Shown: piece after piece, positions 1 through 64,000 of the stretch | Position numbering within the stretch: position 1 is the stretch's first letter | Layout: each line of letters starts with the position of its first letter | Assembly: GCA_944472155.2 (NCBI GenBank) | Contig: OX235273.1 | Coordinates: forward strand, 101,950,582 to 102,014,581 | Origin: Trichobilharzia szidati | Taxonomy: Eukaryota; Platyhelminthes; Trematoda; Strigeidida; Schistosomatidae | Reading direction: 5' to 3' | Length of the DNA: 64,000 bases | The notes under the pieces: model-generated | The model's database searches: none | Told to the model about the DNA's origin: nothing | Seen by the model: the letters and a program-made list of their open reading frames with translations, nothing else | Position numbers and translations under genes: made by a program

Positions 1-3000
1 ACATTCTTAGTCGACACAGGAGCAGAGGTGAGTGTTCTCCCTCCGTCTACACAGGAACGTCAGCATCCTGACCCAGCAGTTACGCTCCAAGCCGTTAATA
101 AGTCCAGTATTGTTACATATGGAAGTAAACGAATGACTTTGGATTTTGGTCTGCAGAATACCTACACTTGGTCGTTCATCATTGCAGATGTCCCATCCCC
201 AATCCTCGGTATTGATTTTCTACAGCGACACAAACTGCTAGTTGATCCGATAAGTCCTAAGCTAATAGACTCGCTCAATAAAACGTACATCGCTGGTACG
301 ATTAGCCGTGCATCATCGTTGAAATTGATGGTCACACGCACACCAGCATCTCCATATACCAATTTGGTAAATCAGTTTCCTGACCTTCTACAACCTTCTT
401 TTCGAGGAACAGAACCAAAGCATCACGTGGTTCATCACATTAAAACCACTGGACCACCAGTTTTTGCACGTCCCCGACGCCTTGACCCACATCGACTTAA
501 AATCGCAAAAACAGAGTTCGATAAAATGCTAGAGCTTGGTATTATTCGACCATCCAACAGCTCTTGGTCTTCACCGCTTCACATGGTACCCAAAAAGTCT
601 TCTGGTGAGATACGGCCGTGTGGTGATTATCGAGCTTTAAACAAGCAAACGGTACCTGATCGATACCCAATACCACATATCCACGATTTCGCTAGCAACT
701 TACCAGATGTTAAAGTTTTCTCTAAAATCGATCTTGTCAGAGCGTATCATCATATCCCCATCCACCCGGATGACGTTCCGAAAACCGCCATTACCACACC
801 ATTTGGCTTATACGAATTCGTACGCATGCCCTTCGGACTAATGAACGCCGCTCAGACATTTCAACGCCTAATCGACCAAGTACTCCGTGGTCTCCCTTTC
901 GTCTACGCATACATCGACGACTTACTAATTGCAAGTGCAGACGAAGCCGAGCATTTGAAACATGTGAAGACTGTGTTTGAAAGACTTAACCAATACGGCA
1001 TGACTATCAACTTAGACAAATGCGAATTTGGTAAGACCTCACTGAAATTCCTCGGTCATTTAATCGATAGCCAAGGAATCAGACCAGTCCCTGATGACGT
1101 ACAAGCTATCAAAGATTATCCGTTACCAGATTCTTTTAAGAAATTACGGCGATTCTTGGGTCTCGTTAATTTTTACCGGCGTTTCATCCCGAACTGTGCT
1201 AAAGCTTTACAACCGTTAACCGATTGCTTACGTGGACATAGTCGTTCATTCCATTTGCCCGCAGAAGCTGTTAAAGCATTCGAAACTGTTAAACAATTGT
1301 TAAATGACAAGACACTCTTAGTCAGACGCCAAAATGACGCCCCCCCTGTCTCTCATGACAGACGCTTCAGACGTTGCCATCGGGGCAGTTTTACAACAGC
1401 AGGTACACGGCGAATGGCAACCTCTTGCATTCTTTTCGAAACGACTGAATCCTACTCAGTGTCGCTATAGCACTTTTGGTAGAGAGTTATTAGCTGTTTA
1501 TTTAGCAATCAAGCACTTTCGACATATGCTGGAAGGTACAGCTTTTACTGTCTTTACAGACCATAAAGCTCTAACGAAAGCCTTATCAGCAAAACAGGAT
1601 AACTACTCTCCGCGTGAACTACGACATCTCGAGTTTATATCTCAGTTCACCTCCGATCTGCGACATGTGAAGGGTAAAAACAATGAAGTGGCAGACGCTT
1701 TATCACGTGTGCACATTGACAACATTGTATGCCCAGACATCGACTACGAACGTCTCTCAAACTTACAACGAGATGATGCCGAACTAAAGAAGATCATGTC
1801 TTCTAAAACAACATCTTTAAAACTAGACGCAATTCCTTTTGGCACGACAAAAATAATCTGCGACACCTCTACGGGTAAATATCGACCCTTCGTTCCAGCA
1901 GCTATGAGACATACAATATTCGAGAAGTTACATAATTTGTCTCATCCCGGTGTCAGCGCTACTATCAAACTACTAAAAGAAAGATTTATATGGCCGAACA
2001 TTAACAGCGATGTTAAGAAGTGGACACGAAATTGCTTGTCCTGTCAAAGAGTCAAAATCAACCGTCATACCAATGCACCACTTGGTCGCTTTCCTAACCC
2101 TGACTCTAGGTTTGAACATATACATGTAGACATAGTTGGTCCACTACCTCCTTCCAATGGTTTCAACTACATTCTAACTTGCATCGATAGATTCACTCGT
2201 TGGCCTGTAGCAGTTCCAATAGCCGACGTCTCCGCTGAAACGGTAGCTAAAGCTTTGGTCGAAAACTGGATAGCTAACTTTGGTGTCCCATCCATTATCA
2301 CTACAGACAGAGGTGCTCAGTTTGAAAGCCGACTTTTTCACCAGCTAACTGAATTACTGGGCATTAAACGAATACGAACAACCGCCTACCATCCTAGTTC
2401 CAACGGTATGGTTGAACGACTTCATCGACAACTCAAAGCTGCGCTCGCTGCTTCTTTGACTCAAAACGACTGGTCAACCAAACTTCCACTGGTACTACTT
2501 GGTATACGAGCTGCTCTAAAGAAAGATATTGGCTGCTGTGTTTCCGAACTAGTCTATGGAACAACATTACGATTACCAGGAGAATTTTTCACCCCAGGTA
2601 ACCAAGTTCCACAAGATATGACTGGTTATGTGCACCAGCTAAAACAACACATGAACGAACTCAAGATATCACTTCCACGCCAGCAGGAACGAACGTCATA
2701 CATCCCGCCACAACTGACAGATTGCACTCACGTCTTCGTCAGGAGAGAGGGTGTACAACGACCACTTCAACCCGCTTACGATGGCCCATTCAAAGTTCTA
2801 AATAGAAATGATAAAATTATCACGATAGAACGACTGAATAAAGCAGAAGCCATCAGTGTCGACAGAGTCAAACCAGCGTTCATCGATGATTTCGAAGCCA
2901 ACGATAAAGACCAGCTGAACGACGTTCCAAAACCTATATCCACGCAAGCTTCAACGTCGCCAGAGAAGCCTATGAAAACTACACGCTCTGGTAGGAGAGT

Positions 3001-3040
3001 TCATTGGCCTAAACGTTATGTGCAAATCATCAATATATAA
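1..3040 (+). pseudogene. pol: gypsy pol of copy A (PR-RT-RNaseH-IN), one frameshift
   Basis: The reading frame is open from base 1. It starts with the protease active site (DTGA) and continues through RT, including KIDL and the catalytic YIDD. At a run of seven C (1340-1346) the frame is lost. The rest of RNase H (TDASD, TDHK) and the integrase continue in the overlapping frame 1334-3040. The integrase shows the HHCC zinc module, the D,D35E residues ([25 protein letters not shown]) and a basic C-terminus. The matching run in copy B has six C, so the defect is a single added C. This could be a real mutation or a homopolymer assembly error. Unlike B, A is uninterrupted across the protease-RT junction. 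Confidence 0.9.
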
Positions 3041-3319
3041 CTTATTACGAATTTTCATTTTTATTATCTTTATTCGTAATTGTCATTTGACTACTCATTT
3101 AACTGATTAATATTTTCATACGTCAATCACGTCACTACTATTTTAACATCGATATTTCCTGTATTATTACATTTAATCATATAGCGCTTAATATTCACGT
3201 ATCCTTTCCGTCTACAGATTACAGATTCCCCGGCCGATTTTATCATTCCTCATATATTCTACCATGATTATCAATCCTATTTTTCCTTTATTATCGCATT
3301 TATTATCGACCTTATTAAC
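1..3319 (+). mobile_element. Ty3/gypsy LTR retrotransposon copy A, truncated
   Basis: This is a CsRn1/Boudicca-like gypsy element that enters the window inside its protease and runs through RT, RNase H, integrase and about 280 bp of 3' untranslated sequence. At 3319 it ends abruptly, before any polypurine tract or LTR. The whole stretch is repeated in reverse complement at 3778-7094 (copy B). By eye I found only a few substitutions (for example near 63, 97 and 3177) and two one-base indels. A 15-bp unexplained sequence (3320-3334) separates its broken end from B's 3' LTR. Its 5' part lies outside the window. Confidence 0.9.
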
Positions 3320-3334
3320 AATACCACATCGGCC

Positions 3335-3638
3335 TGTTGCGTGTTCTATTTGACTAAATTAGCGTACACGTATTTTGTAGTACATCTTCACGTTTATCAA
3401 TGTGCGTAGACGTTGTGGCTAGTCGACACCCACAACGTAAAATCAGAAGGCACTTGTGAAGAGTGTAATCGTGTATTATAGCCGTAGTCAAATTTCAAAA
3501 TTGTGTCAAGGTAACGTTCAACAATAAATCGACAAATGTTTACGAAGTACACATAAAATTGGTCTGTGTAAACATATAATATGAGTATACAAATTAGATT
3601 AAAATGCGTATGTTTATAGTTGGTATAGGGGTACTACA
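3335..3638 (-). repeat. 3' LTR of gypsy element B
   Basis: The 304-bp terminal repeat begins TGTAGTACCCC and ends GCAACA on the minus strand. Its partner is split by element C (8226-8514 plus 13727-13745). It occupies most of the spacer of the 3.3-kb inverted repeat. Confidence 0.92.
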
Positions 3639-3653
3639 TAATTCCCCCACCAG
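3639..3653 (-). promoter_or_regulatory. polypurine tract of element B
   Basis: On the minus strand a purine-rich stretch (GGTGGGGGAAT) lies directly before the TGTAG start of the 3' LTR. This is the expected position of the plus-strand primer in an LTR retrotransposon. Confidence 0.8.
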
Positions 3654-4056
3654 AACACTGAAATTTAAAAAAAGATTCATTTAAGTGTTCGACAATAACA
3701 TGCGTCAGCGTAATATGCAGCAGAGATAGTACATAGAAAGCGATTTATTAAGCTGAAAAAATGAACAGTTTAATACGGTTAATAAGGTCGATAATAAATG
3801 CGATAATAAAGGAAAAATAGGATTGATAATCATGGTAGAATATATGAGGAATGATAAAATCGGCCGGGGAATCTGTAATCTGTAGACGGAAAGGATACGT
3901 GAATATTAAGCGCTATATGAATAAATGTAATAATACAGGAAATATCGATGTTAAAATAGTAGTGACGTGATTGACGTATGAAAATATTAATCAGTTAAAT
4001 GAGTAGTCAAATGACAATTACGAATAAAGATAATAAAAATGAAAATTCGTAATAAG

Positions 4057-6570
4057 TTATATATTGATGATTTGCACATAACGTTTAGGCCAATGAACTC
4101 TCCTACCAGAGCGTGTAGTTTTCATAGGCTTCTCTGGCGACGTTGAAGCTTGCGTGGATATAGGTTTTGGAACGTCGTTCAGCTGGTCTTTATCGTTGGC
4201 TTCGAAATCGTCGATGAACGCTGGTTTGACTCTGTCGACACTGATGGCTTCTGCTTTATTCAGTCGTTCTATCGTGATAATTTTATCATTTCTATTTAGA
4301 ACTTTGAATGGGCCATCGTAAGCGGGTTGAAGTGGTCGTTGTACACCCTCTCTCCTGACAAAGACGTGAGTGCAATCTGTCAGTTGTGGCGGGATGTATG
4401 ACGTTCGTTCCTGCTGGCGTGGAAGTGATATCTTGAGCTCGTTCATGTGTTGTTTTAGCTGGTGCACATAACCAGTCATATCTTGTGGAACTTGGTTACC
4501 TGGGGTGAAAAATTCTCCTGGTAATCGTAATGTTGTTCCATAGACTAGTTCGGAAACACAGCAGCCAATATCTTTCTTTAGAGCAGCTCGTATACCAAGT
4601 AGTACCAGTGGAAGTTTGGTTGACCAGTCGTTTTGAGTCAAAGAAGCAGCGAGCGCAGCTTTGAGTTGTCGATGAAGTCGTTCAACCATACCGTTGGAAC
4701 TAGGATGGTAGGCGGTTGTTCGTATTCGTTTAATGCCCAGTAATTCAGTTAGCTGGTGAAAAAGTCGGCTTTCAAACTGAGCACCTCTGTCTGTAGTGAT
4801 AATGGATGGGACACCAAAGTTAGCTATCCAGTTTTCGACCAAAGCTTTAGCTACCGTTTCAGCGGAGACGTCGGCTATTGGAACTGCTACAGGCCAACGA
4901 GTGAATCTATCGATGCAAGTTAGAATGTAGTTGAAACCATTGGAAGGAGGTAGTGGACCAACTATGTCTACATGTATATGTTCAAACCTAGAGTCAGGGT
5001 TAGGAAAGCGACCAAGTGGTGCATTGGTATGACGGTTGATTTTGACTCTTTGACAGGACAAGCAATTTCGTGTCCACTTCTTAACATCGCTGTTAATGTT
5101 CGGCCATATAAATCTTTCTTTTAGTAGTTTGATAGTAGCGCTGACACCGGGATGAGACAAATTATGTAACTTCTCGAATATTGTATGTCTCATAGCTGCT
5201 GGAACGAAGGGTCGATATTTACCCGTAGAGGTGTCGCAGATTATTTTTGTCGTGCCAAAAGGAATTGCGTCTAGTTTTAAAGATGTTGTTTTAGAAGACA
5301 TGATCTTCTTTAGTTCGGCATCATCTCGTTGTAAGTTTGAGAGACGTTCGTAGTCGATGTCTGGGCATACAATGTTGTCAATGTGCACACGTGATAAAGC
5401 GTCTGCCACTTCATTGTTTTTACCCTTCACATGTCGCAGATCGGAGGTGAACTGAGATATAAACTCGAGATGTCGTAGTTCACGCGGAGAGTAGTTATCC
5501 TGTTTTGCTGATAAGGCTTTCGTTAGAGCTTTATGGTCTGTAAAGACAGTAAAAGCTGTACCTTCCAGCATATGTCGAAAGTGCTTGATTGCTAAATAAA
5601 CAGCTAATAACTCTCTACCAAAAGTGCTATAGCGACACTGAGTAGGATTCAGTCGTTTCGAAAAGAATGCAAGAGGTTGCCATTCGCCGTGTACCTGCTG
5701 TTGTAAAACTGCCCCGATGGCAACGTCTGAAGCGTCTGTCATGAGAGACAGGGGGGCGTCATTTTGGCGTCTGACTAAGAGTGTCTTGTCATTTAACAAT
5801 TGTTTAACAGTTTCGAATGCTTTAACAGCTTCTGCGGGCAAATGGAATGAACGACTATGTCCACGTAAGCAATCGGTTAACGGTTGTAAAGCTTTAGCAC
5901 AGTTCGGGATGAAACGCCGGTAAAAATTAACGAGACCCAAGAATCGCCGTAATTTCTTAAAAGAATCTGGTAACGGATAATCTTTGATAGCTTGTACGTC
6001 ATCAGGGACTGGTCTGATTCCTTGGCTATCGATTAAATGACCGAGGAATTTCAGTGAGGTCTTACCAAATTCGCATTTGTCTAAGTTGATAGTCATGCCG
6101 TATTGGTTAAGTCTTTCAAACACAGTCTTCACATGTTTCAAATGCTCGGCTTCGTCTGCACTTGCAATTAGTAAGTCGTCGATGTATGCGTAGACGAAAG
6201 GGAGACCACGGAGTACTTGGTCGATTAGGCGTTGAAATGTCTGAGCGGCGTTCATTAGTCCGAAGGGCATGCGTACGAATTCGTATAAGCCAAATGGTGT
6301 GGTAATGGCGGTTTTCGGAACGTCATCCGGGTGGATGGGGATATGATGATACGCTCTGACAAGATCGATTTTAGAGAAAACTTTAACATCTGGTAAGTTG
6401 CTAGCGAAATCGTGGATATGTGGTATTGGGTATCGATCAGGTACCGTTTGCTTGTTTAAAGCTCGATAATCACCACACGGCCGTATCTCACCAGAAGACT
6501 TTTTGGGTACCATGTGAAGCGGTGAAGACCAAGAGCTGTTGGATGGTCGAATAATACCAAGCTCTAGCAT
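4057..6570 (-). CDS. pol: gypsy pol of copy B: RT, RNase H, integrase (837 aa)
   Basis: This open frame of 837 codons encodes most of a gypsy polyprotein. RT carries KIDL near residue 67 and the catalytic YIDD at 129-132. RNase H has TDASD near residue 275 followed by TDHK. The integrase has an HHCC finger, the three D,D,E acidic residues and a C-terminal basic region. The first Met is not a true start. The frame should continue upstream from the protease, but a one-base deletion plus a substitution near 6650-6657, relative to copy A, puts gag-protease and RT out of register. The product is probably not made from this copy unless a frameshift rescues it. No internal stops are present. Confidence 0.9.
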
Positions 6571-7973
6571 TTTATCGAACTCTGTTTTTGCGATTTTAAG
6601 TCGATGTGGGTCAAGGCGTCGGGGACGTGCAAAAACTGGTGGTCCAGTGGTTTTAAATGATGAACCACGTGATGCTTTGGTTCTGTTCCTCGAAAAGAAG
6701 GTTGTAGAAGGTCAGGAAACTGATTTACCAAATTGGTATATGGAGATGCTGGTGTGCGTGTGACCATCAATTTCAACGATGATGCACGGCTAATCGTACC
6801 AGCGATGTACGTTTTATTGAGCGAGTCTATTAGCTTAGGACTTATCGGATCAACTAGCAGTTTGTGTCGCTGTAGAAAATCAATACCGAGGATTGGGGAT
6901 GGGACATCTGCAATGATGAACGACCAAGTGTAGGTATTCTGCAGACCAAAATCCAAAGTCATTCGTTTACTTCCATATGTAACAATACTGGACTTATTAA
7001 CAGCTTGGAGCGTAACTGCTGGGTCAGGATGTTGACGTTCCTGTGTAGATGGAGGGAGAACACTCACCTCTGCTCCTGTGTCGACTAAGAATGTCGTACC
7101 GGTATTTCTATCTGTTACATAAAACAAACGACTGTTAGATCGTAGGTTGCCGACAGTAGAAGTTTTCGCACAAGACGATATATCTTTTGGTTTAGCCTGA
7201 AAGTTGCAAGGTGAACGGCACCGTCGTGCATTGCTTCCATAACTACGGTGATACCAGCAAATATTATCGCGATGTCGTGACGTGCTAGGGGATCGAGAAA
7301 GACGTCGACGAGACGAGCTTCTATAACGACTTGGTTGTGTGCGTGTGGTTAGTTTTGCTAACTGACTCAGTAAGGTGTCGACTTTGTGTTCTAGAGTCTG
7401 TATCCTGTCGTGAGTGTCTGGTATTCCGCTAGTGGAAGCGACAGATTGAGGTGTTGACCTCTCGTACATGCGATCCGCGATTTCGGTGAGCCTTTCAATG
7501 TCAATGTCGTCGTCTCCGAAAGCAAGAACTTGCTGGATGTTTGCAGGAAGTCGTCGCAGCCAGATTTGGTAAAATAGACGTTTATCGATTTCTCTTCCGG
7601 CAACTAGGCTTTGCATATGCCTCATGAGTTGAGATGGGGTTTTATCACCTAGCTCAACATTGCTTAACAAACGATCGAGTGCTTGCCTATCCGAAAGCGA
7701 AGTGCATCGAAGTACCTCTTCCTTCAACTTGTCGTAAGGCGCTTCTGTGCTGGGTTGAACGATGTATTGCCGTACCTGCTCGGCGACTTCGTCTGGTAGT
7801 ACTGTACTCAAAATGGCGAATTTAGCTGTCTGTGACGTGAGCTTATTGCTAGTCAAATAATGCTCCAGTCGTGCAAACCAAAGATGAGGGTCTCTGGGCT
7901 TAAAAACTGGTACAGTAAGAGAAATAGTACTAACAGATCCCAGCTCTAAGTTATCAGAGGTATTGGAAGACAT
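6564..7973 (-). CDS. gag: gypsy Gag-protease of copy B
   Basis: I take the ATG at 7973 as the start (MSSNTSDN) because related Gags begin just before a V-P-x-F / W-F-x-x-x-E segment; the frame itself is open further upstream. Gag is followed by an arginine/serine-rich stretch and a CHCC zinc motif of the CWYH...C..PC type, the unusual Gag finger of the CsRn1 group. In the same frame follow a retropepsin ([13 protein letters not shown]) and a second protease motif (ILGIDFL). The frame ends 13 residues after the protease-RT linker is lost through the frameshift near 6655. Gag and protease share one frame here, unlike element C. Confidence 0.88.
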
Positions 7974-8203
7974 GTTACAATTCGTAAAAAAATGGTTTAA
8001 GAGTAGCAAAATAGCAAAATTTGTGCCCACTAGGAATATGACAAAACAGAAAAACATGCAATGCAGATGCTTACCACAAATTACTGCAGGTTGTGCTATG
8101 AGCAAACACAAGAATGAGTTCGAAATGTTTAGTAAAAATATAGATCCGCGAAAGTTAAAGTTTTAATAATCCAGCAAGTGTAACGATGCGTCGAGGTCAA
8201 CAA

Positions 8204-8222
8204 GTTGTCGTCGGGCTCACCA
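8204..8222 (-). promoter_or_regulatory. primer binding site of element B
   Basis: Three bases inside the 5' LTR the minus strand reads TGGTGAGCCCGACG. It starts with the TGG expected opposite a tRNA CCA end. It resembles the tRNA-Trp-type site reported for CsRn1-group elements; that tRNA identity is from memory and not tested. Confidence 0.75.
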
Positions 8223-8225
8223 ATT

Positions 8226-8514
8226 TGTTGCGAGTTCTATTTGACTAAATTAGCGTACACGTATTTTGTAGTACATCTTCACGTTTATCAATGTGCGTAT
8301 ACGTTGTGGCTACTCGACGCCCACAACGTAAAATCAGAAGGCACTTGTGAAGAGTGTAATCGTGTATTATAGCAGTAGTCAAATTTCAAAATTGTGTCAA
8401 GGTAACGTTCAACAGCAAATCGACAAATGTTTACGAAGTACACATAAAATTGGTCTGTGTAAACATATAATATGAGTATACAAATTAGATTAAAATGCGT
8501 GTGTTTATAGTTGG
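8226..8514 (-). repeat. 5' LTR of element B, inner part
   Basis: These are 289 of the 304 bp of B's 5' LTR. The LTR stops at TTGG (8511-8514) where element C begins and resumes at 13727. Confidence 0.93.
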
Positions 8515-8865
8515 TGTAGCGGTAAATAATTCCTCAAAATTATTAACCACAGCAATCATCACTCAACATTGGTTGCTGACCATCACTGTTTAAGTCGACT
8601 TGTTTAGCTGAAGGCTTACGGTCAAGCATCCCCGCCATTTGGTGCTCCGTCGTGTCACGTGCGTGCACGATTACTAGCTAGCTAAGCATTCATTCCTACC
8701 CGCGATTTGGTCCCAAAATATATATCGTATTTGGACGACAAAATCTGGTCTTTTGCTTTACCATTTGGTACTCGAAGAACGAACACTATAGTGGTTGTTG
8801 GTATAAGATCTTGCGTTAGTATAATCCGTACAACTCGCGAACGTCGATACCTACAGCCCCCTAAA
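8515..8865 (+). repeat. 5' LTR of element C
   Basis: The 351-bp LTR begins TGTAGCGG and ends CCCCTAAA. It is nearly identical to 13376-13726. Confidence 0.95.
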
Positions 8866-8866
8866 C

Positions 8867-8880
8867 TGGTGAGCCCAACC
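8867..8880 (+). promoter_or_regulatory. primer binding site of element C
   Basis: TGGTGAGCCCAACC follows the LTR after one base. The same site is found one base past the LTR in element D (21542-21555), and a near-identical one in B. Confidence 0.8.
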
Positions 8881-8978
8881 TCGAACTTCATCTTCAATTC
8901 ACACGCAGATAAACCCGGTGAGTTCGTTCCTTTTTGTGTTTATTCTTGTACTATATTGTTATCGGCATACTTTTCGTC

Positions 8979-9797
8979 ATGAGTGATCCTAGCCCCAAGG
9001 TTATTCAGATTCGCTCAGCCGCCAAAACAATCCAGCTAGTACCATATTGGCCCGATAATGCTGAAACGTGGTTTCAGATTGCTGAGTCTGATTTTTGTGA
9101 ACATGGCATAACTGATCAACGTTCACAGTTCCTTGTAGTTATTCACGCTCTACCGCGGGAATTCAGCAGGTGCGTAACTCTGCAGATGTCGGTAAGTAAC
9201 TCGTGCGAGTTGCTCAAAGCATCCATACTCAAGAGAAACGTTCTCACAGATCGACAACGTCTTGATGAGTTATTTCGTAACATCGAGTTAGGAGATCAGT
9301 CAGCCGTGAGCATGCTGGCAAGAATGAAAGAGATCATTGGCCAAAGTCAGTTCGATGAAGGACTGTTCAGAGAACTATTTTTATCCAAACTGCCACAGTC
9401 AGTTCAGACTGTACTTGTGACACTTCAGGGTGTTCTCATAGATGATTTAGCTGTCTCTGCAGATAGAATTCTAGAGATAACGAAACGGCCAGTCACCGAA
9501 GTATACTCTGTTACCGAACAGACTTCGAAGAAGGATTCTGCAATGATAGAGTTAATCAACTCCGTCCAGCAGATGCTTAGGTCAAACAAGCCTAGCAATT
9601 CCTCCTATCGTCGTTCTAAATCCCCTCAACGGCAAAGTGCACGTGGACGATCTAAGTCCAACACACGTTCTCTCAAAAATCCTGACTGGTGTTAGTATCA
9701 CAAAACCTATGGCAAGGAAGCGAAATGTTGTCGAAAACCTTGTGATTTCGGCAAAGCCTCCAAGTCTGTGGGAAACTATCCCGCCGGCACGCGTTAG
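8979..9797 (+). pseudogene. gag: Gag of element C, interrupted by TAG in the zinc motif
   Basis: The ATG at 8979 (MSDPSPKV) matches the start in element D. The N-terminal half has the W-F-x-x-A-E capsid-like pattern of CsRn1-type Gags. A serine/arginine-rich stretch precedes the CHCC finger. The finger begins W-C, but its next codon is TAG at 9693-9695, where element D has TGG. The rest of the finger (YHKTYG...CC..PC) follows in frame, and the natural Gag stop is the TAG at 9795-9797. The simplest reading is one G-to-A nonsense mutation. Programmed readthrough is possible but unsupported, because D does not share the stop. Confidence 0.85.
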
Positions 9798-9816
9798 CGG
9801 CAACCGTCGCCGGTGG
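9770..9816 (+). promoter_or_regulatory. putative -1 ribosomal frameshift signal, element C gag-pol
   Basis: The heptamer G GGA AAC (9770-9776) lies in the Gag frame, and its -1 reading (GGG AAA) is the pol frame. After 4 nt, CCGCCGGC (9781-9788) can pair over 8 bp, one of them G-U, with GCCGGTGG (9809-9816). The Gag stop (9795-9797) lies in the loop. Element D keeps the heptamer and still allows the stem through wobble pairs. Confidence 0.6.
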
Positions 9817-12800
9817 CACTAGCCGCTTACTTTACATCCATGATGTAATTAGCCAGACTAGATATCTAGTCGACACAGGCGCCGAAGTCAGCGTCCTTCC
9901 TGCTACAGCAGCAGATCGACAGAAGGATCCTAACTTCAACCTACAGGCTGCAAATGGAAAACCAATTGCAACCTATTGTCGGAAATACGTCTATCTGAAC
10001 GTAGGTTTACGCAAACCTATTCGGTGGATTTTTCTGATCGCTGACGTCACAATGCCCATCATTGGCACGGACCTACTTAATCATCATGATTTACTCGTAG
10101 ACGTCCGCCGTAAGCGACTAATTGACAACACTACTAGTTTGTCTATCAAAGGCATAACTTACGTAGGCCCCAGCTTGTCAATCGTTAAGATGAAAGCAAT
10201 CCTCGATCCAACTTTTCAACCGATTGTTGACAAATATCCGGAACTGAATTGCCCATCTAACGATCTCCCGTGCATAACCAGCAATGTTATGCACCACATC
10301 ATAACCTCAGGACAGCCCGTGACATCTAAAGCACGACGACTGGCACCTGATAAACTGAGAATTGCCAGAAACGAATTCGATCATATGCTCACCCTTGGCA
10401 TCATTCGACCATCGAATAGTCCATGGGCATCCCCACTGCATATGGTACCGAAAAAGGATAGCAACGATTGGCGACCCACTGGTGATTACCGGCGAGTGAA
10501 CGCCAAAACAACTCCTGATTGCTACCCTTTGCCTCACATACACGACTTGACGGCAACGTTATCTGGAGCATCTATATTCTCCAAAATCGACTTGGTTAAA
10601 GCATATAACCAAATCCCGATGGCAACGGAAGATATCCCGAAAACGGCTATGATCACGCCTTTTGGACTTTTTGAATTCCTACGTATGCCATTCGGCCTCC
10701 GGAATGCGACACAAACATTCCAACGCTTCATCAACGAAGTATTTCGCTGTCTCGACTTTGTATACGCATACTTAGACGACTGCCTCATTGCCAGTCCAGA
10801 TAAGGAAACTCACCTTAGACACTTGGACTTGGCATTTGAAAGGTTACGCCAACATGGTGTTACCATCAATATACAGAAGTGTCAGATAGGTGTTGACTCA
10901 CTCGATTTTCTGGGTCACACTATTGACTGTCAGGGTATTCGCCCACTGGCTACCAAAGTCGAAGCAATACTGAACTTTCCGGAGCCAAAGACAGTAAAAT
11001 GCCTTCGCACTTTTAACGGCTTGGTAAGTTATTACCGACGTTTTATTCCTAATTGTGCTTCGCTAATTCAGCCATTAACCGATCTCCTTCGAGGGAACAA
11101 CAAGGCTATCGAACTCGACACGTCTGCTCGACATGCTTTTACTCAGGTAAAGAAAGCTATTGCAGATGCCACCCTTCTTATGTATCAGGATCCAACGGCA
11201 CCGTTGAGTATCTCGGTTGATGCATCAGACACTGCAATCGGCGCAGTTCTGCAACAACTAGTTAACAACGAGTGGCAACCACTCGCCTTTTTCTCGAGGC
11301 GCCTTCACGTAGCTGAAACGAAGTACAGCACATTCGGAAGGGAACTTCTAGCTATGTATTGTGCTATACGTCATTTTCGACATTCAGTTGAGGGTCGTGA
11401 ATTCATCATTTTCACTGACCACAAACCTCTGACGTACTCTCTGAACTCAACTTCAGATAAGTATTCACCCAGGGAATCGCGACAACTAGATTACGTTTCA
11501 CAGTTTACATCAGATATTCGCCATGTTTCCGGAGTGAACAACACAGTGGCAGATGCCTTGTCACGTATTTGTTCTTTCACCGAAATCGACGGCATAGACC
11601 TTGTAAAACTGGCTCGTCTTCAAAAAGAAGATATTGAGCTTCAGCGTGAGTTGTCGAAAACAACTCTACAACTAGCCAAGAAACCCTTAGGTATAGGAAA
11701 GGATACTATTCTGTGTGACATTTCCACTAGTACTCCTCGCCCCATCGTGCCTAAAAGTTATCGCCGTAACGTCTTCAATACGTTGCATGGCTTATCCCAT
11801 CCAGGTATTCGAATTACTGTCAAGCTCGTAACTAGTCGGTTTTGTTGGCCTGGTATTAACAAAGAAGTAAAGGAATGGGCACAGACGTGTTTAGCTTGCC
11901 AAAAGTGCAAGGTAATACGACACACTAAAAGCCCCCTTGGCACTTTTCTTATCCCTGATGCCCGTTTCGAACACGTCCACATAGATTTAGTTGGCCCCCT
12001 TCCAGAATCTCATGGATACACCTATATGTTAACCTGCATCGATCGCTTCACACGATGGCCTGAAGCAGTACCCATCAAGGATATATCTGCCGAAACTGTC
12101 GCACGCGTCTTTGTAGAGAGATGGATCGCAAACTTTGGATGCCCATCTTCCATAACAACTGATCGTGGGCGGCAATTCGAAAGCGGTTTATTCTTCGCTT
12201 TGACTAAAATCCTTGGTTGCATGCGTTTTCGAACGACAGCCTACCATCCTCAAGCGAATGGTATGGTAGAACGTCTACACAGACAGTTGAAAGCTGGTTT
12301 ATCAGCTGCAAATAACACCCACTGGACTGAATCCCTTCCGTTAGTTCTCCTAGGGATACGAAACGCCTTAAAAACCGATGCTGGTTGTACTACCTCTAGT
12401 ATATGGCACAACCCTACGACTGCCAGGTGAGTTTGTTTCTCCCTCGAGCTTCCCACCAGTGGTAGATCACTCCTCATACGTCAGCAGGCTTACAAACGCT
12501 ATGCGTTCAGTTAAACCTGCTCCCCTCCGACCACAGTCCATTGATGTTTTCGTTCACCCTTGTTTAAAAACTTCTTCACATGTATTTGTTCGTCGCGACT
12601 CGGTACGTCGTCCTCTAGAACCCCCATATGACGGACCATATAAAGTGATTAAACGTACTGATAAATTCTTCGTTTTAGACAAAAAAGGCCGCGAAGACAC
12701 TGTCAGTATCGATCGTCTGAAACCAGCTTACTTGGAAGGTAACCCCATTAGCCTGGAGCTAAACGTACCCGATAATTCACAAGTAATTGAATCTACTTCA

Positions 12801-12920
12801 GTCTTCGAAGAACTCCCTAGCACGGCGAAAGCCACTGAACCTTCGGTCGATCACTCTAAAAAAACGCGTTCTGGACGTCACGTTAGATTCCCAGAATACC
12901 TTCACACCTATCTCACATAA
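9770..12920 (+). pseudogene. pol: pol of element C (PR-RT-RNaseH-IN), one frameshift
   Basis: The pol frame is open from the slippery site. It passes the protease ([13 protein letters not shown] at about 9868, IIGTDLL at 10058) and continues to 12430. RT carries KIDL and YLDD (about 10768-10779). RNase H has SVDASD and TDHK. The integrase has its HHCC finger, [17 protein letters not shown] and NGMVERLH. Near 12398 the frame shifts by a net +1. The conserved [13 protein letters not shown] segment and C-terminus continue in the frame ending at 12920. There is no ATG between the Gag stop and the protease active site, which fits expression as a Gag-Pol fusion. Confidence 0.88.
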
Positions 12921-13360
12921 CTGAGTGACACATCAATTTTTGTTTTTATGTTGCGTCATTTAACACAAGTAAATGATATTTTTCCTATAACCGTACATAA
13001 AATTAAATTAGATGTATATTTTTTTCCCGATATTTTGAACTTTACATTATTTTACTGTATAGTAGATGCATGTCATTTTTTTTGGTAAAACAACGCTTAT
13101 TTGGTACATTTTTCTTGACAAGGTTCTCAGCATTCTTGTTTTCTTTTCCAGGTGCAACGGGCACTGGACAGGAAAGAAACGAAGCACGGGATCCAACGAA
13201 CAACATTGAGGAAGCTATGTACAGACACCCTATTAGCATAGGCAGACAGACCAGCAGGTTCTCGATCAAGCCGCTCGGAAGATTTTTTTCACCCATCAGG
13301 GAACCATAGAGATTTTTTTACTTCCGGCTGGTCATGTCTTAGGGTCCTCACAAACCCACT

Positions 13361-13375
13361 AGGGGGGGAGTGAGC
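13361..13375 (+). promoter_or_regulatory. polypurine tract of element C
   Basis: AGGGGGGGAGTGAGC lies directly before the TGTAGCGG start of the 3' LTR. Confidence 0.85.
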
Positions 13376-13726
13376 TGTAGCGGTAAATAATTCCCCAAAA
13401 TTATTAACCACAGCAATCATCACTCAACATTGGATGCTGACCATCACTGTTTAAGTCGACTTGTTTAGCTGAAGGCTTACGGTCAAGCATCCCCGCCATT
13501 TGGTGCTCCGTCGTGTCACGTGCGTGCACGATTACTAGCTAGCTAAGCATTCATTCCTACCCGCGATTTGGTCCCAAAATATATATCGTATTTGGACGAC
13601 AAAATCTGGTCTTTTGCTTTACCATTTGGTACTCGAAGAACGAACACTATAGTGGTTGTTGGTATAAGATCTTGCGTTAGTATAATCCGTACAACTCGCG
13701 AACGTCGATACCTACAGCCCCCTAAA
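13376..13726 (+). repeat. 3' LTR of element C
   Basis: This 351-bp copy of the LTR at 8515-8865 differs from it at two positions that I can see. Confidence 0.95.
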
Positions 13727-13745
13727 TTGGTATAGGGGTACTACA
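13727..13745 (-). repeat. outer end of element B's 5' LTR
   Basis: This is TTGG (the target duplication made by C) plus the last 15 bp of B's LTR, ending in the same TACTACA terminus as at 3632-3638. Confidence 0.93.
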
Positions 13746-13759
13746 GTAGCATCTTGACA

Positions 13760-14090
13760 AGAAGATATGCAGGCTTGTAAATGTTAGGAACGAAAGCATT
13801 TTTTTTTCTAATTTAGATCTGTGAAGTCATTATTGTTTTTTATTTCTAAATTAGTTTCTTTAAATTGAGGATCTAAACTCATGTTCAATTCTCGAGCTGT
13901 CAAAAACTGCCTGTTGCTGTCCTACAGATCGGAGCGATTCACATTTGTAACCACTACCATATCTGATGACCAGCATGCGCCACCCTCCCTCCTTTTCTGA
14001 CATTAAGCCCTGAGACTTTTTGCGATGACTGTAGCTGTAATATTGCATTGCTTTGACCCCGTCCCAATCATACAGTATACTGTACATTAA
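13760..14090 (-). repeat. RTE-like LINE 3' end fragment
   Basis: The minus strand carries the end of an RTE-like ORF (GGWRMLV...) followed by untranslated sequence. The same sequence occurs on the plus strand at 46500-46690, at the end of a recognisable RTE relic. The two copies are inverted relative to each other and moderately diverged. Confidence 0.7.
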
Positions 14091-14214
14091 CAGCTTTCAT
14101 GACAAGTGTTTCCCATAAGGTTACCGGACACACCGATACCTGAGGACATTCTTAGCAGCATTATCATTATACATATGAACAAGTGGGTTACTATAAACGA
14201 CTAGGAAATTAAGT

Positions 14215-14280
14215 TTCTTTTATGAAGCCCTATGTTCCTCTAGGAATTAAAGGAAACAATAATAATAATATGAAGTATAC
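14215..14280 (+). repeat. RTE-type 3' tail
   Basis: The motif TGTTCCTCTAGGAATTAAAG followed by AATAATAAT resembles the tail at 46463-46500. It is probably the 3' end of a 5'-truncated RTE copy. Confidence 0.6.
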
Positions 14281-14332
14281 AAGTAGCTAGTATTACAGCA
14301 ACTAAGTTATATTCTATTTAGCAGAGTGATAT

Positions 14333-14653
14333 TGTAACAACAGAAGACAAGGGCCAGGCAACAGATGGTTCATTATGGAAATCAACACATATTTATAGCT
14401 TTTCATGTACATTATTATAGATTATTGTTAGCAGAAAAACGCAGTCTTCTGATTGGTTGCTTCTCACTGAAAATTAGTTTTTCATCTCTTTTTGGCTGTT
14501 TCTTGAATGTCAGATCATCTATATGTTAACTGTATCCGCCTACGCAAAGTCTGCTGTGGCTGGTTGTTGAATCAGTCTTTGTTCATACTGAGGACGTAAA
14601 CATTGACGTAAATTACCATCCACCAATTTGGCTAGCAGCCAGCTCTCACCACA
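14333..14653 (+). repeat. solo LTR of an unrecognised LTR element, copy 1
   Basis: A 321-bp unit starts TGTAAC and ends CACCACA, flanked by ATAT on both sides (14329-14332 and 14654-14657). A diverged second copy lies at 43281-43618. They share GGGCCAGG near the start, a TCTGATTGGTTG segment, and a GTAAACATTGACGTAAATT block near the end. No coding sequence is attached to either copy, so I read both as solo LTRs. The strand is set by TG...CA orientation only. Confidence 0.7.
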
Positions 14654-14663
14654 ATATGAGTAT

Positions 14664-14868
14664 TTATTTTTTATTTATTATAGCTTGATTCCACACCGTA
14701 TTTTTTGGTACAAGTATGGAATTTTCAGCATGTGATATCGGTAGCCCAATTTTGCAGGCCGACCATAGATATCGGGTGTGCGCCGGCAGGGGATCGAACC
14801 CCGGACCATGTGCATGGTCGGCGAGAGTCCTAACCACTGTGCCACCGACGAGTAGTGGAAGAATTAGT
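14664..14868 (-). repeat. tRNA-derived SINE with LINE-type tail
   Basis: On the minus strand the unit begins with a tRNA-like head. It has an A-box-like GGCACAGTGGTTAGG and a B-box GGTTCGATCCC. A short body follows, then a tail reading GCTGAAAATTCCATAC...TGTACCA...TGGAATCAAGC and an AATAAATA end. The tail matches the 3' end of the LINE at 62815-63798. Confidence 0.8.
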
Positions 14869-15739
14869 GATAAATTTATGTAGATAAACAACTGGTCAGC
14901 AGAGTTTGTTATGCTAAATTTTCTTGACCGATTTTTATATGGTGTGCATTATACACTGTATGAAAATGGTTAACTATTGACTGGAGGTAGTCATTTCAAC
15001 ACAAAAATAGTACAGTATATTATATTAATAATATAAGTATATATGTAAAAAAGATATGGTTGCTAATATAATCGTTTCTGGAAATAACTATACTGACCTG
15101 ACTTATTGAAGATTACAGTGAAGAGAAAATCAGTGGGTTGGTTAAACTGTCACTGCACAGGTAGTACTTAAAACGTCTTAAAAAGTAAAAGATATAAGAG
15201 TTTTGAGTACTAGAGCTAATTAAGTCATAGTCTACTGAGTAGAGTGAAATGAATATTGGTACGATTATGTATATAGGAAGGTTGAATGAACTTGAGGAAA
15301 GTAGTTGGTTGTCTGGGCTTATTATCGCTAAGTTTTCATGACTAATTTTTATGTGGCAGGTTTTAGACATTACAAAGTACCAGTTTGCTTATATTATGGA
15401 AAAACTATTACAACCACTTTAGGATTATACGTCCATGATAATTATGGATATTACTATGCACAGTGATGGCGAGCTACCTAGAATGTTGGCCACATTGCAA
15501 ACCTGACTGATATAATTCAGTCTGCACCAAAGAAAAGACTAGACACGTCTCACCAGTTACTAGTGTCCAATCAAAATTATGGATAGTCTTGTGACTTTAC
15601 AAAACATCTTATTTCCCATTTGAGTGTATTTGATTGATGACACTAATATTATTTCTGATAGCACATTATCTTACGTTGATTTTTATTCAAATGTCTAATC
15701 ATCAGTTCCACTCATGTATATAAATGGAGTAAAGAGTTG

Positions 15740-15850
15740 TATGAGTGACTTGATATGATTATGAGCGATTGTTTGTGCTCGAAACGTCATCAGTTAATAT
15801 TCCTGTATAACACTGTGTGATGTATCAAAAAAATCTTATTTATAACAGAC
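15740..15850 (+). repeat. Penelope-like 3' tail fragment, copy 1
   Basis: It shares TTGATATGATTATGAGC, a small hairpin (GAGC/GCTC, 15763-15780) and GAAACGTCATCAGTTAATAT with copies at 52600-52720, 53555-53650 (minus) and 23125-23228. In the last of these the tail follows a Penelope-like GIY-YIG coding region. Confidence 0.6.
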
Positions 15851-16885
15851 TTTACAAACCTGTTTGACGAAATATTGATAGGATTTCTAATACGCTGAAT
15901 AACAGAAGCTTAGGTCAAGCCATATGGGAAACATTGAACCATGTCAAAGATAATATGAGGTTGAAAGTGCAGATGAAGGATAATGAGATTCGGATAAACA
16001 ATAGTGAACAGAGAGTGGAACACGAAGAGGAAATGCATGGAAATTACCGTTTAAACAATGAAACAGGTGATTATACCAGACTTATTACAATGTTTTTACA
16101 ACAAATGTGATGGATAAATTCAAATGGAAATGAATAATTATAATTTGAAAGAGTAACAGCATACGAATGCATACTACTTATTAGTGTTAAGTAGCATTAG
16201 GCTGAACACAAATAAATAGGGGGGAATTAACACACCCACAGTAAAATTAGTCCAGAGTCATGTAGGTGAGAAGGAATTGAATGAAGAGAATCTTCTCATC
16301 CGACAAGGAAATCTTCAAATAAGGGCTGTACAACCGTATTTATGTTTACCGAAAACGCTTTCTGTCATTTCTTAGATCTACCAGTGGAACATGAGGGTTT
16401 AAACTTTGAGCTCCGAAGTTTCAGTAGAGGTGGTATTGTGTGTGAGGATCCAGCTGATAGCCTCACAGAAAATATTTCCTTTTCCTAACTGTCACTAACC
16501 ACTTAATGAGATTAAATTATTCGACAGATGGAAATCTTCACGGCCTCCATCTTCGTGGATACCGAACACACTGCCACTGAACAACCAACACACTAAAGTA
16601 CATAGGCGTCTATTAGTGAGTGAACTAGAAATTGCACGAGGTGAAAAATGTAGACCTTGTAAAGCAGAGAAAGCGAATATTTTGGAGAGACAGGAGTGAA
16701 TTACCCACCAAAATGAGAAGCGTACGAGTGGAAGGGAGCTTGAGATTACGGCAGAATTAGGCATGAGATGAACATTCAGTACAAAAATTTCCGAGTTAAG
16801 ATGGACAGTGATCTAGAATACGCTTGTGGAATTGAAGTTGAGTACCGCCTATCTACTTTTCTCCATACGACCAATTAAATTTATA
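15851..16885. other. no gene recognised
   Basis: AT-rich sequence with only short unconvincing open frames. The longest, on the minus strand at 16495-16764, resembles nothing I know. Confidence 0.5.
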
Positions 16886-16887
16886 AA

Positions 16888-17150
16888 TACTTATTGAGTC
16901 GGCCAAAAGCGGTGTAATACCTTAACGATATGCTGGATAACTTGTCTGCTGGAGAATGTGTTGTGTAAGGTGGCTGCTCGAAATGTCTTTTTCAAACATT
17001 TAGAAGAGCGGTTTCCAAGATTTTTAGCTTTGATGTGACATTTGAATTCCAGATTCATGAAGAGGGTTTTCCTTGGAGCAGTTGCGACTTTTGGCAACAG
17101 AGATGGACTTCAATATTTCGACTGAAATTCAAAACTAAACCGAATATTGC
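16888..17150 (-). pseudogene. Penelope-like element RT-linker relic
   Basis: A minus-strand stretch ending at 16891 reads TAPRKTLFMNLEF then a FSSRQVIQHIVK segment. This matches the pattern APRK-x-F-x-N-x-x-FKG ... FSSRxxI that links RT and GIY-YIG domains in trematode Penelope-like elements, as I recall it. Only about 65 residues survive and the GIY-YIG part is missing. Confidence 0.55.
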
Positions 17151-17704
17151 ATTTACGAAAGACTATTGAAGAACTATTAAGTATCTACGCAACGCTGTTA
17201 CTTGGAGGAGGTCGATGACTAAGGAAGACATAAGGACGAGACAAGCAGCCAAGTAGGAACTGTATCATCTTCACGATTTGTAAGGTCCTTTATACCTATT
17301 GAATGGTGAATGCCTTTTTGTATGCTTGATTGAATTCCCCCCGCTTCACTTGTTCATCGTTGACACGCTTATAAAACATATGTTTAAAACCAACTGATAT
17401 ATCCTATCAATATACGCGATGTTAGTCGTCAGTTTTGCGTTCATTTTATTATTGTAGTGAGTTAACAAGCTGTGAAGCCCGAAGAATTCACAATAAGTGG
17501 TCTCTCTTGGTGTAGTTCACCATATCTTATATTTCCTCTCCATTATTCGGTCTGCGAGGCACGCCAACTGCTCAAAAGAGGAGTATGGATCCTGGGCATC
17601 TAGTGCATGTCGCGAATACTTCAGAAGGGCATGCATCCATATGATAAGTAATGTGTACATGGAGTTAGCAAACTTACAATTTTTCACTATTACAAGATTT
17701 ACAT
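17151..17704. other. no gene recognised
   Basis: No coding or repeat signal that I can support. Confidence 0.5.
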
Positions 17705-20700
17705 ATGTATATATATACTAGGAAAGGTAATGGAATAACGTCAATACCATCTATCGTGGCTGGAACTGACAGCACCTCAGCACCTGGTCTTGATATGGAT
17801 CCCTTCACTACACCCTATGTACATCTTACCAAACTTCAGATACCAAGTCCAGCTTCAACACTTACTTCAGAAATCGAACAACTAAAGCTGTCTATAGAAG
17901 AGCTGAAGACTGAAATGCGGAATGTAAGGTGTAGTAAGGCTATGAATGCAGGATGTTCAGAAAATTAGTCCAGCATATCTGAACTATCGACACAGATTAG
18001 TGACATAAAATCGCCGACCTGTGGATCTACACCTCTGAGCATCCTGACCAGAGCCATAAGCCCTGGCGAACTTGACAAAGAATCCGTAACCACGATAGCC
18101 ATCCTGATGAACTTTATTACAACACAGGTCATAAAGATTAAATACTAAACTAAGTGTGATAGTCTATAATATGCCAGATAATGTGGTGTTGAAGAAGGTT
18201 CAACGCATCTTACTTAGGGTGGTGAAAATGCCTAACTCCCAAACAAAATACCACAGACTGAAAAAGTCAGCATGACCACTGCTGACCTATACGCATTAGG
18301 TTTGAAACGCAGACAGAGGCTAAGAAATTCATCAATACACAACGTATCCTATAAAAGCATAGCAGCTACAAACAAATAAAAGTTATCGCAGATAAGACAG
18401 TGATTGAAAGGCGTGCTTACACTAATCGCACTGAACCTAATAGTAAGAAGGGCAAGACACGGCAAGTCACCTAAACGGATAAACCCACGGCAGATAAGGT
18501 AGAATTCATAGTCTCCCCTCTCAAATCTCACAAAAGTAGTCCGACAGAACGCGACACCAGCCGAAAGGCTAGTAAGTTATCATCCTTCTCTTAAATTAGC
18601 CCCTCCACCCTCTACCGTTGATCCAAATGTGTGTCTGGATAGCTCAAGGACAGAAATCAGTGTCTCCCGTAAGTTAACAACATCCTCTATTCTCCACAGA
18701 ATGAGAGTTAATATGGAATTCAGTAACAAAACAGGCCTAAATAACCACTCGTAGCGAAAAATTCACTACATTCTCAAACGCCTGGGAAGAATCCACACTG
18801 TAAGTTGGTAACACATTTTCCAGTAGTGACCATGGAATGGTATTGTGTTCTCTGCCTTTCTCATCACTAAATACAGGAAGCAAACAAGATTCAGGGAGCA
18901 CGATATGTTGTAGTTGCAAACATAAAGACTGGGAATTAGTTCAAGAACTCATACTACTCTGTCACTGGGATGAATATTTTGCCACTGACTCCCTGGAGGC
19001 TGTAGTGTCCCTATTTTACATGAATGTTACCCTTTGTCTAGATAGTGTTGCTCCTATGAAGGTGGTGAAATTAAGCGGGTACCAAGCTGAATACATTCCG
19101 AGGGCATACTGCAATAAGTTAAGTGGGTTGATTAAACAGTACTATTCCACTAAGGATGTATTACTACTGCACTCAGTCCACGAGTCACGCTCTCAAAAGG
19201 ACCTCGACGAAGAGTTAAGCACACTTGAAAGTACCTACAAAGTTTATAACCTAACAAAACTTCTAAAAACACGAATGAGGTTGACGAGGGACGTCCCCCA
19301 TTTACGCCACCATCTGTAAACTATTTAATGTGTGGTTTGCGAACTTCAGTTTAGAAACGCACATCCTTGGGGAAACCGCACCCCTTACTAGCCCCTCAAT
19401 CGGGAACATAGTGTAAACCAATCAGTTAATAGAACAAGCAGTTAAAAGCTTTATAACCTTCTACTAGCATGGGACTGGATGGCCTTGCTTCAATAATTTC
19501 GAGAAAGAGTGGTTGTGATATTCCTCTACCACTTCTTAAATTATTCTCAATACCTGTGGACACTGGCACTTACACTAATGAGCGGAAAACCAGCTTTACA
19601 ATTCCACATTACAAATCTGGTGATAAGGCAAACGTTCGCAATTACAGACCTATCAATATAACCCTAGTTATCTTGTGAATCATGGAGAAAGTTGTTAAAG
19701 ATCAATTGCCAGACTGTCTACTTAGGGAAGATCTTGTAACAACTTCTCAGCATGGATTTCTCAAAAGTAGGTCCTGCACTGCTTGTAATTTCGACATTTT
19801 CAATTATAATAATAATAATGTATTTCATATAAATTTACAAATTTACATGAAAATGCATGCCATTTTTACAGGCACGATCAAGTATGATATAATATCAAAT
19901 CGTAGATTGTCTACAAGTTAATCGTATTTCAACTGTTAAATATTCGATACATATAACACACTCATTTTCTGAATTAGGCCTTATAGTTATTGAATTGTAC
20001 AGTTGTCCTCCAGGTTGAGCGGGAAAATCGACTTCGTTCCGTTTTCATCCCGTGGTTGTAGGCATACGATAACCAACCGATATTGAGGTAAGTACACCTT
20101 TTACAAGGGATTGGAATCTGTTTTAGAAAATTAAAGTGCTGAGGTGAATCATTAAATTGTAATGAGATAGGTAAGTGCAAGTATCATTAATAAATGCATT
20201 AATAAAGGAAACACCCTAGGGTAACAACATTCATTTGCAATGTATAATGCTACAGATATATCACAAACTATCACGATATCCACTTTTGGTTTTAATACAA
20301 TTATCCTCATGCCAGTTGTTTTTATTTTATACCTTTTTGTGCATTTAGTGCACAACCGTACCCTTCAGAGAGTAGGAGTATAATAAGTAATGAAGAGCTA
20401 TAAGATGTTAAGTTTGCATCACTAGTAGTCGCGAAGCGATTAAGCTAGTAGTTGTCCTCTACTTCAATATATCTAGGGCATTTGACATGGTATCTCACAG
20501 TATTCTCTTTTAGAAGCTGCACTAATGTGGAGTTCACAATCCATTACTTAACTGGTTAAAGTCACCTCCCAGTAACAGAGTACAAATGACCAAACTCGGA
20601 TCTGTATTCTCTTACCCTAGGCAGATCACAAGTGGGGTAGTACAGGGTACTGTCCTGAAACCACTTTTATTTACAGTCTACATTAACAGTATTTGTAACT

Positions 20701-21190
20701 GCCTCACTTCAGGCAAACCATTCCTATAAGCTGACGACCTCAACGTCGTTTACTGCTGGTACAGTCATGAATTAAACGATATGGTGAGTAAGATACGTCT
20801 TGAACTAAGTAGTCTTACAACATTGTGTGCCGAATCCTGACTAAAGTTTAACGCTGGCAAATGTGACTCGATTTGTATTGGCAACAGTACCCTTGACCTA
20901 ACTCTTGAAATAAATGGGCGAAAACTAGTCAAGCTCAACTGAGTCGTACATCTCGGTATCAGATACTCTAGCAGCTTAACGTTCTTTGAACAGACTGATT
21001 ATGCCAGTATGTGTCCGAACTATTTTAGAACACTCCTCTTTTATTCTTAGCGGACTGCGACAGAATGACAAACTTAAATTAGAGAGAGTGCAACGACAAT
21101 TTACCTCAAGAACTCTTGGTTTAGAATGAAGTCTCAAATACTCTGAGCATTGTGATAAACTGAAAATAGAACCAATTCTGGAAAAGACAT
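17705..21190 (+). pseudogene. CR1-like LINE relic (ORF1 plus ORF2 without most of the endonuclease)
   Basis: Broken frames follow element F in order. An ORF1 remnant at 17705-18550 includes IKVIADKTVIERRAY, similar to ORF1 of element H. The very end of the endonuclease (SSDHGMVLCSLPF near 18820-18860) follows. Next come the linker (18837-19319) and RT motifs NYRPINIT and QHGFLKSRSC. After an insertion, YFNISRAFDMVSH-type sequence and a damaged YADD region (near 20730) appear. The 5' part of the endonuclease is deleted. Many stops and frameshifts mark it as old. The gypsy element D begins at 21191, within the last ORF2 segment. Confidence 0.8.
19806..20414 (-). repeat. ~610-bp insertion in the CR1 relic
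   Basis: The RT coding sequence is interrupted between the F-D-I-F-N and T-S-S-R parts of the finger region. The insert starts with ATAATAATAATAAT and, on the minus strand, ends GCCTGTA...ATGGCATGCATTTTCATG then a microsatellite. The same tail type ends the insertion at 27851-28519 and element H near 25480. I read it as a 5'-truncated LINE 3' untranslated region. Confidence 0.6.
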
Positions 21191-21540
21191 TGTAGTGGTA
21201 AATAATTCCCCAAAACTATTGACCACAGCAATAATCACTGAACATTGGACGCTGACCCTTACTGTTTGAGTCGACTTGTTTAGCTGGAGGCTTCCGGTCA
21301 AGCATCCATGCCATTTGGTACTCCGTCGTACCACGTGCATGCACGACCACTAGCCAAATAAGCATTCAACTAGGTCTACGAATTGGTCCCGAAATATATC
21401 TCGTAGTTTGGATGACCAATTCTGGTCTTTTGCTTTGGCTTTGGTACACGAGGAACGAATACTATAGAAGTTGTTGGTATAAGATCTAGCGTTAGTATAC
21501 TCCATACAATTCGCTTACGCCAATACCGTCAACCTCTAAA
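21191..21540 (+). repeat. 5' LTR of element D
   Basis: The 350-bp LTR begins TGTAGTGGTAAATAATT and ends CCTCTAAA, one base before TGGTGAGCCCAACC (21542-21555). It aligns end to end with C's LTR. Confidence 0.88.
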
Positions 21541-21653
21541 CTGGTGAGCCCAACCGCGAACTTCATCTTCGATAATTACGCAGATAAACCCGGTGGGTTT
21601 GTTCCTTTTTGTATTTGTTCTTGTACTATATTGTAATCGGTATACATTTTGTC

Positions 21654-22461
21654 ATGAGTGATCCTAGTCCCAAGGTCATTCATATTCTCTCAACTGCCAA
21701 AACCATTCAGCTCGTACCATATTGGCCAGATAATGTGGAAACGTGGTTTCCGATAGCTCAGTCTGATTTTTGTGATCATTGGATAACCGATCAACCTTCA
21801 CAGTTCCGCACAGTTATTCACGCCTTACCGCAAGAATTCAGCAAGTGCGTAACTGTGCAGATGTCGAGTCCAGAGGTAAGTAACTCGTACGAGTTGCTCA
21901 AAGCTTCCCTCCTCAGGAAAAACGTTGTCACGGATCGACAGCGTCTGGACAAATTATTTCGTAACGTCAAGTTAGGGGATCAGTCAGCCGTCAGCATGCT
22001 GACAAGAATTAGAGAGGTTATTGGCCAAAGTCAGTTCAATGAAGGACTTTTCAGAGAACTCTTCTTATCCAAACTGCCAGTCAGTACAGACTGTGCTGGT
22101 GACACTTCAGGGTGTTATCATAGACGACCTAGCTGTTTCTGCTGATAAAATTCTAGAAATAAGTAAACGGTCAGTTCCTGAAATATACTCGGTGGCCAAA
22201 CAGACTTCGAGTAAGAATACTACAGTGATAGAGTTATGCAACTCCATCCAGCAGATGCTTAGGTCAAACATGCCTAGTAATTCCTCCTACCAACGGCAAA
22301 ACGCACCTGGTCGATCTAAATCCAAGCCACGTTCCCTGGAAAACCCTGTCTGGTGCTGGTATCACAACACCTATGGCCACGAAGCGAAATGTTGCCCGAA
22401 ACCTTGCGATTTCGGCAAAGTTTCAAAAACTGTGGGAAACCATCTCGCTGGCACACATTAG
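21654..22461 (+). pseudogene. gag: Gag of element D
   Basis: It starts MSDPSPKV as in C. A two-base deletion near 22080 (CTGCCAGTCAG against CTGCCACAGTCAG in C) breaks the frame. The second part runs 22080-22461 and keeps the full CHCC finger (WCWYHNTYG...CC..PCDF), with TGG where C has TAG. It ends in TAG at 22459-22461, the equivalent of C's natural Gag stop. Confidence 0.85.
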
Positions 22462-22480
22462 CGGCAACCGTCGCCGGTGG
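22434..22480 (+). promoter_or_regulatory. putative -1 frameshift signal, element D
   Basis: GGGAAAC (22434-22440) lies in the same register as in C, followed 4 nt later by TCGCTGGC (22445-22452). This can pair with GCCGGTGG (22473-22480) using three wobble pairs. Compared with C, the changes in the 5' strand are all compatible with pairing. Confidence 0.5.
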
Positions 22481-22620
22481 CACTAGCCACCTACTTTAAA
22501 TCCAAGATGTGATCAGCCAGACTCGATATTTAGTCGACACAGGCGCCGAAGTCAGCGTTCTTCCTGCTATAGCAGCAGATCAACCTACCTTCAGCTTAAA
22601 GGCTGCGAGTAGAAAACCAA

Positions 22621-23228
22621 CAACAAGGCAGGAATAAAAATGGCATTCAAACCCACAAACTCAATTAGAAACAGGCTTCGCCGGCTAAAGGAACCTGTAG
22701 AGCCTTTAAAACAAAACAATTTAGTTTATCTAATACCCTGCAATGATTGTCAGGTCAAATACATAGGTCAAACTAGTAGAACAGGGGCAGTCAGACTAGC
22801 TGAACATAAAAACTTAGCAAATTCTAGATTGGTTGACCCGAATAAAATAAGAAATCTAGAGAATAGTTCAGCTATAGCACTTCATGCAGTCAGTCACACA
22901 CAACCATACAATAGGATGGGATAGGATGACAGTTCTAAAATCTAATGTCACAGGGTATAGGGAGAGATTGATAACAGAAGCTTTGTTTATCGAATCAACT
23001 ACAAATACATGTAATGGGAATGATTCATCACCTGTCCCCGATATCTGGAAAATTCTACTACTCCAACTATGACAAATAGGAGAAAACAAAGAAAGCTATA
23101 AAACTCAAGTGTCAAAGTCGTGTGATCACAATTGATATGATTATGAACAACAAATTTTGTTCGAAACGCCATCCAGTAAATAATACTGTTTCACTGCGTG
23201 ATATACCTAATAAACAAACTAATATGGA
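22621..23228 (+). mobile_element. Penelope-like element 3' fragment, 13-bp target duplication
   Basis: The 608-bp insert is flanked by AGTAGAAAACCAA (22608-22620 and 23229-23241), and element D's protease sequence resumes after it. It holds the C-terminal GIY-YIG part of a Penelope-like element and a 3' tail with TTGATATGATTATGAAC and GAAACGCCATCCAGTAAATA. It is a 5'-truncated retroinsertion. Confidence 0.85.
22622..23072 (+). pseudogene. Penelope-like GIY-YIG endonuclease fragment
   Basis: From the insert edge the frame reads AFKPTNSIRNRL, then LVYLIPCNDC and KYIGQTSRT, then VRLAEHK. These are the GIY and YIG strands and the arginine helix of the GIY-YIG domain fused to Penelope-type RTs. 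Near 22900 a frameshift moves the rest (HTIGWD...VLKS, YRERLITEALFIES with the catalytic-type glutamate, and a closing W) into the frame ending at 23072. The RT domain is absent. Confidence 0.82.
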
Positions 23229-23599
23229 AGTAGAAAACCAATTGTAACCATTGGTAGGAAATACGTCTATCTGAGCGTAGGTCTACGCAAACCTATTCAG
23301 TGAATTTTCCTTCTCGCTGACGTCACAATGCCCATCATTGGCACAGACCTACTTAATCATCATGATTTACTCGTAGATGTCTGCCGAAAACGACTGATTG
23401 ACAATACTACTAGTCTGTCTATAAAAGGTATCACCTACATAGGCCCCAGCTTATCACTCGATAAGATGAAAGCAATCCTTGATTCAACTTTTCAACCGAT
23501 TGTTGATAAGTATCCGGAACTTAACTGCCTGTCTAACGACCTACCGTGAATAAACAGCATAATGATGACATCATGGGCATAACCAGCACTCCAAACACC

Positions 23600-24035
23600 A
23601 CGACTTTGGCACACTAAGGTTAATACTTCTTATCTCCATCTCACAAGATCGAGATTAGCGCATGCACTAGTCAACGCTGCTAGAGTTTATGCTCTCACAG
23701 AAATCCTTAAAAAGCGATTGAATCGCAAAAATCATAGCATTTCTCTTCTCATCGACAAAGGTGGGCTATAAAATGACCCTGCAGATATGTGTCAATTATT
23801 CAAGAAAGCATTTGCAGCTAATTACCTTAAGACCACGGTTCTATTATTCAGTAATTAAATAGTGCAACTTCAATATCTGCCTACACCAAAACAAATTGGT
23901 ACCGCTGAGTTCGCTTATGCAGACATTAACCAAACCGTTAGAACTCCCGAAAATTCGAAAGGTTTTAGCACTGACGGTTTATCATCGTATTTCCATTAAT
24001 ATGGTGGTCCAGACATTCTCATATTACTGCTTTAT
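23600..24035 (+). pseudogene. CR1-like LINE relic
   Basis: The plus strand matches the linker/RT start of element H, for example ARVYALTEILKKRLNRKNHSISLLI at 23677-23755 and the ...GFSTDGLSSYFH region near 23960. Stops and shifts are frequent. Confidence 0.7.
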
Positions 24036-24059
24036 CAGTTTGATGCCCTACATGCGTCT

Positions 24060-24165
24060 GCTAGCGTGTAGTTTTGTGTGGAGAAATATATATTTATTTA
24101 TTCCTGTTTACGCAGGAACATACCAATTGTACAGACATGGATAAGTTATTATATAAATTACAGTT
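24060..24165. repeat. LINE tail fragment
   Basis: It shares CAATTGTACAGACATGGATAAGT with 32020-32060 (CAATTGTACAGGCATGGATAAGT). Such GTACAGGCAT motifs recur at CR1-type 3' ends in this window. Confidence 0.45.
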
Positions 24166-24239
24166 TGTTTGTTAAATCCAACTTTAGAGTCAGTCAGAAC
24201 AGTCTGCAAAATAGTCTGTCTGTGTAACACATAAAAATA

Positions 24240-24360
24240 TATAGAAATATTGTCTTCGCATTAACAAAAACCCAGACAACAGATGAATGTAATACAAATA
24301 TCTGGGAAAAATAAAGCTTGAAGTCAATTCCCCTATATAACTTTGTTGTGAACAGCATAC
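24240..24360 (+). repeat. hairpin-bearing dispersed repeat, copy 1
   Basis: This direct-repeat partner of 37629-37750 has TAGAAATATTGTCTTCGCAT, then a stem CCCAGA (24271-24276) / TCTGGG (24301-24306), then AAATAAAGCTTGAAGT. In the partner the stem is CCCAAGTAT/ATACTTGGG, with compensatory differences. Strand as written; the functional strand is unknown. Confidence 0.6.
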
Positions 24361-24895
24361 TTGGCTTAAGGTTTATTGATGTATTATGTTGAGATCAGTG
24401 GTATATTTATTCCATTTTAAGCAGTCTTGTCGTAGTTTTATAACAGGAAAGAAATTTGATCGTGGATGCGAAAACTAGATAAGGTAATATTGAATTGTTT
24501 TACGGCATCAAATGGGGCCGAGGTCGATTCCAGAATTCTCCATTGGCGCCATTTGTGTCTACATGGCGGACTGTACACGTAAGTTGAATAGGACATTGAA
24601 AACTGTTTGAAAACTAATTGTTTCTTTATTTCAGATCAAGAATACTTTTTGTACAGAATGTTGGCAAGCGTCTTCAAATGGTAGCATGGGATCGTTCATG
24701 GAATTTGAGTGGTTATGAGTCCAGCTTCATTTCAGTTAAAATGTAGGGTTGTTAGACCTCGACCAAAAGGTAAATAGAAGAGTAGGCTCAGCAGCAGAAT
24801 ATCAGAAAGAAAAATTACGTGAACATTAAAAGAACATTAATGTTATATGCATACATAAATGTGTATGTCGATTGTATATCACTGTATAGTAAACA
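24361..24895. other. no gene recognised
   Basis: No supported feature. A segment at 24650-24685 (GTACAGAATGTTGGCAAGCG) resembles 59613-59632. Confidence 0.45.
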
Positions 24896-24899
24896 TTTG

Positions 24900-25330
24900 C
24901 CTATATTGTAGTTGCGTTTTCATGTATTCATGCGAAGTCTTAGAGTTTATCTAGTGCCATAATATGTAGTAATGAGTCCAGGCATTATACTGTTCTAATA
25001 ACTGATGCGTTTTAGAAATAAGTGACGCGGTCTGGTTGACATAGTCATTCGGATGAAACAGTTTATATAGCAATCGTTTGAAGGTTATTATAGAGTGGCA
25101 GATCCTTATTTCTAGGGGTAAACTGTTCCAAGTCTCAGAATACATGACTATGAAGAAGTTTGCACTGTGTGCTGTTTTATAGCTTTTCCTAGATACTGTG
25201 CATGTTTGGTTACGCAGGTTGTAGGAGCCTTCCGGTGAAAACTGTATCTCCTTACTGTCTGAGAATGATATTTTATGCAGGGCTTTAAAGAAGGATGTTA
25301 GATTAATGCTGAGTCGTCTCATTCAGAGTG
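24900..25330 (-). pseudogene. CR1-like LINE ORF2 C-terminal fragment
   Basis: About 123 codons on the minus strand (25322-24951) parallel the C-terminus of element H: RRLSINL, FFKALHKISFSDSKEIQF, YNLRNQT and WNSLPLEIR. This conserved region follows the RT in CR1-like elements. It is a separate 5'-truncated copy next to H's 3' end. Confidence 0.75.
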
Positions 25331-25514
25331 GGTTGATACCTGGAGTTTATATTCGTTGCACATTGTATTTTAGCAAACATGCATGTTTATTTCGACTAAG
25401 TCTTTTTATGCATCTATGCAACTAGTTTATTTATAGTTTTTAGAGTAATAAAGGTATTTAAGCGTGTTGTTTAGGTACTATAATAATAATTAATTTTTTC
25501 ATATAAAGATAAAT

Positions 25515-28500
25515 TTACATGAAAATGCATGCCATGCTGTAGGAGACTAACAGTTGATTCGTTCTAGGAACAAATAGTTTATTTATATAATCACTAGAGT
25601 AAAATAGTCTGTACAGAGAGCGTTTGAAACTTTTAACCGTATTGCAGTTCCTGACTTCTAGGGGCTGGCTATTCCATATTTTAGAATACATGACTGTGAA
25701 GGCGTTTTCGCGGAGTGTTGACTTAATGGCTTTTATTGTCACTTTGCAAGTTTGGTTACGCAGGTCGTAAGAGCCTTCTTGTGCGAATTGTATGTCCTTA
25801 CCGTCTGAGAATGATATTTTGTGAAGGACCTTAAAGAAGAATATTAGGTTCATACTAAGTCGTCCTGTCCAAAGTGGATCAAGTTTTAGGATCATGCAGC
25901 GTGACATGTAGTCTTTCGAACAATCGTAGCCAAGTAGTTTTGAGGTAAAATACCGTTAGATACTTTCCATCCGTAGCTTGTCACGCGTGCGAGTGCTGCT
26001 TATAATAAATGGACAGTACTCTAGTAGTGGTCTTACATGTGTTTTATACAGAATTAGTTTTGCTTCATTGTCGTGAAAGTTCCTAAGTATGCATCCTAAG
26101 AGCATCCTCGACTTTTGAGTCTGTGATGCCACTTGTTCAGAGAATGTCAGGTCACTAGAATACCTCAGGCCTAAGTCAACGACACTTCGTAGTCTGGTTA
26201 GGTTAGCAGACTGAAGCGTTAATTTCAAGTCAATTGAGGGTGTGCCGAAGCAGATCCAACCACATTTTTTAAGGTTATATTGCAGATTCCATAAAGACGA
26301 CCAAGCAGTCACTTTATCTATTTCTTTCTGCACTACCTTCTCGAAGTACCCTAGGTCATCACATTGGAGTGTATAAGCTACTTTTAGGTCATCCGCAAAG
26401 ATGAATGGTTTCCCGTGTGAGAAGCAAGCGCATATTTCATTTATGTATAGTGTAAATAGGAGGGGTCCAATTGCACTATATTGTACTACACCAGAAGTGA
26501 CTGGGCTAAATTTGGAAGTTACAGACCCGAGTTTAACTATTTGGGACCTGTTGTTAAGGAATGATTCAAGCCATCCTAATAATGGGTGACGTATTCCTAA
26601 GGAGTTCAGCTTATGTATTAGCAGTAAATGGTCGACACGGTCAAATGCCTTAGAAATGTCAAAGTAGATGACAAGTACTAGTTGCAGTCAGTCACGACTG
26701 CTGGTCACAAAACTGAAGAAGTTAAGGTGGCATGTTAAACAAGATCTGGAATTTTGGAATCCATATTGGTTCCGACTTATAATGTTGCAGCTGAGCATAT
26801 GTTTGATTAGGTTATGTTTAACTAGTCTCTCCATAATTCTAGATGCGATAGGTGTGATATTGATCGGCCTGTAGTTACTGACTTCTGTTTTCGAGCCAGA
26901 TTTGTGTTTAGGCATAATAAATGTTGTTTTCCATACATCAGGGTAAGTTTGGGTTTCTAACGACATTGTGAATATTTTAAGCAGTAGTAAGGGAATGTCA
27001 GGGCCACCATATTTATAAAAATAGGATGATATACCGTCAGTACCAAAACCTTTTGAGCTTTTGAGGGTTCTTATAGTTTGTTTAATGTTAGTATAAGTGA
27101 ATTCAACAGTACTAATTTGGTTTGGTGTGAGTGGAGATAGAGTTCGTGCCATATTAGTAGCAGGGTGTATATTGAGTAACCAGACTGTGGGCTCAAGGCA
27201 GTTACCTGCTAAAGTTGAGTTAAATAGTTCACACATGTCTGCAGAATTAGTGCATAGCCTACCCTTCTCTATGAGGAGAGAAATGCTGTGATTTTTGCGA
27301 TTCATTCGCTTCTTTAGGATTTCTGTGAGTGCATACACTCTAGCAGGACTGGCTACTGCGATGCGTTCTTCGTTTCTCATACGGAAATCTCGAGCTTGTG
27401 AGATGAGGGTAAGGGTGTTAAGTATTAAATATAGTGTACCAAAATCGTGGTGTTTGAAAAAACTTGTTGAGAGACTCTTCAGTTTCGTACGATCTTTCGG
27501 TTTTATGAATGACTTTCTATGTGGGGAAACCTTTAGTGTTTGGAGTGAGATAACAGCATCTGAGCATGTGGTTGAGTTGTGGTAGAAGATGCTCAGAGCT
27601 CTCAAGAGGTTGTCAGTATATAAGTACTCCCCCCATTCTGAGGATCTTAACATTGATTTCACTAAAGTCCAGTCTGCCTTACTGTAGTTCCTGTATGTTA
27701 CTTGTTGTGAAGTAGGGGTAGGGGCTGCACTGCTACTTGGTGGAAGTGGCAGTGCACTGTTTTGTCTTCGCTCCCTGAAGACTCAGAACCTACCAGGGTT
27801 GATACGGGACTTATATTGTGGCAGAAGATTAAGTCTAGTACGTTATTACCTATATATATATTTCACATAAATGAAGCATTTACATGATTAACATAGCGTT
27901 TGTACAGGCATAATCATATTTGACAAGTGCAATTTGAAAAGGAATACAGTTTTTTTGACATCAAAAATTGGAAAAATGGAAAAAAACCCTAGAAACTTTG
28001 TTAGAATAGATTACAATATATTGGTTCAAGTCTAATTTATAGTCTATAATATACTTATAATCAGTTAAATTCATGCGGGAATTACGAAATGTTGCGTTAA
28101 TGGAAGGTAAGAAGAGAGGTGATTAACATATGCTAGAGTACGACATACGGGATACAGGCCTTGTGATCATTATCATTTAGTCAATTAATAAGGGTTCAAA
28201 AATTTAAAAAAAACTCCATAGTAGAGGGTAAGTACAGCATTAATTTGGTAATAACAGATACAAGGGACCAACTTTGCGATGACAAACAGTACTCAGAATG
28301 GAATTTCTTCCGTTGTTCGTTGTGTGTACCAACAATATTCTGAATAACGCTCAAGTAATACAAACGTAGAAAGCAGCATTACTGTTCATTTGCAGTGCAT
28401 CAATGCAATACCTTCGAGAAGAGAAGGAAGAAGAAAACAGAAAGAGAGGTGCAGAGGCAGCCAGCAAATAATAATTTAAGCAAACAATATGCGATAAACG

Positions 28501-29820
28501 CAGGGTTTATTCCCCTATTTTGTTACCTCTTGCAGGGGTAATGACAGTTTGTTTCGAGCCAAGTATATCCAGTTTGCCTAAGAACTTATCAAATTTAGTT
28601 GGGCCTGTGGGTATATCCCAGTTGATTTCAGGTAAGTTAAAGTCTCCACATAGGATCTTATGATCGTATTGTAAGGTGGATGATTGCTCCAGAGTATTGA
28701 TGAGTTGGGTCTCGTAATTACTAAATGTGCCAGGTGCTCTGTAGGTGCATCCAATTAAAGTTATTGCGTTATTTTAGTGTAAGTTAACCCATAGAGTCTC
28801 AGGCATGTTAAGTGTACTGTTTTCTAGCTGTGATACAGTAAGCACATTCAGAAAGTACATGAGACAACCCCCTCCCTTACCACCTTCCCTGTCACACCGA
28901 AAGTGTGTGTAGATATCTAAGCTTATCTCTTCATCCAGTATGTTCGAGTTACACCAGGATTCAGTAGTGACAATTATAGGGTGTTTGTATATTACTGTGA
29001 GTGCTCTGAGCATCGGTAGTTTATTTAGAACAATTCTAGCATTTATGAGGATTATGTAAAGATGAAAGTTGAAATAGCGTTTGAAGTATTCAAGTTCGTT
29101 AATCAGCCCCGAATATGGTTCAGCACCCAGTAGTTCTGCTTGACATGACGACCCTATGTTAAGAGGAGTTTCAACATCATGCTCACCTATGTCTATCGAG
29201 TTGGTGTGTGCCGTTTTCGGTGAAGAATTAGGCATTGGAGTACTCGATTTGCTATAGGCTAAGGCATTTTTATTTTTAGTTAAGCTGGAAACGTGGGTAG
29301 GGATCTTTGTTTGACCTAAACTTGTGCAAGTATAAAGTGTGCTTAATGGTTGCGGGTGCACTAGACTGTTCCTGTTTTCATGCAAGGAGGGAGCCAGCAC
29401 TAGTGGTTTAGGAGTGTTAACATCCCTACCAGCTGTTTTTTCAACGCTGATAGGGACACGGGATGAAAAATGATTGGATCCTTGTGAAGACCATGGTTTA
29501 TTATTCCACCTATTGTTAGGTACTAGTTATGTCCTTGTATGGGTTTCGTGTGTACTGCTTTGTGGTTCAGTTCCCAGCAGACTTGTACCATATATCCGAT
29601 CGAAATTTATTTGTGTGCCATGCTGTGAATACCCTGAGTTGTTGGTGTTCGAGCTCTGACTATTGCCACTTGTACTATTGAGAGTGGCATTGTTGTGACG
29701 TTGGTTATCAGTATGTGCCGTGGTGCGATTTCGCACTTTGTGAGTGCTAATACTATTGACAGTAGGAAGTGTGGGCTTATTTATACTGCCACTGTTGTTG
29801 TTGGCATGATTTGGGGTCAT
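25515..29820 (-). pseudogene. ORF2 of LINE H (endonuclease-RT)
   Basis: ORF2 starts ATG ACC CCA at 29820, its ATG overlapping the ORF1 stop as ATGA. The N-terminus is asparagine/serine-rich (29820-29527). After a frameshift the endonuclease begins (ILINARIVL, TTESWC; 29400-28774) and continues with AGDFNLP-type sequence. After the insertion it resumes VLDLIFCHN. RT is open at 27662-26688 (GFGTDGISSYF, NYRPINIT, YGFQNSRSC). It is then shifted through YFDISKAFDRV, GVVQYSAIGPL (G to Y in the usual QGS) and FADDLKVAY near 26400. The C-terminus lies at 26333-25956 and 25907-25515. Confidence 0.8.
27851..28519 (-). repeat. 669-bp insertion inside LINE H endonuclease
   Basis: It is flanked by TTATTACC (27843-27850) and TTGTTACC (28520-28527), a likely 8-bp target duplication with one change. 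On the minus strand it has no coding potential and ends GCCTGTACAAA...CATGTAAAT...TTATGTGAAATATATATA. This is the same tail type as the insertion at 19806-20414. Confidence 0.6.
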
Positions 29821-30422
29821 ATTTTCCTTTTTGAACCAGTGGAGTTATGGCTAGGAGAGGACAGTGTCGACTTTCGGGGGGCTTTGACCTTTTTTCTGGG
29901 ATTATTTAGTGGCATGTCTATATCTACGGTGATAGGTGGTATAGTTTTATTAGCTATTTGATTACAATTTAGTGGCCTTTCGGTGTTGCTCTCTGAGAGG
30001 ATAATTCTGTGTGGTTTGAGAGGGGGTGGTGCGGTGGGTTCTACGGTGTCTCTCAAAGGGTTGGGTAAAATGGCTGCTGGCAATGTCCTATTATTTATTC
30101 CACGATTAGGCTTAGTGAGATAATTATATACGCGCCTTCCTGTGACTGTCTTGTCCACCGCAACCTTTATTAGTTTGTAGTTTCTGGCTTGCGATAGGGT
30201 TTGTTGGGAGTGGATTAATTTTCTGGTCTCTGCCGGTGTTTCGAACTGAAAACGAATAGGACAACACTTTTCATGTTGACTCTTACGACATGCAAGTGAA
30301 TTATTTGGCTCACTACAACCGTTTGTAGGAAGTGTGTTGCTTGATGTAGCAATCAAGTACGTAAAATTAGTCATCAGATTTACAAGGGATTTGGTTCGAT
30401 GCTTTTTACTTTGATTAACCAT
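29817..30422 (-). pseudogene. ORF1 of LINE H
   Basis: The start MVNQSKKHR (30422) parallels MVQISKNRV of element F. The middle holds CCPIRFQFETP and NYKLIKVAVDKTVTGRRV, matching F's CPIIFKFGN and SYKSITIAQDKTPCQRRM. It is much shorter than F's 400-residue ORF1, so about 150 residues of the N-terminal part are missing. The stop TGA overlaps the ORF2 start as ATGA (29820-29817). No zinc finger is visible, unlike element G. Confidence 0.7.
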
Positions 30423-30599
30423 AAATATTTGATATGAGAGATAATGGTTACAGGTATGGAAGTAGTATAGTACTTGTGTAAGGATTACAACAAGATAAAT
30501 TTTATGTATCGAGTCATGCAAAAATGTAACGCAAACGTTGAACGTACCGCGAATAGTGGCGCATACGTTTCACGTCCCAGTTTTTGGTTTTGCTTTCAT

Positions 30600-31855
30600 A
30601 GAAAGAAGACACACTGCCTGGCTTCCTAGAGGATTTCACTGGCCGGTGGCGTCACTTAGCCTCTCCGCTCTGACGAAAAATAATTTCTTCTTCGTATTTT
30701 TAATATTTTCTTGGATTTTGAAGGTTCTGGGGCAGTCTGATTGATTTTTCGAAGCAGGGTCGCCAGCCCCACGTGTAGGCCTCCTTCTTTTCCAAGCTTG
30801 AGACCACCTTGAGAACCAGCCGCCTAGTTAGCTGGCCGAGGTTTTTAATAGGAAAGGTTAGCAGTAAACTAAGTTGACGGATGGTATTATTACATGTCTA
30901 TGTAAAATACTGGATGCACAACCTTATCTTGTTTCACGTAGACATACTACATGTATTTGGCATCCTCAGGTAAGAGACATCCTAAACAGCGGTTCGTCAG
31001 CTGGTGTCGCAGGTCTCCCCCAGCTATTCAATGGGAGACCCTTGACATACCTCTGGACGATAGGCTAGTCGAACATAAGTTCATAGGTTAGTCGTCTCTA
31101 GGGGAAGGCCGACGTAAAGACCCTACACCACGGCATACATATATATATTATAGCTACTCAGATGTGATAGGTAACTGAGGAATTCAGAAGGATAGAACGA
31201 GTAACTTAGTGGCAACTATGTCTCCTTTATGATCCGTAAGGCTGTCATGAACCGGACTTCGCGTATTTGACTGGGTTTCTACCGCTTCACATGCTCTCTG
31301 ACGCTTTCTCCAGAATAAACGCTCAAAAACACCATCAGTCTTCCAAAATATTACTAGCTGTAGGTCGGTAAGTTGAATTATCATTTTGATGGAAAATAGA
31401 GCTTCTGGATTAACTAAGTTAGAAGCGACCTGCTGAGTGTTCGTGGGGTATACAGAAGACAATGTGGGGAGGAAGCAATGGAGAAGCCAGTCTAGACGAT
31501 GGCAAAATGTGGTGTACACTGGAGATCTGTTGCTGAATCCTAACAAACTGCTTGGAACCAAGATAGCAAATAGTGTAATAGCAGGAAAAGACGTTCCCCA
31601 GGTGCAGTGAATATTTGCAGTTTTGTATGAAATAATGAGTGATAGCAAAAATTAAGACTTCATCACAATTAGCATGACGCTTTTAAGCTACTCTGAGGTT
31701 AGATTAGAGAGATACCAAGGAACAAACTTATGGTAATAGTCGCTATTCCCCAGGCAAGAAGTTGTGCTACTTAGCTTTGAGAGGTGTCTATCATAGTCTG
31801 CACACTGAATCGCCTTCAAACAACAATTTCACTGGTCTTACTGGAATTTCAGCTA
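30600..31855. other. no gene recognised
   Basis: A 154-codon open frame on the minus strand (31648-31184) has no motif I know and is probably chance. The rest is non-coding. Confidence 0.45.
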
Positions 31856-31859
31856 CAAG

Positions 31860-32060
31860 TCTAAGGACTAGAATAAATAAATAAATAATAGTATATTCTC
31901 ATTTTGTACATGAGGGACGCCAGTTTACAGGCATCATCAATATGATAAATTACATATACGATTAGTAAACATATTTAATAATAGTAATTTAATAAAATAC
32001 ATTTTTTCCTACCTGTGTAGGACACACCAATTGTACAGGCATGGATAAGTATTATTTAAA
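31860..32060 (-). repeat. LINE 3' tail fragments
   Basis: Minus-strand tail motifs occur twice. ATGCCTGTAAACTGG...TATTTATTTATTTATT is at 31870-31945 and ATGCCTGTACAATTG at 32025-32045, with poly-AT ends. They resemble ends of 5'-truncated CR1-type copies. Confidence 0.5.
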
Positions 32061-32548
32061 TTACATAAATTTGGTTCATGGTAAAATTATAAGGTTGCAG
32101 TCATTTTGTCTATGGGAACAATATGATAACTAGTCATTCAATACAGTATACGCGCGCTCCTTGAATACGACGTGACTTTTCCTCTCTAACCGGAAAATAC
32201 CTATTTTGTGAATTATCCGCTTGGGAAACCTGATCTTCCTAGCCGGTGAATTAAATTCAACCATTACTTACATATCGAATCTCTGTGTGGTAAGTCCAGC
32301 TGTCTCGAACTACTGCCAAAGCTTCAGGTGCTATTTTTGTAGCAGCATCTTCCTCACTCGTTCAGATAAACAAGACTTGTTGGTCTACCACGTGATTGCT
32401 GTGAAGCCGATCATCCAGAAAGTACTAGGTAAAGTCGAAAACCTTTTCTTTTCCTTGTCTTGTACTTTTTCAGTCTTATTCTTTTTCTTGTGGGTAGATA
32501 CTGTTGCACTCTTATTCTTATACAGCATAAGTTTTAGCGATAGTTAAT
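32061..32548 (+). other. probable 5' region of LINE G
   Basis: No coding sequence is present before the ORF1 ATG at 32549. It is the expected place for the internal promoter and 5' untranslated region of the LINE, but I see no sequence proof of the element's 5' end. A 108-codon open frame at 32221-32547 has no recognised motif. Confidence 0.4.
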
Positions 32549-34189
32549 ATGGCTGTAGAAAGTAACCTTAGAAATGGCACCAAAACACCTTACTCTGTAG
32601 TCACAAGGGCTTCAGCCAGAGAAGGCAAAAACGCAGGGACACCAACCCCAAATCGCATACCCATCCTAAAGACCCGTGTAGGACTCGTCTGTCCTGATAC
32701 TATGCCTGCACTGCCACAGTCTAGTACTGAAACGGCGCAGGCAATACTAGTAGGACAGGATACTACACCTGCACCAACTGAAAGCCAATGTGTGAAGTAC
32801 AACAAACCTAAAAGGAAACGCTCAAGACGTCATAAGACCTCGAAGGCGTCACCAAGTAAGGGAGACGAATGCCAGGCGTGCAATATCATTGTTTCTAAAG
32901 CTGACTCAGCTTTCGAATGCAATTTTTGCAAACGGTGGGTGCACTGCCGTTGCGACAAAGAGGTACCGAAATCATACTACGAGTTTATGAGAAATAACCC
33001 GTGCCCGTGGTTTTGGTACATCTGTCCACTCTGTCGCCCTGGTGTAGTCACACAGAGCGTGTCTGCGGTTAGCAGAAACTTCACGCCGCCCTTGTGTCCC
33101 AACACGGTCTTATGTAGCTCCCCACCTGCTAACATCACATTGCCAAAACTTGGCATAGACAGTAAGAAGGACACTCCAGTCCTACTGACCGAAAATGCCA
33201 ATTTTCACAAGGTGAAGATTCACAAGGTTGGACCTAAAACATTAAGGAAAGATAGAGTTAGAGAAGCACCACTTGCATCCACAAGCAAGCTTGGCAACAC
33301 AATAAAGGCTGGCCAGAACCCGATGAAGCCTAAAGTTGCTGATGCTGCAAAGGAATACGAGAAGCCAAAGGCCAAACCTAAGTCTGAGGTTAATCGGTCT
33401 AATTCGCTCATCCTCTTTAACGTACCTGTGAGCAAGGACAGCTTGCTTGAACAGCGGGCCCTGTTTGATCAGGAACAGTGGTCCAACCTGTGCAATAAAC
33501 TAGGTCTGAATATTAGTTCAGTGAAATTGTGCAGGCTGTACAGGGGTGTCCACACACCTCAAGGTAAGCCACCCCCATTACGGGTTACACTGGACTCTGC
33601 CGAAGAGGCCGAAAAGGTACTATTGATGGCTCAGGTACTAGCCATCGACAGAAGCTCTAACATAAGGGTGAGACAAGACAGACCATGGGCTGTCAGACAA
33701 ATGGCAAGGGAGTCACCGGAACTTTTGCCTTCCACCTCTATGGTAGTGCACGGTGTTCCGGAGCTGGAAACGGGCACTGCCTGTGAAAAACACATGCATG
33801 ACGTACAGCAGTGGAGATGGCTGTCGTCTCAGATGGCCCTTGGCGCTTCTGGAGCCATCTCCGTTTACCGACTACCTCGCCCCGCTCATCTCACACTGAT
33901 TAGCTCCCCAAAGCTGCTTAGTGTCACATTCAACTCCCCAGAGCAGTTGGCCATAACACTTCAACGGTGGTATGAGATCAAGGGGAAATTGGGAGGACAC
34001 ATCCGATGTTGCGAAAGCAGACCTCGAACCATAAGGAGGCAGCAAACTGAGGCTTTAATACGTCCCCAAGCTTCAGTGACACTCGAGCGATGCAGTTCTG
34101 AGAATAACAGTCTGTGCCACCCAAGTGTCCTGCCTAAATCCAAGGGAAAAAACCACAATGGGCCGGTTCCATCGGAACTGGCCAATTAG
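32549..34189 (+). CDS. LINE G ORF1 protein with PHD finger (546 aa)
   Basis: ORF1 proteins of CR1-like LINEs bind RNA and nucleic acid ends and help reverse transcription. After a basic stretch (KPKRKRSRRHK), a PHD-type C4HC3 zinc finger spans about residues 110-165: C-x2-C, C-x2-C, W-x-H/C-x-x-C, then W-x-x-C-x2-C. A lysine-rich linker follows. Then come two RRM-like modules of the same layout: SLILFNVPVS...WSNLCNKLGL...LRVTLDSAEEA (about 285-385) and SMVVHGVPEL...WRWLSSQMAL...LSVTFNSPEQL (about 395-485). The second may be a duplicate of the first. The end (KSKGKNHNG) overlaps the slippery site. Start: first ATG after upstream stops. Confidence 0.82.
   Translation: MAVESNLRNGTKTPYSVVTRASAREGKNAGTPTPNRIPILKTRVGLVCPDTMPALPQSSTETAQAILVGQDTTPAPTESQCVKYNKPKRKRSRRHKTSKASPSKGDECQACNIIVSKADSAFECNFCKRWVHCRCDKEVPKSYYEFMRNNPCPWFWYICPLCRPGVVTQSVSAVSRNFTPPLCPNTVLCSSPPANITLPKLGIDSKKDTPVLLTENANFHKVKIHKVGPKTLRKDRVREAPLASTSKLGNTIKAGQNPMKPKVADAAKEYEKPKAKPKSEVNRSNSLILFNVPVSKDSLLEQRALFDQEQWSNLCNKLGLNISSVKLCRLYRGVHTPQGKPPPLRVTLDSAEEAEKVLLMAQVLAIDRSSNIRVRQDRPWAVRQMARESPELLPSTSMVVHGVPELETGTACEKHMHDVQQWRWLSSQMALGASGAISVYRLPRPAHLTLISSPKLLSVTFNSPEQLAITLQRWYEIKGKLGGHIRCCESRPRTIRRQQTEALIRPQASVTLERCSSENNSLCHPSVLPKSKGKNHNGPVPSELAN
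34147..34183 (+). promoter_or_regulatory. putative -1 ribosomal frameshift signal joining LINE G ORF1 and ORF2
   Basis: A AAA AAC occupies 34147-34153 in the ORF1 frame (gga aaa aac), and its -1 reading (aaa aaa cca) is the ORF2 frame. A 7-nt spacer (34154-34160) precedes a hairpin. GGCCGGTTCC (34161-34170) pairs with GGAACTGGCC (34174-34183) over ten consecutive pairs, one G-U, with loop ATC. The ORF1 stop follows at 34187-34189. The ORF2 frame has no stop from here onward and no ATG until well inside the endonuclease. Confidence 0.75.
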
Positions 34190-37086
34190 TCCCAACACTA
34201 AGTTCCCTACCAGCAGACAGCTTCACGTCAACTACCCCACAACACGCTGAGGTTGTAAGACTCACTGTCAGCTGCCTGTATAGCAATGTGAGGGGGCTGA
34301 GAGTAAAAATAGGTGAACTCCGAAATCTCCAAGCACACCTACAACTGAAAATAATCATTCTCACCGAAACATGGCTAACCCCCACTATCGCCGATAATGA
34401 AATCAGTATAGGTGATATGGTTTTGGTCAGGAGAGACAGGGATAATAAGGAAGGAGGGGGAGTTGCCATATACTTTGATAGGCAACTTAAATGTGTTCGC
34501 GCAACGGACCCACCACTTATTGAACTCCCAGACTCCATATGGTGTCATTTCACCGTAGGCCACACCAAGCATTTACTTGGTGGCATCTACCGATCTCCCA
34601 CCTGTGGGGCAGAGCACAATCAGCTACTGCTCAGCACTATCACAGGGATACGAGACTTGGGCTATGACCAAATCACCATTGCTGGAGATTTCAATGCCCC
34701 ATCACTGAACCTTGGCTCGGGGTATGCTAAGGGAAAATTCGGCCGAAATCTACTGCAAGCTATTCGGGACACGGGACTGACTGAGAATGTTGGAGACGAC
34801 ACTAGGTGGGGCCCTAGTGGAAAGTCATCAAAACTAGACTACATTCTAACTAGTGACCAACTACTCGTCGAAAAGGTCCAGGTCATGACTCCTCTAGGAA
34901 GTAGTGACCATGCAGTCATAGGTTTCGACCTCGTTCTCCGTGAGCACTTGCAGTGGGACGCTACGCAACCATGTCTGTGTTACAGCAAGGCTGACTACGC
35001 TGAAATGCGGAGGCTCTTGTCCGATGCAGACTGGCCCTTAGCATGGGATGAGCTGTCTGTGGATGAACACTGGGAAGCGGTAAAAAAGATTATTCATACA
35101 GCGATCTCGGATACCGTCCCTTTAGTCACAGCACAGCCCAAAAGAAAATCATCATGGTTAAAGAGAGGCACGCAGCGTATTCTGCAAGCAAAGAGGAAGG
35201 CTTGGTTTACGTGGCGCGTATCTAAAAGCCAGATCGACCATGATGCATACCTGGAACTCAGGAACCGGTGCAATGCAAGAGTCAGGAGGGACAGAAGGTC
35301 ATTCCAGGCTAACCTTGCTAAAAAACTCCTGGCAAACCCGAAGAATTTGTACCGATTCATGTCGGAAAGGAAACCAACCAACCAAGGGGCTTGCGCCTTA
35401 GTAGGCCAAAACGGTCAATATCTCACTAGTCTGGAGATGGCTGAAACATTCAGTTTAGCCTTCGCCAAACAGCTAAACAGCAATGTGGGTATTACCGTTA
35501 CGAACCAAAATGGTGGCATGACTATTTCACAGGAGGAAGACCAAATAGCCACCCCTCAAATAAACCCTGCAATAGTACTGAGAAAGCTGCAGCGACTCAT
35601 ACCTGGGAAGTCCCCAGGTTGTGATGACATCAGGCCATCTGTTCTGAAACAGTGCGCCGAAGCTCTCTGTAGGCCTTTATGCGACTTGTTCCAACACTCC
35701 ATGGAATCGGGGAAACTGCCAAAGGAATGGAAAAGAAGCATCCTTTCTCCGATCTTCAAGGGTGGGGATAGGCAAAATCCCACCAGTTATAGACCAGTAG
35801 CTCTACTCCCAGTGGTATCGAAAGTACTGGAAAGTATTATTGATGATCACATCAGGGAATATCTGGATAGGTCTAAAATACTCCATGAAGCCCAACACGG
35901 TTTCAGGAAAGGAAGATCCTGCGTCACTAACTTATTATCAGCTTGGGACGATTGGACATCATGCTGGGATATGAATGTTCCTGTCCATGTGATCTTTCTA
36001 GACTTTGAGAAGGCATTTGACACTGTTCACCATGACCTTCTCCTACACAAAATAAGCCAGGTAGGTCTAGGTAAACCACTTCTGTCATGGTTGAAGGACT
36101 ACCTAACTGAAAGGCAATTTTGCACCAAGGTCAATCGAGTCCGATCATCTTGGCACAGCTCGTCATCAGGAGTGTCGCAGGGTTCTATCCTGGGACCACT
36201 GATGTTCTTGATTTTTATCAATGATTTACCATGCCGTCTAAACTGCCCGACTCTTCTATACGCTGATGACGTAAAGATATGGAGGGCGGTAAAGTGTCCG
36301 GAGGACTCAGATAGGCTGCAGGCAGATCTAAGGCTTCTGGAAGACTGGGCGGTAACCAGTGGAATGACTTTCAACCTGAAAAAGTGCAAAGTAGTGAAGT
36401 TACGCACCTGTAGACTGCAGAATGCAAGTTACACCCTGTGCAATGAAAGCTTGTCCTGCTCAACGTCGGAACGTGACTTAGGTCTAGTTCTAACGGAGAA
36501 AATGGACACAAGCGTGAATTACACGGGGGATGTAGCGAGGGCATATGCGGTCATACACTTTACACATAGACAATTAGGTGCACTCACTCCTGAGCTCTTT
36601 CTAAGGTTGTATAAAACATACGTCAGACCGCATCTTGAAGTGCATAATATCATTGCACCCCCACTGCTTAAAAGAGACGCCAACCTCTTGGAAAGAGTCC
36701 AACGACGGGCAACAAAAGGAGTGGTTGGTCTCCGAAATAAACCATATGACGAAAGGCTGAAGAAATTAGGCCTATTCACACTCAGTTACCGTCGCCTGAG
36801 GGGGGATTTAATTACTGCCTACAAAATAACAAATGATCAGAATCACCCAAACAAAGGTGTTCTGCCATTGAGTAGGTATAGGCTCCCTCGTGGAAATCCT
36901 AGAAGGATAGCTCATCAGAGGGCAAGGACCCGGGTGCGCTCCCACTTCTTTTCCCTGCGGGTTTGCCGTCCCTGGAATTCCTTACCGGCAGATGTAGCTA
37001 TGGCACCATCTGTGGACGCCTTTAAGCGAAGGCTGGACAACCTTGCAGCGACACAAGGACTGTATCCAAATGGCCTATCCCCTTAA
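34147..37086 (+). CDS. LINE G ORF2: AP endonuclease and reverse transcriptase
   Basis: The frame is open from the slippery site, and the endonuclease fold starts at about 34261 (LTVSCLYSNVRGL). Endonuclease motifs follow in order: N in YSNVRG, TETWL, GGIYRSP, AGDFNAP, and SSDHAVI at about 34900. RT motifs are SYRPVALLP, QHGFRKGRSC, FLDFEKAFDTV, SGVSQGSILGPL and the catalytic YADD at 36259-36270. The C-terminus has the RPxL / WNSLP region typical of CR1/jockey elements. The protein nicks target DNA and copies the element RNA in place. The usual first ATG falls after the N and E catalytic residues of the endonuclease. A separate ORF2 start is therefore unlikely, and a frameshift fusion is favoured. 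Confidence 0.85.
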   Translation, partial: KKPQWAGSIGTGQLVPTLSSLPADSFTSTTPQHAEVVRLTVSCLYSNVRGLRVKIGELRNLQAHLQLKIIILTETWLTPTIADNEISIGDMVLVRRDRDNKEGGGVAIYFDRQLKCVRATDPPLIELPDSIWCHFTVGHTKHLLGGIYRSPTCGAEHNQLLLSTITGIRDLGYDQITIAGDFNAPSLNLGSGYAKGKFGRNLLQAIRDTGLTENVGDDTRWGPSGKSSKLDYILTSDQLLVEKVQVMTPLGSSDHAVIGFDLVLREHLQWDATQPCLCYSKADYAEMRRLLSDADWPLAWDELSVDEHWEAVKKIIHTAISDTVPLVTAQPKRKSSWLKRGTQRILQAKRKAWFTWRVSKSQIDHDAYLELRNRCNARVRRDRRSFQANLAKKLLANPKNLYRFMSERKPTNQGACALVGQNGQYLTSLEMAETFSLAFAKQLNSNVGITVTNQNGGMTISQEEDQIATPQINPAIVLRKLQRLIPGKSPGCDDIRPSVLKQCAEALCRPLCDLFQHSMESGKLPKEWKRSILSPIFKGGDRQNPTSYRPVALLPVVSKVLESIIDDHIREYLDRSKILHEAQHGFRKGRSCVTNLLSAWDDWTSCWDMNVPVHVIFLDFEKAFDTVHHDLLLHKISQVGLGKPLLSWLKDYLTERQFCTKVNRVRSSWHSSSSGVSQGSILGPLMFLIFINDLPCRLNCPTLLYADDVKIWRAVKCPEDSDRLQADLRLLEDWAVTSGMTFNLKKCKVVKLRTCRLQNASYTLCNESLSCSTSERDLGLVLTEKMDTSVNYTGDVARAYAVIHFTHRQLGALTPELFLRLYKTYVRPHLEVHNIIAPPLLKRDANLLERVQRRATKGVVGLRNKPYDERLKKLGLFTLSYRRLRGDLITAYKITNDQNHPNKGVLPLSRYRLPRGNPRRIAHQRARTRVRSHFFSLRVCRPWNSLPADVAMAPSVDAFKRRLDNLAATQGLYPNGLSP

Positions 37087-37205
37087 AATCGCATATACCA
37101 TTCAAAGGTAGACAATTAAACTGGTCGTTTTACTTCTTCACATTCCCTTCAGTCTTACTCTCCTGACAGCTTTAACTACACTTATTATTATTATTATCAT
37201 TATTA

Positions 37206-37245
37206 CTGGTATATATATGTATATATATATATGTATACCGGTTGA
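37206..37245. repeat. TA-rich microsatellite
   Basis: Alternating TATATA/GTATATA sequence just downstream of the ATT-rich tail of LINE G. Confidence 0.7.
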
Positions 37246-37625
37246 CTGACTGTTGTTACGTTTTCTTATTTTTTCTCTGTCTGTTAGTCTGAATACCTTT
37301 ACTAATTATATCTATTATTATTATTATCTCTTTTCCATTGACGACGATACCGAAAGACTAACTGGTGAAAGGATCAACTCCATTCACAGTAGTAACAGTC
37401 TTAACACACTTCATACTACAGACGCCATATAATTAATCCCAGCACTACTCCTGTTGGAGTCAACCAAAGCTACGACAGTCGAGTGGCGGGACGAGCTACA
37501 CAGACGTTTACCAAAGATCAGGAACCTCTACCTCACAATCAAGAGGCGAGCGCAAAGAAATCAAATTGGTTTATACTAGCTCGTAAAAACGATATTGGAT
37601 ATTGGATTCAATGGAGCACATCAAG
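37246..37625. other. no gene recognised
   Basis: No coding signal. Another ATTATTATTATT run lies at 37314-37326 and may be the tail of a second small insertion. Confidence 0.4.
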
Positions 37626-37628
37626 AAA

Positions 37629-37750
37629 TATAGAAATATTGTCTTCGCATTAGCAAAAAAACCCAAGTATGTTTTGGATGGATTACAAATACTTGGGAAA
37701 AAAATAAAGCTTGAAGTAATTCCTCCATATAACTTTGGTGTGTACGGCAT
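37629..37750 (+). repeat. hairpin-bearing dispersed repeat, copy 2
   Basis: Partner of 24240-24360. The stem CCCAAGTAT (37662-37670) pairs perfectly with ATACTTGGG (37689-37697) around an 18-nt loop. The stem is flanked by the conserved TAGAAATATTGTCTTCGCATTA and AAATAAAGCTTGAAGT, the first starting at 37631. Confidence 0.6.
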
Positions 37751-38400
37751 CGAGTCTTATTCTTGATAATAATTTAAAATAAGTAATCCACTTGTATACT
37801 TTTGTCAGCATTTTCATCGTAACATCATAAGTGAATTGTACACAATGTAGACTAATAATAATGATAGTTTATATATTCTTATAAACGGGTGTTTTCAAGA
37901 AATGCAAGCTATTTTGCAGACAAGATCAGTTATGTTATAAGTTACATTCGTGAAGTATTATAAATCAATACTTTTTTATTGGTATAAAGATATATTTCAC
38001 AACTGTAATCCAGGTTGCGTCGTTGGTGAAGGCAATGCGCAATTCATGAAGGAATTGTAAGTTATGGGACCAATAATGTTTGCAGATCATTTGTCATTGT
38101 AAATGGGCAAATATCCACATTCTTCGTTCTCATTCAAAAAGTTAAATGGAAGCTGAAATGGTGAGAGACAAAAGAAGACAAACAACAACAACGCAAAAGA
38201 AAGCAAGTGGAGTACTTAGGGGGTGATTAATGTTTATATATACATATATATTCTGTTTAGTAATTATAGTTATTTTGGTGCACTAACTAACTATTCCCGT
38301 GATGCTAACTTTTATATTGTGTGAGCTAATATTATTGTCCTGTGTAAAAATGTCTATCATGTACTTCCAATAATACAAAAATTTATAATTGTAGTTTGTT
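37751..38400. other. no gene recognised
   Basis: AT-rich, no supported feature. The last part (about 38330-38400) should hold the 3' untranslated tail of LINE F. Confidence 0.4.
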
Positions 38401-38404
38401 GTAA

Positions 38405-41395
38405 CTACACGTTTAATGAACTTAAAATATCTATGTTGGACGAAAAAGTGGATGTAGGATTCAGACTCAGAAGTGCACTGTCATCTTTGAGCAGTCTGGT
38501 GACTGAGGAGATGAACACTGCGAGTGTGTTTGCATCGCGCACATCAGCTGGTAGTCTATTCCAAATGACTGAAAACTTATTTAAGAAGAAATTATACCGC
38601 ATGTGAGTCTGACAATGCTCTATAGCAGCTAGGTTGTGATGATTTCTAAGATTGTAATTGATGACAGCGGTAGGTTTAATTACTGGCTCGGAGGAGTGCA
38701 CGAGCAGATTAGTTAGCTTGTAGTAAAAAATCAGGTTTAGCTTAAGACGTCTTTTCCAGAGTGGTTCTAAACTTAGTCTGTCGCAACGTTCGTAGTATTG
38801 GAGACCACTTTCTAAACCAAGAATTCTTAAGGTGAATTGCCGTTGCACTCCTTCTAACTTAAACTTGTCATTTTGTCTGAGTCCGCTAAGAATAAACGGG
38901 CAGTATTCTAAAATAGGTCGGACACATACTTTATATAATAAAACCCTAGTTTCACAACAAAAGAAATTGCGAGTTATGCAGCCTAGGAGCCTTCGTGTTT
39001 TACGTCTGGCATAATCAGTTTGTTCAGAGAACGTTAAGTTACTAGAGTATCTGATACCGAGATCTACGGCTGAGTTGAGCTTGGCTAGTTTACGCCCATT
39101 TATTTCAAGATTCAGGTCAAGGTTACTGTTTCCGATACAAATCCAGCCGCATTTATCAATGTTGAACTAAAGACAGGATTCAGTACACCATGTTGCGAGA
39201 CTACTTAGTTCAAGATGTATTTTATTCACCATATCGCTTAGTTCATGAGCGTGGCAGGAGTAAACGACTTTGAGGTCGTCAGCATATAGGAATGATTTAC
39301 CTGAGGTGAAGCAGTTGCAAATGCTGTTAATGTATACTGTAAATAAAAGTGGACCTAGGACACTACCTTGTACAACCCCACTTGTGATCTGTCTGGGATG
39401 AGACAACACAGATCCAACCTTGGTTATTTGTACCCTATTGCTTAGAAAGGATTTTAACCAGCTCAGTAATGGATTGCGAATCCCACATGAATACAGCTTC
39501 TCAAAGAGAATACTGTGAGATACCATGTCAAATGCCCTAGATATGTCGAAGTAGAGAACAACAACTAGCTTACGTGCTTCGCGACTACTAGTGACGCAGT
39601 TGAAAAAGTCGAAGCGGCAAGTAACGCAAGACCTATTTTTGAGAAATCCGTGTTGAGACCTTGTAACAAGATCTTCCTTAAGTAGATAGTCTGACAACTG
39701 ATCTTTGACAACTTTCTCCATGACTCGCGAGACAACTGGGGTTATATTGATAGGTCTGTAATTGCGGACGTTTGCCTTATCACCGGATTTATAGTGTGGA
39801 ATTATGAAGCTAGTTTTCCACTCATTAGGGTAAGTGCCAGTGTCCATAGATATTGAGAAGAATTTAAGAAGTAGTAGTGGTATATCACACCCACTGTTTT
39901 TGAAAATTATGGAAGCAAGGCCATCTGGTCCCATGCTAGTGGAAGGTTTCAGGCTTTTAACTGCTTGTTCTATTAATTGGTCGGTGAACACTATGCTTCC
40001 GAGGAAAGAGCTAGTAAGGGGGCCGGTGTCACCAGGAATGCGCGTTTCTAAACTGAAGTTTGCAAACCACTCACTGAATATTTCACAGATGGTGGCAGGC
40101 ACATTGTAGATAACTTTGTCATGAAGTAAATAGGGGATGTCCCTAGTCGACTGCATTCGTTTTTTAAGAAGTGTTGTTAAGTTATAAACTTTGGAGATGC
40201 TTTCAAGTGCCCTTAATTCTTCGTCGAGGTCCTTTTGAGAGCGTTGGCGCTTGACAGATTCAAGAGATTCATGGATTGAGTGCAGTAGTGATATATCCTT
40301 AGTTGAATAGTACTGTTTCTTCAATTTCCTCAACTTATTGCGGCATGCCCTCGGAATGTATTCAGCTTGGTGTCTACTTAATTTCACTACCTTCTTAGGA
40401 GCAACAGTATCTAGACAAAGGATAACATTCCTGTAAAATAGGGATACTACATCCTCCAGGGAGTCAGTGGTAAAATATTCATCCCAGTGACAGAGTCGAA
40501 TGAGTTCTTGGACTAATCCCCAGTCTGTATGTTTGTAACTACGACAAATCAAGCTCCCTGAATCCTGTTTGTTTCCTATATTTAGTAGTGAGAAAGGCAG
40601 AGAGCAGAGCACCATTCTATGGTCACTATTGGAAAATCTGTTACCAACATAGGTGGAGACTGGGATTGTGTCATGACAAAACACAAGGTCCAACATGTTG
40701 TCACCACGAGTAGGTGTCTGGACGTGTTGCTGCCATCCATAACAATCGATAGTGGCAAGTAATTCGTCGAAGCGTTGGGGGCCGGAACTACTTAACCAAT
40801 TGACTTCTGGAAGATTGAAGTCCCCTGCAATTATTTTGTAATTAGTACTAAACGATGAGGCGTGTGCGAATGATTTAGCTAATAACGCATCAGTTTCTTT
40901 GGTTGAGCTTGGTGCTCGATAAACACAGCCTATGAGAAGCTTGTACTTATCTCCTTGTAAGACGACCCAGAGTGAATCAGGTACCTCGTTCAGTATTTCA
41001 TCTTCCACCTTACTGGCTATGAATGAGTTATGTAAATATATGAGACATCCTCCACCACGCTTGCTGTCTCTATTTGCACGGTGTACAGTGTAATCATCCA
41101 TGCCTATATGCACATCAAGTACAGAATATGAGCACCATGATTCAGTAATCAAAGCTACAGTAGGCTTGGCGATAAATAATAATGCCCTTAGTTCAGATAT
41201 CTTATTGATTAAGGAACGCGCATTAATTAGCAATATCGTGAATAAGTCACGGGATACTACAAACTGGCTTAAGATATCACCATAACCTAACTCTGTTTGT
41301 GCGTCAACAACGCAAGAGTTTATGAATGATACGGGGGTTGGACTGGGTGTCTGTGCATCGGGGTTAGAGTGCAGTGAGGTGGTCCTAGGTGCCAT
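38405..41395 (-). pseudogene. LINE F ORF2 (endonuclease-RT) with one in-frame TAG
   Basis: Starting at MAPRTTSL, the endonuclease shows ILLINARSL, LITESWC, CVYRAPSS, AGDFNLP and NSDHRMV. RT shows SMGPDGLAS, NYRPINITP, QHGFLKNRSC, YFDISRAFDMV, SGVVQGSVLGPL and the catalytic YADD. Shortly after YADD comes TAG (39167-39165), and the frame then continues with no further stop to 38405. That part contains the RPILEYC, LRILGL, YNLRNH and WNRLPADVR segments of the CR1 C-terminus. A single point mutation explains the stop. The relic at 17705-21190 has a different codon neighbourhood there (a TGA-TTAAAG context), so the element was probably once continuous. Confidence 0.82.
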
Positions 41396-41564
41396 GGGTC
41401 GTACCAGTGATTCGGGACACGTGGAAAATTTGCCATTTGTTCCTGGACATAAGGATAGTAGATGTTGGGCCTGGGTTGACGGTTAAAAAGCATAGCATCA
41501 AATGGTCTACCCATCCACGTGCTATCCATCATACCGGTACACACCTTCGTGTTGGTTTTATAAC

Positions 41565-42767
41565 TTAAAGGAAATTGAGAGGGAAGGTGCTTTGGTTGTA
41601 AGACTTTGGGGGTTTTGGAGCATACTGAAAACCACCAGATATACTTGTGTTTCGAGAGGAACTTTTCGTAAGAGGTGAGGGTTTTTTGACAGTCTTACTC
41701 TCAGCAAGCTTATTGAATACAAAGTATTCTTCCCCATCATTAGTCTCAACCCGGCGAAATTTGTTCATTGTGGTGAGGTCACCACGTTTGGGTAAGAATT
41801 TCTTGGAACGGCTTGCAACAGTTCTACCTATTTTAACATCTTTTGGTGAGACGTTATTTACAGGGGTACTGGTATCTAAATCAGTCCCTAGTTCCATTGC
41901 CATGCGTGGTTGTTGTGTGGTTTGCTGAATGCTAATGTCAGCATTAGGTGACTGTTGCTGCGCACGATCGTTTTTGGGTAATTCTAAGCTAGAGGAGGTG
42001 ATTAGGTTATTACTCCGCATCATTCTGCGCTGACACGGTGTTTTATCTTGAGCTATGGTTATAGACTTATAACTACTGTTCAGTCTTAGGTGATCCTGGC
42101 ATTTAATAAACTTACTAGAATCAAGGGAATTACCGAACTTAAAAATAATGGGACAGTTAACCTGGTTAGACTTTTTACGAAGTCTTTTGCATTCACATGG
42201 AACACTGGCCATGCCGCAACAAATCAAGATTTTGTGTTTAACAGTCTTCAGAGGAAGAGAATCTGGGACATTGTAAACTATAGCCTGGTGAGAAGAGGTT
42301 ATACACTTCATCACCTCCGCAGCCAAGCAGTCAGTCATATTTTCAGCCTTATTTAGGGTGTCTGGAGACATTTTAGGATGCTTTCTTAACAGACAGGCTA
42401 TTGGGTCTAAATCCGAAAGCTTGCTTTGAGTTACATCCAGCAAAGACTTAACCTGGCCAATATCAGAACTGCCCTCCGTGATATTTGACGATGGCAGTGA
42501 CATTCTATCAAACTGACCTAATTTTTTCTGAAGTTCATTTACTTGCCTTTGAATATCTTTCACAAGGAGGTCTAATTTACGGATCTCAGAGTTCTCTAAC
42601 AGAACATCTTTCATCTGTATCACAGGAGTGAGAATTGCACTCAAGCCATTTTGTGAGCTAGCAGTTAATGCTGTATTACAGGGTGGTAATGCAGTTATAA
42701 CCGAGGTTGAGGCACTATCTAAAACAACTGTGTTTCTACGAACACGGTTTTTAGAAATTTGGACCAT
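41565..42767 (-). CDS. LINE F ORF1 protein (400 aa)
   Basis: This uninterrupted frame starts MVQISKNRVRR. Residues 65-95 look like a short coiled coil (LLVKDIQRQVNELQKKL). The middle contains HQAIVYNVPDS, an RRM-like first strand, followed by CPIIFKFGN and QDKTPCQRRM, which match ORF1 of element H. The C-terminal third is basic and serine/threonine-rich. It is probably the RNA-binding partner of ORF2. The ORF2 frame begins downstream, with no ATGA overlap as in H and no slippery hairpin as in G that I can see. Confidence 0.75.
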   Translation of the reverse strand: MVQISKNRVRRNTVVLDSASTSVITALPPCNTALTASSQNGLSAILTPVIQMKDVLLENSEIRKLDLLVKDIQRQVNELQKKLGQFDRMSLPSSNITEGSSDIGQVKSLLDVTQSKLSDLDPIACLLRKHPKMSPDTLNKAENMTDCLAAEVMKCITSSHQAIVYNVPDSLPLKTVKHKILICCGMASVPCECKRLRKKSNQVNCPIIFKFGNSLDSSKFIKCQDHLRLNSSYKSITIAQDKTPCQRRMMRSNNLITSSSLELPKNDRAQQQSPNADISIQQTTQQPRMAMELGTDLDTSTPVNNVSPKDVKIGRTVASRSKKFLPKRGDLTTMNKFRRVETNDGEEYFVFNKLAESKTVKKPSPLTKSSSRNTSISGGFQYAPKPPKSYNQSTFPLNFL

Positions 42768-43280
42768 AATTACAGGGATTATATGACTATAAGCAGTAAA
42801 TGAATATCAGAGCAAACACGTGCAAAAATGTCACCAATTTCGAACGTACCGCCAGAGAAATATATTTCTCCCTAACATGAAAATAATGACGTTTGGGGAC
42901 ATTGCTTTCATCCGACAAAACTCAAGGCTAGGAAAACCTGTGTAAACCATATGGTAACAAAGAGTCCCCTGAAATAATCCTCACAAATTTCACGATGCAT
43001 ATATCTGATTGCTGGGCACGAATGTGCCTATGAAACTATCGAATTCTGAGGCCACTTACATTTCCAATGATGAAGGCCCCGATGCACTTTCTAAATTGTG
43101 CGTTACATTTTCTCAGATATATAAAACTCTCACTTCTCTGGTGTTTCTTGCCAGAAAGTTGCAGAATTTATTGTGATTCGTTTGCCTTCGAACACTTATC
43201 CTGTGAATTTTCAAGTATTGGTTTGTAGGGATTTGATTGATTGCTTCTGTGGATATAATCTTGTTGAGTATTAATACCTA
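42768..43280. other. 5' flank of LINE F, otherwise nothing recognised
   Basis: The part nearest ORF1 shares a GAACGTACCGC motif with 30538-30550 upstream of LINE H ORF1, read in the same relation. It is therefore probably 5' untranslated sequence of the F/H LINE group. Confidence 0.4.
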
Positions 43281-43618
43281 TGTAACTAGGGCCAGGGAAC
43301 AGATCGTTTATTGAGAAAATCAGGAGATATTTATGGAATTTTATGTACATTAATATTCGTTATTTTAGCAGAGAAGCAACCTCTTCTGATTGGTTGTTTT
43401 CTTGCTGAAGGTTATTCTGTACTGCTTGTGACCGTCGCTTACAAGGTTATCCATATATCCTCTAATCGTATTTGAACACGTTTAGTCTGTTGTGATTGGT
43501 TGTTGAATCCCCCAAGGTTAGGCTTTGTTGTTGTTTATTCTCATGACCCCGATCCGGAACGTAAACATTGACGTAAATTGCTGTCCACAATTTTGACTAG
43601 CAGACAGCACTCACCACA
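43281..43618 (+). repeat. solo LTR of an unrecognised LTR element, copy 2
   Basis: A 338-bp TGTAAC...CACCACA unit homologous to 14333-14653. Flanks are CCTA on the left and CCTT on the right, a plausible decayed 4-bp target duplication. No internal region is attached. Confidence 0.65.
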
Positions 43619-43929
43619 CCTTTAACTAACTGTTCGCCATATTTGACTATTTAACTCTAGCTAATATGTAAAACCGCAAATATTATTGGATTAACATGCC
43701 CAAGTTGATCCAAGTCAGTGAGTCTGTGGTTACGTAACATTTTTGGTTATTATATTTAACAATGATATAACTGCCATGGTCCTTCTCGTTGTCTCTGCTC
43801 ATCGTTTTGTGATTTTTTTGCCGTTGTTGTTCTAACTGCTTCATTCCCTATTTTCTTGATTCTAAAAGGAGCAACATAAAAAGTCGCTCCTCCGAAACTT
43901 ACATCCCCATGTAACAACTTCCTAATCAG

Positions 43930-46690
43930 GCGTGAGGCTAGCAACCCCATTCTGTAAACAAAGCTGCCACGGAAACTTAAGTAGGACGAGCCTCCTTGCG
44001 ACAAAAGAAGCTGTATGTGAGGAGACATGGAACGTATGCACTATGTATGAGACTGGAAAGACTGCCCAGATTGCAAATGAGATGAAAAGAGATGGTATTG
44101 AAGTACTCAGAATATGTGAAAGCATATGCAATGGGAGAACATTTGTAGAGATGATTGGAAACGGAGAAGTCTTCGCTGACTTCTGCGCCTTCAATGAACT
44201 AGTGATTGGTGGCAGCGTATACAACCAAAAGGATATCCGCAAGGCTACATGGGCGTCATTAGCCAGGCGAACCCAAAACCAAGTTGACTTCATTCCAATG
44301 CTGCTTAAGGAAGTGGGGACTCATCTTACTGGACACAACGGTAAGAAGAGGAGAAGGCGTTGGCTCAGACTACTATCTCGTGCAAGGAACACTTCAAACA
44401 AAATTAAAAACTCCCAAAAAACATGAGCTGCAGATAGGCCTCAAGCTAATTTCAATGCTCAAAATCTGAAGGATCGGGTACAAAGGAAATCTTCACTGCA
44501 GTCATAAGTAAAAAGGCGGAGACACAAACCAGCACTAGCGAAGAGACAGAGTTGAAAAGCACTAGAGCAACCTAAAAGTTGTGTGAACTTGAAACTACAT
44601 AGAAGCTCTAGGCAGAAAGAAGAGACAGGACAAACAGTGGCTCACTACAGGCACATGGAGTCTAGTAGAAGAAAGAAGGATGGTGAAACAGAAGATTATC
44701 CAATGAGTCCATGGCGTACCAAAGATGATTCCGATTACTATGCTATGGTACACCCATGTTTCATGTTCCACTATGTTCTAACGCTATACATGGTCAACAA
44801 CGAACGACGCTGTGTTAAGAAGTACAAGTGGGAATTTGAAAAGACGTATTGTTAACGAAATCGAATTTCAAAAAGCGCAAGGTGAACGAAAAAGTGCACA
44901 ACCGCGTAAGATATATGTATAACAGACGAAAATCTGTATTCAACATTAAATTGGCAAATATGCAACCGGTACGAGTGAAATTAGTCTCTGCAAGTGCATA
45001 ACATGCGTTCATGAATAAGTTTTATAAGCGTACAGTTAGACTTAATATAGGTGTGCTACACATCCACGAGCAACAAAAACAGAAGTTGAATGCAAGCTAC
45101 AATACACTGAACAAAAGAGTAAAGAAAAGTGCTAGGGAAGACGAAACCAAATATTATGAAGCTATGGCAAGTGAAGCAGAACAAGCTGCAGGCAAAGGAG
45201 ACCTCGCAACACTCTACCGAACAACTGGGTTCCTATCGGGGAAAACTTCAACACAAGTTAGGTCAGTGAAGGATGACAGTGGTAAGCCAATCACCAAAGG
45301 GGTGGAGCAAAGGAAACACTGGGTTGAACACTTCAAAAGACTCCCAAATCGATCGCCACTTAGAACGCGCCCAGTAATGCCAACAGTGGGAGCAGAACTA
45401 CCTGTGGACATCAACCCTCCGACGAGAACCAAAATCCGGAGGGCACTCAGGATTCTAAAAGATGAAGAAGCAGCAAGAGCAGACGGAATCCCAGCAATGG
45501 ACTTGAAAATGGACCCAGAAACATCAACCGACCAGATGACACCTCTACTGGAAAAGGTGTGGAAAGAAAGCAAGGATTAGGAGGAAGGCTACTTTTTCAA
45601 ACTGGCAAAGAAAGAAGACTTAGGTAAATGCAAGAACTGACTCGGCATTACGCTCCTGTCCATCTCAAGTAAAATAGTAAGTCGCATCATCCTGGAGAGA
45701 ATCAAACACGCCCTGGATGGAAAATTTCTACCGGAACAGGCTGGATTCAGCAGAAACAAGTCAGGCATCGATCAAATCGCACCAAAACGCATCATTATTG
45801 AACAGTGCTTGGAATGGCAGTCAGCTCTCCACCTACCCTTCGTCAACTGTGAAAAGGCCTTGAGCAAACAGCGTCGACCGAGAGGTGATTTAGTAACTAC
45901 TTCCCTACTACGGGGTGCCGCTAACAATTATACATCTGATCCAACGGTTGTACGACAATGCTGCATGCCAAGTAATCCACAACGAGAAACTCACCGAATC
46001 CTTCGAAGTCAAGACGGGAGTAAGACAAGGCTGCCTACTATCTCCATTGTTTTTGCTGATTTTGGTAGACTGGATAACGCCACAGACAGCGGCAGGCAGC
46101 GAGGAAACAGGCATAAAATGGACACACAGAATAGTTGAAGGATATGGACTTTGCCGATGGTATTCGTCTGATTTCCCACAAACTGGAAGATATGCAAGTG
46201 AAAATCAACAAGTTGGCAGAGGAAGCATCCAGAGAAGATAGGCCTTCAGGTGAACATAGAGGAAACAGGGATGATGAAGATTCCTGGCCAACAGCAACTG
46301 CATCAACGACAAGCAACAATCCGGACTTTCAACTCCCATGTGGATTCCGTGCTAATATACAGACCAAAGACGTGGCGCGTCATGAAAGCATGTGAGCAGA
46401 CATGAAGCCAGGCGGGAACGTTATCGGAGATGAGAACGCAATGAAGACGTGTAGCTAAAGGACTATGTCCCTCTAGGAACTAAAGGAAACTATAATAATT
46501 ACCTGAAAAGTATTAGGGAGGGTGGCGCTTGCTGATCAGCAGGTATGGTGGTGGTCACAAATCGAATCTGTAGGACAGCAAAGTGCATTTTTTGAGAGCC
46601 TGAGAATTAAACATAGGTCTAGATCCTTGACAAAAGAACAATCAGGGTTGTTGAGATCTAAATTATAAAAAATGCTTTTGATCCTAACAT
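43930..46690 (+). pseudogene. RTE-like LINE relic
   Basis: Endonuclease remnants include TWNVCTMYETGK near 44007, and a later FCAFNELVIGG...KATWASL...QVDFI stretch (44180-44300) shows the SDH-region pattern of RTE endonucleases. The part between is deleted. RT remnants follow: the linker ending in DEEAARADGIPA (45040-45500), EQAGF (45737), QRLYDNAACQV then FEVKTGVRQGCLLSPL (45930-46050) and DFADGI (46143). The tail ends with CCTCTAGGAACTAAAGGAAAC near 46470, then the repeat shared with 13760-14090. Frames are broken in many places. Confidence 0.8.
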
Positions 46691-47715
46691 CTACTAGCCG
46701 GCTCATCTTCCTCTCAGGATGGGCCCTACAGAAAATCGTGAGACATCTTACAGGTCAGCTTGTCCTACGGGTTCTAATCTTCCTGATCTTTGAATTCACT
46801 TCTCACTGAATTTTATCTTATCTGCCTCACGACAATGTTACGCACTATTATACTCTATTTTGTCTTAACTACCTAGGCCTTTATTAAAGCTAAGACTTAC
46901 TCTGTTCATATTTGTTGCTTGCCCAAAGTCTGGTTGCTTTGATGAAAAACACAACACCAATGTTTGAGCAAAGCTATATTTTCGTTGAAAGTGTCACAGT
47001 TTTCATGGTAAGACCAATATGGTTAGCATTGAACATTGCAAATGTGTGGTATCATTTCAGTCAATGTATAGATCCCTCTTGTATATATTTTGTAAATGTA
47101 TTTCCAATGATGTATTATCCATAATTGTATTTTATACCATTTTGCAATTTCTCTGGACGTTCTTCTCTTCCTCAAATAGCTTTTAATGACGTAAGTGCAT
47201 AATTCTCACCCAAATATACGCTGTTCGCTGACTGACCATAACTATCAGCATGAAACGGAACGAAGTTTGGGTTGTCGCTCAACCTTGATGGTGACCTTAG
47301 TGAAGGTTTTACAATTCAGCATTTATAAGAACCTGTTCTGATTGTTTGTACAATAATCGAACAACTTAAACTTTTGAAAAAGTATTAATTTATGATACTT
47401 GACGTTTGCAATCTATTACATAACTGATCATGCCTCTAAAATTGGAATGTATTTTTTGTTTATTATTAAGTTGAAAACTAAAATGCAGGAAAGCATGTTA
47501 CGTGGCTCTTTAGCATTCTATACTCGTATGAATGTACTATCCAGGTCTTCAAGGCTCTCACAGGTTTTTGCACTGATGTGAAAATCTTCAGCATATAGTG
47601 AACAGTAATGTGCTGGGATTGACCACAATTAAAGTGCTGTGTGCACTGCACTTCCCCTCAAATGGCGGTGCAGTGAATGCATCTACTCTACAACAGGTAG
47701 CATGTAGTAATCACT
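46691..47715. other. no gene recognised
   Basis: AT-rich, with no motif or repeat I can support. Confidence 0.45.
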
Positions 47716-47719
47716 CTAA

Positions 47720-48360
47720 GGCAGACTAGTCTTCCATAAAATCACTGCTAAGATTCTATGAATGGGAACAATACTTCATTACTGCTGGTCTCTAGAAAGC
47801 TCTACCAGAATTCAAAGACACGCTTGAATGCTGCTGTTCCACTGAAAACACTAACAGTCTACCAGTGCCATCTATAAATTTCAGATATCGTATAAAACTG
47901 GTACAGCTGCCAATAAGACAATGCAGGCATCTTGACTTTGGCACAGTAGGGACAATTCTTATCACTCTTATCTCCGCCTCACACACACAAAATTTGTATA
48001 TGAGGGATGTGGAAATCACCGCAATAGTCAACCGTGCTAGGGTGTATGCTCTCATGAAACTTCTCAGAAGCGTTTGAATCACACAAACTACAGTGTTACT
48101 TCCCTTATAGTCAAAGGTAAGCTATACCGTAGCTCCATAGACATACAAGACATACAATGCAATATGTAAAATGAAACGCTGAAAATTCCATGCTGTAAAT
48201 TGTTATTGTTGTGGAATAAAGTGATTATTATATAAAAAAGGAGTTATTTAACAAGACATTTGCAGCTAATTATCTTAAGCACACAGTCACATTTTTGGTA
48301 TACAGGCTGCTCACGACTAATCTTCCCTCATTTCCCACGCTAAAATAACTAAACTGCAGG
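47720..48360 (+). pseudogene. CR1-like LINE relic, H family
   Basis: Plus-strand fragments match the linker of element H: a YEWEQYFITAG-like stretch near 47760, then IVNRARVYALMKLLRS (48025-48075) and LFNKTFAANYLKHTV (48244-48290). An unrelated tail is inserted at about 48165-48240. Confidence 0.65.
48165..48240 (+). repeat. LINE/SINE 3' tail fragment
   Basis: GCTGAAAATTCCATGCTGTA...TGGAATAAAGTGATTATTAT matches the 3' end of the LINE at 62815-63798 and the tail of the SINE at 14664-14868. It is inserted in the CR1 relic. Confidence 0.6.
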
Positions 48361-48675
48361 GAAGTATGCAAGTCAAAGATGAACATATCGCTGCAGGATC
48401 GAGTCAACATGGAAACAACTTCCAGGTGTTGTCCTTACCTCAAGTTGATTCATAAGAAAGAGTATTGAAACTAGAGTAAAAACAAAAAACTGTCATGGGC
48501 TTTAGATTTTATAGCCTCACTCAGAAAGTGAATCTGAACCTGAAAATGAATTGGATATAGGATGCTGAATTCTAAATGTGTGCGTATTTCGTAGGGTACG
48601 CTACGTTATGAGATGGCATCGTTGACAATTGTTCCGATAGTTCCCTGTCCGAATTTTCGTTGATTGTTAATTGTG
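48361..48675 (+). other. 5' flank of the TBC gene
   Basis: No coding signal. A pyrimidine-poor TTTCGTAG|GG near 48597 could be an acceptor for an upstream untranslated exon or a spliced leader; this is unproven. Confidence 0.35.
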
Positions 48676-51600
48676 ATGTCTGGGAAAGGGTCTAAAGGAT
48701 TCGCTCTGTTCCAAATCAACAGTCAGGATGTATGGGATGCGGATGATCGTGAATATCAAAGCATTATATCCCCTAAGGGTAATATAATTTTGTTTGTTAC
48801 TTCCTGTTAGTTGTACAGAAAACAGCAGAAAAGGTTTTAGAATTGCATAGGAGGGAATCTGCGATCGCTGAGAAGAGGGATGACAGCCTTAAGAACGTAT
48901 GTTTAAAGTCGATTTGTTGTTTCTAATCTCTGTGGTAATAATTACTGAAACAAGCCCAAGATTTCGTTTGTAAATTTTTTATAATTTATGCACTTGTACA
49001 TGTTAGTTTTAGCGTTATGTTTTCACACAATGTGTTGACTATGCTATTTCAACACCTCGTTTTCCTCATATTCAAACTTATCTTTTTCGAAGTCTAATGG
49101 CTATCTGATATTACTTGACATTTCATCTGAAATTAGTCACGCATAAATTAACTACACCCTGTGTCTATATCCAGGCTTTTTGTTTGACATCCTTTCTCTT
49201 GAAAACAAAGAAAGATTTGACTAAAGCTTTTTGATAAATTAGCGTTGTTTTTCACTCAGTCGGTCTAAGAACATTGGTATTAACTAGTCCATCTTTGAGT
49301 GCAATTGAGATAACACCAAATGTTTCAAGTCCTCCTGTGATAATCACAGGGCGATTAGCGTGACTGATATGGGATCTAAAGTTCTAGACTGAATAATAAT
49401 AACTTAACAGTTCTCAGAAAGAACCAACACGAGGGAACCAGGCTGGCTTTCGACTAGGAAGAGGGTTTATTGATCATATCTTCACCCTTTGACAGATTCT
49501 GGAACATAGGCATACTTACGGGCGGCCAACAATCGTCATATTTCTTGACCTGAAAGCGCCATTCGATTCTGTCGACTGAGAGACAGTCTGGTGATTTTTG
49601 GCTGTGAAGGGTGAAATGCCAAGAAACTGTGTTGCACTGATTAAGGCACTCACTATACTCGAACTCATGCAGCCAGCCAGGTGAGAGCGTGCGGAGAGTT
49701 GCCTTCTGAAGTGGTGACAACTAGTGGTGTCCATCAGGGATACCAGCCCACTGTCCCCATTTCTACTTAATTTCATCATAGATGTACTAATGGGATTAAC
49801 CCTAACCGACTTCAGTAACTCAGGGATTAACTTGTTACCAGAGGATAATCTCGTTAACTTAGAATATGCAGATGATATAGTCCTCCTAGGTGAAGACGCT
49901 GACAAAATGCAAAGTCTTCTGAATACCTTGAGCTGCAATCTACGAATGTTCGGCATGTGATTCGTTCCCGCTAAATGTAAGATGATGTTACAGGACTGGA
50001 CGACACTGAATCCTGGCTTACTAATAGGGAGTGAAGTGGTAGCCCACGTTGACCGCTTCACTTATTTGGGAAGTAGCATCAGCCAATGCTAACGGGTTGA
50101 TCACTGACGAAATCTCAGCTCGAATGCAGAAGGCTAGTTCCGCATATGCCAGTTTACACCGTCTCTGGCGTAGACGTGATATCCAGTTGGCTGTCGACCA
50201 AAGGGCGGATGTGCTGCTCAGCAGTCCTCCCCGTCCTCCTTTATGACTGTGAGACCTGGCCATTGAAAGTAGAAAACATGGCAGGCTGGCTGTCTTTGAT
50301 CATAGGTGTCCATCTTCCTTGTGAAGTGGTATAGTAGGGTGAGTTATATTGAGGTTAGGCTTGGAGTGCTAGGTAAGGAGGAGAAATCAATCAACGAGGC
50401 TGTGGAGTTACACCGATTGAGATTGTCAGGATATGTGTTACGCATGACTAGCCATCGCCTTGCTCGACGGGCAATGTTAGCTGACATAGGATGGATCAGG
50501 TTGGAAAAGAGCCAGTGGTGATCAAACCAAAACATGACACCAGTCAATGAAATCCACAACAGTTATCTTAAGTCACGTAGGAAGGGGTAGACTTCCTGAC
50601 TGGTTGGGGTTCTCGGGAGGCTGTTGACAATTGGTGATATGGCTCAAAATCGTCCTGAGTGGTGGAGATGCATCCACTCCTTGTGACATAATATTCTTCC
50701 ATATCACTATTCTTTTTGCTTCATATTTCTGTTTATTATCTCTGTTTTCTCTTGCTTTGTGTTCTAAGGGAAGTGTGGCAACTCGAACTACTGCACATCC
50801 GTGCAAAGTTCTATGTTGAAACCAGTCAGTCAGTCAGTGTTGCAAATTATTGGTTCATTCTCCCAGAACACGACCATATAAACATTATTTCATTCATTTA
50901 ATATTAGTTTTTATTATAATTTGGTACCTTTTTTAAACTAAGGATCGACAATACTGTCCCTAATATAATAGTGTGAAACTTTTTATTTCCTTTGTGTTTA
51001 TGGCAGTCTTAAATTGTGTGGATACATATATGTCTCCCTCTCACTTTCTTTGTGTTCTAATTTTGTCACTGTCATATTCAGCATTATCCGTCTTCATGTG
51101 GTAGAGAAGATGCAGACATGTTACTGTTTTATTTTATTCCTTTGCGTTCCGAGTGGAACAAGCCTTGAAGCTTAGGCTTTGAAGTTTGAGTAGCAATGGT
51201 GTTATTAACGGGGTGGGTGCACAAACTTTACGCCCAACATTCTCTTTTCTGGGCTTACAATCGGTTAGAGGAGGTAAAGATATGCTCCAGGTGGGATTCG
51301 AACCCCGGACCACGCTTTCATGGTTGGCGAGCATTCTACCACTGCTACTTTCATTACCACAGGAAATAGAATCCTAGGTTAACATTTAAGTTGTGTGTAT
51401 TGAATTCAGTCAAATGAATTTTGCTTGCATGTAATGTTTTCTTCCTACAGTGGTCAATGACTGAGACGTGCTGCTCCAGAACTTGGTATACTTCTAAGGT
51501 ACTAGTAGTGCTGTCGGTTAGCTACACTATATCAGTCCTTACTAAATGTAGTTTGCCTGATTATCCAATAAATCAGTACTTTACTTGTAATTACTGGCAG

Positions 51601-54600
51601 TAAAACATAAATCAAGAAAACTCCGTTAAGTAGTGATGTGCTCTGATGAGCAAAATATTTGAATAAAATAAAAAGTGAGGGTTATTCAAGGAAAAGGATT
51701 TAGGACTTATCTAACTGGTATACCTGAATTACGAACTTCGCGAATATGCGTATTGAAAGCACAACGTAAGAGTGCAAAATGACCTTTAAGCCTGTTCCTG
51801 TATGTATACGTTAAGACAAAATCTTGAAAGTGTAAGGTGCACTACATGCTCGTTGACAGTAAGAGTGTATGTCACTAATATATCACGGACTGACTTCTTA
51901 TATACATGTTTATAGATGCCTTAAAATTCACATAACATTTGTTCATATTGGTAGATAAGTTGATGTTTTGAGATATGATTTTGTGAGATAAAGATAAAAG
52001 TATTTTTTTTGCGTCTATTTAATCAAAGCTTACTAGCTTTCCTTTTTTTTCTCCATTCCTCCTATATAATTATTTGTCACGTTTTTGGATTGTTTTTAGG
52101 TTGAGTCTGTCGAAGTTAAAAACCCTACCGTGTTCCCTTTTGAAAAGTTTCCAAAACATGCACCTGGAATGGGCGTGCGTCTAAGGGCGAGTCCTGATGA
52201 CTTCCCGGTTGCTCAACAGAAATTATTAGATCAAGGTCGTATCCAACGTTTCAGAGCATGTATCAACTCAAGCATAACTGATTTAGGTATGCGATTAAAC
52301 ATAATTGTTGTTATTGAAACTTTATAATTGGTTATTAGAAAGCTTTTCACTTTCATATTATATTTGGTTGTTGTAGTGTTTATGAGTTAATCAAACATTC
52401 ACCGATCAAGTGGGAATATTGAGGGCCCGCAATAAAGGCTTTATTCGTTTTATAATTCCAGTATAGAATCTGGTTTAAACAAAAATGAAAGATGTGAATA
52501 GTGTATAATATAAATGCTAAACGTTTATGAAAATGTTCACACCACAGTTGTTCATTAGACTGTCGTGTTCCGGTTCACATGATAAATGTTGGCAATGCTC
52601 ATAATAATGAGCAATGATATGATATGATTATGAGCAATAATTTGTACTTGAAACGTCATCAGTTAATATTATTGTATAACACTGTGATTTATCAGAATAA
52701 AATCTTATCTGTAATGGAGTTATACTCTACCGCAGTGCCCAAGTTTTATACTTATATCAGTAACTGTAGCTATCTTCATTGTCATCGAGGAGCAGTTGTG
52801 TAGGGTAGTTACAGAATTATGAAAAAAAGATTCCGTCATTCACTCAAGAGATTTATGAACTTGAACCATCTCTGTTGCTAGAAATGTATTTTCAAGAGCT
52901 GGTTTGTAAGCATTAGATTTGTCTTTAGGAGTTTGACCACGGATTGATATGAGTTAGAGAAACATTGAAAACCAGGGAGTACTGGACATCGGTTTCATCC
53001 TAGTCTGGAGACCATCGGCAGTACACACCCACTGGGGTTTGAACACCAGTGGTCAAACTCGTAAAGACAAATCTAATCCTTACAAACCAACTATTGAAAA
53101 TCAATCTGATGCTCGTTAGTGACTTGCTACAGGACGGAGTTTCCTGGAGTTCCATTGAGAAGTCATGATCAGAGGTCCATCCAGTCAAGTGTGAGGATGG
53201 ATTTCCCACCGACGACACTGGCCGCTGGTCGCACTAAATCACGAATTGATAGAAGTTAGAATTCATAGACCATTGAATCGGGCCCAGGTGACTGAATGGT
53301 ATACGAGCTTGCCTTTTAACCAGAAGGTCCTCGGTTCGAACCCTGGTGGTGGGTGCGTACTGCCGATGATTCCCAAACTAGGATGAAACAGCTGTCCAGT
53401 ACTTCCTGGTTTTCAGCCGTTCTCTAACTGATATCAATCCGTGGAGAAACTCGTAAAAAGAAATGTATATTTCAATCTTCACCTTGTTTTTTTCTGTGAG
53501 TTACAGTGCTAACTGGATTAGAACTAGCATAACAAGATAAATTGATTTGGTAAAAGCAAACAGTACAGTATTATATACTGATGATGTTTCGAACACAATT
53601 TATTACAGCTCATGATCATATCAAGGTACTCACATAACTTCGTCTATATAATTCCATTATTTCTTGTCCTTTGATTTTATTAGTAGTAAAATTTTCCACA
53701 TCTCTGGTATCGGTGTTGCGTTATTTCTATTGCACGTGTTAGGTATAGATTTGACGAAGAAAGATTCAGTGGTCATCTTCTCCCTCCGCCTACCTATATT
53801 ATTTTCCTAACTGTAACTCTCTCCTACCCTACTCTATGATTGTGTGTTATTGCATGTATTATGACTGAAAAGTTCCTCTCTGAAATATTTATCGGTAAAT
53901 AATACTAGGTCCTGGGTTTGAACCCCAGTGGGTGCGCACTACTGAAGTGCCCCAAAATAGGACGAAGCGGCCGGCTGTCCAGTACTCCCTGCAGGTTTTC
54001 CAATGGTTTTGTAACTGATGTCAGCTCGTGATGGAATCCTCCAACCAGTCAAATAATAGTGTATCGTTGTGTGCTTTTATCAAACTAATTTCTTCTTTGA
54101 TGGAATTAAGCTCTGGTACAATACCCACCTTCCATTAGTACATCTATGGGATAGGATTTGGTTAGTAGGAAATTAGCAGGAACTGTATTAAGATGTAGTA
54201 CTGACTTCTGAAGTCACTAATTCTTTCTCTAAAGCAACTAAGTTTGGAATAAATGGATGGCATTTTAGAGACACTAATAGCCACTGTTTCTGAAGCATTA
54301 AGAATATGGCTTAGAGTTAATCGTAGCAGTGAAAATGTGTTCAATTTTTATTTAATACACAGTCTGAAGTGTGTGGATTTCCACTTATTTGTTTTTTCTA
54401 CATCTTCTCGTCAACGGGGCTTGTGATACGGATTGAATTCGCTGTTGACGTGCGTCTAAATCTCGCTTAGTCAATATTAAGGGGACATTAGTCGTGAGGC
54501 AAGCAACTGTGCGATGTGAAAAAGAAAACAGAAATGCACCACCACCTCTAAAACTTTACGTTTAAATTCAGTCCGTTTTGTTATTTCATCTAACGGGTGC

Positions 54601-57383
54601 TTTATTATTCAGGTCTGAAATGTGTGTTCTGTTTCAGAGGTACGAAAAAAGACAGCTATTAAAGTATGCTGTACACAATCAATTTTAGATTAAGGAGTTC
54701 GTATATAGTGTAGGTAGTCTGCATTTAGGATATGCATGATGGAAGGCAAGGAAAACGATTAATTATAGGAAGCTGAAGGTTGTTAGTGACTTATATTTTG
54801 CGAATATCCATGCAATGGCATTTTCTGTCATCGTAAAATATGTTATAGGAAAGTCAGACACATATGTTGAATTCTCTGGATATATGGAGTTTCCAAGGCT
54901 TCTTTTGCAATCAGAAAAGTGATCCAGCTTTCAGCCATGCGATTATAACACTATAAACGAGGAGAAATAAAAGAATAAATATTATGTAGATATTAAGTCT
55001 TAGGATAGAAAGGTAGTTCTTGTCAGCTTTTAAGTGTGACTACGGATTGATATTAGTTAGGGAATGCTGCATAGCCGTTTCTTCCTAGTTTGGGACTCCT
55101 CAACAGTACACGCCTAATACCCAACCGGAGATCGAACCCAGTACTTTCAGGTTACTAGGCGAGCTGATGAACCATTCACTCACTGCGACAGAAACCACTG
55201 GCTGGTGGTGGCGCTAAAAATCATGAATTGACAGAAGTTAGAATTTATGGGTTGTTAGATCTGTTCCAGTATATGAACGGTCAGCGAGCTCACCTCGTAA
55301 CCTGAAGCTCCTGGGTTCGATTCCCATTGGGATCATGCGTGCTCACTGCTGAAGAGTTGTAAGCTAGGACAACCAGCTGTCAGTACTCCTGATTGGTTCT
55401 TCATGTGATATAAATCCGTGACCATACTTGAAACCAATCAAAGTAACACTTGAAAATACAACCACTTAGTTATGTCGGAAGCTTTAGACACAACTCAAAT
55501 CGACCAAAGTAACGCAAGTCTGTTCATATTATCTTTATCTAGATTCTAAGATCTTTCTCTTTGAATAACTGTTCTTCTCTTTATTTCGAAGTCTTTGTGT
55601 TTGATAATAATTAACATTATTTGATGTCAGTGTCATTCCTCTTCTTGTTGTTAACTGCCTTTACGGTTGTGTCAGTGTTAAGCGTAACGGTGTGAAAAGA
55701 TTGACCAATTTGTTTTCTGTATTAACAACTGAATCTAAGGTGCCCACAAATACTAAACCTAGGTCCAAGGTTTCCTGCCGATTCCCTCCAATCATCTGAT
55801 AACAAGAATTCACATAGGTTATTGTTGCTTTCGGTATTCGGTCAAGACTTTTCAGGGAAATCTTGAAGAAATATAAGTTCTTGCCTAGAGTTGTTCGGTT
55901 TTTACTTTGTACTGTAATTTCTTTTAGTTCAAAATTGGTTTTAACTGATGTCAGAAACTCAGCTCATTGGTTCCCTTAGTCGAATTCTAGCCTGCAGTTT
56001 ACTGGTTAAGACCTAGCGTTGGCTACGAAGTTTCGTGCTGCTAATCAGTGCCTGTAAGCGTCACCCTGGTAGTATGTCTCATTGCTCAGGAGTATGGGTG
56101 TGTTTGTAGTCAATCGATTTTACAAGTGCATTGTATTTTAATGCAGTCTTATGTTGGGTCATTGAAGGTGACACAGACAAAAGAGTGGGGGTAATATTCG
56201 ACAGTTAGGTTGATAATCTGGACACTACTAATTCAAAACTTGCCTTCATCCAACTTTTCATTTCACCCGTCAGTCGTCACCTATTGCAGAGAAATGTTTG
56301 TATTTAGAATCTATCTACTTAATAATTTTTTACATCAAAATTTTTTTACCAATCAAGTGGTTATTTTAGTTAATCAGTTTTAGGTATAGGGGGGAGTGAA
56401 ATTAAGAGGTTAAAAGTCGTCAAAACAATTAACTGGTAGATCTAAGTTTTGAAGGAGGGGTGAAAATTAATTACGGATTTCAAGATTAGTTAATTCTTGG
56501 GCGTTAGCAACAAGTCCTTACATAATCAAGAAATTTGTAAAATAATGATGACTAAGAAGAATAGGATGACTCAGAAGAACTACGTAAAATACGAACAGGT
56601 TAATAGAATTAGCTAGAATTGTGAAAAATAAAAGTCAAAAGATAGTTACAAGGGGAGGGGAAAATCGATTTTTAAAAACTTAATACATATTATGTAGTTG
56701 GCCATGGCAAAGAAATGGACTGTACAAATTTCTTTTGAACACACAGATTTAGCTTGTTCAGATGAATTCCGATTGCCTCTGCTGTATATAAAAGTCGTGC
56801 TCGTAGACCATGTGGGCGGTCGGGTAATATACGATTTAATAACATTAAAAAGCTTTGTTATAGTCGACTTGATGTCCAGTTTCGACGTGATGAGCTGGTA
56901 CTAAGCTGTGTATAGCTTTATTCAGAAAATTGTCAAATCAAGATGGGAGGTGTTCAGAAATTCAAAGATGAACTTGCCTGATCGTACGCCCAATATAACT
57001 AGCTCCACACGAGCAGTTCAACTGGTAAATACACATGGAAGAGGCGAAACAGGCAATTCGTCTTCATTTCTTGAACTAGGTAATTGTTGGCTAGGGAATA
57101 TACAGCATATCTTAGCTGTGTTGAAAGTCCTTTTGAAAGCCCTTCTTCTCAGATAAGGAACTAATTGAAAATGAATATATTTCTTCGCTTAATTTGTTTT
57201 TTTTTCTTTTCTAAATGCCTAAATGGGAATTTGAAAATTACTTAAGAATTCATAAGTAGTATATTTTTTAATCGAGCTTTAATTTGGAAATTCTTTGGTT
57301 ATCTTTGCATAGCTGTATTACGTCAACTTTCATGGTCAGGAGTTCCAGAGGAACTAAGACCAACAGTATGGAAACTTTTATGC
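48676..57383 (+). CDS. TBC1D22-like Rab GTPase-activating protein, first four coding exons
   Basis: Exons are 48676-48778 (ATG, MSGKGSK), 48811-48896, 52100-52286 and 57313-57383. All introns are GT-AG and the phases agree (1, 0, 1, 0), giving 149 codons. Exon 1 has QDVWDADD and exon 2 has VVQKTAEKVLELH. In my memory these parallel the DAWDAGEDD and TANRVLRNH segments at the N-terminus of TBC1D22. Exon 3 ends QRFRACINSSITDL and exon 4 reads LRQLSWSGVPEELRPTVWKLL, the R-x-x-x-W opening motif of a TBC domain. TBC proteins stimulate GTP hydrolysis by Rabs. The catalytic arginine and glutamine fingers are not in the window. Intron 1 is 32 bp, intron 2 3.2 kb, intron 3 5.0 kb and intron 4 over 6.6 kb. 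These fit the schistosome habit of tiny 5' introns. Confidence 0.8.
49390..50700 (+). pseudogene. RTE-like LINE relic in TBC intron 2
   Basis: RT motifs follow in order with broken frames: QAGFRLGRGFIDHIFT (49440), IVIFLDLKAPFDSVD (49530), SIRDTSPLSPFLLNFIID (49725) and EYADDIVLLGED (49861). FTYLGSSIS (50057), a QKASSAYASLHRLW segment (50125), and the C-terminal LRLSGYVLRM and RPEWWRCI segments follow. It belongs to a different RTE family from the relic at 43930. Confidence 0.82.
50701..51125. other. intron 2, no feature recognised
   Basis: No supported feature beyond AT-rich intronic sequence. Confidence 0.4.
51130..51365 (-). repeat. tRNA-derived SINE in TBC intron 2
   Basis: On the minus strand the head has a B-box GGGTTCGAATCCC near 51295-51307, and the tail ends TTCCACTCGGAACGCAAAGG then an ATAAAATAAAA stretch. 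It aligns along its length with 58300-58560. Confidence 0.65.
51366..52099. other. intron 2 remainder
   Basis: No feature recognised apart from the acceptor TTTTTAG at 52093-52099. Confidence 0.4.
52600..52720 (+). repeat. Penelope-like 3' tail fragment, copy 3
   Basis: TGATATGATTATGAGC, a short loop, then GAAACGTCATCAGTTAATAT and TTGTATAACACTGTG, as at 15740-15850. It lies in TBC intron 3. Confidence 0.6.
52888..53093. repeat. 53-bp inverted repeat around SINE S1
   Basis: Positions 52888-52940 and 53041-53093 are reverse complements at about 48 of 53 positions. They enclose the hammerhead-bearing 100 bp. The arms are the SINE's own 3' flank (CAAACTC.TAAAGACAAATC...) present on both sides in opposite orientation, a fold-back arrangement. 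Confidence 0.6.
52930..53040 (-). repeat. hammerhead-type SINE fragment S1
   Basis: The minus strand carries a B-box-like GTTCAAACCCC, then the hammerhead remnant (53024-52979), then the SINE 3' body CCCTGGTTTTCAATG...CTAACTCATATCAATCCGTG. Compared with the hammerhead consensus CUGANGA...GAAAC...GUC, it reads CCGATGG, so A9 is lost. It forms the minus half of the first head-to-head SINE pair. Confidence 0.65.
53225..53460 (+). repeat. hammerhead-type SINE S2
   Basis: After a linker (CTAAATCACGAATTGATAGAAG) come an A-box-like GGTGACTGAATGGT, a B-box GGTTCGAACCC (53333-53343) and the hammerhead at 53357-53402. Stem I is TACTG/CAGTA, the core CCGATGA (one change, U4 to C), stem II TCC/GGA, then GAAAC-AGCT-GTC. 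The tail is TTCCTGGTTTTCAG...CTAACTGATATCAATCCGTG. This is the Sm-alpha-like layout: tRNA promoter followed by a ribozyme. Confidence 0.72.
53555..53650 (-). repeat. Penelope-like 3' tail fragment, copy 4
   Basis: On the minus strand: TTGATATGATCATGAGC, loop, GTTCGAAACATCATCAGTATATAATAC. Same motif order as the copies at 15740 and 52600. Confidence 0.6.
53905..54050 (+). repeat. hammerhead-type SINE S3
   Basis: B-box GGGTTTGAACCCC (53917-53929) then a degenerate hammerhead at 53937-53984 (GGACGAAGC-GGCCGGCT-GTC-CAGTAC; core damaged on the 5' side), then the CTAACTGATGTCAG-type tail with GTAACTGATGTCAGCTCGTG. The tRNA 5' half is missing. Confidence 0.6.
54051..55030. other. intron 3, no feature recognised
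   Basis: No coding or repeat signal that I can support. Confidence 0.4.
55040..55205 (-). repeat. hammerhead-type SINE S4
   Basis: On the minus strand: an A-box-like GCAGTGAGTGAATGG, B-box GGGTTCGATCTCC, then a hammerhead remnant (55109-55065). It reads TTGAGGA, GTCC loop GGAA, GAAAC-GGCT, with the GTC cleavage triplet changed to ATG. Minus half of the second head-to-head pair. Confidence 0.65.
55210..55440 (+). repeat. hammerhead-type SINE S5
   Basis: It opens with the same linker as S2 (CTAAAAATCATGAATTGACAGAAG). Then come the tRNA head with B-box GGTTCGATTCCC, and a hammerhead with intact CTGAAGA and GTC but the GAAAC element changed to CAACC (55341-55390). Confidence 0.68.
55441..57312. 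other. intron 3 remainder
   Basis: No supported feature other than the acceptor TTTGCATAG at 57304-57312. Short open frames at 56698-56904 and 56908-57156 have no recognisable motif. Confidence 0.4.
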
Positions 57384-58295
57384 GTAAGTCTGTTTTTCTT
57401 TACTCCTATGTGAAAGGCGTTCAGTTTTTTTTGGTTGGTTAAATTCTATTTATGGTTGCCATTTGGAAGTTACTGTGTTATCCATTGCCTTTTTTAATTC
57501 GTGCTTTAGACATGAGTTCTATGTTTTGCACACAGTGGATCATTTTTAACAGGGGAAAATAAATACAGCTTCGAAGGTGTACAGTTTCTTTTCAAGGTGT
57601 ATTTAAAACATCAAAATGTGACATCAGTTTGATTGAGTTTTCACTTAAAACTGTGCACCTAAGTGCAACAGTTCAAGTTGCTACAGTGCATGTAGGACAA
57701 AAAGATACAGAAGTGAGAGAAAATAGACATTCAAAAGGATTACAATGAGCAAAAATGTTCAGAATAAAGGATAGTAGCATTGAAAACATGAGAAACTAAT
57801 AAATCTAGAAGATTACGAAGAGTGAATGCATGTGGACCGTTGAGAATGGTTTTAAGCGATACTACCAACAGTCTCAAGCCAAGCCATTGACTCTTAGCAT
57901 CTTGAAAATCTCATTCAGTCAGTCTACAGTCCCTTACGTGCCTAGTGCATACCGACAGTCAAAGACTTCACAAGACGGATTTTAGATTTTGTTTGATCAC
58001 TCCTAACCCTTTTCAAACCTAATCTTGTGTTGGCTAACATTGCTCATCGAGGATGACGCAACGCGTATCCTATCCATATGAGTCGATTTAGCTTCACAAT
58101 CTGATGAATTGACTTACCCTTTATAACTAACACTTTACTTCGAACCTCAATACTACTCACCATATCATCCCAATTAACACGTGAGGACATCATTACATAC
58201 ATGACGTCGAATTAAGTTCTTTTGTGTGCGGTACAACTAGCACCTGTTTATGTGTATGAACGAAAAACTGAAGTTAATTTGAACAATCCATAACT
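57384..58295. other. intron 4, no feature recognised
   Basis: It starts with GTAAGT at 57384. I looked for the next TBC exon (a GYLP-type continuation) and did not find it here or later in the window. Confidence 0.4.
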
Positions 58296-58299
58296 GCTC

Positions 58300-58560
58300 T
58301 TTTTGTTCCTTTGCTTCCTGAGTGGAACATAAGGCTTCAAACTTTAGCTTTGTAGTTTCAGTAGCAGTTATGTTTTTTTACGGGATGTGGTTTCTAGCCT
58401 CACGTTAAACCTTCCATTTTTGCTGGGTTAATAACCGGTTAAAGAAGGTAAAGATATGCTCTGGATGGGCATCGAACCCCAGACCACGTGTGCATGGTTG
58501 GCGAGCATTCTACTCGTCACCTATGGCATACTACAACTTAGCTGTTAGGGGTAGAAAAGC
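58300..58560 (-). repeat. tRNA-derived SINE, same family as 51130-51365
   Basis: On the minus strand: head with GCTCGCCAACCATGCACACG and B-box GGGTTCGATGCCC, a body with ACCTTCTTTAACCGG, and a tail TTCCACTCAGGAAGCAAAGG. It aligns over about 230 bp with 51130-51365. Confidence 0.65.
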
Positions 58561-58729
58561 GGAGTGTTAGGTGGTCTTATTAGTTTTGGTGAAAAAATTA
58601 ACGAGAATAAAACGTGTTCGTTACTACAGGTGTAGGAGACAGAATTATAACGGGATTTGGGATTTGGCGAGAGATTGCACTTTCGTATGCATCTGGGCTT
58701 CTTCAAGAAGCCTTGATTCAACTACAGGC

Positions 58730-58910
58730 CGAAGGGATGAAGATGTCAAAACCAACCAGGGTCGAAAAGGCAAGGTACGCCTTCAACACTCTGAAATCAG
58801 TTTGAAAATCTGCACTCGACTTGAAAAACGAAATTCGGATTTTCAACACCAGTGACAAGTCAACCAGTTCTTCTACATTGGTTAGAATCTTGGCGCGTCA
58901 CGAAAAGCGT
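58730..58910 (+). pseudogene. short RTE-like LINE fragment
   Basis: VEKARYAFNTLKSV, then after a stop SALDLKNEIRIFNTS, and a TCTTGGCGCGTCACG stretch. These match the conserved KARxAFxxLKxxW...IRIFNxxVKSVLLYG...TWR segment of RTE elements, also present as debris near 46300-46385. The upstream open frame from 58571 has no recognised motif. Confidence 0.55.
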
Positions 58911-59635
58911 TTCTAGAATTAGTATCTAGTAGAACAAAATTAATTAACCAAAATTCAGTTGTAAGAATTACCTTGGAATCATGTAGAATATTTCCAACAA
59001 GGTGGGATCGAAAACTCTGTCCACAAGAATCACACACATCCCTCAGATACTCCAAGGTCAGAATGACTTTGATTCATTCAAACGAAATCACATCGTAAAG
59101 CAACACATTATCAATGTGTCACACAACCACTAAGACAAGCATTAAAATTAGAGATTATACAGGGACAAATATAAACAATAAGGATCAAGTGAACATATGA
59201 TATGCAAGTGTTAGAATAATGCTATACAGTCTAGGAGAAGAAGGCGTACTAATTACAACATTAGTTGAAACATCCAAATAAGCATAAATACTATAATTAG
59301 ACCGTTTAGGAGGTATTTTCCAAACAATTATTCCGTTACGATGTAAATGGAGATGAATTGTGCATACGTTGAGAAGATCGTTGGGTGAAATCAGGCACCA
59401 CTCAGTCGAGTGGGAATTGACGAGTTGGGTGTTAGTCCGATGGTGATATAGAGATGATGTGTAGGAGGAAATGATAGCACGTTGGCATTTGTGGATCCAG
59501 CTGGAAATGATGATGGCAGAGAAGCGAGTGCAATGGAGAGATGTCACCGAAGGGCTATGTTCCACTCGATGCGCTAGGAATGAATATTAATAGTTACTCA
59601 GTCTTCCTAATGTACAGAATGCTAGCAAGTGTTCC
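58911..59635. other. no gene recognised
   Basis: It contains a 126-codon minus-strand open frame (59565-59185) without motifs. A degenerate GGGCTATGTTCC...GCTAGGAATGA stretch at 59550-59585 looks like an RTE-type tail. Confidence 0.4.
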
Positions 59636-59639
59636 GCTT

Positions 59640-59950
59640 ACTATTATTATTGTTCGCTTGGGTTCCGAGTGGGACAAGGGCTTCAACAGCACGTCTCCAT
59701 TTTGTTCTGTTCTCTGTGGTCCTCTTTAGCTGGCCACACGATTGCCCATATTCTCTCATCTCCTCCTACTCACACGATCTCCTCCTCCTCACTGTGGGAC
59801 CAACGTCCCCCAACCCGTCGTTTCCAATTCGAGTTACACTGGGCGCCAGCATATATCTGGTCTGTCTCCATTTTCTTTGAGGTATTTGTTGAGCAATCAG
59901 TTCTTGATTGACTTGTTCCCAGACTTTCTTGTTGGTAATCACCTTTGACC
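59640..59950 (-). repeat. SINE fragment, same family as 62030-62495
   Basis: It shares GGGTTCCGAGTGGGACAAGG, CTTCAACAGCACGTCTCCA, the CACACGATCTCCTCC block and TCTTGATTGACTTGTTCCCAGACTTTC-type sequence with 62030-62495. It lacks the tRNA-like head that the longer copy has. Confidence 0.65.
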
Positions 59951-60595
59951 GGCCATCTGATTTTCAGTATGAAGCAAAGGTAGTTGTCGATAACAGTCAG
60001 CAACGAGCTGTTGGAAATGCTTTCCGTTACACGCAAGCCAAGTTTCCGACCAATATAGAAAAACTGACTGACTTGACATTGGTGTTGAATTTCGTTCTTG
60101 ATACTTGAGAGTGTTACGCTTCGTTAAGAGAAAATCTGCGCTTGGTATCAGTTACATTTACACTGTTATATATGAGAAATTTATACTTCACACCTTCACT
60201 ACTCTCCATTTTTTATTTGTTTCATTCATTTCAATGTCTTTTCTTCTGAATTTTTTTAAACAGATGGCATTCTGCACTGAGAGTAAATGTACTTTTAGAC
60301 AAAGTCACAGAATTTAATAATTACAGATTTATTTTTGTTTGTTATGTGACCTAGTTAGTTTGAATGCTCAAAAATGTGAAGGAATCGTGTTTTCACCCCT
60401 CAAGGTTATATTGATTTTGTTTATTGCAATAGTATATACGAGAGGTGTACACAATTAGCCTGTTACTTTATGTGTGACCAAACAATCTGTTGTGTTGTTT
60501 ACATTCTTTATGTCTTTGTTACTACTAATTAAAAAATGGTGGTGATCTATTAATATTTTTGCTTTCTTGATAGATTTCTTTGAAGTGTTTTTATA
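59951..60595. other. no gene recognised
   Basis: AT-rich, with only chance open frames. Confidence 0.4.
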
Positions 60596-60599
60596 TTAG

Positions 60600-60775
60600 A
60601 TGGTTGGAAGCAATCAGTAGGAAACTTTGGACCTAGGTTTCGTGCTTGTTGGCACTCGTCGTCAGGAAGGCGTATCTGCGATCTCGAAAGTGCTCTTGTT
60701 CCCTCTGGTGTTTGAACCCCAGCGTCAGGCAGTGCTGCCACTGGGTTATTCGGGCTCACGATTGACCTCCTGTAG
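60600..60775 (-). repeat. tRNA-derived SINE, third family
   Basis: On the minus strand: an A-box-like CCCAGTGGCAGCACTGCC, B-box GGGGTTCAAACACC, and a body containing GAGTGCCAACAAGCACG. Its layout is tRNA-like but it lacks the hammerhead. Confidence 0.5.
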
Positions 60776-60984
60776 GACTGTTATGGATACTTTTAGTGGT
60801 CACTTGGTGTTAAGCAGTGTTGTGTGTGTGTGTAGCTCTTGTCATTATTTTGAACTTCGTGGTATGCACCTATTGGTTTCAAGGAAGTTTAATTCCCTTC
60901 TTACAGTTGTCTTAATATATTAAATGAAGAAGTCACGTGGAAATGTGATCTAATGGTTACATAGATAATGTTGCAAGTGTAATC

Positions 60985-61160
60985 ATGAGTTGACATCAGT
61001 TAGAGAATCAATGGAAAACGTGAGAGTACTGGACAGCCGTTTCGTCCTAGTCCCGGACTCTTCATCAGTATTCATCCCTATCAGGGTTCAAACCGATGAC
61101 CTGGTTACAAGGAAAGCTCGTAGAGCAGTCAGCCAGTGGTGCCCGATCCAATAGCCAACG
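60985..61160 (-). repeat. hammerhead-type SINE S6, best-preserved ribozyme
   Basis: On the minus strand: tRNA-like head, B-box GGTTTGAACCC, then the hammerhead (61070-61026). Stem I TACTG/CAGTA and a perfect stem II (GTCC/GGAC) are present, as are GAAAC-GGCT-GTC. Aligned with the family, the core is ATGAAGA, so only C3 is changed. A literal CTGATGA can also be read here, but then three extra bases separate it from stem II. Confidence 0.7.
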
Positions 61161-61615
61161 AATTCCAAGTTATGCCATACATAATGCTAAGGCATACTTG
61201 TAGTTTTAACGGACTAGTTTACTTGAATGTTACTGTAGTAGACGATCATTGTTATCGGTTTGTTGACATAGTGACTGCATAGTTGTTACCAATATATGCT
61301 TTTCGAACGGAAAACTTCAGCATTAAAACAGCCTGCTAAAATGACTATATATATGAGTGTTTAGGTTTTAGCCAAAATTAGACACCTTTTTTTTGATAAA
61401 ACTCATCCTTTCTTTATTCCAAACTGCAGTTGGTTGATGTGTAGGTGGAGATTGTGAAAATGCATCCACAGGTGTTGCAGTCTTCCAGAGATCTGTTCAG
61501 CTGGATGACATAATATACAGCTGTCCATTGGGATTTAATCAAGTGGGGAGCTTTCTGATCTCGAGCTCAACGCTAACCCTACACCACCAAATTTACACTA
61601 GCTAGCTGAATAATC
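61161..61615. other. no gene recognised
   Basis: No supported feature. Confidence 0.4.
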
Positions 61616-61619
61616 TCCT

Positions 61620-61835
61620 GACACTCATAAGCTGAATTTGGTAGATTCGGTGGTTCATTGGTAAGATGATTGCTAGTCACGCGTGAGCTGCATCTTCGGT
61701 TCTGGACAGGCGCACTCATAAACCTCCAGTAGTAAACCTGGAGAGCGAGGGAAGGTACGGACCTCAGGTTAACAACTCTACCTCGTAAGAAGCAATACCG
61801 CTGCTGCTGAGACTTTACAGCTTGTATCCACTATT
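61620..61835 (+). repeat. tRNA-like SINE candidate
   Basis: GGTGGTTCATTGGTAAGATG resembles an A-box region and TCTTCGGTTCTGG a weak B-box. The following body has TAGTAAACCTGGAGAGCGAG. It occurs only once in the window, so the call is tentative. Confidence 0.4.
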
Positions 61836-62029
61836 GGGTCTCGCATTTGTGTCTCCGAGTGACAACATACATCCTTAGCCTGAATTGCATGTTAAAAGTT
61901 ATGCCATTTGTTTTAAAACATTTCTTTTGCGTTCATTTTCCACTGACAGGTTACTAAATATTACAAAACCCAAGTCGTTGCTAGACCTCAGTTAATTGAA
62001 ACTGAATTCTTATGTAACAAACTATTACT

Positions 62030-62495
62030 GTTATTATTGTCTTCTTGGGTTCCGAGTGGATCATATAGCTTCAACAGCACATCTCCACTTCGTTCTGTCT
62101 TGTGTGGTCATCTTTAGCTGGCCCGACGACTTCCCATAGTCTCTCTGCTCCTCCAACTCACACGATCTCCTCCATGTCACCCTCGGACCAACTCCCAACT
62201 CGTTGTTTTCCATTCGGGTTCCACTGGATGGCTGATCTGATGCGCGATGTCATTCGACGATCTCAGCGTTTGTCTGAATCATGTCCATTTTCTCTAAGAT
62301 ATTTGTTGAGTAATAGGTTCTTGATTGGTTTTTTCCCAGACTTTCTTGTTGCTGATTCACTGACCTACGATTACCGCGTTAGCGTTGGTGATGCTACCCA
62401 GTTTTCCAGACTGAAGTAGGTGGAGCAGCATTCGAACCCGAGTGCTATTATCCCATAGTCGAGTGCTCAAGCCAATGAGCTTATTTCTCCGCTCT
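62030..62495 (-). repeat. tRNA-derived SINE, long copy
   Basis: On the minus strand the head reads ATTGGCTTGAGCACTCGACT and CGGGTTCGAATGCTGC (A and B boxes). A 300-bp body shared with 59640-59950 follows, and the tail ends CCACTCGGAACCCAAG then AATAATAAC. The tail motif is also used by the SINEs at 51130 and 58300. Confidence 0.68.
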
Positions 62496-62814
62496 TATTA
62501 TTACAAAATGGATGAACTTTGTAGTACTTATTTTGTTTCTTTTACTCAGTTACCCTATACATGAGGATGTCATCAGTAATTTAAGTATAGGTGTACTGAA
62601 ATCTTCAACTGAAAACAAATAAACAAATTAATAAAACAACTACGACACACTCATTTACATATCCCAACACCCAATAGCTTCAGGGTTCAAATATTGCTAC
62701 ATATACTTCAGTCTGCGGGTAATATCTGGATAATATCAGCAGCCCTCATTAAATAATAAGCGTGGTTCATAGCCTGTTGCCACATAACTGAGTTCTTTTA
62801 ACACTTGGTTGTAA
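62496..62814. other. no gene recognised
   Basis: AT-rich sequence before the LINE fragment. Confidence 0.4.
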
Positions 62815-62829
62815 AAGATATTTCTTTCC

Positions 62830-63480
62830 AAGAACTGTACAGTCGTATTTATACAAAGAATTCGTAAAACCGGTCAACAACTAGCTAGCTCACATGGTCC
62901 CACTATCATTGACGGCATAGAGGTTGAAACTACATCTGATGTCAAGTACCTTGGACTGAGTATTTCCTCCGATCTTTCCTGGTCCTCTCACATCTTGCTA
63001 GTGACTAGAAAGATGTTTCGCTTAACGTTCTACCTAAGGAAGTTTAGGCAGTCTGGTATAAAGCAGTCTTTACTTTCTCAGTTTGTCAATTCCTGTATTC
63101 TACCCATCCCTCTTTACTGCTCCCCATTAATCTTTCCTGGACTACTTAAGAAAGACTTTGCTTCGCTGCATAGGGCACTAAAAGCTGTTAGTAGGGCAAG
63201 TGGGATTTCGTTAAACCAACTGGTTAACACAATTGTGGATAGACATATAATGTCATGTAAGAAACTAGCAAATTCTATATTGTCAGACCCCGAACACCCT
63301 CTCCATACGCAGCTCTCTCCTTGCATTTCATCTGGTAGAACTAGAAGCAACTATAGGAAGCTATATGCCAGGACTACCAAGTATAAAAACTCCACAATAC
63401 CCTATCTGGCACAGCTGTTATGTGATGAGAAAACTGTTAGGCATGACATGATCAATTTACTGCGGCACTCTAACAAATAG
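62830..63480 (+). pseudogene. LINE RT C-terminal fragment
   Basis: An open frame of about 215 codons starts without an ATG. It includes TTSDVKYLGLSISSDLSW, the conserved K-Y-L-G strand just after the RT palm in jockey/CR1-type elements, and then a thumb-like region with SCILPIPLYCSP. The catalytic YADD lies upstream and is missing. The C-terminal part (STIPYLAQLLCDE) ends in TAG at 63478-63480. The exact clade is unclear. Confidence 0.7.
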
Positions 63481-63757
63481 TTCCCATTAGCTTTTGTTCT
63501 CCTTTCTTTGTTACTATTATATTGTTGCTCATATATTCTATTACAGACTAATTTTATATATCATATCCTGTGGTGCATTGTTTAAATATGTGAATGCAAT
63601 GCTGTTCTATTTTTTTTCTTTTATTTCTCTTTTTCTTTTTGTTGTTGTTGCTTTATATTTCTAAATCCTTATAAAATTTATGAGGTAATTAGATGCAATA
63701 TTGTAATGAACGCTGAAAATTCCATACCTGTACCACAAATACTGTTTGGAATAAAGC

Positions 63758-63758
<1 letters not shown>

Positions 63759-63798
<40 letters not shown>
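63759..63798. repeat. (ATT)n microsatellite
   Basis: Thirteen uninterrupted ATT units form the 3' tail of the LINE fragment. Confidence 0.95.
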
Positions 63799-63799
<1 letters not shown>

Positions 63800-64000
63800 G
63801 ATATTGATATTTTTTATTCTCTAGAGAAAGTATTACCTAATCTAGGAAGGGATGGATAAATGGAGAGTAAAACAGCGGAAACTAGAATTACATAATAAGT
63901 GTGATGAATAACTAATCAGTGTAAGTGTACAAATTGGACAAAACCGAATAGAAATATAGTTAAGTGTTTGTATAAAATCTCTGTGAGAAATGCAATGTTA
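63799..64000. other. no gene recognised
   Basis: Short AT-rich end of the window. Confidence 0.4.

What the first reader, a model, noticed from the sequence alone, without database searches (positions are those of the whole stretch)
34147..34189. Complete -1 ribosomal frameshift cassette between ORF1 and ORF2 of an intact CR1-like LINE
Seen directly: the heptamer A AAA AAC in the ORF1 register, a 7-nt spacer, then a 10-bp hairpin with no mismatch (one G-U) and a 3-nt loop, and the ORF1 TAG 4 nt after the stem. The -1 frame runs into ORF2 without a stop. It has no ATG before the first endonuclease catalytic residues. Established: this heptamer, spacing and stem are the known requirements for efficient -1 frameshifting in viruses and LTR elements. 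Inference: this LINE makes an ORF1-ORF2 fusion by frameshifting. LINEs are generally described as using reinitiation or internal entry, so this would be unusual for CR1-type elements.
Basis: partly seen in the sequence, partly recalled or inferred. Interest (0 to 1): 0.88.

Follow-up and report, generated by a model that had tools for sequence, protein, structure and literature searches.

The report
Conserved frameshift switch in fluke LINE
A jumping gene in what is likely a blood-fluke genome carries, where its two genes overlap, a slippery sequence followed by a predicted RNA hairpin that is kept in a related family of elements, and this likely makes some ribosomes slip back one base and produce one long fused protein, a trick rarely described for jumping genes of this type.

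Summary
A_AAA_AAC (34147-34153) lies in the ORF1 register, followed by a 7-nt spacer, a 10-bp stem with a 3-nt loop and the ORF1 TAG; ORF2 is open in the -1 frame with no ATG before the endonuclease ETW motif. It is the only slippery heptamer on either strand of the 64 kb with a stem of 8 bp or more at 5-9 nt. All 13 of 38 long loci with both frames open keep the cassette. Six other ORF1 relatives (23-62% identity) can all encode this geometry; no other geometry scanned fits more than two of the seven proteins. A distant LINE has U_UUU_UUA plus a hairpin at the same junction; in others an in-frame stop, often in a readthrough context, separates the ORFs. Best explanation: -1 programmed frameshifting giving a predicted 1512-aa fusion. 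Shown: sequence, register, conservation. Inferred: that ribosomes shift, and how often. LINE frameshifting has a precedent (Dictyostelium TRE): a new variant of a known kind.

The parts
32549..34189 (+). ORF1 of the LINE (546 aa; cysteine-rich N-terminal part), zero frame
34144..34150 (+). overlapping in-register slippery heptamer G_GGA_AAA (window family; absent from the sister family)
   Evidence: sister family
34147..34153 (+). slippery heptamer A_AAA_AAC, ORF1 register (encodes K-N)
   Evidence: K534-N535 invariant in 9 of 9 ORF1 proteins; kept in the sister family
34154..34160 (+). 7-nt spacer: length kept, sequence changes between families
34161..34170 (+). 5' arm of the predicted 10-bp stem
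34171..34173 (+). 3-nt loop (variable)
34174..34183 (+). 3' arm of the stem; two differences from the sister family, both keep pairing
34187..34189 (+). ORF1 stop codon TAG
34138..37086 (+). ORF2 open frame (-1 relative to ORF1): AP endonuclease and reverse transcriptase; no ATG until 34417

Best explanation
The 43 nt at the ORF1/ORF2 junction are most likely a -1 programmed ribosomal frameshift signal: ribosomes reaching A_AAA_AAC would be held up by the predicted 10-bp hairpin 7 nt downstream, a fraction of them would slip back one base, pass the ORF1 TAG in the new frame and read on into ORF2. The product would be a 1512-aa ORF1-endonuclease-reverse transcriptase fusion (535 + 977 codons, junction ...SKGKN-PQWAGSIG...), with most ribosomes stopping at TAG and making ORF1 protein alone, which would set the ratio of the two as in retroviral Gag and Gag-Pol. 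Shown: heptamer, register, spacing, complementarity, overlap, lack of an ORF2 ATG before ETW, and conservation in two families of one genome. Inferred: the slip itself, its rate, and that the hairpin rather than a pseudoknot stimulates it (a 3-nt loop leaves little room for a classical H-type pseudoknot).
For: Register, spacing and stem. Rarity. Sister family: heptamer 7/7, 5' arm 10/10, 3' arm 8/10 identical against spacer 3/7, loop 0/3 and 38/60 upstream (Fisher p 0.0003 against spacer plus loop). Two more variants keep all ten pairs: L106 turns the G-U into A-U; L122 has another loop and 3' arm. Of 91 aligned own-genome copies (window included; mostly top-scoring hits), 41 of 49 window-family and 23 of 42 sister-family copies keep in-register heptamer, 7-nt spacer and all 10 pairs, and 13 of 13 with both frames open do. 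ORF1 relatives: K-N is invariant in 9 of 9 and is the only invariant pair after R496. Spacer 7, stem 10, loop 3 with at most one G-U can be encoded in 7 of 7 peptides with a full C-terminus (window included); no other geometry scanned in more than 2; 618 control placements in ORF1 reach at most 3 of 7. The sister-family DNA, read afterwards, has that stem. A distant LINE, L001, has T_TTT_TTA in register, an ORF1 stop 3 nt later and a -16.9 kcal/mol hairpin; about 1e-4 expected in its overlap.
Against: No frameshifting was measured. The inter-ORF stretch 34190-34270 changes almost evenly over the three codon positions (7, 8, 11 in 26 codons), so it shows no clear coding constraint, although it is stop-free in both copies compared. 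DNA was available for two families only; deeper conservation rests on proteins. If geometry is left free, single peptides are not remarkable: shuffles reach as long a stem in 7 to 191 of 300 for the seven, and P0125 allows only 4 bp; the strength lies in the shared geometry. P0125 (KNGTMPVL) and P0128 (KNE) end too early and were left out. 19 of 42 sister-family and 8 of 49 window-family copies have a damaged cassette or lost register; A-run indels occur in 11 of 42 sister copies. L001 has an ORF2-frame ATG at 522 that could serve as a start. P0015, an ORF2 protein, shows RPVPQEL near its N-terminus, so that peptide can occur outside ORF1.
Confidence: 0.87

Rival explanations
1. Spliced-leader trans-splicing: flatworm leaders end in AUG, so a leader joined just upstream of the endonuclease could give ORF2 its own mRNA and start codon; heptamer and hairpin would be incidental.
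For: ORF2 has no ATG before ETW. Parasitic-flatworm SLs are reported to end in ATG, with few exceptions, and to resolve polycistrons (PMC12582326, passages seen).
Against: In the window only one AG in 34138-34330 would put the leader AUG in the ORF2 frame (34252); in the one sister-family copy checked (L063) it is absent, and the only such AG lies inside the cassette. It does not explain the conserved heptamer, spacing and stem. No RNA data were examined.
Confidence: 0.04
2. Termination-reinitiation or internal entry at a non-AUG codon: ribosomes end ORF1 at TAG and restart nearby in the ORF2 frame, the hairpin acting as a coupling structure as in SART1.
For: LINE expression is described this way for SART1 and, as a proposal, for L1; in SART1 the needed structure lies downstream of the stop-restart site (PMC5972666, passages seen).
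Against: No stop-start overlap and no ORF2-frame ATG near the stop: in 34138-34300 the ATGs at 34158 and 34286 are in other frames. Here the hairpin lies before the stop, and reinitiation would not need an in-register A_AAA_AAC exactly 7 nt before it. Non-AUG starts were not tested.
Confidence: 0.05
3. The conserved tail KN..PVPxE(S/L)A is kept as a peptide, and the stem is a by-product of its codons.
For: The peptide is similar in 6 of the 7 proteins used.
Against: P0127 has a different peptide (ERSPTRLGSA) yet allows the same stem geometry; P0129 and P0130 differ within the motif in ways that stay encodable. With this peptide fixed, ordinary codon usage gives heptamer plus stem in 2.5e-5 of draws.
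Confidence: 0.04

Closest known systems
Dictyostelium TRE5-A / TRE3-A (L1-type non-LTR retrotransposons)
   Same: Two-ORF LINE said to require a -1 frameshift for ORF2 (PMC5911963, passage seen)
   Different: Other clade and host; the passage seen names no heptamer or stem and no conservation test
Retroviral and RNA-virus -1 frameshift signals using A_AAA_AAC or U_UUU_UUA with a stem-loop (recalled)
   Same: Heptamer type, 5-9 nt spacing, GC-rich stem, position just before the upstream ORF's stop
   Different: Here in a non-LTR element whose ORF1 is not a viral Gag or polymerase
SART1 (silkworm LINE), stop-start translational coupling
   Same: ORF2 expressed in dependence on ORF1 translation, with an RNA structure at the junction (PMC5972666, passages seen)
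   Different: Uses an overlapping stop-restart site; here there is no ORF2 ATG near the stop and the signal lies before it
Drosophila HeT-A / TART
   Same: Telomeric LINEs for which frame changes are discussed (PMC5009743, passages seen)
   Different: In HeT-A the gag gene itself needs a frameshift; for TART a start codon after the stop is presumed

Membership tests
-1 programmed ribosomal frameshift signal | X_XXY_YYZ heptamer in the zero-frame register | tested here: met
-1 programmed ribosomal frameshift signal | 5-9 nt spacer and stable stem or pseudoknot | tested here: met
   7 nt, 10 bp, predicted -18.3 kcal/mol
-1 programmed ribosomal frameshift signal | Overlapping -1 ORF that encodes the downstream domain | tested here: met
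-1 programmed ribosomal frameshift signal | Signal kept across related sequences | tested here: met
   DNA of two families; coding compatibility in further proteins
-1 programmed ribosomal frameshift signal | Measured frameshift product | not testable with these tools
   needs a reporter or proteomics
CR1-type LINE | ORF2 with AP endonuclease and reverse transcriptase, no LTRs | tested here: inconclusive
   Exo_endo_phos 4.6e-12 and RVT_1 6.2e-34; absence of LTRs not examined
CR1-type LINE | ORF1 with PHD or esterase domain | tested here: inconclusive
   Window ORF1 gives only sub-threshold C1_1 (0.008); T. regenti relatives are named PHD-type
CR1-type LINE | RT tree placement in the CR1 clade | not tested
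   no named reference set was used
SART1-like stop-start coupling | ORF2 start codon overlapping or next to the ORF1 stop | tested here: not met
   (ATG only)
Spliced-leader expression of ORF2 | In-frame 3' splice acceptor before the endonuclease, shared by families | tested here: not met
   (one copy of each family, AG only)

The most novel reading that the evidence does not exclude
Recoding is the standard way of making ORF2 in a large group of CR1-related LINEs: some lineages use -1 frameshifting (A_AAA_AAC in flukes, U_UUU_UUA in L001), others stop-codon readthrough (UGA-CUA or UAG-CAA-CUA between in-frame ORF1 and ORF2), so these LINEs make a Gag-Pol-like fusion and set its dose during translation elongation or termination rather than by initiation.
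Probability: 0.5. Interest if true: 0.86.

Novelty: new variant of a known kind. Interest (0 to 1): 0.76.

Why it matters
How LINEs make the scarce ORF2 protein is an open question; L1 and SART1 are explained by unusual initiation or reinitiation. A compact, conserved frameshift cassette in an apparently abundant family (1662 first-look candidates for its junction, of which 40 were scored) makes the question testable with one standard reporter. It would mean that a LINE can produce an ORF1-ORF2 fusion at a set ratio, as retroviruses do. With L001 and the in-frame-stop LINEs it suggests recoding has been adopted repeatedly among related LINEs.

Tried and rejected
DNA of distant relatives was sought in viral contigs, genome contigs, plasmids and E. 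coli genomes. Only helped: 41 loci with an ORF2 relative in prokaryote assemblies (most likely eukaryotic contamination, inferred), of which I examined the junction of 19. Of those 19: 8 have an in-frame stop, 1 (L001) a frameshift candidate, 1 (L029) a -1 overlap with G_GGT_TTT in register but only a -10.1 kcal/mol fold, and 9 (L007, L010, L011, L012, L014, L015, L016, L022, L023) an ORF2-frame ATG ahead of the match and no sign of recoding; L002/L003 and L022/L023 look like one element each, and L004-L006, L008, L009 come from one set of assemblies. One search gave one weak hit and one 22% hit. Further fluke families in the own genome were sought with P0130, P0129 and P0127. Of the 31 short stretches read after (some places taken) 29 align at the junction, all to the two families already seen; nothing was fetched. 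Spliced-leader, reinitiation and peptide-only explanations were weighed as above. The overlapping G_GGA_AAA heptamer was dropped as a necessary part because the sister family lacks it. A pseudoknot was considered; folding gives a simple hairpin (the program does not predict pseudoknots). Literature: ten searches of open-licence PMC papers; (ribosomal frameshift + CR1 + retrotransposon + ORF2) found no paper; of the rest I saw listings, and passages of PMC5009743, PMC1291365, PMC5972666, PMC12582326, PMC5911963, PMC7175516 and PMC4700185. Subscription papers are not covered, so 'not described before' is limited to that.

Full report
What is there. The window element has ORF1 (32549-34189, 546 aa) and ORF2 (open 34138-37086, endonuclease and reverse transcriptase). 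The ORF2 frame is -1 and its first ATG lies after ETW.

Is it chance? Of 180 + 172 slippery heptamers on the two strands only this one is followed at 5-9 nt by a stem of 8 bp or more with at most one G-U and a loop of 3-8. Markov sequence gives 0.05 sites with 10 bp per 64-kb strand, and this one also falls in the 52-nt overlap and in register. Given the peptide, codon choice alone gives heptamer plus stem in 2.5e-5 of draws.

Protein-level conservation. Nine ORF1 proteins, the window's and eight relatives 23-62% identical to it, were aligned. K534-N535, the codons of A_AAA_AAC, are the only invariant pair after R496, in 9 of 9. For the 7 proteins with a full C-terminus (window included; P0125 and P0128 left out because they end early) I asked which hairpin geometries their codons allow. 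Spacer 7, stem 10, loop 3 is possible in 7 of 7; every other geometry with spacer 0-12 and loop 3-7 in at most 2; in 618 placements elsewhere in ORF1 the best is 3 of 7 and 584 give none. Shuffled peptides allow this fixed geometry in 1.3 to 12.5% of cases. With free geometry the single peptides are much less remarkable: shuffles reach an equal stem length in 7 to 191 of 300. The geometry was taken from the window, so six of the seven bear on it; the window, P0121, P0122 and P0123 have similar tails and are not independent of one another.

DNA-level conservation. The own-genome search with P0122 brought a sister family (84 matches, 30 loci cut); its copy L063 has an ORF1 of 563 aa, 51% identical to the window's. 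Its DNA has A_AAA_AAC, a 7-nt spacer, GGCCGGTTCC, a 3-nt loop, GGAATCGGCC and TAG, the stem foreseen from protein alone. Between L063 and the window heptamer and stem arms are identical at 25 of 27 positions and both changes keep pairing by moving the G-U; spacer plus loop keep 3 of 10; 38 of 60 upstream are identical (Fisher p 0.0003 and 0.0013). Of 93 own-genome loci, mostly top-scoring hits and including the window, 91 align at the junction (L105 and L125 do not); 41 of 49 window-family and 23 of 42 sister-family copies keep an in-register heptamer, spacer length and all pairs. Of 38 long loci (L043-L050, L055-L084), 13 (L043 is the window) have ORF1 open for over 500 codons and ORF2 open to the end of the stored stretch (684 or 513 codons, not all of ORF2); 13 of 13 keep the cassette. 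L062 and L063 are an inverted neighbour pair and may be one event. L070 and L084 lacked the search strings, but both have a stop inside ORF1.

Other LINEs. Of 41 loci found in prokaryote assemblies I examined 19 junctions. L001 (ORF1 with a GDSL esterase domain, 2.8e-10; ORF2 32% identical) has T_TTT_TTA in register, the ORF1 stop 3 nt later and a -16.9 kcal/mol hairpin, in a -1 overlap; about 1e-4 expected by chance. It also has an ORF2-frame ATG at 522, so it is a candidate only. L029 has a -1 overlap with G_GGT_TTT in register and a weak fold (-10.1). In 8 of 19 (L002-L006, L008, L009, L020) ORF1 and ORF2 are in one frame split by a single stop: TGA-CTA in L004, L005, L006, L009, TGA-CTC in L008, TAG-CAA-CTA in L020, TGA-CAA in L002 and L003; five of these come from one set of assemblies. 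UGA-CUA and UAG-CAR-YYA are readthrough contexts (recalled). The other 9 show no sign of recoding and have an ORF2-frame ATG.

Mechanism and limits. The simplest reading is -1 programmed frameshifting giving a predicted 1512-aa fusion. The spliced-leader rival is weakened because the only in-frame acceptor is not shared (one copy each); stop-start reinitiation lacks a start codon. The inter-ORF stretch shows no clear coding constraint. Nothing here measures frameshifting.

Relation to the known. A -1 frameshift for ORF2 is stated for Dictyostelium TRE5-A and TRE3-A, and reviews describe SART1 coupling and a reinitiation proposal for L1. In the listings of the searches made, no paper on a frameshift signal in a CR1-type LINE was seen. 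I therefore call it a new variant of a known kind.

Noticed in passing
L002-L006, L008, L009, L020 (ORF1/ORF2 junctions, e.g. L004:1523-1531, L020:1644-1652): LINEs whose ORF1 and ORF2 are in one frame separated by a single stop: TGA-CTA in 4, TGA-CTC in 1, TAG-CAA-CTA in 1, TGA-CAA in 2 (of 8, among 19 examined); candidates for stop-codon readthrough.
   Followed up: partly
L001:459-540: Esterase-type LINE with T_TTT_TTA in register, ORF1 stop 3 nt later and a strong hairpin in a -1 overlap; it also has an ORF2-frame ATG at 522.
   Followed up: partly
L090 (C6:1286840-1287140) and L110 (C6:1263650-1263950): Two copies share an 8-nt deletion at the end of the 3' stem arm; in the first, ORF1 lies in one open frame of 1515 aa, as if ORF1 and ORF2 were naturally fused.
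   Followed up: partly
L058, L061, L065, L066, L113, L114, L117, L119, L120, L132, L133: A gap or an insert in the A-run in 11 of 42 sister-family copies: the slippery run looks like an indel hot spot.
   Followed up: no
38405-42806 (- strand): A second LINE (ORF2 29% identical) whose long ORF1 and ORF2 frames do not overlap and whose ORF2 has an ATG upstream of the endonuclease, a contrast within the same window.
   Followed up: no
1-3040 (+) and 4057-8162 (-): Two gypsy-type pol genes on opposite strands whose translations look near-identical by eye.
   Followed up: no
P0015, residues 8-14: An ORF2 protein with RPVPQEL near its N-terminus, like the ORF1 tail motif; possibly chance.
   Followed up: no
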